In this document: positions 1 to 64,000 of the stretch, one piece after another
How the letters are laid out: the number at the start of each line of letters is the position of its first letter
Position numbering within the stretch: position 1 is the first letter of the stretch
Origin: Halorubrum sp. BOL3-1
GTDB taxonomy: Archaea > Halobacteriota > Halobacteria > Halobacteriales > Haloferacaceae
Length of the DNA: 64,000 nucleotides
Direction: 5' to 3'
Assembly (NCBI RefSeq): GCF_004114375.1
Contig: NZ_CP034692.1
Span: 2,170,001 to 2,234,000 of the forward strand
Program-made: the position numbers and the translations under genes
Notes under the pieces: generated by a model
Told to the model about the DNA's origin: nothing
The model's input: only the letters and a program-made list of their open reading frames with translations
Database searches by the model: none

Positions 1-1152
1 GACATCATCAGCTTCTGGCTGTTCCACACCCTCGTCAAGTGCTACGAACACACCGGCGAGGTCCCGTTCGAGGAGACGATGATAAACGGGCACGTCCTCG
101 ACGAGAACCGCGAGAAGATGTCCAAGTCCGTCGGCAACGTCGTCGAACCCGAGACCGTCCTCGACGAGTTCCCGGTCGACGCCACGCGCTACTGGGCGGC
201 CGGCACCGCCGTCGGTGACGACTTCCCGTTCAAGGAAAAGGACCTCCGCGCGGGCGAGAAGCTGATCCGGAAGCTGTGGAACGCCTCGAAGCTCGTCGAG
301 TCGCTCGCGCCCGAGCCGTTCCCGGGCGAGCCGGACGACGGACTGCGCGAACTCGACCGCTGGCTCCTCGCCGAACTCGACGCCGAAGTCGAGCGGCTCA
401 CCGGTCTGCTCGAGGACCGGGCGTTCTCGAAGGCTCGGGACGAGCTCCGGAGTTTCTTCTGGAACACGTTCTGTGACGACTACCTCGAGATCGCGAAACA
501 GCGCGAGGACGACGCGGCGGCGTACACCCTCCGGACTGCGCACCGCCGGTTCCTGAAGCTGTTCGCGCCCCTCCTCGCGCACGTCACCGAGGAGCTGTGG
601 CACGATATGTACGCTGACGCCGCGGCCGACGCCGACGGAACTCCCCTCGCGGACGACGCGAGCGAATCGATTCACCTCACCGACTGGCCCGAACCGCTGG
701 GAGTCGAGGCCGACCGCGATGCCGGGACCGCGGCCACCGCCGTCGTCGGCGCCCTCCGGAAGTACAAAAGTGAGAACCAGCTCCCGCTCACCGCCCCGCT
801 TGAGGCCGTGGCGGTGTACGCCGACGTGCGCGGCTTCGAGGACGACGTCACCGGCGTCATGCACGTCGACGACCTCGCGGTCCATCCCGACGGCGACGCC
901 CCCGTCGAGACGGTGATCACGGGTATCGACCTCGATTACGCCACCGTCGGTCCGAAGTACGGCGATCAGGTGGGCGATATCGAGGCCGCCTTGGCACGCG
1001 AGGAGTACGAACTCGACGGCGACGAACTCCGTGTCGCGGGCGTCACGCTCGTCGACGACGAGTTCGCGGTCGAAGAGGAGCGGCAGTATCGCGGGGAGGG
1101 CGAACTGCTTCAGGCGGACGACGTCGTCGTCATCGTCCGAAACGAGGCGTAG
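1..1152 (+). CDS. valS: Valyl-tRNA synthetase, C-terminal part (5' end outside window)
   Basis: Charges tRNA-Val with valine in the cytoplasm. The reading frame is open from base 1, so the gene starts upstream of the window. The visible part begins at the end of the Rossmann-fold catalytic domain with the class I signature KMSKS (bases about 115-132), which binds ATP. It then runs through the helical anticodon-binding domain (residues such as FWNTFCDDYLEIAK and LLAHVTEELW, the usual ValRS block). A C-terminal extension of about 150 residues rich in Asp and Glu follows. The stop is at 1150-1152. The convergent gene pyrD ends 38 nt further on. The assignment to ValRS rather than IleRS or LeuRS rests on the sequence after KMSKS (GNVVEPETVLDEFPVDATRYW). 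Confidence 0.96.
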   Translation, partial: DIISFWLFHTLVKCYEHTGEVPFEETMINGHVLDENREKMSKSVGNVVEPETVLDEFPVDATRYWAAGTAVGDDFPFKEKDLRAGEKLIRKLWNASKLVESLAPEPFPGEPDDGLRELDRWLLAELDAEVERLTGLLEDRAFSKARDELRSFFWNTFCDDYLEIAKQREDDAAAYTLRTAHRRFLKLFAPLLAHVTEELWHDMYADAAADADGTPLADDASESIHLTDWPEPLGVEADRDAGTAATAVVGALRKYKSENQLPLTAPLEAVAVYADVRGFEDDVTGVMHVDDLAVHPDGDAPVETVITGIDLDYATVGPKYGDQVGDIEAALAREEYELDGDELRVAGVTLVDDEFAVEEERQYRGEGELLQADDVVVIVRNEA

Positions 1153-1190
1153 GCGGTCCGACCCGGCGCCCCCAACCTCGGAGTCGGGTC

Positions 1191-2249
1191 CTAAGACAGA
1201 TCCGCACCGACGGCGTCTCCGACCGAGTCGAACCCGTCCCGTTCGAGTCGTTTGAGGAGTCCCTCGTTGATGTCGCGCGCGAGTCCCGGCCCCTCGTAGA
1301 CGAGTCCGGTGTACAACTGGACCAGCGAGGCGCCCGCCCGTATCTTCTCGTAGGCGCCCGCGGCGTCGGAGACCCCGCCGACCCCGATCACCGGGACATC
1401 GGTCCGCTCCGCGACGAACCGGATCCGCCCCGTCGCCAGCGATTCGATCGGCTTGCCGGAGAGACCGCCCCGCTCCGCTCGGTTGTGACTCCGAAGCGAA
1501 TCCGGCCGCGACGTCGTCGTGTTGGTCGCGATGACGCCGTCGAGGTCGAGATCGTCGACGACGTCCAGCGCGTCCGCGACGACCGGTTCCTGGAGGTCCG
1601 GTGAGAGCTTCACGAGCAGCGGGTCAGCGCCAGCGTCGTCGAGCGTTCCGAGGATACGCTCTAGGGCGGCGCGGTTCTGGAGTTCGCGGAGCCCCGGCGT
1701 GTTGGGGCTGGAGACGTTGACGACGAAGTAGTCGCCCGCGTCTGCGACGCGCTCGTACGTGTACAGGTAGTCGTCTGCGGCGTCGTCGAGCGGCGTCGAC
1801 TTCGATTTCCCGATGTTGATCCCGACCGGCACGTCCGGTAGGGCATCGCGGTTGAGGCGTTTCCCGACCCTGTCCGCGCCCTCGTTGTTGAATCCCATCC
1901 GGTTGACGAGCGCCTCGTCCTCGGGGAGTCGAAAGAGTCGTGGACGGGGGTTTCCGGGCTGACGCTCGGCGGTGACGCCGCCGACTTCGACGTGACCGAA
2001 TCCGAGCGACGCCAGCGCCCGCGGCACGTGCGCGTTCTTGTCGAAGCCCGCGGCGACGCCCACGGGATTCGGAAACGTCGAGCCGAACGCGTCGACCGTG
2101 AGCCGCTCGTCGTCGACGCCGTACCGATCGGCGAACGCCGAGCAGACCGGCGTTCCTTGGACGCCGGCGAGCAGTCGATGAATCAGTCCGTGTGCCGTCT
2201 CCGGCGGAAGTCGGAACAGCGCCGGCTTCAACAGATCGTACGCGCCCAT
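1191..2249 (-). CDS. pyrD: Dihydroorotate dehydrogenase (quinone), class 2
   Basis: Oxidises dihydroorotate to orotate with FMN and passes electrons to the membrane quinone pool; fourth step of de novo pyrimidine synthesis. The 352-residue length fits class 2 enzymes. Visible family blocks are the N-terminal helix (LFRLPPETAHGLIHRLL) used for membrane/quinone contact, the FMN region PVGVAAGFDKNA, VGINIGKSKSTP, the substrate loop NVSSPNTPGLRELQ with the catalytic Ser, VKLSPD, and the phosphate-binding VIGVGGVSDAAGAYEKIRAGASLVQLYT. The gene is transcribed towards valS and has no obvious operon partner; the AbrB-like gene lies upstream on the same strand after a 95-nt gap. Confidence 0.97.
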   Translation of the reverse strand: MGAYDLLKPALFRLPPETAHGLIHRLLAGVQGTPVCSAFADRYGVDDERLTVDAFGSTFPNPVGVAAGFDKNAHVPRALASLGFGHVEVGGVTAERQPGNPRPRLFRLPEDEALVNRMGFNNEGADRVGKRLNRDALPDVPVGINIGKSKSTPLDDAADDYLYTYERVADAGDYFVVNVSSPNTPGLRELQNRAALERILGTLDDAGADPLLVKLSPDLQEPVVADALDVVDDLDLDGVIATNTTTSRPDSLRSHNRAERGGLSGKPIESLATGRIRFVAERTDVPVIGVGGVSDAAGAYEKIRAGASLVQLYTGLVYEGPGLARDINEGLLKRLERDGFDSVGDAVGADLS

Positions 2250-2344
2250 CGTCTAGGCCTCGTCGCGAGCGATAATCAATCCGCCGACCGCAATCCGTAC
2301 TGCTACCGCCGGGATGTCACTGCGACGAATTCCCGTGTTCGACG

Positions 2345-2548
2345 TTAGAAGTCGTGTTCCAGCTGGTCCGGATTCGCGTCCGCCTTCTGAATGATTATTT
2401 TGCCGTCTCGGACCCGGACGAACACCTCGTCACCGATGTCCATGCCGGCGACGGCGAGCTCGTCTTCGTGGAGGTTCACGTGGACGTTGTGGTACTCCCC
2501 GTCGTCGTCCTTGGCGCCACTCGGGCTGAGCTTCTTTTTACGGACCAT
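2345..2548 (-). CDS. Small AbrB/SpoVT-like swapped-hairpin protein
   Basis: A 67-residue protein of unknown target. It starts with a basic stretch (MVRKKKLSPSG) and continues into a beta-rich segment with the pattern of AbrB/MazE-type swapped-hairpin domains (HVNLHEDELAVAGMDIGDEVFVRVRDGKIIIQKA). In this fold, a helix is followed by 'GMDIGDEVxVRVxDGKIII'. The tail is acidic. Haloarchaeal genomes often encode such stand-alone proteins, usually annotated as hypothetical or as AbrB-family regulators. No toxin partner is adjacent. The start is supported by a TATA-like element about 35 nt upstream. DNA binding is inferred from fold similarity only. Confidence 0.75.
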   Translation of the reverse strand: MVRKKKLSPSGAKDDDGEYHNVHVNLHEDELAVAGMDIGDEVFVRVRDGKIIIQKADANPDQLEHDF

Positions 2549-2582
2549 CGCGAGTGTACTTGTCGCACTTCGCCATAGCAGA

Positions 2583-2590
2583 CATATAAG
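2583..2590 (-). promoter_or_regulatory. TATA box of the AbrB-like gene
   Basis: On the minus strand the sequence reads CTTATATG, a good archaeal TATA element, 35 nt upstream of the ATG at 2548. This gives a transcript with a very short leader. Confidence 0.5.
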
Positions 2591-2749
2591 TGTTGTTTAC
2601 CTACCTACTCCCACTCGGCTCCCCGTGCGCCGCAGCCCTCACAGGAACTCGGGGAGGATCCGAACGTCGTTGCTCTCGTCTCGACCCAAAACCGCAACCA
2701 GCACTCGGGACTGTATATAAATGTTGTGCCGCACAGTTTTCATTTCCCC

Positions 2750-2761
2750 GATATATTTATT
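2750..2761 (+). promoter_or_regulatory. TATA box of the MC1 gene
   Basis: CGATATATTTAT lies 37-48 nt ahead of the MC1 start codon. Transcription would begin near 2780, leaving a short leader that carries a GGAGG ribosome-binding site at 2786-2790. An SD-bearing leader is less common in haloarchaea than leaderless genes and would suit a highly expressed chromosomal protein. Confidence 0.55.
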
Positions 2762-2797
2762 ACACGCTGTGTGCTGGTGTCTCATGGAGGCAAAACC

Positions 2798-3127
2798 ATG
2801 GTACGTGAAGACGGTAAGCGAAACTTTGCCCTTCGGGAGGAAGACGGATCGGAACCGAGCGAGTTCTCGGGAAACATGCCGCGTCAGGCGGCGCTCAAAG
2901 CCGCCCGAACGCTGGAGCCGGCACCCTCCGAGAAAGAGGCGCAGCGGACGACGCTCCGGCTCCGGGAGAAGGGGACTCGAAAGCTCCACGAGTACGAAGG
3001 GTGGGCTTGGAAAGATAGTGCTCCGGAAGTCGACGAGGCGGACGACGACTTCTGGCTCAACGACCTCAACGACATCACGAAAGCCAACGTCTCGAAGCAA
3101 GGTATCGAGTACCTCGACGAAGAGTAG
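2798..3127 (+). CDS. Chromosomal protein MC1 (archaeal nucleoid protein)
   Basis: Non-histone DNA-binding protein that bends and compacts DNA as a monomer. The start at 2798 is chosen because GGAGG at 2786-2790 sits 7 nt upstream; the open frame itself extends further 5'. The 109-residue product shows the MC1 order: KRNFALREEDG, then the conserved PRQAALKAARTLEP, then TTLRLREKGTRKLHEYEGW. These match methanosarcinal MC1 blocks (NFxLRDExGxE, QPRQAALKAANRG, IRLRERGTKKVHVxxAW). The C-terminal third is more acidic than in methanogens (VDEADDDFWLND), as expected for high-salt cytoplasm. The gene is monocistronic and is followed by the rRNA promoter region. Confidence 0.93.
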   Translation: MVREDGKRNFALREEDGSEPSEFSGNMPRQAALKAARTLEPAPSEKEAQRTTLRLREKGTRKLHEYEGWAWKDSAPEVDEADDDFWLNDLNDITKANVSKQGIEYLDEE

Positions 3128-3322
3128 TCCCCTTCCGGGCGCTCTGATTCCGATCTCCCCTTTTAGTTGTGAGACGACCGACACCGTCTCGTCGAGAACG
3201 TTCTGTCCGTGATTACCGTGTCGACGCAGAGGCGCAATCTCAAATAAACGACCTCTTTTCCGATCCGGTCCGGTCAGTCGTCTCTCTTCTCGGCATGAAA
3301 TCGCATGACGTGGCGCAGATAG
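3128..3322. other. Intergenic region between MC1 and the rRNA promoters
   Basis: No supported gene. It holds a T-rich stretch just after MC1 (CCCCTTTTAGTTG near 3158-3170) that may end its transcript, and then sequence leading into the rRNA promoters. Confidence 0.4.
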
Positions 3323-3346
3323 TTCGACGGGGTTAAATACAACCCC
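3323..3346 (+). promoter_or_regulatory. rRNA operon promoter, distal copy
   Basis: TTCGACGGGGTTAAATACAA: the TTCGACGG upstream box with a TATA-like TTAAATA, the pattern of haloarchaeal rRNA promoters. The same TTCGACGG box recurs 101 bp downstream in the proximal promoter. Confidence 0.7.
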
Positions 3347-3423
3347 GGCATTTGAAGAAATGCGAAGAACGCATCGCGGACTCGGGCCGTTCAACCCGGC
3401 CCGGTTTCGCTGGACCTGACGAG

Positions 3424-3447
3424 ATTCGACGGGTTTATGACCCATCG
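3424..3447 (+). promoter_or_regulatory. rRNA operon promoter, proximal copy
   Basis: TTCGACGGGTTTATGACCCA: same TTCGACGG box followed by TTTATG, the classical haloarchaeal rRNA promoter core. It lies about 240 bp before the mature 16S. Tandem promoters are usual for haloarchaeal rrn operons. Confidence 0.75.
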
Positions 3448-3519
3448 AGCAACACATTCAGGTCCGAGAGATGAGGATCGCGCTCCCTGCGCTCCGGCGT
3501 AAGCGGCGATCTGATGTGA

Positions 3520-3585
3520 GCCGTGGTCGTTCGGTGCCATCCAAGTCGCTGGCTGGACCCGGACACCACACAGACCAATGCAATG
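3520..3585 (+). other. 16S rRNA processing stem, 5' arm
   Basis: Two segments (3520-3532 and 3561-3585) are complementary to the 3' flank at 5199-5261. For example, GCCGTGGTCGTTC pairs with GAACGACCACGGC, and the GGACACCACACAGACCAATG region pairs with the flank around CATTGGACTGTGTCGTCC. This is the long stem in which archaeal splicing endonuclease cuts at a bulge-helix-bulge to release pre-16S. Confidence 0.8.
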
Positions 3586-3631
3586 GTGTGTCAATCCTCG
3601 TCTCCAACGAGATTGACACCCGCCAACACCC

Positions 3632-3659
3632 CCTTCAGGCCGGGAATCAGGCCTGAAGG
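3632..3659 (+). other. Leader hairpin just before 16S rRNA
   Basis: A perfect 10-bp inverted repeat (CCTTCAGGCC / GGCCTGAAGG, loop 3642-3649) ends 6 nt before the first base of mature 16S. It forms a hairpin in the pre-rRNA and is probably a folding or maturation element. Confidence 0.7.
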
Positions 3660-3665
3660 TTATTC

Positions 3666-5137
<1,472 letters not shown>

Positions 5138-5198
5138 GACCCGAGACCTCCCACACGGGAGGCTCACCTTACGACCGTTCACTAGAACGGTCACTACT

Positions 5199-5261
5199 CA
5201 TTCGCATTGGACTGTGTCGTCCACCCACCCACCGGCTTGGACACCGCAGAACGACCACGGC
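5199..5261 (+). other. 16S rRNA processing stem, 3' arm
   Basis: Complement of the 5' arm at 3520-3585 (see that entry). Between the mature 16S end and this arm lie two small hairpins (CCTCCC-ACAC-GGGAGG near 5147-5162 and GACCGTTC-ACTA-GAACGGTC near 5173-5192). Confidence 0.8.
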
Positions 5262-5298
5262 CCACACACACGAGACATACCTTCCCGCGAGGGAAGGT

Positions 5299-5370
5299 GG
5301 GCTCATAGCTCAGCGGTAGAGTGCCTCCCTTGCAAGGAGGATGCCCTGGGTTCGAATCCCAGTGAGTCCA
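5299..5370 (+). tRNA. tRNA-Ala (TGC)
   Basis: 72-nt tRNA in the 16S-23S spacer, the usual archaeal position. The acceptor stem is GGGCTCA/TGAGTCC with A as discriminator. The anticodon stem CCTCC/GGAGG closes a loop with anticodon TGC at 5331-5333, and the T arm is CTGGG-TTCGAAT-CCCAG. CCA is not encoded. Confidence 0.97.
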
Positions 5371-5509
5371 TCCCTGTTCGAACCAAATCCGTCCCCTTAA
5401 GTGGGAGACGCGACTCGGTTCAAACACGACGACCGATGCACCACCCCGGGAAACCGCGGATGGGAAGGGTTCGACGAACGCCCCGCACACACCCGGGGCG
5501 ATTCAATGA

Positions 5510-5563
5510 CAACCGTGTATACGTGCGATCCAGACGTCCACTGAACTCATCCGAGTTCGTGGA
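5510..5563 (+). other. 23S rRNA processing stem, 5' arm
   Basis: Pairs over about 50 nt with 8577-8630. Shared blocks include ACCGTGT, ACGTGCGATCCAG, TGAACTCAT and GAGT.CGTGG read against the complement of the 3' flank. The mismatched centre would provide the bulge-helix-bulge cut site. Confidence 0.8.
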
Positions 5564-5649
5564 ACGTCAGTGAACCATATACAGTCGGAATACTCTGACG
5601 AGTATTTCTGACACCGTCAGCACTCTCTTCGGAGAGTTGGCTGACACAC

Positions 5650-8567
<2,918 letters not shown>

Positions 8568-8576
8568 GCTGACGCG

Positions 8577-8630
8577 CCACGACTCGCATGAGTTCAGGCG
8601 GTAACTGGATCGCACGTAAACACGGTTGGT
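8577..8630 (+). other. 23S rRNA processing stem, 3' arm
   Basis: Complement of 5510-5563. It lies immediately after the mature 23S 3' end. Confidence 0.8.
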
Positions 8631-8711
8631 ACCGGACCACGACCGACACAGGTGTCTCTCTCTTCTCGAGTTGAGAGCGAGAGAGTCTCGGTTCAACTCC
8701 GAGAGTCGGCA

Positions 8712-8833
8712 TGAAGGCGGCCAAAGCGGTGGAGACACACCCGTACCCATTCCGAACACGGAAGTTAAGCCCACCAGCGTATCGTGAAGTACTGGAGTGA
8801 GCGATCCTCTGGGAACCACGAGTCGCCGCCTAC
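8712..8833 (+). rRNA. 5S ribosomal RNA
   Basis: About 122 nt. It opens with GAAGGCGGCC and closes with the complementary GCCGCCTAC (helix I). The conserved core CCCGTACCCATTCCGAACACGG and AGTACTGGAGTGAGCGATCCTCTGGGA are present. It lies 144 nt after 23S in the same operon. Confidence 0.95.
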
Positions 8834-8870
8834 CCATTCATACAGGAGCGATCAGCTCCGCTCAATTTCG

Positions 8871-8902
8871 GCCCACGGACAACGCGTCCGTGGGCTGTTT
8901 TC
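8871..8902 (+). terminator. Hairpin terminator after 5S rRNA
   Basis: A perfect 10-bp stem GCCCACGGAC / GTCCGTGGGC with a 5-nt loop is followed directly by TGTTTTC. It looks like an intrinsic (bacterial-style) terminator and lies 37 nt after 5S. tRNA-Cys follows after its own TATA-like element. Confidence 0.65.
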
Positions 8903-8942
8903 ATGTGTCGAGAGTCACTACGCCGCGGTTTCATTCGCGACC

Positions 8943-8957
8943 GCTAAGCTTAAACGC
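8943..8957 (+). promoter_or_regulatory. Probable promoter of tRNA-Cys
   Basis: CTAAGCTTAAACGCG contains a TTAAA TATA-like core about 30 nt upstream of the tRNA-Cys 5' end, after the hairpin terminator. tRNA-Cys may therefore be transcribed independently of the rrn operon. Confidence 0.45.
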
Positions 8958-8981
8958 GTAACAGCGGTACGTTCGACTAGT

Positions 8982-9057
8982 GCCAAGGTGGCAGAGTTCG
9001 GTCAGACGCAGCGGCCTGCAGAGCCGCCCAACGCCGGTTCAAATCCGGCCCTTGGCT
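8982..9057 (+). tRNA. tRNA-Cys (GCA)
   Basis: 76-nt tRNA. The acceptor stem is GCCAAGG/CCTTGGC with discriminator T(U), normal for tRNA-Cys. The anticodon stem GCGGC/GCCGC has loop CTGCAGA with anticodon GCA at 9018-9020. The T arm is GCCGG-TTCAAAT-CCGGC. A T-rich stretch (CTTTTTAATTTTG) follows and probably terminates transcription. Confidence 0.97.
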
Positions 9058-9148
9058 TTTTAATTTTGTTCGAGACGTGATCCGTAATCACCTCCCGGAA
9101 CTGACCCGCTTAGTAACCGTTAAACACCGGGTGACCCATGCGTGAACT

Positions 9149-10006
9149 ATGCAACGACACGCTGTGGCCGTGTTCGTCGCGCTCTTCCTCGCCGTTGCGG
9201 GCGTGGCGGGCACACTGACTGCGACGGCCGATAGTCCGGAAATAGCGTTCGAGAACCCGGAGGTAGACGTCGCACAGGGTGACACCGTCCAGATCGACGG
9301 CGAGGCGTACACTGTTGGCGTCTCCGAGACTGAGGAGGGCGGTGGTGGCCACGGTGGTGCGGCGACGACGGTCATCTCGGGCACGCTCGAACGCGAGTTC
9401 ACGGCGGAGACGTCAGAGACGCGGACGAACGGTTCGACGGTGTCGGTAGACGACCGCGAGTGGCGGGTCGAGATAGCTGGAGAGGATCCCGCCGAGTTCA
9501 CGCTCGTTGAGGTGCTCGATCGACAAGCTATCCTCGAAGCCGACGATTCAGCCGACAACCAGACGGTCACGTCCGACGACGGCAAGGAGTTCGTCCTGGT
9601 GACCGACGAATCCGGTGAGACGACATCGGTACCGGCCGACGAGTACTTCCCTGAACCCGAGGAACGGTCGCACGCCGCCGGAGAGACGTTCGAGTACGGC
9701 GGGAACACGGTAACTGTCGGGAACGTGACGGCCGACGGGGCCGTCCTCGTGTGGGAGACTACCCAGACGGAGACGATCGAGGTCGAACACCACTCGACGG
9801 TGACCGTCGGCGACACGGAGTACGTCGCCCACTTCCCCGACGCGTCGACGCTCCAGATGACGACGGACATCGAAGCGTACGAGTCACAGGTCACCGAGAT
9901 CGACCGGTTCAACCAGTACAGCAGCGGTCTCTCGCGCGTGCTCATCCTCTCGGTTCTGTCGTCGATCATGCTCGCCGGGATGGCGTTTATCCCGTCGCGG
10001 TACTGA
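9149..10006 (+). CDS. Exported protein of unknown function with C-terminal membrane anchor
   Basis: Not recognised. The 285-residue protein begins with a hydrophobic signal segment (residues about 3-24, AVAVFVALFLAVAGVAGTL). A long acidic beta-rich extracellular part follows, then a single C-terminal membrane helix (about 262-280, LSRVLILSVLSSIMLAGMAF) and a very short tail. The ectodomain has a Gly/His patch (EEGGGGHGGAA, about residues 62-72) and two similar segments containing 'GxTxxxxGxxYTVGVSET' and 'GxTFEYGGNTVTVGNVTADGAVLVWE', which suggests a duplicated small beta domain. It is the first gene after tRNA-Cys. Base composition is slightly lower in G+C than its neighbours. Confidence 0.75.
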   Translation: MQRHAVAVFVALFLAVAGVAGTLTATADSPEIAFENPEVDVAQGDTVQIDGEAYTVGVSETEEGGGGHGGAATTVISGTLEREFTAETSETRTNGSTVSVDDREWRVEIAGEDPAEFTLVEVLDRQAILEADDSADNQTVTSDDGKEFVLVTDESGETTSVPADEYFPEPEERSHAAGETFEYGGNTVTVGNVTADGAVLVWETTQTETIEVEHHSTVTVGDTEYVAHFPDASTLQMTTDIEAYESQVTEIDRFNQYSSGLSRVLILSVLSSIMLAGMAFIPSRY

Positions 10007-10281
10007 TTGTCGGCCAGGAACCGTGCGGATTTCCGTCGACGGATGTTACATGTTGGGCCCACTACCACAGACACGACGATAACGGGTGATATCTAACGGC
10101 TCGGTCTCACTGAATGCTAGTGTTCGTCGCTGTCTCCGTCACGCTGGCGGTCGTCATCGACGGACTCTGCTTTGTGGTATCGACGGCGCCGTACTTGCTA
10201 TCGGCTTCGGCCATCCGGTCATCGATCGAGCGCTCGGCGTTGCGCAACCCGTCTCACGGAGGTTATCACGCCCACTCGCAC

Positions 10282-11658
10282 ATGACTACACAAATTAAAG
10301 ATCCCGTTCACGGATACATCGAGCTTGCTGACCCGGTCGTCGATCGCGTGATCGACACCTCGGCGTTCCAGCGGCTTCGGTACGTCAAACAGCTCTCGGC
10401 GACGCATCTCGTCTACCCGGCCGCCAATCACACGCGGTTCGAACACAGCCTCGGCGTCTATCATCTCGGCCGTCGCGTCTTCGAGAACCTCCGCGAGGAG
10501 CCGTACTTCACCCGGGAGACGTCGTCGGACACGGTAGACGAGATACAGTCGACGCTGGAGTGTGCGTGTCTGCTCCACGATGTCGGTCATCCGCCGTTTT
10601 CGCACGTCTGTGAGCGCTTCCTCGACCCGGCGGAGCTACGGGATCGGCTCACCGAACGCGGCTTCGTCGCGTCGCTTCGGGAGGCCGGACTCGGAGACGA
10701 TCCGGTTCGTGAGGCCAGCCCGCACGAACTCCTGAGCTGTCTGTTGATACTCGATCGCTTCGACGGTGCGCTCCGATCGCTATCGGTCGACCCGGAGGAG
10801 GTGTGCGCGTACGTCTTGGGCTACAGCTTGGTGTACGAGCGCGGGGGACCGTGGCAGCACGGGCTCGGCGCGCAGCTGCTCCACTCGCCGATCGACGTCG
10901 ACCGCCTCGATTACATCTCTCGGGACAACTGGATGACGGGCGCGAACGTGTTGAATTTCGACACCGATCGCATGGTCGACGCCTACACCGCACACCCCGA
11001 TGAAGGACTCGCGCTCTCCGAGAAGGCGCTCTCGACGCTCGGCAACTACCTCGAAGGTCGGATCGCGCTGTACATGTGGGTGACTCAACATCACAAGTCG
11101 GTGTACGCGAACGCGCTCCTCCGCGATCTCACCGAGCGGGCGGCCACGCTGACGGGCGAGCCGCCGGTGACGATCAACGGTGTCCTCGAAGACGAGATCG
11201 ACGATAACACGCTCGCCGAGCGGCTACGCCGGCTCGCGCGGGACCGACCCGATACCACGTTCGCGACGCTGTACGACCGGTATCGCGCACGGCGGTTCCC
11301 GACGACCTGCTGGAAACACCGGATCGCCTACGCGGACCGAGTCGACGTCGACCGCGAGGCGTTCGGCGAGTGGCTCGTCTCCGGCGACGACCGACTTGAA
11401 CGCGGGCTCGCCGACGAACTGGACGTCCCGGCTCACGACGTGTGGATCGAGCGGTCGTACGTCCCCGAGTACGAGCCGTCGGAGCTGGCCGACATCCCTA
11501 TCGCGTACGGCGGGACGACACGGTCCGCCGGCGACTGGGGGCTGTACGGCGAGCGCACGTTCGACAGCCCGATCCCGTTCGTCTACGTGCCGGACGGGGA
11601 GCGCAAGCGCGCGACTCGGTGGCTCGTCGATCGGTTCCGGGCGGAGTACGGCGGTTGA
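10282..11658 (+). CDS. HD-domain metal-dependent phosphohydrolase (dNTPase/SAMHD1-like)
   Basis: Predicted to hydrolyse a nucleotide phosphate, perhaps dNTPs. The start at 10282 (MTTQIKDPVHGYIEL) is chosen because family members begin with IKDPVHGxI; the open frame extends 56 codons further without similarity. The 458-residue product shows the HD ligands in order: H in TRFEHSLGVYHLG (about residue 54), the HD pair in CLLHDVGHPPFSH (about 97-98), and the distal D in the block LLHSPIDVDRLDYISRDNW (about 198-215). The C-terminal half contains the allosteric-type helices and the LADIPIAYGGTTRSAGDWG block. It is about the usual length of bacterial and archaeal SAMHD1-like proteins. It appears monocistronic. 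Confidence 0.88.
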   Translation: MTTQIKDPVHGYIELADPVVDRVIDTSAFQRLRYVKQLSATHLVYPAANHTRFEHSLGVYHLGRRVFENLREEPYFTRETSSDTVDEIQSTLECACLLHDVGHPPFSHVCERFLDPAELRDRLTERGFVASLREAGLGDDPVREASPHELLSCLLILDRFDGALRSLSVDPEEVCAYVLGYSLVYERGGPWQHGLGAQLLHSPIDVDRLDYISRDNWMTGANVLNFDTDRMVDAYTAHPDEGLALSEKALSTLGNYLEGRIALYMWVTQHHKSVYANALLRDLTERAATLTGEPPVTINGVLEDEIDDNTLAERLRRLARDRPDTTFATLYDRYRARRFPTTCWKHRIAYADRVDVDREAFGEWLVSGDDRLERGLADELDVPAHDVWIERSYVPEYEPSELADIPIAYGGTTRSAGDWGLYGERTFDSPIPFVYVPDGERKRATRWLVDRFRAEYGG

Positions 11659-11722
11659 GCGCACTGAACGGAGTCGACCCCGATAACACCGGTGTCAGCC
11701 GGTCACGGTCCTGTCTCTCTCG

Positions 11723-11730
11723 TTTTTATA
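11723..11730 (+). promoter_or_regulatory. TATA box of the VOC gene
   Basis: TTTTTATA, 24 nt before the ATG at 11754, implying a leaderless transcript. Confidence 0.6.
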
Positions 11731-11753
11731 CGGCTCGGTCGCTTTAGATCGGT

Positions 11754-12368
11754 ATGAGCGACGAGAATCCGGCTCCGGTCGCGTCGGAGCCGCCGGACGC
11801 ACCGTTCCACACCAGCGGGACCGACCACGTCACGGTCTGGGGGAGCAACGAGGAGGACACGCTCGCGTTTTACCGCGACCTGCTCGGCATGCCGCTCGTG
11901 TTGCGACAGCCCAACCTCGACGACCCCTCGCAGACGCACCTCTTCTTCGACACCGGCGACGGTCGGATCCTCACGGTGTTCGTGAGCGACGAGCGGGCGT
12001 CCGCGCGCGGTCAGCGCGTCAGTACGGGGGCCGTCCATCACCTGTGTTTCGGCGTCGAACCCGACGAGTACGAGGAGATCACGGCGGCCCTCGAAGAGGC
12101 GGGGAAGGGGTACAACGTGTTCGACCGCGGCATCTTCCACTCCATTTACACCCAAGACAACAACGGGCTCGTCATCGAGCTGTCGGCGGACAAGTACGAG
12201 ACCCCCGACGACCGCAAGGGCGAGGTGCTCGCGACCGCGCAGCGCCTCCGAGAGGAGGACGGCGCCGACTTCGCGCAGGACCGACACATGGAGGCGGCCC
12301 TCGAAGAGCTTGGGATTCCGGTGAACAGACACGACCTGCCCGACGCCGACGCCGGCGTCGGGGTCTGA
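11754..12368 (+). CDS. VOC-superfamily protein (glyoxalase/ring-cleaving dioxygenase-like)
   Basis: A 204-residue single vicinal-oxygen-chelate unit. Metal-ligand candidates are His in TDHVTVW (about residue 25), His in AVHHLCFGV (about 96-97) and Glu in NNGLVIELSAD (about 142); the last forms the typical end of the second beta-alpha-beta-beta-beta module. Between them lie AFYRDLLGMPLVLRQ and GDGRILTVF, typical of extradiol dioxygenase/glyoxalase relatives. The substrate cannot be told from sequence. The DNA immediately downstream holds the remains of an esterase, a frequent partner of such VOC genes in haloarchaea, so this operon has decayed. Confidence 0.82.
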   Translation: MSDENPAPVASEPPDAPFHTSGTDHVTVWGSNEEDTLAFYRDLLGMPLVLRQPNLDDPSQTHLFFDTGDGRILTVFVSDERASARGQRVSTGAVHHLCFGVEPDEYEEITAALEEAGKGYNVFDRGIFHSIYTQDNNGLVIELSADKYETPDDRKGEVLATAQRLREEDGADFAQDRHMEAALEELGIPVNRHDLPDADAGVGV

Positions 12369-12381
12369 GACGGCCGGTCGA

Positions 12382-12614
12382 GTCCCCGACCCGCACGCCG
12401 GCAACGACCCGCACGGCGGCGAGGGGCCGCTCGCCGGGACGCCCGCGTTCCTCGGATTAGCGACGCCGACCCGTACATCCCCGAGGAGCGCGTCCACGAG
12501 ACGGCGGCCGTGCTGGAGGCGCTCGGCGCCGACGTGGACGAGCGGATCTACGAGGGAATGGGGCACGGAATCGACGCCGACGGGGTCGGGGCGGTGGTCG
12601 CGGACCCCTCCTGA
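12382..12614 (+). pseudogene. Remnant of a phospholipase/carboxylesterase-type alpha/beta hydrolase
   Basis: Only the C-terminal third survives. The first frame (from 12382) reads VPDPHAGNDPHGGEGPLAGT then PAFLG. The second, shifted by one base at about 12456-12460, reads ISDADPYIPEERV..., IYEGMGHGID..., and stops at 12612-12614. Together these give the family's 'PAFLGxSDADPYIPxERVxET' block with the catalytic Asp and the GMGHGI block with the catalytic His. The N-terminal half with the GxSxG nucleophile is absent; the VOC stop codon lies only 14 nt upstream. One G missing from CTCGG(G)ATTAGC explains the frame change. It cannot encode a working enzyme. Confidence 0.82.
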
Positions 12615-12619
12615 CCGTC

Positions 12620-14692
12620 TCACGCCAACCAGTCGTCGGGCTTCGTGTCGTAGTCCACCCCGTCGGCCGCGATCCGGTCCTCGATCGGGGCGTCGAGGTC
12701 GTGTTCGGTCACCTCGCCGCCGTCGTACTGGTACCGGACGCCGACCTCGGTGCCCTCGGGCTCTTCGCCCCGTCGCTTGGCTCGCCGGGCGTCCCCCTCG
12801 TCGTACTCGGCGCGGATCGTCGCGAGGTTCACCGGACGTCCCCACAGCTCGAACGCGCGCTCCAGCGTCGCCGTCGCGCGCTCCCGGTCGAGGGCGACCC
12901 CGTTGTACCGGTGGCCGAGGAGCAGTTCGCCCCGGTTCCTGAAATTCCCGTCTAACACGACGACGGTCGGCTTGCCGAAGTTCGTGAACCGGAGGAGCAG
13001 CTTCTTCCGGACGTCGCCGGCGTCGACGCTGGCGACGCGGTACTCCTCGGCGGCCCGGCTGTACTCGTAGGTGAAGTAGTTCCCCTCGCGGACGAACTCG
13101 TCGGTGAGGAACGCGTCGATGAACGTCACGTCGTTGTGGCTCTCGCGGACCTCGAACATGCGGTCCCAGCCGGCCGCGCGGTCGACGTCGGCGATCGCGT
13201 CCGCGACGGTCTCGTATCGATCGACGTCGAACAGGTACCGCGCCTGTTCCGTCAGCGCCTCCCGGGAGACGTTCCGGAGCGCGCCGCGGTGTTCCGGCCG
13301 CGAGAGGACGTAGTGGCGCTCGGACAGCCCCTCGCGCGTGAGCAGCTTCCACGGGTAGCGCTCGATATCGGGCGCGTCCTCGTCGTCCGGATCCGGGTCG
13401 GCGTTCGGGTCGCCGCCTCGGGCCGACAGCGCGCGGTCGACCGTCTCGCCGTCGACCCGCGGATCGCCGGCGGCGGCAAGGTCTGCCAGTGCGTCCAGCG
13501 TCGCGGGGCCGGCGCCCGCGATCGCCGGATGGGGTTCGAGCAGGCCGGCGACCTCGTCGAGGTCGACCCGCGAGTGGAAGTTCTCGGGCGTTACCCCCTC
13601 AACCCGGAGCAGCTTATCGGTCACGTCGCGGCGGGCCGCCCGCCGCTCCACGTGCGTCCACAGCTCGAAGCCGAGCTTGTAGGGGTTGAGTCCGGGCGAG
13701 CCGAGCACCCGCGACATGTGGTCGGCGTACGTGAGGAACTCGTCGGGACCGGCGAACCCCTCGCCGCCCATCATAACAGATTCCCAATATGTAGCCCACC
13801 CCTCGTTCATCACCTTCGTCTGCTTTTGACCCGCAAAATAATATGCCTCCTCGCGGATCGCGTCGACGACGGTCGTCTCCCACGGCTCGCGGTCGACCGC
13901 CTTGCCGCTCTCGGGGTCGTACCGCTTCCCGTGGTCGCGCAGGAACGCGAGCACGTCGGGTCGGGGTTCCTCCGGCTCGACTCCTTCCCCCCGCGCTTCG
14001 AGCCACTCGTCGTCGAACACGTCGCGACGCACCTCCTCGGAGAGGTCGAGGTCGTCGATCCGGCCTTCGATCGCCGCGAGCGGGTCCCCGTCGGCGTCTT
14101 CGTCCGCCGCGACGCCCGGCTCCTCGACCGAGCGGGCGGCGTCGACCGGGCTGTGCTGGTCGATCGTGTCCTCCAGCGCGCTCACGGCGTCGACGAGACG
14201 CTCCACCTCGTCGCGGTCGACGTCGGCCCGCTTCGCGATCGACGCGATCCGGTCGGCGTTGCGCTCCAACCGCGCCGCGGCGTTCGGGCCGCCTTCGCCT
14301 CGGTCGGCGTACAGGCCGAACCACTCGTTGTTCGCGAAGAAGTCCGCGTGCGCCTCTACGTGGGTGATAACGGCCTTCTGGTCGGCCGCGGCGTTCGACT
14401 CTTGGAGGAACGCGTGCGCGGGATCGTCGTTGTTGACGATCTCGAACGCCTTTCCGAGCCCGTGGCGGTCCAACTTGGCCTGCCGCTCGTAGTTCATTCC
14501 CCACCGCCAGTGTGGGTAGCGACGCTGGAACCCGCCGTACGCGATCAGCTCGTTCATCTGGTCGTGGTCGACCACCCAGTACCGCACCGGGTACGGCGCT
14601 AACCCGAGTCGCTCCGTCAGCTCGCGGGCCTCGCGGGCCGGCTCGTCGAGCGCCTCGGCCTCGCGTTTCGCCTCGACCCGGTCGTCTCTCAT
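12620..14692 (-). CDS. SpoVR family protein
   Basis: 690-residue homologue of SpoVR/YcgB, a cytoplasmic family of unknown biochemistry linked to spore cortex in Bacillus and to stress and stationary phase elsewhere. Typical blocks are the N-terminal [32 protein letters not shown] (residues about 36-67), the [11 protein letters not shown] and Tyr-rich [21 protein letters not shown] block (about 298-319) with conserved His/Glu residues, and a C-terminal part with [19 protein letters not shown]. The middle (150-260) is an acidic insertion. It is the last gene of the four-gene PrkA-PrkA-YeaH-SpoVR operon; its ATG overlaps the yeaH-like stop by 4 nt (ATGA). Confidence 0.95.
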
Positions 14693-16086
14693 CGCCGTTC
14701 ACCCCCGGTCCGCCGTGCGGCGGTCGTCCCGTCGGAACCCGCGCTCTCCGCCTCGGCCGGTCCGCCACCCGATTCGGTGCTGAGGACCTCGTAGATGGCG
14801 TCCGTGACGTCGTCCGCGCCGCCGACCCGCGCGACTGCGACGTCGTCGGCGTCCCCGAACACGGACTCGACCTCGTCGGCGTGGCGCGCGTTCGCCGCGC
14901 CGTCGCCCGGCTGCGTCTCGACGTACGCCTGGAGGTTGGCGTCGATCTCCTCCATCAGCGGGATCACTCGGCCGGTGGTGTCGCTGCCGGCGTTCTCGGA
15001 GTCGCCCGCGGCGAACACGTACCGGTTCCACTCGGCGTACGGGTACTCTTCGAGGATCTCCGCGACCCGTTCGTACGCGCTGGAGATCCGGGTGCCGCCG
15101 CCCGACTGGACCCCGAAGAACTCCTCGCGGTCGACCTCCCACGCCTCAGCGTCGTGGACCACGTACCGGAACTCGGCGGCGTCGTACTTCCCGGTCAGGT
15201 ACCAGTCCATCGGCGTGAACACCCGCTCGACAAGCTCCCGTTTCGTCTCGCGCATCGAGCCGGAGGCGTCGCGGACGTTGATCACGACGACGTTGCGCTC
15301 GCGCTCCTCGACCACCTCCGGGTGGCGGAACCGCTCGTCCTCGCGACGGAAGGGAACGCTGTCGAGCCCGTCGCGCCGGATTCGCTGTGTGACGGGTTCG
15401 CGGTCGACCGCCTCGTCGAGCGCGTCGAAGCTCTCCCACCGGTCGAGCGCCCCGATCGGCTCGCCCCGCTCGTCCGCGAGCGTCGCGGCCGCGTCCGCGA
15501 TCCACCCTCGGGAGACGGGAACGCCCTTGTCGCGCGCCCACGCAAAGACGTCGTCGACGTCGGCGCCGTCGACGAACAGCCCTTCCCGGACGTACGCGTC
15601 GTCGAAGTCGGTCGCGAGGTGGCGCTTCAGCCCGCGCTTGAAGAACTCGTCGATGTCGAGGGTGCCCCGCGGGCCGGCGCGGGCGGTGTCGGTGAAGTCG
15701 CCCTCCACCTCCTCGACGACCCGTTTGCCCTTCGGTTCGAGGTTGAGCCCGAGCGCCTCGTCGAGCTCCGCGGCGAACTCCTCGGGGTCCATCTCGTAGT
15801 ACTCGTGGTCCCCGCCCTCCTCGCCGGGGTCGCCCGCCTCGTCGCCGTCGCCGGGTTCGGGATCGACCGGCTGGCCGGGCTGAGGCTGTCCGTCGCCCCC
15901 CTGTCCGACGCCGCCGGCGGAGCGCTGGTCGTACTCGAACGCCGGGAGGTCGACCAGCTTGATCGGGATGCGGACTCGGTCGGCGTCGGAGCCGCCGAGG
16001 TCCCCGTGGCTGATGAACTCCGCGAGGTCCTCCCGGCGCGCCTCGCCGACCTCGCGGAACCGCTCGCGGTCCTCCGTCAGTCCCAC
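14689..16086 (-). CDS. yeaH: YeaH/YhbH family protein (DUF444, VWA-like)
   Basis: 465-residue DUF444 protein. A von Willebrand A-type segment begins with [13 protein letters not shown], whose DASGS (residues 273-277) is a MIDAS metal site, and continues with [13 protein letters not shown] and the conserved [11 protein letters not shown]. An acidic, Gly/Pro-rich stretch (about 55-105) is a linker. In bacteria YeaH is co-expressed with the kinase YeaG (PrkA) and is thought to be its partner or substrate in nitrogen or general stress; that link is known for bacteria and inferred here. Its start overlaps the second kinase gene by 10 nt. Confidence 0.94.
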
Positions 16087-18518
16087 GGGTTCTCACCCCC
16101 GTTCGGACCGGTGCGGTCGTCCGGAGGCTCACCGCCGTCCCCCGGCGTCCCGTCGACGTCGGGCCACCCCTCTCGGACCGTCTCCATCACGGCGCGGCTC
16201 GTCAGCTCCGCGGAGGCGCGGCCGTACCCCCGCTCGCACAGGCGGTCGATCGTCTCCGACTTCACCCGAGCCGTCTCCGTGTCCGCGGGCGGGTCGGGCC
16301 ACGCCGCCGGATCGAGGTCGGGGAACCGCCGCTTCACGTCCGCGAGGTCGTTCGAGTCCAGCGCCGCCTTCAACTCGTGGACCTCCCCGAGATCCATCTC
16401 GTCGACGCTGAACGCGTCGTCGCGGTTGCGCCACGCGTACCGCGTCAGCCCCCGGATCACCCGCTCGCGGCGGAAGCGCTCGACGTCTCGGCCCGGATCG
16501 GTCCCGCGGTAGTCGTCATCGTCGAACCGTCCGAGCGTCTCCGTCTCGAACACCTTCATCGCGAGCGGGTCCGGCGCATCGTCGTCGCGGTCGCGCGTCG
16601 CCGGGTCCTCGTCGTCCCACGCGTACACGTGTTCGACGTACTCCGCGACCGTCTCCGTCGAGACGGTCTCCTCCGCGAGCACCGCGTCGATCACGTCCTC
16701 CCGCTGTCGCTCGCGGATCCGCGACTCGACCGGGTCGCGACGCCCCTCGAACTCCGCGGTCTCGGCCCGCGAGAAGACGGGCGCGTCGTCGAGACCGTCG
16801 GCCAGCGCCGCGAGCACGTCCGTCGGGGTGACCACGCGCTCGACGGGGAGCTCGGGATGGCTCCGGTCGGCCGTCGTCGCGAGCAGGTCGGCGATCGCGT
16901 CGCGGGCGTAGGTGACCGGGATCCCGTTGCGGCCGTCCCCCGAAGCGAGGTCGACGTCGGCGACGGCGACCGCGTCGTCGCCGCGCCGGACCTCGCCGGT
17001 CTCGTACAGCGTCGCGGTCTCGATCAGGTCGAGGTCGCCGGGACGGTCGTCGGCGTCGAGCCGCGTGACGACCGCGTACAGCGCCGCGGCCCCGATCGCG
17101 TGGGGCGCGATCTCGCGCTCGGTCACCGTCCCGTCCGGCTCCCGGACCTCGATCGACAGCGGCGCCGCACCCGGGTCGACTCCGTCGCGGTCCGGGCCGC
17201 CGGTACCACCGGGGTCTGAGCCGCCGGTACCACCAGGGTTGTCGACGCCGGCGACCGCTCCGTCCGCCGCCGTCGCTCCGGCGATCTCCCGGCGGAGCAG
17301 CCGCGCCTCCAGCCGGGGGTTCGTGAGGTACCGGAACTCGTGTTTCGAGAGCCGGCGCTTCAGCGCCTTCAGCGGGTCGGCGTCGCCGCGCTCGGCGTGC
17401 CGGTCCAGCTCCGCGTCGAGGTCGGGGTTCGAGATGACGACGAGCTGGGTGTCTACGTCCATCCCGATCCCCTTGTCGAGTTTCACCCGCCGCTCGTCGG
17501 GGACGTTGAGCAGCCGCCGGAGGAGGTCGGCGTGCTGGCTGGCGTCCTCGACGACCGTCGCGACGCCGTTGCCCTGCGAGAGCACGCCGTCGTAGCTGAA
17601 CGCCTGCGGGTTCTTTCGGCCGCGCGAGTCGAGTTCGCGGAGCATGCCGCCCATCCACGAGCCGACGAGCCGCTCCTTGGGCGTCCCGTCGTCCTCGGCG
17701 TGGAGGACGCCGATACCGCGTCCCACGTCCACGACGTAGCTCGTCACGCGGAGGTGGTCGCGGTCGGTGACCGCCGAAAAGAGGTCCCGGCGACCCTGCT
17801 CCCGGTAGACCGACTCCAACCGGTCGTACGCCTCGCGGCTGAACGGGTCGAGCCCCGTGTCGGCGGCGATCGGGTACGCGTCGCCGTCGACCGCGCCGGC
17901 GACCGACTCCCGCACCGCCTCGGGGAACACGGACAGCGGATGCGTCTGGACCGGGCTGCGGTACCACTCCCCGGCGTCGCCGCCGCTCCCGTACGAGAGC
18001 GAGGCGGCGCCCGTCCCGCCGCCGGCTCCGACTCCCGCCCCGGACCCGGCCCCCGCGACGTTCCACTCGACGGTGTACCGCCGACCCGCGTCCGTCTTCG
18101 AGAACGCGCGAAGCCCGTTGACCAGACACCGCTTGAACTCCGATTTCCCCGTCGCCGTGGGACCGTCGATCCAGACGATCGTCTCGTCGTTTCCCCGCCC
18201 GGTCGCGGCCGCGCGGAGGTCGTCGACGAACGCGTTGAGCGCGCGTGTGTTGCCCAATACGGCGTGTTCGCCGTCGTTCGCCGGGTCGTCGAAGAACCGG
18301 TACCGGTCGAGCAGCTCGCCGCGCTCGCGGACCTCCCGGGTGCCGTACGCCTCGACGGCCGCGAGGATGTACCCCGCCCCGGAGGCGGCGGCGGCCGGAC
18401 GTTCGAGCACGCGGTCGACGTAGGACTCGAGGCTCATCGGCGGGTCGTACGCCCCTCGAAGGGTCTCGTCGGCCGCGTCGACGAACTCCGCTCCGTCGGG
18501 TCGAGTGCGGTCGCTCAT
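16077..18518 (-). CDS. PrkA-type serine protein kinase, divergent second copy
   Basis: About 813 residues from the ATG at 18518; an in-frame GTG at 18527 would overlap the upstream stop by 8 nt. The N-terminal PrkA AAA+ domain carries a Walker [10 protein letters not shown] (about residue 120) preceded by the [21 protein letters not shown] block, and [15 protein letters not shown] resembles the PrkA core. Compared with its neighbour it is longer and more divergent, with acidic, Gly-rich inserts. One of these (about residues 420-450) contains two near-identical Gly-Gly-Thr-Gly repeats ([18 protein letters not shown]). It probably pairs with the first kinase. Orthologues are normally found as the second gene of the haloarchaeal prkA operon. 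Confidence 0.88.
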
Positions 18519-18519
18519 C

Positions 18520-20604
18520 TCAGTCACCGTCCTCGATCTCCGAGCGCGCCACCGCCGCGCCCGCGTACTCCAACACCTCCGCGGCGCCGTCCTCGGAGTA
18601 GCCCCGGTCGACCAGCGCGTCCACCCAGGCGCTCCGGTCCTCGTCGTCGAGGTCGGTCGCGGAAACCAGCGCCGAGAAGTTGATGTTGTGTTTCTTGTCT
18701 TCCCACAGCTTGCGCTCTAAGGCCCGCCGGAGCCGGTCGTTCTCCTGCGGGTCGAAGCCGCGCCCCTCGCGGGCGCGCCGGGAGACCCAGTTAGACACCT
18801 CCTGTCTGAAGTCGTCCTTGCGGTCGGAGGGCACGTCGAGCTGTTCCTCGACCGCGCGCAGGAACGTCTCGTCCGGCTCGCTTTCCCTCCCCGTCAGCTC
18901 GTCGTCGACGGTGTCGTCGTCGATGTACGCCATCACGTGGTCCATGTACTTTTCTCCCTGCCGCCGGAGCTCGTCGACGTCGTACGCCAACGCGTGACGA
19001 ACGTCTTCGATGGCGCGCTCGCGGTACTCCTCGCGGACCCGATCGAGGAGGCGCTCGTACCGGTCGAGGTCGTCGTCCGCGATCGAGCCGTGGCCGCCGA
19101 GGTTCGCCTCGAAGTGGTCGAAGACGGACAGCGGCGAGAGGTGGCTCCGGTCTCGGTGGGTGGCGTCCATGACCGCCTCGGCGATCTCGTCGCCGACGAA
19201 CCGCGCGGAGATCCCGTCCATCCCCTCCCCGACCTCGGCGGACTCGGCGGCGTCCTCCCGCAGCTTCCGCCGGTCGACCTCCTCGTCTTCGAGCTCGCCG
19301 TTGTACGCCTTCGCCTTCTCCAAGAGCGTCACCGTCTCGTCGGTCGGCTCCTCCAACCGGGTGAGCACGCCGAAGAGGCCGGCCATCGCTAAGGCGTGCG
19401 GCTCGACGTGGACGTTGGGCACGTCGGCGTTGGTGAGCATCTTCTCGTAGATCTGCGCCTCCGACTCGTACTCCAACACGTACGGGTAGTCGATCCGCTT
19501 GGTGCGGTCGTTGAACGCCTCCATCTTCTCGTCGCCGGTCTTCTCGCGGTACTCCGGCATGTTCGTCCGCCCGACGATCACCTGGTCGATGTCGATCCGG
19601 GGGTTGTTCTTCGGCTTGATCGTCGACTCCTGAGAGGCGTGGAGGAAGTCGTAGAGGAACTCCCGCTGGAGCTTGAGCAGTTCCTCGCCGGAGAACAGCC
19701 CCCGGTTCGCGTTACAGAACGCGCCGGCGTAGTCGAACGCGCGCGGGTCGGACTCCCCGTAGACGGCGAGCTTCGCGTAGTTGACGTCGCCGGTCAGCTC
19801 CGTCTCGTCCTGGTTCTTCTTGTCCTTCGGCTCGAACGTCTCGATACACTCCCGGCGGTTCTCGTCGGCGACGAGCCGGACGACCTCGACGTGCTCGTCG
19901 AGGACCCGTTCGAGGTCGTCGTCGTAGCGCGCGAGCAGCTCGTTCAGGTAGAACTCCGACGCCGGGTCCGGATGCTGGTCGTTCCGGAGCGTGTAGGGGG
20001 CGTCGAGCCGCTCGTTGAGGTCGTCGATCACCGCCTGTCGCTGCGGCTTCGGGAGGAGGACGAGCGGGTCCTGATTCATCGGTGAGCGGACGACGTCGTC
20101 GTCCGGGTCCTGGCCGTCGATCACCGAACAGAGGTCGACCCACCGGAAGGTGTACATCCGGCCGTCGTCCTCGCGGGTGTACGCCTCGAAGTACCGGCGC
20201 ACGAGCCAGTCGAAGTGCGATTTGCCCGAGCCGACCGGTCCCAACAGGAGTTTGATCCGCTTTTCGGGGCCGAGCCCGCGGGCGCCGGACTTCACCTTGT
20301 TGACGAACTCGTGGATCGCCTCGTGGACCTCGCGGCCGTAGAAGACGTTCTCGCCGTCGTGGAGCGGGTCGTCCGCCGCGAGCGCGTACTCGACGACGCC
20401 GCGCTCCTCGTCGTAGTGGGTCCCGTAGTGGTCGAACATGTCCGCGACGCGCTGGTGGGCGTTCCGGGCGACCTGGGGGTCCTCGTACAGTGCGTCGAGG
20501 TACCAGTCGAACGATCGCGCCGCTCTGAGGTCGTCCGGGACCTCCGTCCGGTACTCCTCGCTGAGCCGTTCGAGCGTGTGTCGTTCCGCGGTGGTGTCTG
20601 CCAT
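18520..20604 (-). CDS. prkA: PrkA serine protein kinase (YeaG-like)
   Basis: 694-residue cytoplasmic protein. The AAA+ PrkA domain includes Walker A GPVGSGKS (residues 122-129), preceded by the family block NVFYGREVHEAIHEFVNKVKSG. The DDVVRSPMNQDPLVLLP and QVIVGRTNMPEYREKTG blocks and the C-terminal PrkA kinase-like domain (from about residue 430) follow. Close to bacterial YeaG/PrkA in length (about 640) with short insertions. It is the first gene of the operon and is followed by a second PrkA after 1 nt or an 8-nt overlap depending on the start chosen. A palindromic TATA-like element lies about 157 nt upstream. Confidence 0.95.
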   Translation of the reverse strand: MADTTAERHTLERLSEEYRTEVPDDLRAARSFDWYLDALYEDPQVARNAHQRVADMFDHYGTHYDEERGVVEYALAADDPLHDGENVFYGREVHEAIHEFVNKVKSGARGLGPEKRIKLLLGPVGSGKSHFDWLVRRYFEAYTREDDGRMYTFRWVDLCSVIDGQDPDDDVVRSPMNQDPLVLLPKPQRQAVIDDLNERLDAPYTLRNDQHPDPASEFYLNELLARYDDDLERVLDEHVEVVRLVADENRRECIETFEPKDKKNQDETELTGDVNYAKLAVYGESDPRAFDYAGAFCNANRGLFSGEELLKLQREFLYDFLHASQESTIKPKNNPRIDIDQVIVGRTNMPEYREKTGDEKMEAFNDRTKRIDYPYVLEYESEAQIYEKMLTNADVPNVHVEPHALAMAGLFGVLTRLEEPTDETVTLLEKAKAYNGELEDEEVDRRKLREDAAESAEVGEGMDGISARFVGDEIAEAVMDATHRDRSHLSPLSVFDHFEANLGGHGSIADDDLDRYERLLDRVREEYRERAIEDVRHALAYDVDELRRQGEKYMDHVMAYIDDDTVDDELTGRESEPDETFLRAVEEQLDVPSDRKDDFRQEVSNWVSRRAREGRGFDPQENDRLRRALERKLWEDKKHNINFSALVSATDLDDEDRSAWVDALVDRGYSEDGAAEVLEYAGAAVARSEIEDGD

Positions 20605-21045
20605 CGTATCACGTTCGCTCGGAGTGGCGGGCGGCGTCGTCGGCCGACGCGGCGGACGGAGCGGTCGCTCCCCGTGCGCGTGTCAACAACTCGTCGAGCC
20701 GCGAGCAGCGCGTCGTCGGTGCGTGCGTCGGTACCGGTGTCGCCTCATCCGTATCCGAGGCTATATATATGAGAGGGATTGTCACACATAAGCATGTCGC
20801 CAGTTGACATACACCGTGATACGCTCAGAGTCGTCGCCCTCGCCGGATCCGGCCGGTTCGGTGACGGTCCGTCGGCCGGCCTTATCATCGGTCCGTGAGA
20901 TCGACGGCAGTGTCGGACGCTCGACCCGCGCGGATCGCTTCGCCCGCACCGTTCGCGGCGAGACGTTCGCGCGCGACCAAACCTCGGAACCGGAACCATC
21001 GGCCCCGGAACGCACCCTTTTGCGGGACGCGGACGCAGGACCGGT
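20605..21045. other. Divergent intergenic region upstream of prkA and the DUF1028 gene
   Basis: No supported gene in 441 nt. The main signal is CTATATATAT at 20761-20770, a near-palindromic TATA element that could serve either strand. If it drives prkA the leader would be about 130 nt, unusually long for a haloarchaeon. The remainder is GC-rich without clear repeats. Confidence 0.45.
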
Positions 21046-21780
21046 GTGACGTTCAGCATCTGCGTTCGCGAGCGGTACACCGACGGGGACGGCGGCGACC
21101 AGGTCCGGTTCGGCGTGGCGGTGACCACCCGACTGCCGGGCGTGGGCACGCTCTGCCCGTTCGCGTCGTCCGACGGCGCGGTGGCGACCCAGTCGCTCGT
21201 CAACGTCGAACTGGGACGGAAGGGGATCGAGTATCTCGACGACGGACTCGCGGTCGACGACGCCTTACGGGCCCTGTTAAACGCCGACGAGGGGAGCGCC
21301 GAACGCCAGCTCCACGGCGTCGACGCCGACGGGACGTTCGCGTTCTCCGGCGACGAGTGCAACGACTGGTACGGCCACCGCGAGGGGCAAAACTACACCG
21401 TGGCGGGCAACCTCCTGACCGGCGAGGAGGTGATCGAGGACGTCGCGGCCGCCTACGAGTCCGACGCGCACGGCGACGCGCCGCTCGCGGAGCGGCTGAT
21501 CGACGCCCTCGCCGCGGGCCACGCCGCGGGCGGTGACAAGCGCGAGGACCTCGACGTCCAGTCTGCGGCGCTGCTCGTGCGGAACACCGAGGAGGAGGCC
21601 GACGACCCGTACTACAATGACCTCCGCGTCGACGCGAGCGAGACGCCCGTGGCCGACCTCCGCGAGACGTACGAGACCGCCAAGCGCGGCTACGAGGCGA
21701 TCCTGGCGAAGTACGCCGAGGAGGCGGACGACGAGGTGTCGGCGGACGACGAGGTGTCGGCGGACGACGGCGCGGAGTAG
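21046..21780 (+). CDS. DUF1028 family Ntn-hydrolase-like protein
   Basis: 244 residues from a GTG start. The N-terminal block TFSICVRERYTDGDGGDQVRFGVAVTTRLPGVG matches DUF1028, an Ntn-hydrolase-fold family of unknown substrate. DUF1028 features that follow are ATQSLVN, GxxxLxDGLAVDDAL, 'RQLHGVDADGTFAFSGDEC', NYTVAGNLLTGEEV and YYNDLRVD. The family acts in the cytoplasm; some relatives are fused to peptidoglycan-binding domains, but none is here. The C-terminus ends in an acidic tandem repeat (EVSADD twice). The convergent EEP gene ends 3 nt away. Confidence 0.85.
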   Translation: MTFSICVRERYTDGDGGDQVRFGVAVTTRLPGVGTLCPFASSDGAVATQSLVNVELGRKGIEYLDDGLAVDDALRALLNADEGSAERQLHGVDADGTFAFSGDECNDWYGHREGQNYTVAGNLLTGEEVIEDVAAAYESDAHGDAPLAERLIDALAAGHAAGGDKREDLDVQSAALLVRNTEEEADDPYYNDLRVDASETPVADLRETYETAKRGYEAILAKYAEEADDEVSADDEVSADDGAE

Positions 21781-21783
21781 TCC

Positions 21784-22629
21784 CTACAGCGACAGCCGCG
21801 CGAGGATCGGGAGGTGGTCCGACGGGTATCGCCCCCGGTCGTCGCGGTCCGCGAGCGTCGCGAACGCCTCGACGGCGAGGTCGGGCGAGACGAGCGCGTG
21901 GTCGATCCGCCGCCCGTCTATCAGGCGGGCGAAGTCGGTGAGGCTCGTCTCCGGGCCGTGACGGAGGTCGGCGTCGGCCGCCGCGTCGCGGAGGGCGAGG
22001 GCGTCGCGAGCCGTCGGTCCACCGGCCGTTTCGTCGTCGAGTTCCGGGTCGTCTCCGACGAGGATCCGATGCGGGTCGGATCTCGGCGTACAGTTGAAGT
22101 CCCCGACGAGGACGACCGGGGTCGTCCAGTCGGACTCGTCGCCCGCCGAGTCCGCTATCTCCGGGAGGCGTTCGCGGAGCAGGCGCGCCGACTCGCGCCG
22201 CGCGCGTGCGCTCACGTGGTCGAAGTGCGTGTTGACGACGAGGAGCCCGTCGCCGTCGGCGGTCCGGACCCGCGCCCACGTCGCGATCCGCGGGTGCGCG
22301 GCCCCCCAGTCGGTCGAGGGTTCATCGGGCGTCTCGGAGAGCCAGAACGTGTCGTGGTCGACGACCGTCCAGCGGTCGCTCCGGACCGCGATCGGGCACC
22401 CTTCGCCCTCGCCGCCCGCCTCGCGCCCCCGTCCGACGAACTCGTACTCCGGGAGTCGCTCGCGGAGGTCGCGGCGCTGTTCGGGTAGCGGCTCCTGAAA
22501 CGCGGCGACGTCCGGGCGGTGGAAGCGGACGAGTCGCCCGACAGCGTCCCGGCGGTCGTGCCAGGCGTCGTGGTGGTCGCCGCGGTTGGCGTAGCGGACG
22601 TTGTAGCTCAGTACCCGGATCCCGGTCAT
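21784..22629 (-). CDS. Endonuclease/exonuclease/phosphatase (EEP) family hydrolase
   Basis: 281 residues from ATG 22629, chosen because EEP proteins begin with IRVLSYNVRY; the open frame runs further upstream into a repeat element. Catalytic blocks in order: N in SYNVRY, E in AFQEP (metal ligand), VVNTHFDH (His/Asp), VLVGDFNCTP (Asp/Asn) and the terminal YPSDHLPILARL (Asp-His). It could be a phosphodiesterase or DNase of the DNase I-like clan; the substrate is unclear. A palindromic TTTATAAA lies 92 nt upstream. Confidence 0.88.
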   Translation of the reverse strand: MTGIRVLSYNVRYANRGDHHDAWHDRRDAVGRLVRFHRPDVAAFQEPLPEQRRDLRERLPEYEFVGRGREAGGEGEGCPIAVRSDRWTVVDHDTFWLSETPDEPSTDWGAAHPRIATWARVRTADGDGLLVVNTHFDHVSARARRESARLLRERLPEIADSAGDESDWTTPVVLVGDFNCTPRSDPHRILVGDDPELDDETAGGPTARDALALRDAAADADLRHGPETSLTDFARLIDGRRIDHALVSPDLAVEAFATLADRDDRGRYPSDHLPILARLSL

Positions 22630-22720
22630 TACGTCGGGGGTCGCGGCCGAGGCGATTAAAATGCGCGGAGCGCGCGCGGCGACGCCGTCGACGTCTCGGT
22701 CGCTCGGCTGTACGTGGTCA

Positions 22721-22728
22721 TTTATAAA
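22721..22728 (+). promoter_or_regulatory. TATA box at the head of the multi-hairpin repeat
   Basis: TTTATAAA is a strong archaeal TATA element. Read on the plus strand, transcription would begin around 22748-22755, exactly where the first arm of the hairpin repeat begins. Being palindromic it could instead serve the EEP gene on the minus strand. Confidence 0.45.
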
Positions 22729-22743
22729 TTGCGGATCGACAGG

Positions 22744-23061
22744 GACACTCCCGAAGCCCCAGTCGCGAGGCGGGCGCACGCTCGTTGCGCGCTTCAGTCG
22801 CTCACTTCGTTCGCTCCTTCCAGTGCTTACATCACCTGCGCCCGCCTCGCGACTGCCCCTTCGAGTCCCACCCGATCGCACAGTACCTCACACCTCCCCA
22901 GCCTCGTCGCTCGCTCTGGGCTCCCTCCGGTCGCCCAATCGCTCGCGACTCCCTCGCGCGTGCTCCTCGCGGCCGCCTCCGGCGGCACGCTCGCAGGCAC
23001 GCAGGGAGGCGCGATGCGCCTCTTACAGCCGGCGGCAGAGCCGCCGGCGACGCCACCGCAC
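22744..23061 (+). repeat. Multi-hairpin intergenic repeat, full copy 1
   Basis: No protein is supported. A main stem is formed by CGAAGCCCCAGTCGCGAGGC... (from 22752) and its complement at 22837-22865 (GCCTCGCGACTGCCCCTTCG). It has 19 paired bases and a CCCC/CCCC internal loop. The stem encloses a 60-nt segment ending GTGCTTACATCACC. Downstream come the conserved CCTCACACCTCCCCAGCCTCGTC, a GTCGC...GCGAC hairpin, CTCGCGGCCGCCTCCGGCGGC, GAGGCGC-GAT-GCGCCTC, a 9-bp GCCGGCGGC/GCCGCCGGC hairpin (23028-23048), and the end GCCACCGCAC. The same order recurs at 49505-49761. Confidence 0.75.
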
Positions 23062-23123
23062 AGCGCGTTCCGGTTATAAGCGACCGTCACCGTCGCTCGT
23101 GACGTTCGAAAACGAAACCGCGC

Positions 23124-23606
23124 TCAGACGGAGAACTCGTAGAGGTCGTCGCCGACGTGGTGAACCGACTCGACGACCTTCCCGCTGTCACCGACCATCT
23201 CGTCGCCGTCGACCATCGCGCGGCCGACCGCGAGCACCTTCCCGTGGGTCTCTTCGGTGATCACGACGAGGTCGGCCTCGGGGATTCCCGGGTCGGCCTC
23301 GACGATGCCGGGACGCATCACGTCGGCGCCGTCGGAGACGAACGAGATGGCGCCCGCGTCGACCGTGACGACGCCCGTCTCCGGGTCGAAGTCGTTCGCC
23401 CCCCGGACGGTGAGGAACGGCTCGTCGTCGTCGACGTAGAAGACGGCGGGGTCGCCGTCGACTAAGACGAGCTCGTAGCCCGCGTCGACGAACTCCACGA
23501 ACTCGAACGTCTCCCCGTCGATGTCGACCCCGAGGTGGTCTGCGACCGCCTCGCGGATCGCCGTGATCTCGTCGCTCCGGAGGTGGTGCCGTGATTTCAC
23601 TTCCAT
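23124..23606 (-). CDS. PUA-domain RNA-binding protein
   Basis: 160 residues. The C-terminal half is a PUA domain (AISFVSDGADVMRPGIVEADPGIPEADLVVITEETHGKVLAVGRAMVDGDEM, residues about 86-140). The N-terminal half is the partner domain seen in archaeal homologues of MCT-1/Tma20 (KSRHHLRSDEITAIREAVADHLGVDI). Such proteins bind structured RNA and in eukaryotes act in translation re-initiation and ribosome recycling; the archaeal role is inferred. The gene is monocistronic and convergent with the repeat element. Confidence 0.9.
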   Translation of the reverse strand: MEVKSRHHLRSDEITAIREAVADHLGVDIDGETFEFVEFVDAGYELVLVDGDPAVFYVDDDEPFLTVRGANDFDPETGVVTVDAGAISFVSDGADVMRPGIVEADPGIPEADLVVITEETHGKVLAVGRAMVDGDEMVGDSGKVVESVHHVGDDLYEFSV

Positions 23607-23758
23607 GAGCGGTCCGTCGACCGCTCGGCCGATAAATGGACCGCTCCCCGGCGCCTCCGGGCTCGCTCCGCGCCTTCGCCCTCCGGACCGTCCTCCCTCG
23701 GTCTCACCCCGTTGGACCGATCAAAACGGCCTTAAACCACCTCTCCATATTCTCATGT

Positions 23759-24373
23759 ATGCTTGGCCCACTGGCGATCGTAGCGATCACGACGATCGTG
23801 AACCCGCTCGCGATCGTGCTCGCGGCGGTCGCGACGCTGCTCATCGTCCTCGTCACCTCGGTGAAGGGGACGGGGTGGGAACCCACGACCGACATCTCCG
23901 AGAAGGTGCTCGAACGCCGCGCGTCCGCGGTTCCGGAGACGGAGTTCCCGGAACCGGGCAACCGCGCGGTCGGCGGCGGTGGCGGCGGCGGCGCGATACC
24001 GGCCGGGGCCGACGTCGAGGAGGGCGAACTCGAAGAGGGCGGAACCGTCAGCTCCGGTCCCGGCGACGTCCCCGAAGACGAGGTTGAGTACTTCGAGGTC
24101 GAGTTCGTCAAACAGGGCGAGACGGTCGAAATCTCGAACGACCAGCCCATCCTCGAACAGGGCGAAGACCAGGGTTGGGACATGCCGTACGCCTGTCGAC
24201 AGGGCCAGTGCGTCTCCTGTGCCGGCCGGATTGCGGACGGACCATCCGAGGACTTCGTCGAACACGACGACCAGCAGATGCTCGAAGAAGCCGAGATCGA
24301 CGACGGCTACACGCTCACCTGCGTCGCCTACCCGCGCGACTCCTTCAGCATCGAGACGGGTGAGGCGCCGTAG
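23759..24373 (+). CDS. Membrane-anchored 2Fe-2S ferredoxin
   Basis: 204 residues from ATG 23759. A second ATG at 23755 is out of frame. An N-terminal membrane helix (residues about 4-32, LAIVAITTIVNPLAIVLAAVATLLIVLV) is followed by a Gly-rich, acidic linker (65-110). A plant-type 2Fe-2S domain follows with ligands in ACRQGQCVSCAG (C-x4-C-x2-C) and the distal Cys in YTLTCVAYP. Electron carrier tethered to the inner face of the membrane by inference. The soluble domain resembles the major halophilic ferredoxin, but that protein lacks the anchor. Confidence 0.9.
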   Translation: MLGPLAIVAITTIVNPLAIVLAAVATLLIVLVTSVKGTGWEPTTDISEKVLERRASAVPETEFPEPGNRAVGGGGGGGAIPAGADVEEGELEEGGTVSSGPGDVPEDEVEYFEVEFVKQGETVEISNDQPILEQGEDQGWDMPYACRQGQCVSCAGRIADGPSEDFVEHDDQQMLEEAEIDDGYTLTCVAYPRDSFSIETGEAP

Positions 24374-24487
24374 TCCCGCCGCGCTTCGCCGTCCCGCCTT
24401 GGGCCTCCACGTCGCTTTCGCCACGCTCCCTTTCCGCGCCGCGCTCGCTCGCGACACCCTTTTTCGCGTCTCGCTCCAACCGGTCGT

Positions 24488-24826
24488 ATGTCAGTCACTA
24501 CGGCGCTCGTCGCCGGCGGCGGGGGCGTCGCCGTCGCGCTGATCGCCGCGGCCGTCTACCGCGACGCCGCCCGCGTCGGCGTCGACCTCGGGGCCCCCGC
24601 GCTGTGGGGCGCGCTCGTCGTCCTCACCGGCGGCGCGAGCCTCGTCACCGCGGTCCTCGTCCCCGACGCGCCCCTGCCCGGCGTCCTCGTGTTGACCGCG
24701 CTCGGCCCGCTGCTGTACCTGCTCGAACGCGACGACTCGATGCGCGGCGGCGACGCCGCCGACCCGACGCGGCTTCCGAGCCAGTCCGGAGAGTCCCCGG
24801 ACGGAAGCGACGACCGGGACCGATAG
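24488..24826 (+). CDS. Small integral membrane protein
   Basis: 112 residues, no recognised function. Three hydrophobic segments (about 5-22, 38-58, 64-80) are followed by a hydrophilic, Asp/Ser-rich tail with DDRDR at the end. Codon use and G+C match the surrounding core genes, and the Asp-rich tail is typical of haloarchaeal membrane proteins. Confidence 0.65.
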   Translation: MSVTTALVAGGGGVAVALIAAAVYRDAARVGVDLGAPALWGALVVLTGGASLVTAVLVPDAPLPGVLVLTALGPLLYLLERDDSMRGGDAADPTRLPSQSGESPDGSDDRDR

Positions 24827-24964
24827 CGGACTCCCGACCGTCGCGAGCGCTCGCGGTCCCTCTCGGCTTTGTCTCGGCTCATCGACGATGACACAGTTCC
24901 TTTCGACGACAGCCACGAGTCCTAAACCGCAACTTTCCATATCGTCGGGAGCGAAGGGAAGGCA

Positions 24965-25300
24965 ATGAGCGACGAGAACGACGAGAGCCTCGCGGACCGG
25001 GTCGAGCAGTGGATGGTCGGACAGATGCCGATCATCCAGATGCACGGCGGCACGAGCGTCGTGCGCGAGGCGGACCCCGACACGGGCGAGGTCGTCGTCG
25101 AACTCGGCGGCACCTGCTCCGGCTGCGGCATCTCGAACATCACCGCCGACAACATCCGTCGCGACCTGATCATGGACTTCGACGAGGTCGACTACGTGAC
25201 GGTGCGGACCGCCTCCTCCGGCGACAACGGCGCGTCCACCGTCGAGGGGGGCCGCGGCGGGGAACTCAAACACGAGACCGAGTCCGCGAACCACTTCTGA
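24965..25300 (+). CDS. NifU C-terminal-domain protein (Fe-S scaffold)
   Basis: 111 residues. One Nfu domain carries the cluster motif GTCSGCGIS (C-x2-C, residues about 50-53) and the preceding block [24 protein letters not shown]. Small Nfu proteins bind and transfer 4Fe-4S clusters in the cytoplasm. The N-terminus (residues 1-25) is an acidic leader typical of haloarchaeal Nfu. Two ferredoxin-type Fe-S proteins also occur in this window (204 and 104 residues). Confidence 0.9.
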
Positions 25301-25344
25301 ACGCGCCGGGCCGACCCCGCTCCGCCCTCCACTTTTTCCCCTCT

Positions 25345-28300
25345 CTACAGCGACGTGAACGGGAGCGACGCGAGCGTGTCGGCGTCGTAGTCGAGCGCGT
25401 CCGCCTGCGAGACGCCCTCCGGCGTAATCAGGTCGACGACGCGCGGCGCGTTGTCGGCCGCGCCCTCGCGGGCGCCGCCGAAGACGAAGCCGCCGGCGTC
25501 GACTTGGACGTCGCGGAAGGCCCCGAAGTCCTCCGACCCGACGACCGGGAGGACCTCCCAGTCGACGAGGTCGGCGCCGCCGAGCGCGCTTTTCTGGACC
25601 GAAACGATCGCGATGCCGGACTCGAAGTCGGCGATCCGCTCCGGCGACCCGAGCCCGTTGCCCTCGGCGTCGACGACGCTCCCGCCGAACCCGCTCGCGG
25701 CGACCCGGTACTGCCAGTCGTCGTCGAACTCGGCCGTGACGGAGAGGTCGCCGAGTTCGGTCGACCGTCCTCCGTCGCCGTCCGGATCGCGGAGGTAGAC
25801 GACGAAGTAGTGCGGCGAGAACGTCCCGCCGAACGCCGCGTAGAGGTTCTCGACCTCGAACGCGAACAGATACTCCGTCTCGTTCTCCAGCACGCGGAAG
25901 GAGCGCAGGTCGAAGGCGCCCTCCTCGAACGCGCCGTCGGTCGGGTAGACGTACTCGCCGGGTCCGTCGTCGTCGCCGGCGGGGTCGGTCAGCGCGGCGA
26001 CGAGGTCGCCCGGCGCGACCGTCACCGTCTCGGCCGCGAGCGTCTCCCCGGTCTCGGGGTCGCGGACGGCGACGTCGAACTCGTCGATGGCCGAGATCCG
26101 ATACCCCAGCGTCACCGTCTCGTCGGTCGCGTTCGGCGGGAGACGCACGTTGGCGACCGCGTCCACGTCGCCGTCGACGACGACCTCGACGTTCGTGCCG
26201 CCGACGAAGCCCGCACCGTTCGAGCCCGTCGCCGTGATGAACGGCTCGTTGAGGTCGGCCTCGCCGGCGATGTCGATCGATATCTCCTGTTCCGGCCGCT
26301 CGTACTCGGGAAGCGTCTTGATCTCGCGGCCCTGCCCCGGGCGCAGTCTGACCGCGGTCCCGCCGCTCGGCGCCAGCGACGCCAACAGGGTCGAACTCGG
26401 CGTGACGACCGCCTCGTCGATACGGACTCCGGTCGGATCGGCGTCGACGCCGGTCCCGACGGCGTCAGAGTAGATCTCCGCGACGTACTTCGGGCCGCTT
26501 CGACCGCTGTCGTCGCCGGGCCCGTTTCTGTTGCCGTTACCGCTGCCACGCCCGCTGCCGCGCCCGCTGCCGCGCCCGTTTCCGCTGTTGCCCTTCCCCG
26601 GTCCGTTTCCGCGGTTGCCGTCCCCGCGTCCGTCGCCGTTCCCCCGTCCCGGCGCGTCGCCGGAGTTTCCGGGGGAACCGCCCGACTTTCCGGGTGCGAG
26701 GAAGTCGAGGGGCACGTCGAACGCCCGGCCGTCGCCGTCGGTCATGGCGCCGACGTACCACTCGTCGCCGTGTCGGCGGGCGATCGCGAGGTACTCACCG
26801 ATCGCGGAGCCGACGACGCGGGTCTCGTCCCAGCCCGCGGCCGGGACCGACTCGATGAACCCGAACGCCGGCTCGGCGTCGAAGTTCTCGTTTCCGGGTT
26901 CGTACCCCTCGTACTCGGCCGGGACCGGCGACGGTTCGCCGGACTCGGTGACCGCGACCGCGTTGAGGTTGAACCCGCCGACGTCGCCTTCGAACCCGTC
27001 GCCGCCCTCGGTGTAGTCGAGTTCGACCGCGACCTCGTTGTCGCCGGCGTCGAGTTCGACCTCGGTCGTGAACACCTGCCAGTCATCCCAGTAGTCGGTG
27101 AACGACGGCTCGATCGTCCGGGTCTCGCCGCCGACGCGGAGCATCGCCCGCGGCGTGCCGGCGTCGATCACGCGGCCGGCGTTCTCCTCGGCGTCGCTCG
27201 CGTACCGGAGGTGGAGGTCGTAGCTCCCGGCCGAGGCGACGTTCCGGACCGTGAACGCGACCGACGACCCGCTCGGGGCGCGGTTGGGGTCGACGGCGAC
27301 GTAGTTGGTGCCGAACGCGTTCCGCCACGAGTCGTCGGTGACGAGGCCGTCGCGGTCGCCCGCGGCGGCCTGGAGCGCCTCGCCCACCTCGAACGCCTCG
27401 TCGACGTACCCCTCGATCCGGTCGGCCGCCATCTGGAGGCCGCTGAGATACGTCGGGTACATCGCGAGCTGCTTCGCCCGCGTCGTCTGGATCTGGTCGC
27501 CGCGGTCGTCGCCGAAGGTGATGTCGAAGATCCCCGGCTGGAAGCTCACCGGCCCGGCGAGGTTCCGCGTGAACGGGAGCGTGACGTGGTGGTCGCGGCC
27601 GACGTTCGAGCCGAGTTGGCCGAACCCGTCGTACTCTTGGGCCTTCACGACCTCGCGGTTCGCCACGTTCGGGTACGTTCGGACCTCGCCGGTCGGCTTG
27701 ATCCCCTCGTGGATCTCCAGCTGCTGGCGGTTCGCGGCCGCCTCGCGGATCACCAGCCGGTGATGGTTCACCGCGAGCTGGTTGTGCTGGTTGTGGGTCG
27801 GGGAGGCGCCGTCGCCGTCGATGCCGAGTCCCGGGTCGGAGACGTAGCCGTTTTTGATCGAGTTGATCCCCGTCTCGTCGTAGCCCGCGAACACGTCCTC
27901 GTCGAGGATCGCTGACTCGTACTGGGGCAGATTCCCCGCGGTCTCGTTGTGGATCGTCATCTCGACCGGCTCAGGGAGACCGGCGCCGAAGTCGGTCACC
28001 TCGCTCACGTCGAAGTCGGGATAGGAGTCCTCGACGCCGAACCCGAACCCGGTGCCGTCGCCGGGATAGGTGTCCCATCCCTCGTTCCACCCCTCGACGA
28101 GGACGCTGTCGATCCCGTTCTCGCTCGCGAAGCGCATGTACCGCTTCATCCGCTCGGTACGGGCGCCGTGGACGTAGGCGGCCGGATTCCCCCCCTCGCC
28201 CGCGATCTCGTCGTCGGTCTTGTACTCCCAGTTCGCCTGCCCCGCGATCATCGTCCACCAGATGCCGACGTACTTGCGCGGCTCGATCCAGTCGGTGTCG

Positions 28301-29328
28301 GGTTCGCCTCCTGCTGCCGCCGGTAGCGCCTCCCCGTCGAGCGGGTCGGAGAGCAGCGGCACGAGCTGCGACTCGATCAGCTCGCCCGGTCGGTCGACGA
28401 CCTGGATCGTCCGCCAGGGCGTCGCCGCCGGGAGTTCGAGGGAGGCCTTCGTGCCGTCGGGCAGCGGCGTGAGTTCGGTCGCGAACGCGGTCCCCCCGTC
28501 GTCCTCGCGCGGCGCGAGCGTCGCGGCCGCGTAGTCGTCGAGGTTCGCCTCGTGGACGCTGAGGTACGCGTCCCCGGCGTCGACCGTGAGCGGCGTGTGC
28601 GCCCCGGTCCGGACCGGCGTGTCCGTCGGCCGCGTCGTCCGCGTGCCCCCCGGGATCTCCGAGAGCGGCGTCTCGCTGTACTCCTGTTCGAACCGCGGGT
28701 TCGTCACCTCGTTGCGGATCCACCACGCGTCGTAGTCGCCCGCGAAGTCGACGCCGGTGTTCTCCGAGGCGATCACCGCCCGATCGGCGTTGCTCGCGAA
28801 GCCTCCACCGAGCACGACCCGCAGTCCGACCCCGTCGTCGAAGACGCGGACGTGGAGCTTCGCTCGGCGCCCGTCGCCGTCGGTCTCCCCGTCCGACAGC
28901 CCGACAGCGAGCGACCGGTAGTCGGCCGAGACCTCGTCGTACGCGCCCCAGACCGGCTCCCACTCCTCGGTCGCCGCCCGGCGGTCGGTCCCGGTGACCG
29001 TCACCGGTCCGTCGTCGCCGCCGGCGCTCGCGCCGAACGCCGGCTGGTTCCGAAAGTCGAACCCGACCGTCGACGGCCCGACGTACGTCTCCCCGTCCTT
29101 CGCGACCTCGTAGGTCGGCACCCCGTCGGCGACGTCGACGGTGACCGCGATCGACCCGTCGGGCGACTCCACCGTCTGGACCGCGTCGTCCGCGTCGTTG
29201 GCAACCTGTGCGGCGTCGGCCGACACGTCTCGCGAGTAGGCGGCCGCCGCCACCAGCGCCCCCACGCTCCCGAGGAATCCCCGCCGCGTCGCCCCGCCTA
29301 ACGTTTGCTGTGATCGTTTCTCACGCAT
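25345..29328 (-). CDS. Secreted multidomain glycoside hydrolase family 97 protein (alpha-glucosidase-like)
   Basis: 1,327 residues from ATG 29328 (another ATG lies 3 codons upstream). A Tat signal (RRGFLGSVGALVAAAAY) exports it folded. GH97_N begins near residue 45 (ESPDGSIAVTVDV). The catalytic barrel spans about 340-630, with YVGIWWTMIAGQ, LVEGWNEGWD, the glutamate block MTIHNETAGNLPQYE and EIHEGIKPTGEVRTYPN. A CBM35/6-like beta domain lies at about 670-800. GH97_C starts near 820 (FGFIESVPAAGWDETRVV) and is split at about 880-945 by a Gly/Asn/Arg/Ser-rich stretch before KYVAEIYSDA. The C-terminal 220 residues look like a DOMON/glucodextranase-C domain. Likely releases glucose from alpha-glucans outside the cell. 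GH97 also contains galactosidases, so the substrate is inferred. Confidence 0.88.
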   Translation of the reverse strand: MREKRSQQTLGGATRRGFLGSVGALVAAAAYSRDVSADAAQVANDADDAVQTVESPDGSIAVTVDVADGVPTYEVAKDGETYVGPSTVGFDFRNQPAFGASAGGDDGPVTVTGTDRRAATEEWEPVWGAYDEVSADYRSLAVGLSDGETDGDGRRAKLHVRVFDDGVGLRVVLGGGFASNADRAVIASENTGVDFAGDYDAWWIRNEVTNPRFEQEYSETPLSEIPGGTRTTRPTDTPVRTGAHTPLTVDAGDAYLSVHEANLDDYAAATLAPREDDGGTAFATELTPLPDGTKASLELPAATPWRTIQVVDRPGELIESQLVPLLSDPLDGEALPAAAGGEPDTDWIEPRKYVGIWWTMIAGQANWEYKTDDEIAGEGGNPAAYVHGARTERMKRYMRFASENGIDSVLVEGWNEGWDTYPGDGTGFGFGVEDSYPDFDVSEVTDFGAGLPEPVEMTIHNETAGNLPQYESAILDEDVFAGYDETGINSIKNGYVSDPGLGIDGDGASPTHNQHNQLAVNHHRLVIREAAANRQQLEIHEGIKPTGEVRTYPNVANREVVKAQEYDGFGQLGSNVGRDHHVTLPFTRNLAGPVSFQPGIFDITFGDDRGDQIQTTRAKQLAMYPTYLSGLQMAADRIEGYVDEAFEVGEALQAAAGDRDGLVTDDSWRNAFGTNYVAVDPNRAPSGSSVAFTVRNVASAGSYDLHLRYASDAEENAGRVIDAGTPRAMLRVGGETRTIEPSFTDYWDDWQVFTTEVELDAGDNEVAVELDYTEGGDGFEGDVGGFNLNAVAVTESGEPSPVPAEYEGYEPGNENFDAEPAFGFIESVPAAGWDETRVVGSAIGEYLAIARRHGDEWYVGAMTDGDGRAFDVPLDFLAPGKSGGSPGNSGDAPGRGNGDGRGDGNRGNGPGKGNSGNGRGSGRGSGRGSGNGNRNGPGDDSGRSGPKYVAEIYSDAVGTGVDADPTGVRIDEAVVTPSSTLLASLAPSGGTAVRLRPGQGREIKTLPEYERPEQEISIDIAGEADLNEPFITATGSNGAGFVGGTNVEVVVDGDVDAVANVRLPPNATDETVTLGYRISAIDEFDVAVRDPETGETLAAETVTVAPGDLVAALTDPAGDDDGPGEYVYPTDGAFEEGAFDLRSFRVLENETEYLFAFEVENLYAAFGGTFSPHYFVVYLRDPDGDGGRSTELGDLSVTAEFDDDWQYRVAASGFGGSVVDAEGNGLGSPERIADFESGIAIVSVQKSALGGADLVDWEVLPVVGSEDFGAFRDVQVDAGGFVFGGAREGAADNAPRVVDLITPEGVSQADALDYDADTLASLPFTSL

Positions 29329-29353
29329 TCCGTCCACACCGTGTATGCGATGA

Positions 29354-29369
29354 ACAATAATGCTATTGT
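29354..29369 (-). promoter_or_regulatory. Inverted repeat at the GH97 promoter
   Basis: ACAATA-ATGC-TATTGT, a perfect 6-bp inverted repeat 26-41 nt upstream of the start codon, sits where the TATA box should be (it contains TTATTG on the minus strand). A regulator binding here would block TBP. Confidence 0.4.
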
Positions 29370-29448
29370 AACGGATCGAAGTGATTGGATTTCGAAACGA
29401 CTGACTCGGCGCGTCGCCGCGGGCGAACCGGGTCCCGGTTCGGGGCCC

Positions 29449-30954
29449 TTACAGCGCGTTCTCCAGCGCCGACGCGACGCTCCGCGCCTTCTCGGCCAGC
29501 GGCTCGGGCGTGTACCCCGCCGCGACCGACTCGGCCAAGACGTCGTCGTCGACGCGCTCGACGGTCCCGTCCGGCCGCTTCACCACGTCGACGTGGAGGT
29601 CCACGTAGCGGGCGGCGTCGGGGAACACCTCCACCGGCGTGCAGACGTTGACGTACGTCCCGCGGACGGTCCCGTCGCGCCCGCGGTAGGTGGTCGGGTA
29701 CCACCACCGTCCCTCCTTCAGGCTCGTCTCGGCGACGTCGCCCGCCTCGCGGTCGACCCCCAGTCCGTCGTAGGTCCCGCCGCCGGTCATCTCGCGCTCG
29801 ACGGTGACGCCGCCGTCCGCGTCGACCTCGGTGACCGTCCCCTCCCCGAGGGCGATCAGCCGGCCGTCGGGCTTCCCGTGGTCGATCCGGAGCGCGTCGC
29901 CCTCGCGCGGGCCGAACGCGTCGCTCACGACCGCGAACGGGAACTCGGCGTCGGGGGCGGGATCGCAGAGCGCCTCCGCGAGGTCGACCCCGGCCGAGGC
30001 GTCTGCCGACCCCGCCTTCACGCGGTGGTGGCCCGGCATCGTCGCGGTCGCAGTCCGGCGGGCGTCGTCGAGTCCGAACCGACTCTCGCGCCCGAACCAG
30101 ACCCAGACGCCGGCGTCCGGCGCGGCGATCGGCGCGTCGCGGAGCCGGGAGCGGTCGTCGAGGAGACCCAGCCCCTCTCCGTCGGTCTCGTCGTCGCCCA
30201 CGCTTCCGCTCCCCGCGGCCGCCTCGCGCAGGTTCCCGGCGGCGTCGACCGCCGCGTCGAGTCCGGCGGTCAGCGACTCCGTGTCGGCGTCGACGGCCGG
30301 CGGCCGCCACACCGCTCGCCAGCCCGCCGGCGGTTCGAGGTCGAGCAGGTCGAGCATCCCCGACAGCTCCCGCGCGGCCTCGTCGCTCCGCGCGTCGACC
30401 CGCGTCCCAGACCCCGGTTCGAGCGCGACGAGGTCGCCGCCGACCCGCAGTTCCCCCGACAGCTCGGGGCGGCGGTCGGTCCACGGCGCCGCCGACTCGC
30501 GCACCTGGACGCGGACCGAGTCGCCCGTCTCCACCCGGGCGTCGACGTCGCCGTACGGGAGATACCCCTCGGGGGTCCCCGCCGGCGCGCCCGTCGCTTC
30601 GTCTCCCTCGCCGGTTCGGAGCCGCACCACCGCGCCCCCGCCGAGCGTCTCCGTCACCTCGCCGTCGAGGACGGCCCCGGGCGGGGTCGGGTCCGGCCAC
30701 GCGAGCGCGTCGCGGCCCGAGTCGGTCAGGATCTCGCGGACCGCGTCGACCGCGTCGGAGTCGCCGCTCGCGCCGACCCCCTGTCGGTTCGCGCTCGTCT
30801 CGATCCGGACGTCCGGCGGGTCGGCTCCGAACGCGGCGTCGAAGCGCCGGCGGATCGGCGGCGAGGCGTCGACCACCTCGTGGCCCGCATCGAGCAGGCG
30901 CGCGGTGAGCGCCGTCGAGTAGATGCCGCGGACGCGAACCCGTACCATCGTCAC
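29449..30954 (-). CDS. FAU-1-like RNA-binding protein (RNase E/G-like N-terminus with DUF402)
   Basis: 501 residues. The N-terminal half contains an S1-like segment (PGAVLDGEVTETLGGGAVVRL..., then EGYLPYGDVDARVETGDSVRVQVRE). The C-terminal part is DUF402: EGRWWYPTTYRGRDGTVRGTYVNVCTPVEVFPDAARYVDLHVDVVKRPDG, with Asp/Glu residues in the usual positions. This is the arrangement of archaeal FAU-1 (AU-rich RNA-binding protein), whose homologues bind or cleave RNA and have been linked to 5S rRNA maturation. The start overlaps the upstream stop by 4 nt, giving a two-gene operon. Confidence 0.88.
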   Translation of the reverse strand: MTMVRVRVRGIYSTALTARLLDAGHEVVDASPPIRRRFDAAFGADPPDVRIETSANRQGVGASGDSDAVDAVREILTDSGRDALAWPDPTPPGAVLDGEVTETLGGGAVVRLRTGEGDEATGAPAGTPEGYLPYGDVDARVETGDSVRVQVRESAAPWTDRRPELSGELRVGGDLVALEPGSGTRVDARSDEAARELSGMLDLLDLEPPAGWRAVWRPPAVDADTESLTAGLDAAVDAAGNLREAAAGSGSVGDDETDGEGLGLLDDRSRLRDAPIAAPDAGVWVWFGRESRFGLDDARRTATATMPGHHRVKAGSADASAGVDLAEALCDPAPDAEFPFAVVSDAFGPREGDALRIDHGKPDGRLIALGEGTVTEVDADGGVTVEREMTGGGTYDGLGVDREAGDVAETSLKEGRWWYPTTYRGRDGTVRGTYVNVCTPVEVFPDAARYVDLHVDVVKRPDGTVERVDDDVLAESVAAGYTPEPLAEKARSVASALENAL

Positions 30955-31361
30955 AGCGCCTCGCGGTCGCGCGCGAACCGCACCCGGTCGTTCACCGTGT
31001 CACCGAGCGCGAGTTCGACGAGGCTCGGCTCGTCGTCGGTCGACTCGCCTCCTTCCTCCGCCTCCCGAAGCACTCGCCCGCCCTCGACCGGGACGCCCCA
31101 CCCGTCGAGCGAGAGGTAGCCTCGGAGGTCGGCGCCGTGCGTGTACAGGTCGACGTCGGCGGTCGGGTGTTCCTGAACGTCGGTCGCGCTGTGGGCGGTG
31201 TCCATGTCCGAGTAGACCGGCCCGTCGTCCACGAAGAAGTCGGTCAGCGCCTCGGCGTCCGCCGCGACCAACTCCGCGACGCGGTCCGAGACCGCGGCGA
31301 TCTCGTCGGTCTCCAGCCCGGCCTCGCGGAGCGCGCGCTGGGTCCGCTGGTCGAAGTACAT
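30951..31361 (-). CDS. Conserved haloarchaeal protein of unknown function (DUF7532-like)
   Basis: 136 residues with no known activity. It starts MYFDQRTQRALREAGLETDEI, contains DFFVDDGPVYSDMDTAHSATDVQEHPTADVDLYTHGADLRGYLSLDGWGVPVEGGRVL and ends LGDTVNDRVRFARDREAL. Asp- and His-rich loops could bind metal, but nothing decisive is visible. It is translationally coupled to the FAU-1-like gene (stop and start share ATGA), so a role in RNA metabolism is possible by association. Confidence 0.72.
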   Translation of the reverse strand: MYFDQRTQRALREAGLETDEIAAVSDRVAELVAADAEALTDFFVDDGPVYSDMDTAHSATDVQEHPTADVDLYTHGADLRGYLSLDGWGVPVEGGRVLREAEEGGESTDDEPSLVELALGDTVNDRVRFARDREAL

Positions 31362-31525
31362 ACCCGGCGTTCGGGTGCCGCGGTTTCAACTCTGTCGGCT
31401 CCGCTGAACTCCGCTTTTCGAATCTAATCACCTGTGAAACGGTCGGTCGATGGGATCTATTCATGAGACGGATATGTCGTGTCTGATGTTGGTGACGAGA
31501 ATTGGACTGTTGCTGGTGCGGTGAA

Positions 31526-31565
31526 CACTCTCGAAGCCCCAGCTGTGAGGCGCGCGCCACAGCAC
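31526..31565 (+). repeat. Deletion derivative of the multi-hairpin repeat (copy 3)
   Basis: ACACTCTCGAAGCCCCAGCTGTGAGGCGCGCGCCACAGC consists of the 5' arm (ACACTC.CGAAGCCCCAG, as in copy 1 at 22745) joined directly to the 3' terminal sequence (GCGCGCGCCAC.GC, as in copy 2 at 49748). All internal hairpins are missing. The rest of the 375-nt gap (31362-31736) shows no gene. Confidence 0.6.
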
Positions 31566-31736
31566 CGAATATCGCTGTTTCTCTCCCTGTATCGACCGAC
31601 GGCGACTCAACCCCTATCACCGGAGCCGCTCCGTCGTCTCCGGGGGTCCACGGGACCCGTCCGATCGCCTCGCGTTCCCCAAGTCCGACCGTCCCGGCGC
31701 CAATCGGTTAAGTCACCGGGGGGTCTAACGGAATCC

Positions 31737-32747
31737 ATGCCATCCGAGGAGGACCCGATCGCGTCCCGGGCTGACGACGACCGTGACCTCTACGACGTCG
31801 CGACGTGGGAGGAGCGGACCTCCTTCGACGGGCTGTCGGTCGCGCTGTACTGGCTGCTCACCCGCTCCGCGAAGGCCGGGATCGTCCTCGTCGCGCTCGT
31901 CGGTCTCCTCGCGATACTCGGCTCGTTCGGGATCGGACTGCTCTTCGACCCCGCGATCGCGGTCCTCCTCGGGCTCTCGGTGATCCCCGCGCTCGGACTG
32001 GCCGCGTACGTGTACGTCTCCGACGTCACGACCGCCGAGCCGCTGTCGCTGCTCGTGGCCACGTTCCTGCTGTCGATCCTGACCGCGACGTTCGCGGCGG
32101 TCCTCAACGGCCGGCTTCGGCCGTTCTTCGACCCGCTCGGCTTCCCGGGACTCGTGCTCTTCTTCTTCCTGATCGTGGGGCCGGTCGAGGAGTCGGTGAA
32201 ACTGCTCGCGGTGCGGCTGTACGCGTACACCGACGCCCGGTTCGACGCCGTCATCGACGGGGCCGTCTACGGCGCCATCGCGGGTCTCGGGTTCGTCGTC
32301 ATCGAGAACTTCGTGTACATCGCCCAGAACGTCGATATCGGGGAGCTGACGATCGGGGTCGCCGCGCTCGGCGCGGGCGACGGAATCGCCGCGCTCCGGG
32401 CGCTCGCGGGACCGGGCCACGTGATCTACTCGGGGTTCGCGGGCTACTACCTCGGGCTGGCCAAGTTCAACCCGGAGAACCGCGGCCCGATAATCGTCAA
32501 GGGGCTCGTCCTCGCGGCGGCGATCCACGCGCTGTACAACACCCTCGTCGGACCGGTGACGGGGATCGCCTCGGGGCTGTTCGGCGTCCCGCAGGTGCTC
32601 GCCCTGTTCGGGTTCGTCCTCGTCTTTCAGGGCGCGTTCGGCTACGTCCTCCTCCGGAAGGTCCGACGCTACCGCGACGCGTACATCGAGACGCGCGACG
32701 CGGTCGACCCCGACGTCGAGCCGGAGCTGACCGAGTTCGAACAGTAG
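31737..32747 (+). CDS. PrsW family intramembrane metalloprotease
   Basis: 336 residues from ATG 31737. The open frame extends upstream into the repeat remnant without similarity, so this start is preferred. About eight membrane segments. The family's glutamate pair is in FFLIVGPVEESVKLLAVRLYAY (EE, about residues 153-154), and further conserved blocks are GAVYGAIAGLGFVVIENFVY, HVIYSGFAGYYLG and AAIHALYNTL with histidines in membrane helices. PrsW proteins cleave anti-sigma factors in bacteria; haloarchaeal substrates are unknown. No anti-sigma-like partner is adjacent. Confidence 0.92.
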   Translation: MPSEEDPIASRADDDRDLYDVATWEERTSFDGLSVALYWLLTRSAKAGIVLVALVGLLAILGSFGIGLLFDPAIAVLLGLSVIPALGLAAYVYVSDVTTAEPLSLLVATFLLSILTATFAAVLNGRLRPFFDPLGFPGLVLFFFLIVGPVEESVKLLAVRLYAYTDARFDAVIDGAVYGAIAGLGFVVIENFVYIAQNVDIGELTIGVAALGAGDGIAALRALAGPGHVIYSGFAGYYLGLAKFNPENRGPIIVKGLVLAAAIHALYNTLVGPVTGIASGLFGVPQVLALFGFVLVFQGAFGYVLLRKVRRYRDAYIETRDAVDPDVEPELTEFEQ

Positions 32748-32775
32748 CCCGCGGAACCCGGCTCTTCGACCGCCG

Positions 32776-33753
32776 TCAGGGCGGACTCTCGACCCGCGAG
32801 CGGTCGCCGGTCCCGCCCGTCAGCGCGCTCGCGAGGGCGCCCTTCACCACCACCTCGTCGCCCAGATCGGTGAGCCGCACCTCCGGGACGTTGATGAACA
32901 CCATCTCCGGGAGCTTCTCGCGGATGGGGTCGAGGACGCGGTCGGGGTTGTTGAGCGCGACCGCGCCGCCGACGCTCACGACCAGCGGGGCGTACGCGTG
33001 AATAATGTTGGCGATTCCCATGGCGTTCCAGTGGGCGACCTGGTCGATCACGTGGTCGGCGAAGGTGTCCTCGCCCGCCGCCTCGAACACGTCGACCGCG
33101 GAGAAGTCGGGGTCCTCGACCGGGAGACACGTCCCGATCGGATCTTCCTCGTACAGTTCGCGAGCGTATCTCGGGATGTTGTTGCCCGAGCAGTACCCCT
33201 CCCAGTGGCCGTCGAGTCCGCAGCCGCAGGTCATGAAGCCGTGCGGGTCGACGGTCATGTGGCCGACCTCGCCGGCGTTGCCGTCCCATCCCGAGAGCAC
33301 GTTGCCGTCGACGGCGACCCCGGCGCCGATCCCCGAGGAGATGGTGAGATACACCATGTCGTCGGGGTTGCGCTCGGAGTGGAACCGCTCGCCGATGACG
33401 CCCGCGATGGTGTCGTTGTGGAGGTACACCTCGTCGGTGTCGAGCAGCCGGCCGACCGGGCCGACGAGGGGGATCCGCTCGACGGTGTCCGGGAGGTTCG
33501 CGGGTCCCTGGACGACTCCCTCCGCTAGGTCGAGCGGGCCGATCGAACCGATCCCGGCCGCGACCGTCTCGCTCGGCGCGACTCCCGCGTCCGCACAGGC
33601 GTTCCGAACCACCTCCAAGACGGCCTCCGTGACGGCGATGCCGTTCGGTCCCCGCGGGGTGTCTCGCGACGCGGAGCCGAGGATCGCCGTGGTCTCGTCG
33701 CCGACGACTGCCCGGACGTTCGTCGCCCCGAGATCGACGCCCACGTAATACAT
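32776..33753 (-). CDS. glk: ROK family glucokinase
   Basis: 325 residues from ATG 33753, chosen because ROK kinases begin with YVGVDLGATNVRA (phosphate-1 motif). Further blocks: AGIGSIGPLD, HNDTIAGVIGE (catalytic Asp), LTISSGIGAGVAVDG, and the ROK signature GHMTVDPHGFMTCGCGLDGHWEGYCSG. In this signature the usual third cysteine of CxCGxxGCxE is His (CGCGLDGHWE), while a Cys follows five residues later. It phosphorylates glucose in the cytoplasm and could feed the semi-phosphorylative ED route. A GH97 enzyme that may supply glucose lies 3.5 kb away on the same strand. Confidence 0.9.
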   Translation of the reverse strand: MYYVGVDLGATNVRAVVGDETTAILGSASRDTPRGPNGIAVTEAVLEVVRNACADAGVAPSETVAAGIGSIGPLDLAEGVVQGPANLPDTVERIPLVGPVGRLLDTDEVYLHNDTIAGVIGERFHSERNPDDMVYLTISSGIGAGVAVDGNVLSGWDGNAGEVGHMTVDPHGFMTCGCGLDGHWEGYCSGNNIPRYARELYEEDPIGTCLPVEDPDFSAVDVFEAAGEDTFADHVIDQVAHWNAMGIANIIHAYAPLVVSVGGAVALNNPDRVLDPIREKLPEMVFINVPEVRLTDLGDEVVVKGALASALTGGTGDRSRVESPP

Positions 33754-33843
33754 CGGGTGTAAGCGCGGACCCGTCTCACTTAAGCGGGACGCTTCGCGCG
33801 GTCGAGCGCAGGTCAAGAATGGGATCGCCTCCGCGAAACCGTG

Positions 33844-34302
33844 TTACTCCGCGACGTCGCGGACGAACGTCACCGGGCACGGCGCCGACAGCATGACCTC
33901 CTGAGCGGTGCTGCCGAAGACGGCCTTCCCCGTCGGAGAGCGCTGTCGGCCGCCGACGACGACGCGGTCGGCTCCGAGGCTGTCGGCGGTCCCGACGACC
34001 TCGTCCGCGAGGTCACCGACCGCGCCTCTGACCGAGTACCGCACGCCCGCATCCGCGAGCGCCTTCGAGATCGCCCGGGTGGTCGCGTGTCGCTCCGCGA
34101 CCGCGTCGGGCGTCGAGCCTTCGCCGTCCCGGTCGACGCCCAGCTTCTCCCGGATCCCGTCGAACTCCGTCTCGTCGAACACGTGGGTCAACACGACCCC
34201 GGCGTCCGCCGGCTCCGCGACCGCGATGATCTCGCTCGCGAGCCGTTCCGCGTGTTCCTCGTCCTCTGTGCCGACCGCCAGTACCACCGTTTCGATGCTC
34301 AT
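33844..34302 (-). CDS. Universal stress protein (UspA family)
   Basis: 152 residues, single Usp domain. It begins MSIETVVLAVGTEDEEHAERLASEIIAVA and has the ATP-type loop GADRVVVGGRQRSPTGKAVFGSTAQEVMLSAPCPVTFV, i.e. G-x2-G-x9-G-(S/T), so nucleotide binding is likely. Asp replaces the usual N-terminal DG by TEDE. Leaderless: an ATTTTTAAG TATA element lies about 28 nt upstream, and an inverted repeat just outside it is a probable operator. Confidence 0.92.
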   Translation of the reverse strand: MSIETVVLAVGTEDEEHAERLASEIIAVAEPADAGVVLTHVFDETEFDGIREKLGVDRDGEGSTPDAVAERHATTRAISKALADAGVRYSVRGAVGDLADEVVGTADSLGADRVVVGGRQRSPTGKAVFGSTAQEVMLSAPCPVTFVRDVAE

Positions 34303-34323
34303 ACACGCCCTTCGTTCCTGCCT

Positions 34324-34333
34324 AACTTAAAAA
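34324..34333 (-). promoter_or_regulatory. TATA box of the uspA gene
   Basis: Minus-strand TTTTTAAGTT about 25-30 nt before the ATG at 34302, giving a leaderless mRNA. Confidence 0.55.
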
Positions 34334-34335
34334 TG

Positions 34336-34357
34336 TCGGATTTTAACTCAAATCCGA
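34336..34357 (-). promoter_or_regulatory. Inverted repeat next to the uspA TATA box
   Basis: TCGGATTT-TAACTC-AAATCCGA, a perfect 8-bp inverted repeat with a 6-nt spacer, lies directly upstream of the TATA/BRE. That position is typical for an activator or for a repressor that blocks TFB. Confidence 0.5.
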
Positions 34358-34491
34358 ATAAATATTTAGGCAATCGATCCTGGCAGTCTCGATGCCCCCG
34401 GAGCCGCGGCTTCCGGTCGAACGAGCGCGACGCTGTCGGACCCGAAGTCGTTCACGGTGACTACGTGACGGGCGTGACCGCCGGAGAAAAC

Positions 34492-34875
34492 TCAGTAGTC
34501 GGGCGCTTCGTCCTCGACTTTGCGCTTCAGCGAGTCGCGACGGGACTTCGCGTCGCGACCGGTCGCCTCCAACAGGAACTCGTTTTTCGCGTCGACGGCG
34601 TCCGCGGCGGCGTCGGCGTCTCCCTCGGCGATGACCTCCTCGGCGGGCCGCTCCTCGAAGTGGACCGCCAGCTTGTCTTTCTTGCTCCCGTACTCGGCGG
34701 CGCCCGCGACGATCCGCTTGAACACCGGGTTGTCGGGATCACCGACGACGTACAGCTCGTGGCCGTCGTACTCCTCGGTGCCGGTGACCTCGCCGAAGTA
34801 CTCCTCGATGGAACCTCTCAAGTCCGGCATCCGGTCGTCCAGATGCTCGCCGCGGCGCATCTTGTACTGCTTCAT
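34492..34875 (-). CDS. DUF5611-like archaeal protein
   Basis: 127 residues from the ATG at 34875 (MKQYKMRRGEHLDDRMPDLRGSIEEYFGEV). The open frame extends 14 codons upstream. The fold appears to be a small alpha/beta domain with the block DGHELYVVGDPDNPVFKRIVAGAAEYGSKKDKLAVHFEERPAEEVI, typical of a euryarchaeal family of unknown function. The C-terminal third is a charged helix. No operon partner; the zinc-ribbon gene lies downstream on the same strand after 87 nt. Confidence 0.75.
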   Translation of the reverse strand: MKQYKMRRGEHLDDRMPDLRGSIEEYFGEVTGTEEYDGHELYVVGDPDNPVFKRIVAGAAEYGSKKDKLAVHFEERPAEEVIAEGDADAAADAVDAKNEFLLEATGRDAKSRRDSLKRKVEDEAPDY

Positions 34876-34962
34876 GCCGCGACCGTTCGACAGGCCGGCG
34901 TAAACCAGTTTCGTCACACCCGTTCGACGGGTTCGGCCGCCGACGCGGCCCTTTTATCCCGA

Positions 34963-36096
34963 CTACCGGGGCCGTTCGTCGACGTATCCGCGCTTACACT
35001 CCGGACAGATGTCGCCCGCCCGCATGGAACTCCCGTCCGCGGCCCGGACCATGCCGCACTCGGGGCAGTAGTACTCCGTCGAGTCGTCCCCGCCCGCCGT
35101 CTCTAGGTCGGGACTCTCCCCGCGCGTGATCCCGGTTTCGCCCTCCCCGCCGGCGTCGAACGCGACGGCCTCCGCGTCGTCGGAGGCCTCGACGTACTCC
35201 GTCTCCGTCGACTCCCCGTCTCGCTCCTCGGCGGCCTCCGGGGTGAGTCCCCCGCCGAACTCGACGTCGGCCTCGCCGCCCTCACCGACCTCCGCGCTGA
35301 ACCCCTCGTCTTCGCCCCCGTGTTCGGGCCAGGCGGTCCGCTCGTCGGCGTCGGCCTCGTCGACCGACGGCCACGCACCCCGATCCCGGTCCTCGTCTGA
35401 CTCCCCGTCCTCGTCGAGAATAACGCCGTCGTCGCCCTCCGCGTCCGGGCCGTCGTTCGACGCGGATTCCGGTTCGATGTCGGTCGCGGCCGAGCCGCCG
35501 GATCCCGACCCCTCGCCGGCGTCCAGAAGCTCCGCGTCCTCGTCCGCCCGACTCGGTTCCCCCGACGAGTCCGACCCGTCCGCGTCGGTCGAACGGTCGA
35601 CCGCGCCCGCCGGCGCGTCGACCCCTCCCGCATCCGGTTCGGTCTCGGCCGTCTCGGTCCCCTCGTCGTCCGAAGGTCCCTCGTCGAGGATCACCGCGTC
35701 GTCGGTCCCGGCTCCGGGCTCCTCGTCGAGCGTCACCCCGTCCCCGGCGCCCGCGTCGTCGGCGTCGACGCCCCTCGACGTCGCACCGATGTCCGTGGTC
35801 CCCCCGGCGCCACCCGGGACCTCGCTGTCGTCCGGAGTCGCCGCCGATCCCCCCGCAGTCCCGTGGTCGGTTCCGCTCGTCGAAGCGACCCCCCCGGTCG
35901 CGCTCGCGGCGGCCTCGTCGGCCAACTGCTCCATCGTCGTCACTTCGGTATTTTCGCTGACGATCTGCGTCTCGCCGCAGCGAGCGCAGGTCTTCACCTC
36001 CTTGACGGTCGTGACGACCTCGTCGCCGTCCTCCTCGCGTTCCCGCTGGAGTTCGGGTTCGCCGAAGTCGTGGCCGAGCAGACACCTGAGTCCCAT
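34963..36096 (-). CDS. Acidic protein with zinc ribbons at both ends
   Basis: 377 residues from ATG 36096. The N-terminal domain (MGLRCLLGHDFGEPE... VKEVKTCARCGETQIVSENTEVTTM) has a Cys5-x2-His-like start and a CARC pair. A disordered, extremely acidic middle (residues about 70-330, rich in Asp, Glu, Ser, Gly) follows, with repeated VILDE-type segments (TLDEEPGAGTDDAVILDEGPSDDEG and GVILDEDGESDED). The C-terminal ribbon has YYCPECGMVRAADGSSMRAGDICPECKRGY (two CPEC knuckles). Function unknown; the arrangement suggests a scaffold or nucleic-acid-linked factor. It is divergent from the ferredoxin gene that follows. Confidence 0.72.
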   Translation of the reverse strand: MGLRCLLGHDFGEPELQREREEDGDEVVTTVKEVKTCARCGETQIVSENTEVTTMEQLADEAAASATGGVASTSGTDHGTAGGSAATPDDSEVPGGAGGTTDIGATSRGVDADDAGAGDGVTLDEEPGAGTDDAVILDEGPSDDEGTETAETEPDAGGVDAPAGAVDRSTDADGSDSSGEPSRADEDAELLDAGEGSGSGGSAATDIEPESASNDGPDAEGDDGVILDEDGESDEDRDRGAWPSVDEADADERTAWPEHGGEDEGFSAEVGEGGEADVEFGGGLTPEAAEERDGESTETEYVEASDDAEAVAFDAGGEGETGITRGESPDLETAGGDDSTEYYCPECGMVRAADGSSMRAGDICPECKRGYVDERPR

Positions 36097-36268
36097 TGTG
36101 CCACCCTGCGGTGCCGAGGGTAAAAAACGCCCCGTCGGCGTCCGACGCTCGGCACACGACCGTTCGGAGGCAATGGGGTCGGCTCTTCGCGCGACGCGGC
36201 CGACCGTTCGACCGTCGCGACTCGCGGACACAGACTCTTTGTGGATCGGTCGCGTACCGTTCGTCGAC

Positions 36269-36583
36269 ATGCCTACCGTATCCTATCAGGGCGAAGAGAT
36301 CGAGTGCGAGAAGGGAGCCGTGTTGCGCGACGTGCTCAAGGAGGCCGGTCTCTCGGTCTACAACGGCAAGATGGAGCAGCTCAACTGTCGGGGCGCCGGG
36401 TCGTGCGGCTCCTGTGCGGTCCAGGTCGACGGCGAGGTGAGCGAGCAGAGTAAAAAGGAGCGCGCCCGCCTCTGGCTCCCGCCGCACCACCCGAACCACG
36501 ACGTTCGCCTCGCCTGCCAGACGAAAGTCGAGGGCGACGTCGAGGTGACGAAGGGGCGCGGTCTCTTCGGACAGCACATCTGA
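36269..36583 (+). CDS. Soluble 2Fe-2S ferredoxin
   Basis: 104 residues from ATG 36269. Ligand motif NCRGAGSCGSCAVQV (C-x5-C-x2-C) with the fourth cysteine in DVRLACQTKVEGD, as in adrenodoxin/plant-type ferredoxins. No signal or anchor. The spacing C-x5-C-x2-C differs from the membrane-tethered one at 23759-24373 (C-x4-C-x2-C), so these are different subfamilies. The upstream gene runs divergently, and the 170-nt gap holds its promoter. Confidence 0.92.
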   Translation: MPTVSYQGEEIECEKGAVLRDVLKEAGLSVYNGKMEQLNCRGAGSCGSCAVQVDGEVSEQSKKERARLWLPPHHPNHDVRLACQTKVEGDVEVTKGRGLFGQHI

Positions 36584-36796
36584 GCGGGAGCGCCACGGTC
36601 GACTCCGCCCGTTTTCTGCTCGAACGCAAGCGGGACGACACCCGTCGTGAGCGGCACGCGTGACGAGCGGCGCACTGGTCGAGAGCAAAATACGACCGCG
36701 GCGGACGTGAGCCCGCGACGCGGACGAAAACGTTTGGTACCGTGTGTCAGAGCCGCGTTCGGCGTCAGCCGGACCGACCCACCTTCTCGGATCGGC

Positions 36797-36991
36797 TTAC
36801 TGCCGAACGACGTTGGTCGCGCGGGGGCCCTTCTCGGAGGACTCGATGTCGAACTCGAGCTCCTGGCCCTCTTCGAGGTCCGGGCCGCCGACGTCTTCCA
36901 TGTGGAAGAACACGTCGTCGTCCGCGTCGTCAGTCTCAATAAAGCCGTAGCCGCCAGTGTCGTTGAAGAAATCAACCTTTCCGGTCGCCAT
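36797..36991 (-). CDS. cspA: Cold-shock domain protein
   Basis: 64 residues from ATG 36991 (MATGKVDFFNDTGGYGFIETDD). RNP1 is GGYGFIET and RNP2 is DVFFHMED (in bacterial Csp, KGFGFI and VFVHF). This is a single-strand nucleic-acid chaperone. A leaderless start is likely: CTTATTA on the minus strand about 27 nt upstream. An alternative ATG three codons upstream (37000) is less likely for this reason. Confidence 0.95.
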   Translation of the reverse strand: MATGKVDFFNDTGGYGFIETDDADDDVFFHMEDVGGPDLEEGQELEFDIESSEKGPRATNVVRQ

Positions 36992-37130
36992 TGCGAGCAA
37001 AAGAATGCTCCCATCGGTAATAAGGGTTGTGAATGTACAGTTACAGCGGCAGCGAGGCGAAAGCCCACCCGTTCACGGGTGGAATGAAGCTGACCTCGAT
37101 GTCTCTGACGGTTCGCTCCGACGCCGACGT

Positions 37131-37137
37131 TTATATT
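37131..37137 (+). promoter_or_regulatory. TATA box of the membrane protein gene
   Basis: TTATATT about 25 nt before the GTG start at 37160, which supports that start and a leaderless mRNA. Confidence 0.5.
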
Positions 37138-37159
37138 TCCGGCCGCGAAAGCGCCCTGT

Positions 37160-37723
37160 GTGTCTCACGCACGCCACGCAAGCGGTCCCGGCCTGACGCT
37201 CCGCGAGAACGGTCCCGCCCTGCTGGTCCCGGCGGCGTGGGGCGTCGCCGCGGGAGCGGTCCTCGGCGTCGTCTCCGCGCACGCGCTGTTCGTCGCGCAC
37301 GTCGTCATGAGCGCCCTGCTCGTCGCCTTCGTCGCCGCCTCGTGGCGCGACATGGCGACGGGCGTCCTCCGCGCGTGGAAGTTGGTGATCCTCTCCGGAA
37401 CGCCGGTCACGCTCGCGGGCGTCGTCGGGTTCCTCGCCCGCGACGGGACCGTGCCGGCGCTCGCGGCCGCTCTCCCGGCGGATGCGTCGCTCGCCGTCGC
37501 CTTCTACGGGTGGGCGCTGCTGCCCGTGCCCGCGTTCGTCTACACCGGACTGCGCGACCCGGCGGTCCCGCGCTCGACGGTCCACCACGCCGCGGCCGCG
37601 TGTTCGGTCGCCGGTGCTGCCGTCGCCGCGCTCGCGACCTCCGCGACCGGTGTCGTCGCGGGAATCGCGCTCGTCGGCGTCGGCCAGACCGCGGGGATCC
37701 TCGCGGCGACCGCGCTGTACTGA
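37160..37723 (+). CDS. Integral membrane protein of unknown function
   Basis: 187 residues from GTG 37160, supported by the TATA box. Hydrophobic segments at about 20-42, 46-62, 75-95, 112-130, 142-162 and 165-185 suggest six membrane helices with small loops. A short charged loop SWRDMATGVLRAWK follows the second helix. It has no signature of a transporter or enzyme that I recognise. Its neighbours (cold-shock protein, phosphotransferase) give no functional clue. Confidence 0.65.
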   Translation: MSHARHASGPGLTLRENGPALLVPAAWGVAAGAVLGVVSAHALFVAHVVMSALLVAFVAASWRDMATGVLRAWKLVILSGTPVTLAGVVGFLARDGTVPALAAALPADASLAVAFYGWALLPVPAFVYTGLRDPAVPRSTVHHAAAACSVAGAAVAALATSATGVVAGIALVGVGQTAGILAATALY

Positions 37724-37805
37724 CGGGGGACCGCCGAGCGCCCCGATCCGGCCCCTCCGCTGCGGTTACTCCGCTCCGCTGCGGCTACTCTGCTCCGACT
37801 CCGTC

Positions 37806-38786
37806 TCACTCTCTCGTTCCGTCGAGCGCTCGCCGGAACGCTCGTCGATGGAACGCGACCGCCTCGTCGCGGTCGACCGGCGGATACCGCGGATTCGTCA
37901 CCGCGCCCCCGACGTCGACGACGGCGCTCGCGACGGCCGCTGCGCGGTGCGCGCGCCCGACCGGCGGCAGCGAGGTGACCGACTCGTAGCCGTCGCGGAA
38001 CGCCCGACGGAGCGGCTCTGTCTCTGTCGCCGGCACGTACCAGTCGACGACGAGGTGCTCCGCCTTCGCGACCGACACGCCCGGCGGCGCGGAGAGCGGC
38101 GCCTCCCAGTCGAGGACGGCCGTCACCGCGCCGCCCGTGGCGAGCGCGTTCCCGGGACGGAAGTCCCACGGGAACAGCCGCGGCGCGGCGTCTGTCCCGG
38201 TCGACTCCCGAAGGGCGTCGTCGATCGGGGCGCGCAGGTCGTCGAACTCCGACGGGAGCCGCTCCGCGTGTCGCTCCCCGAACCGCCGGACCCAGCGCTT
38301 GGCGTCGACCGGTCTCCGGACGAACAGCGGGGAATCACTCCCGAGAACCGACTCCGCACCCTCCGGCCCGCCGACCGCGAGTCGCCCGCAGCCGGAGAAC
38401 GGAAACGCCTCGTGGACCTCGGCGAGGTACCGTCCGAGCGCCCGCGCTATCTCTCGCCGGTCCGCCGGACCGAGGTCGACGAACGCCCCGTGGAGGTCGA
38501 GTCCCTCGATCAAGGGCGTGACCATCCATCCCGTTCCGTCGACGGTACCCTCACCGATTGGACGAGGGACGGGAACGCCCGTTCGCCCGCTGACCGCCGC
38601 CAGCAGCGTCGCCTCGGTCCGGGTCGCTTCCGGCGTCGCGGAGTACTGAACGACGACCGGGTCGGCCGCGTCGAACCGTACCACCTCCGTCCGCTTTCGG
38701 TTCCCGCGCCCCATCGCCTTGACGCTCGTCGGCGTCGCTCCCGGGCGCGCCTCGCCGAGGGCCCGCTCGCGGACCGCGTCGCTCAC
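37806..38786 (-). CDS. Aminoglycoside phosphotransferase-like kinase (APH family)
   Basis: 326 residues. Kinase-like APH fold: Lys/Glu lobe VVRFDAADPVVVQYS..., hinge region WMVTPLIEGLDLHGAF, catalytic loop FPWDFRPGNAL (Asp and Asn; the usual His before Asp is Trp), and the DFG equivalent AVLDWEAPL. The true substrate is unlikely to be an antibiotic; homologues act on small molecules such as choline, homoserine or fructosamine. The start overlaps the HAD gene stop by 4 nt, so the two are coupled, perhaps as kinase and phosphatase of one metabolite. Confidence 0.85.
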   Translation of the reverse strand: MSDAVRERALGEARPGATPTSVKAMGRGNRKRTEVVRFDAADPVVVQYSATPEATRTEATLLAAVSGRTGVPVPRPIGEGTVDGTGWMVTPLIEGLDLHGAFVDLGPADRREIARALGRYLAEVHEAFPFSGCGRLAVGGPEGAESVLGSDSPLFVRRPVDAKRWVRRFGERHAERLPSEFDDLRAPIDDALRESTGTDAAPRLFPWDFRPGNALATGGAVTAVLDWEAPLSAPPGVSVAKAEHLVVDWYVPATETEPLRRAFRDGYESVTSLPPVGRAHRAAAVASAVVDVGGAVTNPRYPPVDRDEAVAFHRRAFRRALDGTRE

Positions 38787-39484
38787 GGGTCCGACTCCGC
38801 TCCGGCTCCGGGCTCGCGCCTCAGGAGCGCGGCGAGTTCGTCCAGCGAGTCGAGGACGTAGTCCGGTCGATACGGGGTCGCCGCGTCGTCCGGGTCGGCC
38901 CGCAGCCAGGCCGACCGAAGCCCGGCGTTGTGCGCGCCGGCGACGTCGTACGAGAGAGAGTTTCCGACGTACAGCGTCTCCTCCGGGTTAACAGACAGGG
39001 CGGCCGTCAGGCGCTCGAACGGCTCCGCGTGGGGCTTCCGGCGCGGCAGGTCGCCGGCGTACACGACGGCGTCGACGCGGTCGTCGAGACCGAGCGCCTC
39101 GACTTTCGTCCGCTGTCGCCGCTCGGGACCGTTCGTGAGGATCCCCACGGGACCCGTCGCCGCCGCGACTGACAGCGCGTCGACCGCTCCCGGGAGGTAC
39201 GCCACTCGCGAGCCGTCCGCGACCGCCTCGAACGCCTCAGCGAGCGCGACCGGGTCGACGTCGCGGCCGTGTTGGGCCGCCACGCGCGCGAATCCCGCTC
39301 CGAGGTAGCCGACGCGGTCGTCCGGGTCCGGCGCTCCGTCGAGGGCGGCCCACAGCTCGTCCGGCTCCCCGAACGGCTCGACGCCCGCCGCCTCGAACGC
39401 CCGGCGGTACAACGCGGTCACGTCGCCGTCGTGGCGGCACAGCGTGTCGTCGAGGTCGAACGCGACCGCCACGAGCCGGCTCAT
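38783..39484 (-). CDS. HAD-superfamily phosphatase
   Basis: 233 residues from ATG 39484; the open frame is longer but homologous sequence starts at SRLVAVAFDLDDTL. Motif I DLDDTLC (nucleophile Asp), motif II GILTNGPE, motif III Lys in RRKPHAEPFERL, motif IV YVGNSLSYDVAGAHNAGLRSAWL. This is a subfamily IA phosphoglycolate-phosphatase-like hydrolase. Its substrate cannot be deduced. It is first in a two-gene operon with the APH-like kinase. Confidence 0.9.
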   Translation of the reverse strand: MSRLVAVAFDLDDTLCRHDGDVTALYRRAFEAAGVEPFGEPDELWAALDGAPDPDDRVGYLGAGFARVAAQHGRDVDPVALAEAFEAVADGSRVAYLPGAVDALSVAAATGPVGILTNGPERRQRTKVEALGLDDRVDAVVYAGDLPRRKPHAEPFERLTAALSVNPEETLYVGNSLSYDVAGAHNAGLRSAWLRADPDDAATPYRPDYVLDSLDELAALLRREPGAGAESDP

Positions 39485-39715
39485 ACGAGATCGGAGGCGC
39501 CGCGCGGCGAAGTCCGTTTCGGCGACGCGCCCGTACACCCGACGACTCCCGACCCCGAGGCCACCCGCGACTGCGAGACGTGCGGCGCGACCGTCGCCGT
39601 CGCTCTCACCGCTGCTGTCGCTTGCGGGGAGCATTCTCTCGAATACCACCACTACTATCTAAATAATTGAGCGAAGACAAATTATTTAATTCGTGCGTCG
39701 CAAGAGTAGAGAGCG
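39485..39715. other. Boundary between core DNA and the AT-richer patch
   Basis: No gene. Base composition falls abruptly near 39645-39700 (TATCTAAATAATTGAGC...ATTATTTAATTCG). TTATTTAATT at about 39683-39692 is a plausible promoter for the HTH gene at 39716 (about 25-30 nt upstream). Confidence 0.5.
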
Positions 39716-40255
39716 ATGGCCGAATCGAATTCGGAATCATGGACGGAGAGTATGAGCGGGCGTGAGCGGGTCCGGCACGTCGTAGAGCTGCTGACCGAGC
39801 CGACGCCGGTACAGGAGATCGCTGATCGGGCGGAGGTATCGCGCGCGACGACCGACGACGAACTCCGGCGACTGCGGAGTGACGACTGGGTCACGGAAAC
39901 GAGCGTTGACGGGATGAAGGCGTACGATCTGAATCCCGTGCGGATGCTCTTTGACGAAGTGACGGACCTGATCGAGGCCCACTCGCGTGACGAACTGGAG
40001 AGCCAGCTCACAGAGCTAAAGGAGGAGCAGGAAGAGCTGGCGACAGAGTACGACGTCAGTTCACTTGACGAGTTCCGGGAGCAACTCGCTGACGAGGAAC
40101 TCTCGGCTGCGGAGCTTCGTGAGCGTCGCAATGTCATTGCTACGTGGGAGGCGATCAACACGGAACTCGCGCTCGTGAAGCACGCCCTTCAGCTGTATGA
40201 TGATGTGATTGAGCTCTCTTCACCGCGGACTGACTCTCTCTCGACACTCGCCTGA
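39716..40255 (+). CDS. Winged-HTH protein, possible antitoxin
   Basis: 179 residues. An N-terminal winged helix-turn-helix (RERVRHVVELLTEPTPVQEIADRAEVSRATTDDELRRLRSDDWVTETSVDGMKAYDLNPVRM, residues about 16-76) is followed by a long charged helical segment (about 85-135, rich in Glu and Leu) and a C-terminal helical part. The tail ends in Ser-rich SSPRTDSLSTLA. It overlaps the next gene by one base (TGATG). DNA-binding autoregulator of the pair is the simplest reading. Lower G+C than its neighbours and the nearby tRNA duplications suggest acquisition by transfer. Confidence 0.75.
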   Translation: MAESNSESWTESMSGRERVRHVVELLTEPTPVQEIADRAEVSRATTDDELRRLRSDDWVTETSVDGMKAYDLNPVRMLFDEVTDLIEAHSRDELESQLTELKEEQEELATEYDVSSLDEFREQLADEELSAAELRERRNVIATWEAINTELALVKHALQLYDDVIELSSPRTDSLSTLA

Positions 40256-40764
40256 TGGTTGTCTTCCTCGCTAACCGGGCGAACTTGCAGAGCAAGCGGC
40301 TCCACGATAGAGCCCAGAACCGGCTCAGCGGTGAGTTCGAGAACGTTCGACGACGGCGTGCTGAACCGCGTGAGGCCGGCCCGTACCGGGTCGTCGCCGA
40401 GGTAGACCCACGGCAGTTCCTCGGTGGCGACGAGTACCCGGTGACAACAGCGCGCGTCGAGATCGGCGTTCAACTCCAGACTGGTGAGCCACACGAGTAT
40501 TACTGGTTCAACTGGATCGAGCCAGACCGGAGTCTGCTAGTAGGCTGGCACCAGGACGACACGCACGACGACCTCGGCCCGGTTCATCTACAGGTCAACG
40601 ACGGCGCGACGCCCGTCGCGCACGAACCAGCGCAGTTCATCGACTCACATCCGCTGGATGTCGTCGAGCGCAGACTCAATTCGCTTCGAGACGCGATCCT
40701 CGCTGTCAAGTGGGAACAGGGACGACCTGTCGGACTCGATTCCGCCGCCACAGGACGTGAGTAG
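40255..40764 (+). CDS. TumE/DUF6516-like protein, possible toxin
   Basis: 169 residues. The central part YRVVAEVDPRQFLGGDEYPVTTARVEIGVQ, HEYYWFNWIEPDRSLLVGWHQDDTHDDLGPVHLQVND and the C-terminal HPLDVVERRLNSLRDAI recall TumE-type (DUF6516) toxins, which typically have an 'RWD...H....PHHxH' core and sit next to an HTH antitoxin. Here the His/Asp-rich 'WHQDDTHDDLGPVH' is the matching block. The N-terminus (MVVFLANRANLQSKRLHDRAQNRL) is basic and may interact with the partner. Identification rests on gene order and pattern, not on a strong match. It could be a regulator of other type. Confidence 0.6.
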   Translation: MVVFLANRANLQSKRLHDRAQNRLSGEFENVRRRRAEPREAGPYRVVAEVDPRQFLGGDEYPVTTARVEIGVQLQTGEPHEYYWFNWIEPDRSLLVGWHQDDTHDDLGPVHLQVNDGATPVAHEPAQFIDSHPLDVVERRLNSLRDAILAVKWEQGRPVGLDSAATGRE

Positions 40765-40997
40765 GCCCGCATTTTGGTGAGTTCTGAGCGACACCAGAGG
40801 GCAGGTAGTCACTCGTGTACCTGAACACGTACACAGGTACGTACGTGAGTACGTATTCGAGATACTCTGCGCAGTAACAACTGAGTGGATCGAAGTGCGA
40901 CCACAGTCGCGGCTTGCGGTCGGTAACTCGGGTACAAGAAACGCTGGAAAATCGCCCGCGCAGTACCGCAGGCATTTGAACTCTGAGTCTAATGTCA
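40765..40997. other. Intergenic region with GTAC-rich inverted repeats
   Basis: No gene. Around 40817-40855 GTAC recurs six times with inverted pairs such as GTACCTG ... CAGGTAC and ACGTAC/GTACGT. It resembles a structured or protein-bound region at the edge of the accessory patch. Confidence 0.4.
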
Positions 40998-41080
40998 CCT
41001 CCCCGATTTGAACTCGTCGAGACGGTCGACCTCGCGCCGCTCGGTCGCTGCGACTCGTCTGCTCAAATCGGGGAGGCGTC
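40998..41080. repeat. Inverted pair of tRNA-Phe 3' ends
   Basis: CCTCCCCGATTTGAAC (40998-41013) equals the T-arm/acceptor end of tRNA-Phe read as at 41338-41357. 41062-41080 (CTCAAATCGGGGAGGCGTC) is the same segment in the opposite direction. Between them is a 48-nt GC-rich segment. Integration at a tRNA 3' end normally leaves direct, not inverted, copies. Confidence 0.7.
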
Positions 41081-41169
41081 GTTTCTTCACCCGCTCGCTG
41101 CTCACGGCTCCGCCGTTCGCCACCGAGGGCTCCCTCCGGTCGCCCCCGCTGTCGCTCACGGGTTCAGAA

Positions 41170-41192
41170 CATGCCGCCTCCCCGATTTGAAC
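41170..41192 (-). repeat. tRNA-Phe 3'-end direct repeat (att-like)
   Basis: CATGCCGCCTCCCCGATTTGAAC repeats 41334-41356 exactly. This matches the distal att site expected after integration of an element into the tRNA-Phe gene (which reads on the minus strand). About 165 bp separate the two copies. Confidence 0.7.
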
Positions 41193-41206
41193 CACCGGAA
41201 GACTTC

Positions 41207-41272
41207 GCTGCGCTCGTCTTCCGAGCCCCCGCTCGCTGCGCTCGTCTTCCGAGCCCCCGCTCGCTGCGCTCG
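41207..41272. repeat. 28-bp tandem direct repeat
   Basis: Two perfect 28-bp copies (41207-41234 and 41235-41262) plus a 10-bp partial third (41263-41272). The unit begins GCTGCGCTCG and ends GAGCCCCCGCTC. It splits the second tRNA-Phe-like sequence between its T arm and its anticodon arm. Confidence 0.85.
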
Positions 41273-41277
41273 CGGGG

Positions 41278-41301
41278 AGGGGGACAGCTCGATCTTCAGT
41301 C
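41278..41301 (-). repeat. tRNA-Phe anticodon-arm fragment
   Basis: GGGGGACAGCTCGATCTTCAG... repeats the variable loop and anticodon-arm portion of tRNA-Phe at 41356-41379. With 41170-41192 it makes a second tRNA-Phe body that is interrupted by the tandem repeat and lacks the D arm and 5' acceptor strand, so it cannot be functional. Confidence 0.7.
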
Positions 41302-41335
41302 GGAACTCTCGAACCTGAACTGTGCGAAAAAGACA

Positions 41336-41409
41336 TGCCGCCTCCCCGATTTGAACGGGGGACAGCTCGATCTTCAGTCGAGTGCTCTCCCAGTCTGAGC
41401 TAAGGCGGC
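41336..41409 (-). tRNA. tRNA-Phe (GAA)
   Basis: 74 nt on the minus strand. Acceptor stem GCCGCCT/AGGCGGC with discriminator A. D arm GCTC-AGACTGGGA-GAGC. Anticodon stem CTCGA/TCGAG closes a loop with anticodon GAA. T arm CCCCG-TTCAAAT-CGGGG. It is complete and probably the only functional copy of the cluster. Confidence 0.96.
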
Positions 41410-41868
41410 TTACACTCGAAGTAATGCCGATTCGAGACAAAAGGATTTCGAAAGGCGGCGACCCGATCGCCGGACCGCCCTCGGCCTTCCCCTCGATCGC
41501 CGGACGACGCTCGTCGAAACCGAGGATTCTCCCGCGACTCGCAGGCGACGGAGACGAATCGGGGTAGCGCAACCGATCCCCCTCCGGCCGACGTACCGGG
41601 CATCGATGTCCGATCACGGCCACGAGGACGGTCCCCGACCATCACCACGAACGGCTCGACACCGCGGTCGACGAGCGGACCGCCGAGAGATCAGCGAATG
41701 ACGGGCCTGAGCGCCCGGAGAGGGTCTCATCGCCCGGACAGGGCGGCCTCATCGACTGGGAGGGACGACCTCCGGCGCCGCACCGACCGAGGTGTGACGT
41801 TTTTATGCGCCCGCGGCGAACCCGGTCACGAATGGACCGAGCACGTGCGCCCGTACTTCACCGGGGTG
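41410..41868. other. Region between tRNA-Phe and the methyltransferase
   Basis: No gene is supported. An open frame from 41698 runs into the methyltransferase but has no family sequence before about 41930. TTTTTATG at 41800-41806 is the probable promoter of that gene. Confidence 0.5.
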
Positions 41869-43050
41869 ATGTCGGTGGGCGCTGACGGCGATTCAGTTGC
41901 CGCGTCCGACGCCGCGAGCGACGACGCCGACGCGCCGGTCGTCGCCGGCTTCTTCTCCGGCTGTGGCGGTCTCGACCTGGGCTTCGAACGGGCCGGCTTC
42001 GACGTCGCGCTCGGGAGCGACCAGTGGGACCCGGCCGCCGAGACCTACCGCCGAAACTTCCCCGACGTGGCGTTCGTCGAGGAGGACGTCCGCGAACTCG
42101 ACGCCGCGGCGATCCGCGAGTCCGTCGAGCGGGCCGGCCACGAGGCCGGCGGGGTCGACGTGGTGATCGGCGGCCCGCCGTGTCAGGGGTTCAGCCGGCT
42201 CAACAACGAGCAGATCGAACTCGACGAGATGGAGAAGGACCGGCGGAACACGCTGTTCGAGGAGTTCCTCCGCGTGGTCTCCGCCCTCGAACCGCAGTTG
42301 GTCCTGATGGAGAACGTCCGCGACCTGATCAACCGGCAGACCAGCGACGACCGGTACGTCAAGGACCTCATCGTCGACGAGTTCGCGGCTCAGGGCTACA
42401 AGTGCGAGTACCGGGTGCTGGAGGCCGAACAGTACGGCGTCCCCCAGAAGCGCCGCCGTATCTTCTTCGTGGGTACCGACCGCGACGTCCCGATCCGCTT
42501 CCCGGAGCCGACGACGCCCGAGGGGAGCTGGCGCACCGCCGGCGAGGCGCTCGCGGACGCGAGCGACGACCTCCCGAACATGACGTACGCGAACACCGGA
42601 GAGAAGACGCTCGAACGCATCCGCCACGTCCCGCCGGGCGGCTACTACCGTGACCTCCCCGACCGGCTGAAGACGAAGAAGTACCGCTGCGACTGCGAGG
42701 ACACCGACACCTGCCCGCACGAGCCGGAGATCGTCAAGCGGTACGGCACGTACCTCCGCCGGCTCCACCCCGACGAGCCGTCGCTGACGGTGAGCACCAA
42801 CGTCTTCATCCACCCGACCGAGGACCGCTACCTCACTCCGCGCGAGATGGCGCGGCTCCAGACGTTCCCCGACGAGTTCGCGTTCGAGGGGACGAAGACC
42901 GACGTGCTGAAACAGATCGGTAACGCGGTCCCGGTCCGGCTCGGTGAGGAGCTGGCGCGCCAGCTCCGGGAGTACTTCCCCGAGGTCCGCGACGCGCCGC
43001 CGGCCGACCCCGACGTGTACGAGCAGCAGTCGCTGACGGACCTCGCGTGA
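41869..43050 (+). CDS. DNA (cytosine-5-)-methyltransferase
   Basis: About 393 residues from ATG 41869; GTG 41845 and GTG 41866 are alternatives compatible with the TATA box at 41800-41806. All C5 motifs are in normal order: I FFSGCGGLDLGFE, IV GGPPCQGFS (catalytic Cys), VI ENVRDLI, VIII QKRRRIFFVG, and X QIGNAVPV near the C-terminus. The target-recognition region (about residues 220-330) contains a Cys-rich insertion CDCEDTDTCPHEPEIVKRYGTYLRRLHPDEPSLTV with a likely metal knuckle. No restriction endonuclease gene adjoins, so it appears to be an orphan or regulatory methyltransferase. Recognition sequence unknown. Confidence 0.95.
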   Translation: MSVGADGDSVAASDAASDDADAPVVAGFFSGCGGLDLGFERAGFDVALGSDQWDPAAETYRRNFPDVAFVEEDVRELDAAAIRESVERAGHEAGGVDVVIGGPPCQGFSRLNNEQIELDEMEKDRRNTLFEEFLRVVSALEPQLVLMENVRDLINRQTSDDRYVKDLIVDEFAAQGYKCEYRVLEAEQYGVPQKRRRIFFVGTDRDVPIRFPEPTTPEGSWRTAGEALADASDDLPNMTYANTGEKTLERIRHVPPGGYYRDLPDRLKTKKYRCDCEDTDTCPHEPEIVKRYGTYLRRLHPDEPSLTVSTNVFIHPTEDRYLTPREMARLQTFPDEFAFEGTKTDVLKQIGNAVPVRLGEELARQLREYFPEVRDAPPADPDVYEQQSLTDLA

Positions 43051-43090
43051 CCGCCCGAAACGGTTGCCGTTCGCACGCCGAAAACGAAAG

Positions 43091-43161
43091 TGGGGCCGCT
43101 GAGAGTCGAACTCAGGTCCACTGCACCCAAGGCAGCGAGGATACCACTACCCCACGGCCCC
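43091..43161 (-). tRNA. tRNA-Pro (TGG)
   Basis: 71 nt on the minus strand. Acceptor stem GGGGCCG/CGGCCCC with discriminator A. Anticodon stem GCTGC/GCAGT has loop CTTGGGT, anticodon TGG. T arm CTGAG-TTCGACT-CTCAG. The frameshifted tail of the helicase reading frame enters this gene. Confidence 0.94.
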
Positions 43162-43222
43162 TCGCCTCACACTATCCGCATGAGTCGCTAAAGCGTTTCG
43201 TTCGCTCGGGACCCCCAGTCCG

Positions 43223-45282
43223 TCACTCCTCGTCGTCGCGCCGTTCGAGGTCCGCGACGATGTCGTAGGGGTCGGTCCCCTTCCGCACCGAATCGAGGAT
43301 GAAGAACGCCTCGTCGGGCGCGAGGAAGTGTCTGGTGACCCCCGACCGAGCGGCGTCGGCTCGAAGCCGTCGATGAAGTTCCACTCCAACAGCTTCCCGA
43401 GCGCGTGCTTCGTGGGTACCTCACCGATCATCCGGTCGTTGAGGCGCTTGGCCTTCTTGCCCGCGACGACGACGTTCGCGAGCGTCTCCTCGGCGGCCGC
43501 GGTCTCGTCGTAGTGGGTCCGGACGTCCTCCATCTCGCCTTTCAGGAGCGTGAACGCCACCTCGTCTTCCGTGCGGTCCATCGAGCCGTGATAGACCCCG
43601 TCGGGTTCGACGAGGAGGTAGACGCGGCCGCGGTCGTGGTAGTCCGGTCGGCCCGCGCGCCCGAGCATCTGGGAGAACTCCTGGACCGAGAGCCACTCGA
43701 TCCCCATCGCCAGCGAGTCGAATATCACCTGCGAGGCGGGGAAGTCGACCCCGGCCGCCAGCGCCGCGGTGGTGACGACCGCCGAGAGGTCCTGATCTCC
43801 GAACATGCGCTCGACCTTCTTGCGGCGGCCGTAGTCGAGTCCGGCGTGGTACGGCGCGGAGTCGTACCGGAGCTTGCGGCTGATCTCGTGGCAGCGCCGC
43901 CGCGAGTTCGTGAAGACAATCGTCTGCCCGCGGTACCCCTTCGACGACTTCGTGTCGAACTCCCGCTTGACGAGCTTGTCCGCTATCTGCGCCTTCTCGC
44001 GACTGTCCGCGAAGGTGACGTGGCGCTCGATGGGCACGGGACGCTCCTCGTACTCGATCAACGTCGCGCGGAGCCGCTCCGCGAGCCACTCGGGATTCCC
44101 GACGGTCGCCGAGAGGTAGACGAACTGGGTGCCGCCGTACCCTTCGTGGGTCTCCATGCGGTTCTCGCTGTAGTACTTCAGCCGCGAGATCAGCCCGTCG
44201 AGCCGGTGGCCGCGCTCGCCCTCCTTCAGGGTGTGGACCTCGTCGATGACGACGGTCCCGACGTCGCCCAGGTCTTTCCCGGTCCGGAGCGCGTGGTCGA
44301 TCCCCTCGTAGGTGCCGACGATCACGTCGGCGTGCGGGTCGAAGCGGTTGCCGTCGTCGTTCACCCGCGAGGAACCGACCCGGATGGACACGTCGAGTAC
44401 GTCTCCGTAGCGGTCCTCGAAGTCCTCGTGTTTCTGGTTGGCGAGCGCGACGAGCGGGACTAAAAAGAGCAGCTTCCCCTCCCCCTTCAGCGCGCGGTCG
44501 ATGCCGGTCAGCTCCCCGACGAGGGTCTTCCCCGTCGCGGTCGCGCTCACGACGAGCTGGTCGTTCCCGTCGAGCAGGCCGTTCCGCACGGAGAGGCTCT
44601 GGACGGGGAGCAGCTCATCGAACCGACTCTGAAGCCGGGCGGACAGCTCCGGACGGAGGTCCAACTTCTCGGTCCGGACCGGTGAGACGTCGTCGACGTT
44701 CGCGGACACCTCGTCGTACTTCGTGAGATCGGGGTCGAGTCCGCCTTGGAGGAGGCTCACGATCCGGTCTAAGTCGCCGGACTCGTACAACAGCTCCTCG
44801 AGGCGCTCCTCGGCCGCGCCCGTGAACTCGCCTTTGTACGACAGCTCTCGTTCCAGCTCTCGGCGGGCGCAGTCGCGGCAGATCAGCTCGCCGTTGTGTT
44901 CGACCGCGTCCTCGCTCGTTATCGGGCCGTATCGGCCGTCGCTCGCGCAGCGACGACAGGTCCGCACGGTGAGCGACTCCAGCTGGTAGCCGTCGAGCAT
45001 CGCCTCCAAGCGCTTCCGGCTCTCCGGAGCGGTCTGCTCGGAGATCCGAACGCGGTCGGCCGCCCGCGCGAGTTCGACGAACTCGTCCGGCTGACGAGGG
45101 TGGTCCTCACCGTCGCGGATCACCCGGAACTTCCCCGGACGTGGGCCCGCAGCGGTCTCCTTGAGTTCGAGCCGCCCGCGGAGGACCCGACTCCCGTCGC
45201 GGTCCGCGACGACGGTGTAGTCGCTCCGCGCCTCGTGGAGGAACAGCGTCTCGACCTCGGCCAGCTGCTGTGACACTGCCAT
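43223..45282 (-). CDS. Ski2-like superfamily 2 helicase with frameshift near the 3' end
   Basis: ATP-dependent DNA/RNA helicase. N-terminus (residues 1-110) unknown, then a zinc ribbon CRRCASDGRYG...CRDCARRE (about 108-141). RecA1 has ATATGKT (Walker A), DEVHTLKEGERG (motif II DEVH) and LSATVGN (III). RecA2 has VFTNSRRRCHEISRKL, TTAALAAGVDFPASQVIF and QMLGRAGRPDY (motif VI). At about 43340 a 5-G run breaks the frame. Adding one G gives LGRGVTRHFLAPDEAFFILDS... and a stop at 43223-43225. As read, the frame instead ends in a Ser/Arg-rich tail at 43147, inside tRNA-Pro. The intact core is close to Hel308 and its haloarchaeal paralogues. Confidence 0.88.
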
Positions 45283-45418
45283 GCGGTACGCGAGCGAGGT
45301 ATTTCAGGAGTTCGGCTCGGGGGGCTCAATCGGGCACCGCGCTCGTGTACGCGGCACCGCGGCTACGCGGAGCGGGCGCACGGAAAAGAACCCGCCTCAC
45401 GGACGGGAAGAGGAGCCG

Positions 45419-45949
45419 TTACGAGACGAGTAGCTTCTCGCCGCGGTCGACCGTGATCCGGCACGGCGGGGAGAGCTTGTTGTACGCGCGGCGGAACGCC
45501 TCTTTCACGACGGACGCCTGCTCGGCGTCGCAGTACGTCGTAAAGAGGATGTCGTCCTTGCTGAGCCGCGCGGCGGTCCCGACCGGCTTCCCGAACGCCT
45601 GCCGCATCCCGTCGGAGACGCGGTCCGCGCCGGCGCCGGTCGCCTGCTTGTTCTCCCGGATGACCTGGTGGGGGAACTTCCGGAGGACCATCTTGTAGTT
45701 GCCCTCGCCCAGCTCCTTGATAAGGTGGCGGTTCGCCGACAGGCGCGCGCTCTCCAAGGACCCGTGTCGCACCTGAAGCTCCTCCTCGACGCGGAGGCTG
45801 ATCTGGACAGGGTAGTCGTCCGGCTCCGTGGAGAGGTCGCCCATGTTGTGCTGGGCGACCTTCGAGCCGGGGATCCCCGTGATGTATTCGCGGCGGGTGT
45901 ACGACGGCTTGTCGATCGTCCGGTACATGGAGGCGGGTTTGTCAGACAT
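45419..45949 (-). CDS. rpl10e: 50S ribosomal protein L10e (uL16)
   Basis: 176 residues from ATG 45949; the open frame extends upstream but the family starts at [30 protein letters not shown]. Conserved blocks: [71 protein letters not shown]. It binds 23S near the peptidyl-transferase centre and is essential for late assembly. Monocistronic here, as in other haloarchaea. Confidence 0.97.
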
Positions 45950-46076
45950 GGCTACTTGTCCGATGTAGCCCGTGCTGCGGCGATAAAGCCTTCGATAGCG
46001 AGGCGTCTTCGCCGGCCCGCCGGGCGTCAGCGCCGGTCCGCTGCCCGACCGCGGGCGCGCCGACATCCGGTTCGGG

Positions 46077-46871
46077 TCACTCCTCCGGCGTCGGTTCGAG
46101 CGCGACGTGGTCGAACCCGCGGTCCGCGAGCCGCTCCGCGGCCCGATCGGTGACCGACGGCGCGACGAGGACCCCCCGTACTGCGGGAGCGTCGTCGTTC
46201 TCCGGGTCGCTCCCGGCGTCGGGGGATCTCTTTCCCTCGGCGGCGGCGTCTGACTCCTCGACCCCCAGCTCCTCATCCATTGCCCGCACGTACCGCGCGA
46301 GCTGCCCGACCGCGTCCGGGCCGACCCGGCGGCGCTTCAGCTCGACGACGACCGGCGTCCCGTCGTCGTCGACGCCGAAGATGTCCATCGGACCGGCGCT
46401 GGAGGGGCGCTCGGTCTCCTTCGGTTCGAACCCCGACTCGACGAGATCGGGGCGTTCTAAGATTCGGGTTCGGAGGTCCTCCTCGCTGCCGTGGAGTTCG
46501 AGGTCTCGGCCGCCCGTCACGGCCATCGCAGAGAGCTGGCGGACTCGCTCGAAGCGGACCGTCAGCGTCTCGTCGGGGTTCGATCGCGTCGAGACCACGC
46601 GAAGCCGACCCTCGCGCACCGCGGCGCGGTGTTGTGACCCCGGCGGCTGCCAGTTGACCGGCTGGCGTCCCTCGTCGGTGTGGACGAGGGCGGCGCCGTC
46701 CGGCTTCAACACGAGCAGTCGGTCGCCGGCGCCGAGATCCGAGGCGGCGCGCCCCTCGTAGCTGACGGTGCAGCGGCCGAAGACGCTTATCAGGTCGCCG
46801 CGCTCGAAGGCGTCTTCGAGTTCCCAGAGCGCTTCGCGGTGGCTCGGGTCGTGGACGCTCGTGACTGTCAC
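46077..46871 (-). CDS. nucS: Mismatch endonuclease NucS/EndoMS
   Basis: 264 residues from GTG 46871 ([22 protein letters not shown]); the upstream open frame lacks family sequence. N-terminal DNA-binding domain contains [32 protein letters not shown]. The C-terminal PD-(D/E)XK-type nuclease has [56 protein letters not shown], with catalytic Asp (DIFGVD), Glu and Lys (VELKRR). It cuts mismatched double-stranded DNA or flaps; replaces MutS/L in many archaea. The insertion around residues 215-235 ([22 protein letters not shown]) is acidic and specific to halophiles. Confidence 0.95.
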
Positions 46872-46911
46872 TGGGGTTCGTAGGTGATCGCGAGTAAAAA
46901 AGGGCGCGCGA

Positions 46912-47085
46912 TTACGCTGCCGCGTCCTCTTCGTCGCCGTCGTCGCGTCGCGACACGACGATGCCGGCGACGAAGAGAACCGCGCCGAGCGCGAACGCGC
47001 CGACGCGGAGGGTCGTGTCCGAAATGAGTATTCCGGCAAGGACCGCCACGCCGAATCCGCTGTGTAGCACCGCCGTCAGGTTCAT
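46912..47085 (-). CDS. Small membrane protein
   Basis: 57 residues from ATG 47085 (MNLTAVLHSGFGVAVLAGILIS); the frame can also begin 17 codons upstream. Two hydrophobic helices (about 5-23 and 27-45) are followed by an acidic tail RRDDGDEEDAAA. Unknown function. It lies between ahcY and nucS on the same strand. Confidence 0.6.
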   Translation of the reverse strand: MNLTAVLHSGFGVAVLAGILISDTTLRVGAFALGAVLFVAGIVVSRRDDGDEEDAAA

Positions 47086-47170
47086 GAGTCCGGTACGGTC
47101 GCGTCGCACAAAAGCCGGTCGACCGACTCCCCGCACCGGCCCTACCGGGGCCGGCTCGCGTCGACTCCGC

Positions 47171-48460
47171 TCAGGTCCCGTGTTCCCAGCTGCCCATGTA
47201 CTCGCGCTGTTCGTCGGTGAGCGTGTCGTACTCGACGCCCTCGGCGTCGAGCTTGATGTCCGCGACCTCGCGGTCGAGGTCGTCCGGCACGTCGTGGACG
47301 CCGGCGTCGTAGCGCTCGCCGTTCCCCGCGAGCTCGCGCACGACGACCGCCTGGACGCCGAAGCTCTGGTCCATCACCTCGACGGGGTGGCCGAGGGCGA
47401 TGGGCGCGGCGAGGTTGACGAGCCGCCCCTCCGCGATGACGTTCAGGACCCGGCCGTCTTCCATCTCGTACCCCTCGACGCCGTCGCGGACCTCGTAGCG
47501 GTCGACCGCGAGGTCGTCGAGGTGGTCGAGGTTGACCTCGACGTCGAAGTGGCCGGCGTTCGCGAGCAGCACGCCGTTGTTCATCTCCTCGAAGTGCTCG
47601 CGGGTGATCACGTCGCGGTTGCCGGTCGTCGTAATGAACACGTCGCCCTTCTCCGCGGCCTCGACCATCGGCAGCACCTCGTACCCCTCCATGTGGGCTT
47701 CGAGCGCCTTGCGGGGGTCGACCTCGCAGACGATGACGTTCGCGTTCTGGCCGGAGGCCTTCTTCGCGACGCCCTTCCCGCACTGGCCGTAGCCGCCGAC
47801 GACGACGTTCTTGCCGGCCCACGAGAGGTTCGTCGTCATCGCGATGGTCGCGAGCGACGACTCCCCCGTGCCGTGGACGTTGTCGAACAGCTGTTTCATC
47901 GGCGTGTCGTTCACGGCGAAGACGGGGTAGTGAAGCTCGTCGTCGGCGTCCATCGCGCGCAGCCGGTCGACGCCCGTCGTCGTCTCCTCGGCGCCGCCGA
48001 CGATTGAGTCGATCAGGTCGGGGTACTCCTCGTGGACGAGCTTCACCATGTCCATCCCGTCGTCGACGGTGATGGTCGGCTCGTGAGCGATACAGGCGTG
48101 CATCGCGTCGTAGTACTCCTCGTCGTCGACGCCGCGGACCGCGTAGGAGGCGATCGACTCGTGGGTGTCGAGCGCGGCCGACACGTCGTCGTGGGTCGAG
48201 AGGGGGTTACAGCCGGTGATCGCGACCTCGGCGCCGCCCTCTGCGAGCAGCTCGACGAGGTTCGCGGTCTTCGCCTCGACGTGCATCGCCATCGCGATCG
48301 TCTCGCCTTCGAGCGGCTGCTCGTCGACGAACTCCTCGCGGAGCGCGTTCAGTATCGGCATGTGCTGGAGCGCCCAGTCCATCTTCCGGCGCCCCTCCTC
48401 TCGGGCCGCTTCGAGGTCCGAGAGGTGCTGTGACACCGGCGGATACGCGGTTTCGCTCAT
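47171..48460 (-). CDS. ahcY: Adenosylhomocysteinase (S-adenosylhomocysteine hydrolase)
   Basis: Splits SAH into homocysteine and adenosine, removing the inhibitor left by methyltransferases. 429 residues, the size usual in archaea. Substrate-domain blocks: MHVEAKTANLVELL, TGCNPLSTHDDVSAAL, PTITVDDGMDMVK, GAEETTTGVDRL, PVFAVNDTPMKQLFDNVHGTGES. NAD domain has VVVGGYGQCGKGVAKKASGQ (residues about 219-238) and the adenosine-binding ITTTGNRDVI and NAGHFDVEVNLDHLD. The C-terminal Tyr-rich hook (YMGSWEHGT) is present. It lies 1.3 kb from an amidohydrolase that may also act on SAH. Confidence 0.97.
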   Translation of the reverse strand: MSETAYPPVSQHLSDLEAAREEGRRKMDWALQHMPILNALREEFVDEQPLEGETIAMAMHVEAKTANLVELLAEGGAEVAITGCNPLSTHDDVSAALDTHESIASYAVRGVDDEEYYDAMHACIAHEPTITVDDGMDMVKLVHEEYPDLIDSIVGGAEETTTGVDRLRAMDADDELHYPVFAVNDTPMKQLFDNVHGTGESSLATIAMTTNLSWAGKNVVVGGYGQCGKGVAKKASGQNANVIVCEVDPRKALEAHMEGYEVLPMVEAAEKGDVFITTTGNRDVITREHFEEMNNGVLLANAGHFDVEVNLDHLDDLAVDRYEVRDGVEGYEMEDGRVLNVIAEGRLVNLAAPIALGHPVEVMDQSFGVQAVVVRELAGNGERYDAGVHDVPDDLDREVADIKLDAEGVEYDTLTDEQREYMGSWEHGT

Positions 48461-48566
48461 ACCTCACAGTTCGCTCACGGCGCACTAAACCCTGCCGACA
48501 CCGGACTGCGTCGGAAAAAAATACTGTCGTCGCCCGCGCCGTTCGGCGGACCGTCGGGTCGGACCG

Positions 48567-49301
48567 TCAGTTGCCGCCCGAGCCACCGGCGTGGTCCGGC
48601 GGGCCGCTCTCGCCGTCGTCTTCGTCCGCGTCCTCGTCGTCCTCGGCGTCGCTCTCGCCGTCTTCGTCCGCGTCGGCTTCAGACTCTTCGGTGTCGTCTT
48701 CGTTCGCGTCGTCACCGTCCGCGTCGTCACCGTCCGGTCCGGCGTGGTCGGGAGCGTTCCCCGGCGCGCTGGCGTTCTCGTCGCTGGCGTTGCCGGCCGC
48801 GTCGTCGGGGCCGCCCGCGTGGTCCGAGGCGTTCCCGGGGTTGTTCCCCGTCGCGAAGTCGGAGACGGCTCCGCCGATGCCGCCGTCGCGGTCGCTGATG
48901 TTCTCGATGAAGTCGCGAATCAGCTGGCCGAACGGCGTCCCCTCGTCGCCCTCGTCGGTCTCACCGGCGGTCAGGTCGACCGTCGTCGAGACGGACTCGT
49001 TCTCGTACTCGGCCGTGACCTCGACCGTGACGTTCTCCTCTGCGGCGGGGAGGTCCACGGTGCCGTCGGCGTCGGTCTCGTACTCGCCCGCTCCCGCGTA
49101 CGACTCGTTCGCGGGGTCGACGACGGTGACGTTCACGGTCCCGTTCTCGACCGCGGTGTCGTTGTGCGTCACCGTGACCGTCGGTTCTCCGTCCGCGTCG
49201 TCGACCGTCACGCCGAGACCGTTCTCGGCGGCGGCGACGCCGGTCATCGCGCCGAACGCGACGACCGCGATCAGCAGTATACTGGTGATACGTTCGTTCA
49301 T
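48567..49301 (-). CDS. Exported Asp/Glu-rich protein of unknown function
   Basis: 244 residues from ATG 49301. Signal peptide (residues about 3-24, ITSILLIAVVAFGAMTGVAAA). Then one beta-sandwich-like domain (LGVTVDDADGEPTVTVTHNDTAVENGTVNVTVVDPANESYAGAGEYETDADGTVDLPAAEENVTVEV), followed by a disordered Asp/Glu/Gly/Asn-rich C-terminus containing several DHAG motifs (residues about 155-240). No lipobox or membrane anchor, so it is probably released or bound non-covalently. TTTTTAT at 49331-49337 (minus strand) is the promoter. Confidence 0.72.
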   Translation of the reverse strand: MNERITSILLIAVVAFGAMTGVAAAENGLGVTVDDADGEPTVTVTHNDTAVENGTVNVTVVDPANESYAGAGEYETDADGTVDLPAAEENVTVEVTAEYENESVSTTVDLTAGETDEGDEGTPFGQLIRDFIENISDRDGGIGGAVSDFATGNNPGNASDHAGGPDDAAGNASDENASAPGNAPDHAGPDGDDADGDDANEDDTEESEADADEDGESDAEDDEDADEDDGESGPPDHAGGSGGN

Positions 49302-49504
49302 GTCCACTCGGGTCCACCCGCCGTTACCTCATAAAAAGCGGACTCGCTTAACGCGGTTTAATCCGGATTATTCCCGGTTTAACGGCTCTATTACGTCTGA
49401 TTCCTGTTTCCGTGGTGTTTCGGTCGGAGTCGGGAGTGATCCGCGGTCGATCCGCCTCCGATCTGCGGTCGCGCGCGCAGTCGCTTCCGACGGTTCGACC
49501 GAGA

Positions 49505-49761
49505 CCGCCGAAGCCCCAGCCGGGAGGCGGGCAGAGGCGACGTAAGCACCGCAGCGAGGGAGCGAGAGCGACCGAGAGAGGAGCACACCGAGCGTCCGCC
49601 CGCCTCCCGGCTTGCCCCTTCGAGTCCCCCCGCACAGCAACGCACGGCACCTCACGCCTCCCCAGCCTCGTCTGCGGCTCCCGTCGGTCGCCGCAGACTC
49701 CCTCGCGCGGCGCTGCTTCGCGGCCGCCGAGGGCGGCCGCTCGCAGGCGCGCGCCACCGCG
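49505..49761 (+). repeat. Multi-hairpin intergenic repeat, full copy 2
   Basis: Same order as copy 1. The stem is CGAAGCCCCAGCCGGGAGGC... (from 49509) with its complement at 49598-49623. The loop segment 49533-49597 is the reverse complement of copy 1's loop type (reads GGTGCTTACG on the opposite strand). Then CCTCACGCCTCCCCAGCCTCGTC, an 8-bp GTCTGCGG/CCGCAGAC hairpin, CGGCCGCC-GA-GGGCGGCCG and the end GCGCGCCACCGCG. The rest of the gap shows no gene. Confidence 0.75.
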
Positions 49762-49791
49762 AAAAAATATCGGAGCGGCGGGTCTTCCTTC

Positions 49792-51114
49792 TCACTCCGC
49801 CGCGTCCACGCGGTCGACGAGGTCGCTCGCGGCCGTCGCGGCGCGCTGCTGGACCGCGTCGACGTCGAGGGTGAGCACTTCGCGGCCGCGCATGAGGATC
49901 TGACCGTCACACACCGTGTGACGCACGTCGCTCCCGCGGGCCGCGTACGCGAGGTGGGAGACGGGGTCGTGGACCGGCGTCAGGTGCGGCGCGTCGAGGT
50001 CGACGACCGCGAGGTCCGCCGCCTCCCCCTCCTCGATCCGGCCGCCGGGGAGGTTCAGGGCGTCAGCGCCCGCCGCCGTCGCCATCTCGACGACCGCGTC
50101 CGCGGGAACCGCGCTGGCGTCGTCCGCGGCGAGCTTGCCGAGCATCGCGGCGTCGCGCATCTCGTCGAAGACGTCGAGGTCGTTGTTCGAGGCCGCGCCG
50201 TCGGTTCCGAGCGCGACCGTCACGCCGGCGTCGCGGAGGCGCTGCACCGGTGCCATCCCGCTCGCGAGCTTCATGTTCGAGGCCGGACAGTGGACGACCG
50301 CGGTGCCGGCCCCGGCGAGCCGGTCAATCTCCGACCCGTCGAGGTGGACCCCGTGCGCGAAGAAGTCGTCCGGGCCGAGCGCGTCGAGGTCCTCGGCGTA
50401 CGCGATCGGGCGCTCGCCCCGCTCGTCGACGATCGGGCCGACCTCGTCGACCGTCTCGTTCGCGTGGAGGTGGACCGGCACACCCGCCTCGCGCGCTTCC
50501 CCGACGCCCTCGCGCAGGTACTCCTCCCCGACCGTCGTCAGCGAGTGCGGCGTGAACGCGGTCCGGATCCGGCCGTCCGCCGCGCCGTCGAACTCGCGGG
50601 CGAACGACAGGCTCTCCGCGACGTCGGCGCGGGCGTCCGCCTCGTCTTTTCCCACGGTCACGACGCCGTGCCCGAGCCGCGCCCGCAGCCCCGCGCGGTC
50701 GACGGCGTCCGCAACGCGGTCCATCGCGAAGTACATGTCCGCGAACGCGGTCGTCCCCGACCGGATCATCTCGACCGCGCCGAGTTCCGCGCCCGCCTCG
50801 ACGTCGTCGGGCGTCAGTTCGGCCTCCGCCGGCCAGACGTCCTCGCGCAGCCACGGGTTGAGCGGCTTGTCGTCGGCGTACCCGCGGAGCAGCGTCATCG
50901 CGACGTGGGTGTGGGCGTTGACGAGCCCCGGGACCACGACCGACTCGGTCGCGTCGAGCGTCTCGTCGGCCGCCCCGCCGACCGCGTCGTCGACCTCGTT
51001 CGGGGACCCCACGGCCCGGATCGTTCCCCCGTCGCGGTCGACCGCGACGTCGGCCCGTTCGACCCGTCCGTCGGGTCGCAGCACTCGTCCGCCGGTGACG
51101 CGGAGGTAGTCCAT
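49792..51114 (-). CDS. Amidohydrolase, MTA/SAH or 5'-deoxyadenosine deaminase type
   Basis: 440 residues from ATG 51114. Metal-dependent TIM-barrel hydrolase of the TrzN/MtaD group: HTH ligands in VPGLVNAHTHVAMTLLRGYADDKPLNPWLREDVWPAEAE, then SGTTAFADMYFAMD, VPVHLHANETVDEV (His), FFAHGVHLDG (His), and ALGTDGAASNNDLDVFDEMR (catalytic Asp). The LRGYADD and WP.E blocks are typical of MTA/SAH/adenosine deaminases. Likely converts SAH, MTA or 5'-deoxyadenosine to the inosyl form. The gene lies near ahcY on the same strand but is separated by the exported Asp-rich gene and a repeat, so it is not in one operon. Confidence 0.88.
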   Translation of the reverse strand: MDYLRVTGGRVLRPDGRVERADVAVDRDGGTIRAVGSPNEVDDAVGGAADETLDATESVVVPGLVNAHTHVAMTLLRGYADDKPLNPWLREDVWPAEAELTPDDVEAGAELGAVEMIRSGTTAFADMYFAMDRVADAVDRAGLRARLGHGVVTVGKDEADARADVAESLSFAREFDGAADGRIRTAFTPHSLTTVGEEYLREGVGEAREAGVPVHLHANETVDEVGPIVDERGERPIAYAEDLDALGPDDFFAHGVHLDGSEIDRLAGAGTAVVHCPASNMKLASGMAPVQRLRDAGVTVALGTDGAASNNDLDVFDEMRDAAMLGKLAADDASAVPADAVVEMATAAGADALNLPGGRIEEGEAADLAVVDLDAPHLTPVHDPVSHLAYAARGSDVRHTVCDGQILMRGREVLTLDVDAVQQRAATAASDLVDRVDAAE

Positions 51115-51252
51115 GTCCGCCCGTTCCGCCCGCCGCACCAAACGCCTTCGGTTCCGATCGCGCCGTCCCGACGCGGACGCGGTCTCGTCGCCCTTTCGCG
51201 GCCCGCCGAGGCCGAGCGACACGACTTTACGAGTCGCCGGAAGTCCACCGGT

Positions 51253-52472
51253 ATGACACCCAGCGGCGTCCTGTCGGCGTTGACCGCGGGAAAATCCGCA
51301 CCGCGCTCGTCGGGCTGGCGGTCGTCGCCGCCGCGGTCGGCGGGGCGTTCGCGCTCGGCGTGTTCGGGGTCCCGAGCGTCGCCGCCGTGAACAACTCCTT
51401 CGGCGACGTGACGAACGAGACGACCGTCGTCGAGACCGACCTGGTCGTCTCGAACCCGAACCCGGTCGGGGTCGGACTCGACGGCGTCTCGATCGACTAC
51501 GCCGTCTCGATGAACGAGGTCCGCGTCGCCAACGGCACGCGCGACGGGATCGCCGTCGCGTCCGGCAACTCGTCGATCGGGTTCGAGAGCCGGCTCCGGA
51601 ACGACGCGATCCCGCCGTGGTGGGTCACCCACGTCGAGAACGACGAGCGGACGACCGTCGGAATCGACGCGACGATCACCTCGGACCTCCTCGGCCGGAG
51701 CGCGACGCTCACCCGTACCCGCGAGGTCGAGACGGACCTCATCGGCGCGTTCAATTCCGAGGAGACCCGCCCCGTGAACGCCGACAGCCCGCTCGTCGAC
51801 GATCCGGTCCTCTACGTCAACGAGACGCGCGGACAGTGGGGGACCGTGAGCGAGACGGAGACGCCGATCGAGATGGCGTTCGACGTGTACAACCCGAACC
51901 CGGAGCCGTACGTGGTCACGGAGATCGGCTACGACCTCACGATGAACGGCGTCGAGATGGGGTCCGGCGCGACCGAAGAGGCGTACGTCATCCCCTCGTA
52001 CGGCACCGAGACGGTCGAGCTGACCACCGCGCTCCGGAACGAGCGCCTCGACGACTGGTGGGTGACACACCTCGGCGAGTCGGTCAACGGTCACCAGGTG
52101 AGCGACCTCCGGATCGAGTTCTACGCGGTCGTCGAGTTCCCGGGCGGCGAGCGGGTCACCGTCCCGCTGGACGCGCTGACCTACGAGGAGACGATCGAGA
52201 CCGACATGTTCGATGAGGGAATCCACGGAGATGACACCACGGACTCCGGCGAGGAGGACTCAGCGAGCGACGGGAACACGAGCGACGACGGGAACACGAG
52301 CGATTCCGGTGGTGACAACGGGAACACGAGCGATTCCGGTGGTGACAACGGGAACACGAGCGATTCCGGTGGTGACAACGGGAACACGACCGACGACGGG
52401 AACACGACTGACGGCGGGAACACGAGCGACGGGTCAGACGATGACGGAGTCCTTCCGTTGACGATCGGTTGA
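51253..52472 (+). CDS. LEA14-like protein with a frameshift after the first 13 codons
   Basis: The ATG at 51253 opens MTPSGVLSALTAG and then runs out of frame after the run GCGGGAAAA at 51286-51294. Adding one G gives GKIRTALVGLAVVAAAVGGAFALGVFGVPSV, an N-terminal membrane helix. The remainder in the second frame (from 51294) continues intact to 52472. Two tandem LEA14/WHy-type domains follow, each with NPNPVGVGLDGVSIDYAVSMNEVRVANG and NPNPEPYVVTEIGYDLTMNGVEMGSG. The C-terminal linker (residues 290-370) is made of GNTSDSGGDN repeats. Without correction a TM-less product could only start at GTG 51360. The role is unknown; desiccation/salt stress is known for the family in plants. Confidence 0.75.
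52291..52380 (+). repeat. Three perfect 30-bp tandem repeats inside the LEA14-like gene
   Basis: The 30-bp unit starting GGAACACGAG and ending GGTGACAACG is present at 52291, 52321 and 52351 without any difference, encoding GNTSDSGGDN each time. Degenerate GNTSD/GNTTD copies lie on both sides. Confidence 0.95.
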
Positions 52473-52536
52473 TCCCCGGTCGCGCCCCTCTTCGCAATCC
52501 CCGAACCTTCTTGCCCGCTCGCGGCCGCGTTCCGCC

Positions 52537-52947
52537 ATGACAACCGACGCCCAACAGGCGTGTTTCGAGGCCGGGATCAAGTTCGGCTCGCTGTACCACC
52601 AGTTCGCGGGGACGCCCGTCAGCCCGTCGAGTACGCGGAGTCTGGAGGCCGCGATGGAAGAGTCGATCGAGAACCAACCCCACTGCGAGGCGGTCGAGGT
52701 GGCGATCCGTGACGACCGCGTCGCCGACGCGATCGACCATGAGAACGGCTACACCGAACTCACCGGCTCGCTGATGGACGTTGAGATGCGGATCGAGAAC
52801 GAGGGCGTCGCGGTCCGCACGCAGATGGCGATGGAGGACGGCTACCCGCTGATGAAACTGGTCGAGGTGATCGACGGCGGCGACCCAGCACGGTCTGGCG
52901 GCGCCGCCGACCCGCCGCGGTCCGGCGACGCCAACCCGAACGCTTAG
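52537..52947 (+). CDS. mptD: Archaeal dihydroneopterin aldolase (MptD, DUF372)
   Basis: 136 residues. CFEAGIKFGSLYHQFAGTPVSPSSTRSLEAAMEESIENQPHC, then GYTELTGSLMDVEMRIENEGVAVRTQMAMEDGYPLMKL, matches the DUF372/MptD family, which turns 7,8-dihydro-D-neopterin into 6-hydroxymethyl-dihydropterin and glycolaldehyde in folate/methanopterin synthesis. The Glu and Tyr/His active-site residues known for MptD fall in these blocks. The C-terminal 22 residues (GGDPARSGGAADPPRSGDANPNA) are a low-complexity tail. It lies downstream of the LEA14-like gene by 64 nt. Confidence 0.88.
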   Translation: MTTDAQQACFEAGIKFGSLYHQFAGTPVSPSSTRSLEAAMEESIENQPHCEAVEVAIRDDRVADAIDHENGYTELTGSLMDVEMRIENEGVAVRTQMAMEDGYPLMKLVEVIDGGDPARSGGAADPPRSGDANPNA

Positions 52948-53016
52948 TACCGCGACACGCCTACGACGATCCGAACGGCGGTCGATACCTTCGAGTTCCC
53001 GCTTTCAGAGACGCAC

Positions 53017-53514
53017 ATGGTCGACAGACGCCACGACGGTTCGACGGACCGCACCGGCTTCGACGAGACGAGGAATTACCTCTCGGACGCCCTCGGCCGC
53101 GTCGTGCCCCGCGCGGTGGCGCGGCGAGCGATCGACGTGGCCGTCAGAACGGATGCCGCCGAGTACGCGCCGGACGAGCCGGTCACGATCAATGTCGTGA
53201 TCCGAAACCGCCTGCCGGTACCGGTCGAGGTCCCGACGTCCACCCACCGCTCGTGGGGCTGGGCGGTCGACGGCGTCACGGAGGCCACCGACGAACGGCG
53301 CTACGTGCGCGACGAGGAGTCCGCGCTGTCGCTCCGGGCCGGCGAGACGAAGCGGGCGACGGCCACGTGGAACGGTCGCTTCCGCCGCACCGCCGATGAG
53401 GGCCTCGACCGATCAGTTGGGGCGGAACGCGGGGAACACACAATTTCCGTCTTCGTGCCGGTTCCCGACGCCGACGAACGTCACGAGGCCGCCACGCAGA
53501 TACGGATCCGGTAG
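53017..53514 (+). CDS. Conserved haloarchaeal beta-sandwich protein
   Basis: 165 residues, not recognised as an enzyme. A central beta-rich domain (residues 45-160: DVAVRTDAAEYAPDEPVTINVVIRNRLPVPVEVPTSTHRSWGWAVDGVTEATDE... HTISVFVPVPDADERHEAATQIRIR) resembles intracellular-proteinase-inhibitor or DUF7974-like beta-sandwich proteins. No signal peptide. The gene sits between mptD and the dpp operon; its 3' end is 9 nt from the convergent dppF stop. Confidence 0.65.
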   Translation: MVDRRHDGSTDRTGFDETRNYLSDALGRVVPRAVARRAIDVAVRTDAAEYAPDEPVTINVVIRNRLPVPVEVPTSTHRSWGWAVDGVTEATDERRYVRDEESALSLRAGETKRATATWNGRFRRTADEGLDRSVGAERGEHTISVFVPVPDADERHEAATQIRIR

Positions 53515-53523
53515 CCGGCGGCG

Positions 53524-54882
53524 TCAGTCGCCTGCCTCCGGCGTGCCGGGACGCGCCGCGCCGTCGAACGCACTCTCGTCGACCGCCGCGGCGACCGCCT
53601 CGCCACGCCGCAGGTGACACGCCGCGTAGTGGCGGTCGTCGCCGAGCTCCGATCCCAGCTCGTAAGCGGGGTTCGACGTCGCGCAGACGCTCTCGTCCGT
53701 GAACCGTTCGGCGAGCAGCCGCTCGGCGTCGCCCCACTCGTCGCGCTCGATGTGCCCGAGCGCCTCGTTGAGCAGCGTGCCCGCGTCGCCGCTCGGCGTC
53801 GCGTCGTCGAAGTACCGGCTCCGGAGCGCGTCGGGGTCGGTCTCCTCGAACGCCCGCCGCTCAACCGCCCGCTGGAACTCCACGATGTTCTGCCAGGCGT
53901 CGTCGGTCATGTCGTAGACCTCCGGCTGGATCACCTTCGGGCACCGCGTCCGGAACCGACAGCCCGACGGCGGGTCGATCGGGGAGGGTACGTCTCCGGA
54001 CAGTAGTGCTGTCCGCCCGCCGCTCCTCGGGTCTGGAACGGGAATTGCGTCGAGCAGCGCCCTCGTGTACGGGTGTCTCGGGTTCTCGAACAGCTCCTCT
54101 TTGTCGGCCAGCTCGACGATCTCACCGAGGTACATCACCGCGACACGGTCCGATATGTGGCGGATGACGCTCAGGTCGTGCGCGATGAACAGGTACGTCA
54201 GGTCGAACTCGTCTTGAAGCTCCTCCATCGTGTTGAGCACCTGCGCCTGGATCGAGACGTCGAGCGCCGACACCGGCTCGTCGCAGACGATGAAGTCGGG
54301 GTTCACGGAGAGCGCCCGAGCGAGATTCACACGCTGGCGCTGCCCGCCGGAGAACGCGTTGGGGTACCGGTTGTAGTGTTGCGGGTCGAGTCCAACCTTC
54401 TCCAACAGCTCCTTCGCGCGCGCCTCGCGGTCCTCCTCATCGAGCATGCCGTGGGCCTTCATCGGCTCCTCGACGATCGGCCCGACCTTCATCCGCGGGT
54501 CGAGCGACGACTGCGGGTCCTGGAAGATCATCTGCATGTTCTTCCGCATCCGCCGCAGCGGCTCGCCGGACAGCGAAGCGAGGTCCTTACCCTGGAAGTA
54601 GACGCTCCCGCTGGTCGGTTCGAGCAGCCGGAGGACGGTGCGCGCAAGCGTCGACTTCCCGCAGCCGGACTCACCGACGAGACCGAGAGTCTCGCCCTCC
54701 TTGATGTCGAAGCTCACGCCGTCGACGGCGCGGACATCCGACGAAGACCGGCTGACGTAGGGGAACTCATCGTCGAGGGATACGCCGGCGAACAGGCCGC
54801 TCTCGTTGTCGAAGTACTTACACAGGTCGCGGACCTGTAACAGTGCCTCGGGATCCGACTCGGGCGGCCCGACCTCGCTCAT
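53524..54882 (-). CDS. dppF: Peptide/nickel ABC transporter ATP-binding protein (DppF/OppF-type)
   Basis: 452 residues. One ABC domain: Walker [11 protein letters not shown]-loop [13 protein letters not shown], signature [15 protein letters not shown], Walker [14 protein letters not shown]-loop FIAHD. The oligopeptide-type C-terminal zone [37 protein letters not shown] contains the Fe-S-cluster-like CRFRTRCP segment common to OppD/OppF. A further 110-residue C-terminal extension (from about residue 340) with two Cys in [12 protein letters not shown] and [10 protein letters not shown] is longer than in bacteria. It overlaps dppD by 4 nt; last gene of the operon. Confidence 0.94.
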
Positions 54883-56000
54883 TCCGCCTCACCCCCGGTC
54901 TCGGTGAACCCGGCGGAGAAGCCACCTGTCGCCTCTGCCTCGACCGGCGGGCTCTCGTCGTACCCCACGTCGAACGCGTCGTGTTTCACGCATGCGGCCG
55001 TGTGCGGCGCCTCGCCGTCCTCGCTCAGGTTCCGCGGCTCGGGGTGGACCTCGCGGCACACCTCCCGGGCCTCGGGGCACCGGGAGTGGAACCGGCAGCC
55101 GGAGGGCGGGTCGATCGCCTCCGGCATCACCCCCTCGATCGGTCTGAGCTCGTCGACCGTCTGATCGGGGCGCGGCATCGAGTCGAGCAGCGCCGACGTG
55201 TACGGGTGTTTCGTGTCGTAAAACAGGTCGTCTACCTCGGCCTGCTCGATGATCTCGCCGAGATACATCACGTTGACCCGGTCGCAGATCTCCGCGACCA
55301 CGCTCATGTCGTGGGTGACCCAGACGAACGAGGTGTCGTACTTGTCCTGTAAGTCCGTCACCATCTCGAGTATCTCGCCTTCGACGGTGACGTCAAGCGC
55401 GGTCGTCGGCTCGTCGGCGATGATCAGGTCCGGTTGGCAGGCGAGCGCCATCGCGATCAGCACGCGCTGTCGCATCCCGCCGGAGAACTGGTGCGGGTAC
55501 TCGTCGTACCGCGACTCCGGTGCCGGGATCCCGACCTCCCGAAGCATATCGATCGCCTCTTTTTTCGCCTCGTCGGCGTCGAGGTTGCGGTTGATCTCGA
55601 TGAACTCTCGGAGCTGTCCTCCGACAGTGAACACGGGGTTCAGCGACTCCATCGGGTCCTGGAAGATGATAGCGATCTCGCGGCCCCGGATCCGCTCCCG
55701 CATTTCGCCTTCGGTGAGCATCTCGTCGCGCGGCCGCAGCTCGCCGCCGTCGTCCTCCTCCAGCCCGAAGATCGTCTCGCCTTTGAACTCGATTTCGCCG
55801 CCGACGATCTCGCCGGGGCTGTCGACGAGCCGGAGGATACTGGAGGTCGCGACGGACTTTCCGGCGCCGGATTCGCCCACGAGTCCGACGATCTCTCCTT
55901 CGTGAACGTCGAAGGAGATGCCGTCGACGGCCCGGACGGTCCCGTCCTCGGTGAAGAATTGTGTCTTGAGATCGCGTACGCTGAGTAGTGGTTCGCTCAT
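54879..56000 (-). CDS. dppD: Peptide/nickel ABC transporter ATP-binding protein (DppD/OppD-type)
   Basis: 373 residues. Walker [12 protein letters not shown]-loop [17 protein letters not shown], signature [15 protein letters not shown], Walker [14 protein letters not shown]-loop WVTHD. The C-terminal [21 protein letters not shown] is the oligopeptide-family Cys motif. Insertion [27 protein letters not shown] (around residue 85) is typical of haloarchaeal DppD. Located 1 nt after the dppC stop and 4 nt overlapping dppF. Confidence 0.95.
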
Positions 56001-56001
56001 A

Positions 56002-56982
56002 TCAGTTGTTTATCCGCGGATCGAGGGCGTCCTGGAGACCGTCACCGAGAATGTTGAAGCCGATGACGGTGATCAGAATGGCGATTCCTGGGAAGATACT
56101 GAACGTCGGCGCGGGGAGCATGTAGTTCCGAGACGCCGAAAGCATCTGCCCCCACGACGGTGTCGGCGGCTGCGCGCCGAACCCGAGGAACGAGAGCCCC
56201 GCGACGATGAGGATACTCACGCCGATCTGGAGCGTCGCCTGTACGAGCACCGGAGCGAAACTGTTCGGGATGACGTGCCGGAGGATGATGTTCCGGTCTT
56301 TCACCCCGGCCGCGCGGGCGGCCTCGATGTAGTCCTCCTCGCGGACCGAGACGACACGGGACCGGATCAGCCGGTTGAACACCGGGATCGACGTGATCCC
56401 CACGCCGACCATCGCGAAGGTGAGGTCCCGTCCGAACGCGGTCATGAACGCGATGACCAAGACGAGGAACGGGATCGCGTAGATTGTCTCGGTGACGCGC
56501 TGGAGCACGTCGTCGATCCAGCCGCCGTAGTAGCCCGAGATAGCCCCGATCAGCGTGCCGCCGATGAGGCCGATCGCCGTGGCCATGAACCCGACGGTGA
56601 TGGCGATTCGGGTGCCGTAGAACAGCCGCCCGAAGATGTCACGTCCCCGATGGTCGGTTCCCATCGGGTGTTCAAGTGTTCCCTGTCCGTACTGGTTCTC
56701 CATCCCCACCGGCGGGAGGAGCCGATCGACCTGTTCGGGGTCCTGTACCGGACTGTTCCAGATCGTTTCCGCGATCCCGTAGCTGAACACGTAGTGGTCG
56801 ATCGACGCGAGCACCGCAACGACGGTGATGAAACCGACGGTGTAGATGCCGATACGCGCCGTTGTGTCGCGTTTTACCTGCCGCAGGGTGTATCGGAGCC
56901 CGACACGGGCCTCGATCTCGCCAGCGCCGGTTCCCTCACTGTCCGCTGGGGCGTCAGTCGGTGTGTCGGTTTCGGTAGCCAT
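56002..56982 (-). CDS. dppC: Peptide/nickel ABC transporter permease (DppC-type)
   Basis: 326 residues. An acidic N-terminus (1-25) is followed by six membrane segments. The EAA loop is EEDYIEAARAAGVKDRNIILRHVIPNSFAP (about 215-245), which contacts the ATPases, and the terminal block NILGDGLQDALDPR is typical of DppC/OppC. The start overlaps the dppB stop by 1 nt. Confidence 0.95.
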   Translation of the reverse strand: MATETDTPTDAPADSEGTGAGEIEARVGLRYTLRQVKRDTTARIGIYTVGFITVVAVLASIDHYVFSYGIAETIWNSPVQDPEQVDRLLPPVGMENQYGQGTLEHPMGTDHRGRDIFGRLFYGTRIAITVGFMATAIGLIGGTLIGAISGYYGGWIDDVLQRVTETIYAIPFLVLVIAFMTAFGRDLTFAMVGVGITSIPVFNRLIRSRVVSVREEDYIEAARAAGVKDRNIILRHVIPNSFAPVLVQATLQIGVSILIVAGLSFLGFGAQPPTPSWGQMLSASRNYMLPAPTFSIFPGIAILITVIGFNILGDGLQDALDPRINN

Positions 56983-57980
56983 TATGTCTCCTCACCGTAG
57001 GCCACACGGGGATCAATGTAGGCGTACGCGATGTCGGTGACGATGACGCCGACGACGAACGCCACGCCGAACATGAATGTCGTCCCCATGATCAGCTCGT
57101 AGTCCTGGTTGTTGATCGCCGTGATGATCAGTCGTCCCATCCCCGGTATCTCGAAGACGGTCTCGGTCAACACCGCGCCGCCGAGGGCCGTCGAGAGCCC
57201 GAGACCGATGATGGTGATCACGGGAAGCTGTGCCACTTGGAAGGCATGTTTGCGGGCGATCTTCGACTCGGAGACGCCATAGGCGCGGGCGAGCCTGACG
57301 TACTCGCCTTGGAGCGACTCCACCATCGACGACCGCTCGATCCGGGTGATCTGCGCCATCTGGAGCGTTCCGAGCGCCACCATCGGCATCGCGAGGTGAT
57401 GTAACGACGTCCTCACGACTTGGAGTTGGGTCTCCGCCCCGCGGATTTCGGCCGGCGACGCCCACGGGAGCGGTAGTCCGCGGGCGGGGAACCAGCCGAG
57501 ATGGAACGCGAAGACGATGATGAGCATGAGGCCGATCCAGAACGACGGCGTCGAAACCCCGATGAGCGAGACGATCCGCGAGACGTGGTCGGCGGGCTTG
57601 TTCCGCCGCTTCGCTGAGATGACGCCGAGCGGGATCGCGGTCACGATCGCGAACAGGAACGCCGACACGGTGAGGTACAGCGTCACCGGCAGGCGGAGCA
57701 GGATCATCTCGAGGACCGGGCGGTCGTAGTAGATGCTCTGCCCGAGGTCACCGGTTACGACCCCGGCGAGGTACGTCAGGAACCGCTGGTACGCGGGGCG
57801 ATCGAGGCCGTATCGCGCGCGGATCGCGTCGACCTGTCCCTGTGCGGGACTCGGTCCCAGCATTATTTCAACCGGATCGCCGGGGATCTGGTTGGCGAGA
57901 AAGAACGTGATCGTGATAATTCCGACGAGTACCGGGATCGCCTGTGCGAGCCGCCAAAGTGTGTACCGTAAGAGTCCCAT
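56982..57980 (-). CDS. dppB: Peptide/nickel ABC transporter permease (DppB-type)
   Basis: 332 residues, about six membrane helices. It begins MGLLRYTLWRLAQAIPVLVGIITITFFL with the PGDPVEIMLGPSP periplasmic loop of DppB. The EAA loop GEYVRLARAYGVSESKIARKHAFQVAQLPVITI is followed by GAVLTETVFEIPGMGRLIITAINNQDYELIMG. It follows dppA after 141 nt, the widest gap in the operon. Confidence 0.96.
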   Translation of the reverse strand: MGLLRYTLWRLAQAIPVLVGIITITFFLANQIPGDPVEIMLGPSPAQGQVDAIRARYGLDRPAYQRFLTYLAGVVTGDLGQSIYYDRPVLEMILLRLPVTLYLTVSAFLFAIVTAIPLGVISAKRRNKPADHVSRIVSLIGVSTPSFWIGLMLIIVFAFHLGWFPARGLPLPWASPAEIRGAETQLQVVRTSLHHLAMPMVALGTLQMAQITRIERSSMVESLQGEYVRLARAYGVSESKIARKHAFQVAQLPVITIIGLGLSTALGGAVLTETVFEIPGMGRLIITAINNQDYELIMGTTFMFGVAFVVGVIVTDIAYAYIDPRVAYGEET

Positions 57981-58121
57981 TTATCCGTTTGTTACTGTCG
58001 ATGATTGTGAACGGTTTTTAATTGCCCGTTTCCCACTACGCTCGCGCCGTCATGTCTCCGAGCGTTCGAGATGGTCCCGGTCCGAAACCGGCGGTCGCGG
58101 AACGGTTCGCCGCGCGAACCG

Positions 58122-59777
58122 TTACTCCACCGAGACGTTGTTGTGGCCGGTGAAGAGCTGGATCTCGCTCGAGATAGCGTGCGAGCTGAAGTCCGACACA
58201 CTATTGTGGATCCCGTAGGTATTCTTGAGGTTGTACGCGGGGATGTGGACCCGCCCTTCGAGCAGCTCCCTCGTCGCGTCGATATAGAGCTGTCGGCGCT
58301 CATCGAAGTCTGCGCTCTCGCGGGCCTGTGTCAGCATCTCGGAGGCCTCGTCGTAGCCGTGGAACGTCCCGTTCGTCGATCCCTCGACTTCCTGGCTCAG
58401 CAGCTGGTACGCGAACGCGTCCGGGTCGGGCGAGCCGGACCAGCCGAGCGTGTACATGTTGTACCGCTCCGGATCCCCGGTGACGTAGGCGTCGAGGAAC
58501 GTCCCCCAGTCCAGCCGCTGGACCTCGACGTTGCTGAACCCGGCGTTCTGGAGCCCGTCGCCGATCGAGACGCCGATCTGTTCGCGCTTGTCGTCCGGCG
58601 GGACGATGATGCGCCAGTTGTAGTCCATGTCGACGCCCGCCTCGTCGAACAGGGCCTGGGCCTCGTCAAGGTCGCGGTCGTGGGAGATATCGCCCCACTC
58701 GTCGAGCGGGAAATCCCACTCGTCGGCCATCGTCTTCGGGTACGGACTCACCTGCCGCACGCCGGCGGGTTCGATGAAGTTCGAGACCGCCTGATCCATC
58801 GAGAAGCAGTAGTCGACCGCCTCGCGAACGAGTGGGTCGGCCGTCGGCCCCTCGGCGCAGTTGAACGCGAGATAGAAGTAGCCGATACCGGGTGTCTCGC
58901 TTATCGAAGCGTTCTCGTTGTTCTGGACCGTCTCGTACAGCTGCGGCGGGATGGTCTCGATGACGTCGACGTTACCCGTTTCGAGCTCCGTCACGCGAGT
59001 CGTCTGCTCTTCGATCGGGTCGAACTGGACGGTCGCCAGGTTCGGCAGTCCGTCCGCGTCGCCCCAGTAGTCGTCCCAGCGTTCGAGCGTCGCGGAACTC
59101 TCGGGTTCCCACTCGGCAAGCTTGAACGGCCCCGAGCTGACGGGATCGGTGTTGTACGCCTCTCTGTCGTCGGTCCGGGCCTCCTTGTTGACGACGTTCC
59201 GCACCAGCGCCGTCTCGAACGCTCCGTAGGGGAACGCCAGGTCGAACTGGACCGTCGTCTCGTCGATGGCCTCCGCGGAGTCGACCATACTGACCTCCGC
59301 GGCGTTCTCTGTCTCCTCATCGGCGGGTGCGAGCACCGTGTGCATCACGTCTTCTGCCGTCACCGGATCGCCGTTCTGGAACATGGCGTCGTCGCGGATC
59401 GGGACGATGAACCGCGTGCCCTCGCGCTCGACCGTCGGCATCTCCGAGGCGATGCCCGGCACGAGACCGACGCCCTCGTCGTACTCGTAGATGCCGTCGA
59501 AGATCCGCCCCGCGATCTGGGCGGACGGGACGTCATTGATGATGATCGGGTCCATGTCGAGCGGGCCCTTCACCTGCGCGAAGAACATCTCTTGATTTGG
59601 CAGGTCGCCGCCATCGCTGCCGTCGCCGCCGTCTCCGCCGTCGCTGCCGTCGCCGCCGTCGCCGCCGTCGCCGCCGTCGCCGTTACCGGCACACCCGGCG
59701 AGCAGGAGGGAGGTGCCGGCCGCTCCGCTTGCGAGGAGCTTCCGTCGTGAAATGCGTTGTGTGTGTTGTCGACGCAT
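58122..59777 (-). CDS. dppA: Peptide/nickel ABC transporter substrate-binding lipoprotein (DppA/OppA-type)
   Basis: 551 residues. Tat signal SRRKLLASGAAG and lipobox LLAGC anchor it on the outer face of the membrane. The Asp/Gly-rich linker (DGGDGGDGSDGG repeats, residues about 34-58) is followed by a family 5 binding fold (IINDVPSAQIAGRIFDGIYEYDEG, GDPVTAEDVMHTV, SGPFKLAEWEPESS, LVREAVDYCFSMDQAVSNF). It captures the peptide or metal-ligand complex. First gene of the dpp operon; TATA-like TTTATAT (minus strand, 59802-59808) about 28 nt upstream gives a leaderless mRNA. Confidence 0.95.
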   Translation of the reverse strand: MRRQHTQRISRRKLLASGAAGTSLLLAGCAGNGDGGDGGDGGDGSDGGDGGDGSDGGDLPNQEMFFAQVKGPLDMDPIIINDVPSAQIAGRIFDGIYEYDEGVGLVPGIASEMPTVEREGTRFIVPIRDDAMFQNGDPVTAEDVMHTVLAPADEETENAAEVSMVDSAEAIDETTVQFDLAFPYGAFETALVRNVVNKEARTDDREAYNTDPVSSGPFKLAEWEPESSATLERWDDYWGDADGLPNLATVQFDPIEEQTTRVTELETGNVDVIETIPPQLYETVQNNENASISETPGIGYFYLAFNCAEGPTADPLVREAVDYCFSMDQAVSNFIEPAGVRQVSPYPKTMADEWDFPLDEWGDISHDRDLDEAQALFDEAGVDMDYNWRIIVPPDDKREQIGVSIGDGLQNAGFSNVEVQRLDWGTFLDAYVTGDPERYNMYTLGWSGSPDPDAFAYQLLSQEVEGSTNGTFHGYDEASEMLTQARESADFDERRQLYIDATRELLEGRVHIPAYNLKNTYGIHNSVSDFSSHAISSEIQLFTGHNNVSVE

Positions 59778-59799
59778 ACAGCGAAACTCATGTCTCTAC

Positions 59800-59826
59800 C
59801 ATATAAATGCTTGGACAGCGTGTCCA
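59800..59826 (-). promoter_or_regulatory. dppA promoter with adjacent operator-like palindrome
   Basis: Minus-strand TATA (TTTATAT) at 59801-59807 is followed, moving away from the gene, by TGGACA-GCG-TGTCCA (59812-59826), a perfect 6-bp inverted repeat in the BRE/upstream position. It is a candidate operator for the transporter operon. Confidence 0.55.
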
Positions 59827-59961
59827 TACGGTCACTATCGTTCGCTGTGCTGTCGGTTCTCCGCACAGATCGGAGCTACTCCCGCCGGAATCACTGAAAA
59901 GGGCCGGCACAACTCCGGGACGGTCGATCGCACGTCCGCGTCGCTCCACGCCCGACGGGGG

Positions 59962-61617
59962 TCAGCGACCGTCGGGTGGTGTCTCCACTTCCGCCCCTCC
60001 GATGCCCGTCACGGTTCCGACCCCCTTGCTCGACCCTTCCCGGAAAATGAACCGCTGGCCCTCCTCGATCAGGTACGGGCGGAACTTGAACCGGACCCGT
60101 GCCTCACCGGTGTCGCCCGGCAGGAGCCGTCCCTCCTCCGGGAAGAACGCGGCCGCCTCGGAGAGGGTTTCGAGATGTACCACCGGCTCGTACCCCTCCT
60201 GGATCCGGGTCGGGTGGTTCAACACCATCACCTCGGCGTCGAACTCGCGGACCGGTTCCGGCTCGCTCTCCCGGGGGACGAGCGCCATCCCGCGCTCGAC
60301 CTCCTCCTCGTCGACGCCCTTCAGCGCGATGCCGACGATCCGGCCGGCGGTCGCCTTGTCGACCCGGTGGTAGTGCATCTCGATCGACCGGGCCTCCACC
60401 TCGCGGAAGGATCCGTCAGGCATGGGACCGAGCAGGAGTTCGTCGCCGGTCTCGACGGTCCCCGAGTTCACCGTGCCGGAGGCGACCGCCCCCACGCCCG
60501 TCACCTTGTAGCTGCGGTCGACGTACATCCGGAACGTCTCGCGGTCGGGCGTCGCGCGCTTCGGTAAGCGCTCGAACAGGCGGTCGAGGGTCTCGACCCC
60601 GTCTTTCGTCACCGCGCTGGTCCGCAACAGGGGGACGACCCCGTCCCCGACCTCCGCGACCGCGGTGTCGACGCCGTGGCGGTCGACGAGCAGGGGCGTC
60701 TGTCCCGCGTCCCGGAGCATCGACTCGACCTCGCGCTCGACGTCGTCGAGCCGGTCGTCGCTCACGGCGTCCGCCTTCGTGACCGCGACGACGGTCGGCA
60801 GTTCGGTCGCGAGCAGGATACCGAGGTGTTCCCGGGTCGTCTCCGTCGGACCGTCGTCGGCGGCGACGACGAGCAGACCGTAGTCGAGCTTCTGGCCGAC
60901 CAGCCCGCGGATCGTCGTCCGCAGCCACGGCTCGTGGCCGACGGTGTCGACGAAGGAGACGAGGCGGTCGGCCGTCTCGACGACGCCGGCGCGGTCCGCC
61001 TTACGGTGCGGATTGTCCATCCGGACCGGATCGTCAGCGTCGTCCGCGAACCCGTACACCGCGTACGAGAGGTCCGCCGACAGGCCGCGCTCGACCTCGT
61101 GGGGTTGGACGTCGAGGAAGCCGCGCGTGCCGCCCTGTCCGTCGTCGGCCCGCCCGGTGACAAGCGTCCCCACGAGCGTCGACTTCCCGTGGTCGACGTG
61201 GCCCGCCGTCCCGACCACGAGGTGGTCCTCGTCGGCCTCGAACACGCCGCCGTCGCGGAGCGTGGCGAGGCCGACGAGTCCCGCTGTGTCCCCGTCGCCC
61301 CCGTCGCCGGCGCTCCACGTCTCGACGTCCGCGATGTGGGCGTCCGCCTCCTCTGTCAAAAGCGACAGCACGTCCATCGTCTCGGAGAAGCTCTCGGGGG
61401 AGACGCCCGCCAGTCCGCCGTCGTCGGTGACGCCGAGGACGTACGTCGCCTCGCCGTCACCGGAGAGCACGCGGTGGCGGAGCTGGGCCACGAGCGACTC
61501 CATGCGCCCGTCGGCCAGGTGGACCTCGCGCGTCAGCCGCTCCTTGAACTCGATGGCGCCGCCGTCCCGTTCGCCGCGCTCGATGGCCCGCCGGAGGGCG
61601 GACCGGTCAGCGCTCAT
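59962..61617 (-). CDS. Translation-factor-like GTPase (GTPBP1/2 family)
   Basis: 551 residues from ATG 61617 (MSADRSALRRAIERGERDGGAIEFKERL); the frame runs further upstream. N-terminal part has YVLGVTDDGGLAGVSPESFSETMDVLSLL. G domain: G1 GHVDHGKSTLVG, G2 region, G3 DTVGHEPW, G4 VTKADAVS. Beta-barrel domains II and III contain SYKVTGVGAVASGTVNSGTVETGDELLLGP and RFKFRPYLIEEGQRFIFREGSSKGVGTVTGI. It resembles EF-Tu/eIF2-gamma-like GTPases of the GTPBP1 group, implicated in ribosome rescue or mRNA turnover. Archaeal function is inferred. No operon partner. Confidence 0.88.
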   Translation of the reverse strand: MSADRSALRRAIERGERDGGAIEFKERLTREVHLADGRMESLVAQLRHRVLSGDGEATYVLGVTDDGGLAGVSPESFSETMDVLSLLTEEADAHIADVETWSAGDGGDGDTAGLVGLATLRDGGVFEADEDHLVVGTAGHVDHGKSTLVGTLVTGRADDGQGGTRGFLDVQPHEVERGLSADLSYAVYGFADDADDPVRMDNPHRKADRAGVVETADRLVSFVDTVGHEPWLRTTIRGLVGQKLDYGLLVVAADDGPTETTREHLGILLATELPTVVAVTKADAVSDDRLDDVEREVESMLRDAGQTPLLVDRHGVDTAVAEVGDGVVPLLRTSAVTKDGVETLDRLFERLPKRATPDRETFRMYVDRSYKVTGVGAVASGTVNSGTVETGDELLLGPMPDGSFREVEARSIEMHYHRVDKATAGRIVGIALKGVDEEEVERGMALVPRESEPEPVREFDAEVMVLNHPTRIQEGYEPVVHLETLSEAAAFFPEEGRLLPGDTGEARVRFKFRPYLIEEGQRFIFREGSSKGVGTVTGIGGAEVETPPDGR

Positions 61618-61799
61618 GTCCACACGTAGGCGACAGCCCGGCTTAACCGTTTTCGTGGTACGTGACCCCACGGCTCGTGATCGGTACCGGGCGCTCCGAA
61701 ATCGCGATCTGTACCGGGCGGTCCGGAGCCGCACCGGTATGCGCCCGCAGTCGCGCGGTTCAGCAGGTGATTTAACCGACCGCCGCGGAGAACGTCGGT

Positions 61800-62648
61800 A
61801 TGGACACCTCGGTCCCCAGCGTCTCCGAACGCCGCGTCCACGCGGTCCCGCTCGGCTACGAGCGCGACCGGATCGTCGAACCCCTCCGCCGCCACGGCGC
61901 CGACGTCGCGTACCTGCTCGTCGACGTCCCCGACCGCGACGGCGAGCGCGGCGACGTGGACTTCGCCGCTGCGACGGCGAGCGACCCGGCCGACAGCCTG
62001 GTCGACCCCAACGAACTCACCGACTACCAGCGCGACGCGTGGACGGCCGTCGCGGAGTTCGCCGCGGTCCGACCGATCCCGGTCGCGCTCGCGGACGTGT
62101 ACGACGTGCTCGGCGCGACGACGACGGTCGCCGCCCGCCACCGGGCCGGCGCGGAGGACGGCGACCGCCTCTTCGGAAACGTCTCGACTGGCCCGCGGGT
62201 CGCCGCGGTCGGCGTCGCGATGGCGTGTATGATCGTCGGGGCGCGCCCCTACAGCGTCGAGCCGGAGCGCCACCGCCACGACCCCCGCGAGGAGCCCCTC
62301 ACCGAGGGCGTCGAGCGCACCGCCGACCTGCCAATTTACCCGATGGACGCCCCGACGAGCGATCAGGTCGCGATTCTCGGTCGGCTCCACGACCGCACCG
62401 AGGGGAACCTGACCACGGACAAGTGGAACCTGATCGAGTGGGCGCGCGAGCGCGAGTTGTCGTTCCTCCGCGAGGCGGGCGAGAGCCGGACGGCGAAGTA
62501 CCGCGCGCTGGAGACCCACGTGCTCTCGCCGCTGCGCGAGCGCGGCTACGTCGAACTGGAGGACGTCGGCCGCTCCGACACCGTCCGGATCACGGAGACC
62601 GGTCGCCGCGTCTTCTTCGCGTTCAAACACAAACTCGACGAGCGATAG
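61800..62648 (+). CDS. HFX_2341-family regulator (CARF-like sensor with winged HTH)
   Basis: 282 residues. The N-terminal half (ERRVHAVPLGYERDRIVEPLRRHGADVAYLLVDVPD, later PIPVALADVYDVLGATTTVAARHRAGAEDGDRLFGNVSTGPRVAAVGVAMACMIVGARPY) has the Rossmann-like arrangement of HFX_2341/DUF6293 proteins, which resembles CARF domains. The C-terminal part (SDQVAILGRLHDRT... SRTAKYRALETHVLSPLRERGYVELEDVGRSDTVRITETGRRVFFAF) is a winged HTH. Likely a small-molecule-responsive transcription factor; the ligand could be a nucleotide. No CRISPR array or cas gene lies within this window. Confidence 0.85.
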   Translation: MDTSVPSVSERRVHAVPLGYERDRIVEPLRRHGADVAYLLVDVPDRDGERGDVDFAAATASDPADSLVDPNELTDYQRDAWTAVAEFAAVRPIPVALADVYDVLGATTTVAARHRAGAEDGDRLFGNVSTGPRVAAVGVAMACMIVGARPYSVEPERHRHDPREEPLTEGVERTADLPIYPMDAPTSDQVAILGRLHDRTEGNLTTDKWNLIEWARERELSFLREAGESRTAKYRALETHVLSPLRERGYVELEDVGRSDTVRITETGRRVFFAFKHKLDER

Positions 62649-62682
62649 CGAGGCCGGTGACGGTAGCGAGACCGACGAACCT

Positions 62683-62736
62683 GAACCGGAGGGGGTCGAC
62701 GAACCGGAGGGGGTCGACAAACCGGTGGGAGTCGAC
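62683..62736 (+). repeat. 18-bp tandem repeats after the HFX_2341-type gene
   Basis: Two perfect 18-bp copies (62683-62700, 62701-62718; GAACCGGAGGGGGTCGAC) and a third with several changes (62719-62736) lie 35 nt after the stop codon. In one frame they encode EPEGVD, which looks like a former acidic protein tail. Confidence 0.75.
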
Positions 62737-63110
62737 GAACGGGAACGGAACCGACCGACCGTGACCGGTCGACACGCAAGGCGCGACCCGTGCGACCGGA
62801 ACGTATTGTTCGGTCTATCCGGATTATCAACACTTAACGTAGAATTATCCCCCGCACGTGGCTTTAGATGCGTGACGCCCGCCGGGCGGTCGGGGTTCCC
62901 TCCCTGCCCTCCACACCGCCTGCTCGCTATCGATCACCGGTCGTGGCCGGTCTGTCCGGTTGCGACCGACCGCCGCCGGTTCCCCGCCGGTGGCGGTCCC
63001 CGCTGACGCCGCCGCGTCCGCCCGACGGATCGTCACGGAACGACGGCCCCACCGTCGTTTTCTTCTCTTTTTCGACGGTGACCCGCAGTCTTAGCATCCC
63101 ACAGTCCGGT
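62737..63110. other. Gene-poor intergenic region
   Basis: No supported gene. It contains an AT-rich patch (GGATTATCAACACTTAACGTAGAATTATC, about 62820-62848) and then GC-rich DNA with several imperfect GCCGGCGG-type hairpins. Confidence 0.4.
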
Positions 63111-63111
63111 A

Positions 63112-63258
63112 CAGACCGGCTCCATCGCCCTCGCCATCGCGGTCGTCGCGTTTCCCGACGGGCCGCTGATCCCGCTGGCGCTCGTGATCGGCCCGCTGCT
63201 CGAACCCCCGCTCCCGGGCATTGTCTCGCGGGGACACCTCGCGGTCAGAGAGCGGTGA
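63112..63258 (+). pseudogene. C-terminal remnant of a membrane transporter (BASS/arsenite-type)
   Basis: The frame ending at TGA 63256-63258 reads GSIALAIAVVAFPDGPLIPLALVIGPLLEPPLPGIVSRG. It has the hydrophobic profile of the last helices of a bile acid:sodium/ACR3-like symporter (compare 'SIALAIAVVAFPxxPLIALALVIGPLIELP'). No start codon or upstream helices exist, and an AT-rich patch and GC hairpins separate it from the neighbouring gene. It is a broken leftover. Confidence 0.5.
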
Positions 63259-63325
63259 ATGGCCCGACCCGATGGGGCGTGACGGAGCCTTCCTCGGTGC
63301 TGCTCACCCGGCCTCCCGCGGTGAC

Positions 63326-64000
63326 TCACTCGTCCGTCAGGTCGACGTACGTCCGGCGGACGGTCACCGGCGTCACATCTGCGACGTCGGCGGCCTCCTG
63401 CTGGGTACACTCAGCGTCCAACTCGCGGGCCGCGGTGTAGAGGCAGGCGGCCGCGACCCCGACCGGGTTGCGGCCGTTCGCGATCCCCTCCTCGACGGCG
63501 CGCTCGGCCAGTTCGCCGGCGCGGCGCTCGACGGTGGGGTCGCAGTCGAGGTCACTGGCGAACCGCGGGAGGTACTCCGCGGGACCGCTCGGTGCGATCG
63601 GCAGGCCGAGTTCGCGGTTCATCGCGTCGAAGGCGGCCCGGTGTTCGGCCTCCGTCGCCTTCGCCTCGGCGCACACCTCACCGACGGTGCGGGCCACGTC
63701 GGCGGTCCGGCAGGCGACGTAGACGCAGGCGGCCGCGAACCCCTCCAGCGAGCGCCCGCGGAGCAGGCTCTCCTCCTGCGCGGAGTCGAAGAGCGTACAG
63801 GCCGCGTCGCGCACGCTGTCCGGAAGCTCCAAGACGCCGGTGAGCCGCCTGATCTCGGTGTACGCGTACACCTTGTTGCGGTCGCGCTTCGTCGAGATCT
63901 GCGCGCGGTTGTGCTGGGTCCGCATCCGGGCGAGCCGCCGGCGCTTGCGCCCCTTCACCTTCGTCGACCGACCGATCTCCGTCGAGAGACCGCGGTCGTG
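63326..64000 (-). CDS. tfb: Transcription initiation factor TFB, 5' end outside window
   Basis: The reading frame is open to the window edge, so the N-terminal zinc ribbon lies beyond base 64000. The visible part begins HDRGLSTEIGRSTKVKGRKRRRLARMRTQHNR (B-finger and linker) and contains two cyclin-like repeats (about residues 55-125 and 145-215: EESLLRGRSLEGFAAACVYVACR and NGRNPVGVAAACLYTAARELD). The C-terminus ends with the DNA-contacting VADVTPVTVRRTYVDL. It recruits RNA polymerase to TBP-bound promoters. Haloarchaea carry several TFBs, so which paralogue this is cannot be told. Confidence 0.95.
   Translation of the reverse strand, partial: HDRGLSTEIGRSTKVKGRKRRRLARMRTQHNRAQISTKRDRNKVYAYTEIRRLTGVLELPDSVRDAACTLFDSAQEESLLRGRSLEGFAAACVYVACRTADVARTVGEVCAEAKATEAEHRAAFDAMNRELGLPIAPSGPAEYLPRFASDLDCDPTVERRAGELAERAVEEGIANGRNPVGVAAACLYTAARELDAECTQQEAADVADVTPVTVRRTYVDLTDE

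Follow-up and report, generated by a model that had tools for sequence, protein, structure and literature searches.

Uncatalogued, modular GC-rich repeats with fixed linkers and variable hairpins in Halorubrum and other haloarchaea

Two intergenic elements in a 64,000-nucleotide stretch of the genome of Halorubrum sp. BOL3-1 (contig NZ_CP034692.1, positions 2,170,001 to 2,234,000; hereafter the window) belong to a family of repeats of ~250-330 bp, made of three hairpins, P1, P2 and P3, joined by linkers of fixed sequence. Both the fold and the membership of the family are established at the level of the sequence. The explanation that we prefer, and to which we give about an even chance, is that this is a new modular, GC-rich haloarchaeal family of small interspersed repeats, whose copies spread non-autonomously, are homogenised by recombination and act via a folded strand, probably as RNA. 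The genome holds ~125 copies, where an earlier note on this DNA had described two.

Those two copies, at 22744-23061 (copy 1) and 49505-49761 (copy 2), do lie between genes as the note had placed them, and its description of the main stems, with two differing base pairs both restored on the other arm, and of further hairpins changed on both sides, holds on re-reading the sequence (Table 1). The note had passed over two features. In copy 2 the inner loop of P1 (about 49539-49591) runs the other way round: it is the reverse complement of its counterpart in copy 1 and opposite in orientation to almost every other copy. The P3 hairpin of copy 1, whose 3' side ends at a sharp right boundary (...GCCACCGC), contains a nested 49-nt double-hairpin insert with no target duplication. 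In copy 1, P1 encloses a loop of 58 nt and has the conserved internal loop GCCCC/GCCCC.

Table 1. Coordinates, in the window, of the parts of the two repeat copies
Feature	Copy	Position	Strand	Sequence or structure
Leader unit	1	22702..22751	+	GCTCGGCTGTACG...TTTATAAA at 22721-22728...ACACTCCC
Hairpin P1	1	22752..22863	+	arms 22752-22778 / 22837-22863, AGTCGCGAGGCGGGC with complement
Conserved unpaired linker	1	22886..22905	-	minus strand reads GAGGCTGGGGAGGTGTGAGG
Hairpin P2	1	22906..22949	+	hypervariable cassette, GTC...GAC
Conserved string	1	22950..22957	-	minus strand reads GCGAGGGA
Hairpin P3	1	22956..23059	+	outer arm GCGCGTGC at 22956-22963, then inner hairpin
Nested double-hairpin module in P3 3' arm	1	23003..23051	.	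GGCACGC^GCCACCGC
Hairpin P1	2	49509..49622	+	main arms 49518-49538 / 49592-49612, AGCCGGGAGGCGGGC with complement; inner loop inverted
Conserved unpaired linker	2	49650..49669	-	minus strand reads GAGGCTGGGGAGGCGTGAGG
Hairpin P2	2	49670..49698	+	GTCTGCGGC...GCCGCAGAC
Conserved string	2	49699..49706	-	minus strand reads GCGAGGGA
Hairpin P3 and right end	2	49705..49760	+	ends ...GCGCGCCACCGC

In the orientation of the earlier note, the element consists of leader units, P1, a linker ending CCTCACRCCTCCCCAGCCTC, P2, TCCCTCGC and P3. The leader is built of units of 51-69 bp, one to four of which stand in tandem in other copies. The outer pairs of P1 are CGAAG/CTTCG, or CAAAG/CTTTG in many copies from other species, and P1 has a long stem besides the conserved internal loop; the outer arms of P3 are GCGCGTGC/GCACGCGC. 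Conservation among aligned copies ends abruptly after ...CGCGCCACCGC, which gives the family its sharp right boundary. Arrays of leader units, often containing TTTATAAA, are found in the stretches L276 (about 1000-1250) and L005 and in copies of the genome G016 near L363; in one species (L276) the leader is an exact triplicate of its unit. Several copies carry a different flank, CAGTACAG...GATCTGnnGATCnG, before GCGGTGGCGCG. In the BOL3-1 genome (G000) they lie on contig C3, near 602826, 735081, 780836, 2005888, 2719584, 2818942, 2859328 and 3314672; those at 602826 and 735081 are identical over the whole match to the covariance model described below and ~40 bases before it, which suggests a recent duplication or conversion.

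Double-hairpin modules with recurring stems, such as GAGAATC/GATTCTC, GCCGGCG/CGCCGGC and CGTGGCGC/GCGCCACG, sit inside P1 or P3, or in the interval between P2 and P3. They form a separate, mobile-looking set, nested either way round and with their short loops in both orientations, and were seen in copy 1 and in the stretches L271 (1356), L274 (2104-2200) and L293 (2197). Mitochondrial double-hairpin elements likewise consist of two hairpins a few bases apart with many versions of the stems, a likeness of description and not of sequence; unlike them, the nested modules are archaeal and lie mainly inside a larger repeat.

A BLAST search with copy 1, a check proposed with the original observation, finds dozens of relatives dispersed in the same chromosome. 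A covariance model (R1), built from the P3-P2-linker half, matches G000 at 130 places at E<=0.1, of which 124 pass E<1e-3; contig C3 holds them all. The other three contigs of this genome have no match, against 12 expected at chromosomal density, and neither does the segment of C3 from 2.93 to 3.30 Mb, against 15 expected. All 52 Halorubrum genomes, named species among them, carry the repeat, while elsewhere in the same family the threshold of E<=1e-5 is reached in only 5 genomes, each having 1-7 matches. Two fixed anchors around a hairpin, GCGAGGGA - hairpin - GAGGNTGGGGAGGNGTGAGG, make up a core pattern, which 49 of the 292 haloarchaeal genomes sampled possess. These represent 9 of 77 genera and at least 5 families (f1, f4, f6, f7 and f17 of the sampled set), with up to 157 exact matches in one genome; most haloarchaeal genera lack the core, and reversed-pattern controls gave no match. 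The linker GACGAGGCTGGGGAGGYGTGAGG is likewise found in other haloarchaeal families, with zero matches to its reversed-pattern controls. In 20 stretches from outside the genus, the order P3 - GCGAGGGA - P2 - linker is kept and recognisable in most, around different hairpins and with a different downstream hairpin. Most, but not all, inter-anchor segments of the cross-genus list form hairpins (mean of 8.3 Watson-Crick pairs vs 3.9 when shuffled); several of the Halorussus type are GA-rich and form none. Since Halorussus plasmid records carry the core, f17/g17 is probably Halorussus. In Halorussus-type genomes (L385, L396), core copies occur in facing pairs within about 150-200 bp, flanking an inverted repeat, CAGTAGCTAGCTTC...GAAGCTAGCTACTG.

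Halorubrum plasmids searched with copy 2 gave no match, nor did phage records with the repeat. The 16-base linker pattern does match 10 viral contigs, none of which has the core, and a virus-borne repeat was rejected, these matches being due to chance. The note knew of no named family for the element, which agrees with a search of Rfam 15, where gathering and loose thresholds returned chance matches only: the repeat is like Rfam structured RNA families in its covarying stems joined by fixed linkers, but no Rfam family reaches threshold. The papers searched contain no description of it.

With genes called by a simple codon-usage gene caller, none of the 124 copies in G000 overlaps a predicted gene. 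Relative to the minus strand of the element, the upstream gene is co-directional in 62 cases and opposed in 61-62, and the downstream gene is opposed in 80 and co-directional in 43; a terminator or fixed 3'-UTR device was rejected, because the directions of neighbouring genes do not fit. The G-rich linker was also considered as a Shine-Dalgarno mimic, but its C/T position does not favour the pairing. In the stretches compared, about 10 of 15 copies are common to G000 and one of two other genomes (G167 or G016), in the same place and orientation, and the rest are absent there; that about two thirds of the sites are shared between species points to slow turnover. At the site of copy 1, the intergenic gap measures 81-154 bp in some relatives, and the element is present in others. 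Empty sites of the whole element are found, with flanks too diverged for exact junctions or a target duplication to be read, and internally deleted derivatives (L272; one in G016) keep both ends without the middle.

The pairing of the stems was examined in 45 copies at 39 named pairs, with shuffled copies and slid registers as controls. Stem cells are paired in 94.3% of cases, vs 85.2% in shuffles, which do not keep relatedness, so that an excess over them is not a probability, and 28-43% in slid registers. Two-sided changes affect 165 cells (50 in shuffles) and 20 of the 39 pairs (12.7 in shuffles), and the covariation score is 0.257 vs 0.097 in shuffles and at most 0.057 in slid registers. 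The arms also fit their own partners best: 9.1 of 11 positions pair in the inner arms of P1, vs 6.7 with the partner of a random copy, and 5.1 of 7 in P2, vs 3.2 with swapped arms. At orthologous sites in three species whose flanking genes are ~90% identical, however, the linkers are kept while P1, P2 and P3 are entirely different, and across genomes carrying the core the fixed strings usually enclose wholly different hairpins. This means that the "compensatory" changes are largely the replacement of hairpins and not stepwise point compensation. Inverted P1 loops occur in one other genome and in three G000 copies, including copy 2. Hairpins are thus exchanged and turned round as whole units, and a comparison of copy with copy overstates stepwise compensation. 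Copies also appear, from their sequences, to exchange segments. Hairpin replacement and recombination therefore explain much of the two-sided change. The earlier note had read it as the mark of selection on the fold: the fold is indeed kept, with extensive two-sided change, in many copies and in other genera, but such change between copies is not in itself a mark of point compensation.

The types of mismatch differ between the strands. For 185 distinct P2 cassettes aligned as hairpins in a strand-neutral way, the wobble-type mismatches, written on the plus strand of the element, are A.C in 38 cases and G.T in 12; the strict cases number 26 vs 7 (p=0.001), A.C corresponding to G.U on the opposite strand. 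The ratio is 25 to 14 in P1 (distinct contexts) and 61 to 33 in P3, and pair 11 of P1 is CG in 70 copies, TA in 37, CA in 35 and TG in none. The other P2 mismatches, as written, are pyrimidine-pyrimidine in 107 cases vs purine-purine in 14; on the opposite strand they become G.A, G.G and A.A. This asymmetry in all three hairpins favours folding of the strand opposite to the one written in the earlier note, most simply as RNA, and we favour an RNA of that strand as the probable folded molecule. Because gene conversion makes copies non-independent, the spread of a single haplotype may exaggerate the asymmetry; 13 of the P2 cases fall at one pair. The cross-genus P2 list, of 9 cases only, has no wobble asymmetry (A.C 6, G.T 3), and in one copy both strands fold better than shuffles (z about -3.2). 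Of the proposal that the element is a structured ncRNA or a DNA element acting through its fold, the conserved fold stands; the choice between RNA and DNA is not settled by sequence alone, though the mismatch types lean towards RNA.

From these data we infer a repeat that would spread rarely and non-autonomously, helped by a factor in trans for which the fixed linkers would be the recognition signal. One folded strand, most likely the RNA of the window's minus strand, would present P3 - GAGGGA - P2 - GAGGCTGGGGAGG(C/T)GTGAGG - P1. Inside one genome, the hairpins would be swapped and tidied as copies recombine and as strands switch within hairpins, which would produce two-sided changes, and selection for a foldable strand would keep the pairing. 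The repeat can be explained without any benefit to the host. Spread is supported by the more than 100 intergenic copies, the sharp right end, the filled and empty orthologous sites, the deleted derivatives and the linkers that cross families. The absence from the other contigs of G000, the 2.93-3.30 Mb segment, phage records and, as confirmed matches, viral contigs is odd for a mobile element.

That confinement of the G000 copies to the main chromosome would suit a structured RNA serving the host, transcribed with neighbouring genes or from its own promoters and acting in cis on mRNA ends or stability, or using the fixed linker to bind a common protein. So would the strand-specific wobble and purine-mismatch signal, the fixity of the linker across families and the two thirds of sites common to species in the same orientation. 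Of 82 copies, 11 have the TATA-like TTTATAAA ~30 nt before P1, but it is absent in most and common in the intergenic DNA of the genome, which limits its weight as a promoter of the element's own. There is no consistent gene direction (upstream gene co-directional 62, opposed 62), many sites are empty in relatives and most haloarchaeal genera lack the repeat, and we regard a host function of this kind as possible but rather unlikely. Alternatively, template switching and recombination at palindromes could make and keep the hairpins perfect as DNA, without selection on a folded strand, gene conversion keeping the linkers alike. The inverted loops in P1, P2 and nested modules, the whole hairpins replaced between orthologues and the tandem leader duplications, with the exact triplicate in L276, are what such a process would leave. 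A strand-neutral DNA process would not give strand-asymmetric mismatches, however, and linker identity across families needs more than conversion within a genome, so that we consider this explanation unlikely. A bolder proposal, which we put forward as a long shot, is that what moves or is selected is the transcript of the element's minus strand, a structured archaeal RNA comparable to a SINE. Its invariant single-stranded GAGGGA / GAGGCTGGGGAGGYGTGAGG signature would be bound by a conserved haloarchaeal protein and the RNA would be copied back into the chromosome, the hairpins being freely replaceable scaffolds.

The repeat could also descend from a known transposon. Neither a transposase or reverse transcriptase nor an autonomous relative was found. 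No terminal inverted repeats are seen at the aligned ends, the left end (..ACACCGCCGAAGCCCC) being unlike the reversed right end (GCGGTGGCGCG), and the terminal inverted repeats of a resident transposon that characterise a MITE are thus missing; palindromes do lie near the termini, P1 at the left and P3 at the right. The 15 TnpB loci and the single Y1 transposase locus of G000 have ends without similarity to the element. The sole match at a TnpB locus, L369 (G000:C3:2102162), is a copy of the repeat directly beside the tnpB gene, and an IS605 origin was rejected, there being no ends common to the element and these loci. REP/BIME repeats have a dedicated Y1 (RAYT) transposase beside them; G000 has only one Y1 gene, and its locus has no match to the element. 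The palindrome-associated transposable elements (PATEs) of Haloquadratum walsbyi, core-deleted IS605-type transposons moved by TnpA, are described together with small mobile repeats (SMRs) as non-coding, heterogeneous haloarchaeal sequences with near-terminal hairpins and nested small repeats, the PATEs having no terminal inverted repeats (PMC3119063), all of which fits the Halorubrum repeat. Unlike PATEs, set apart here by their description and not by comparing their sequences, it shares no end palindromes with the IS605-type elements of its genome and has a core conserved across families; we hold such an origin to be improbable.

In architecture, the repeat comes close to the BOX elements of Streptococcus pneumoniae (PMC3049150): more than 100 short intergenic copies in a narrow group, a modular build with optional internal units, a predicted fold if transcribed, slow turnover and other repeats nested inside. 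The likeness stops there, as the boxA-boxB-boxC sequence is streptococcal, from a different domain of life and unrelated, whereas the haloarchaeal repeat is GC-rich, with stems replaced wholesale and linkers fixed across several families. It resembles BOX- and PATE-type interspersed repeats in the way it works, but we place it in neither group. Its variable stems carry a warning: where paralogous repeats differ on both sides of a stem, the swapping of whole hairpins can be the cause. Any annotation of regulation, terminators or small RNAs in Halorubrum has to reckon with an uncatalogued repeat that is genus-wide, patchily crosses families and occupies more than 100 intergenic sites in each genome, and its invariant linker offers a concrete bait with which to look for the protein or RNA that would recognise it.
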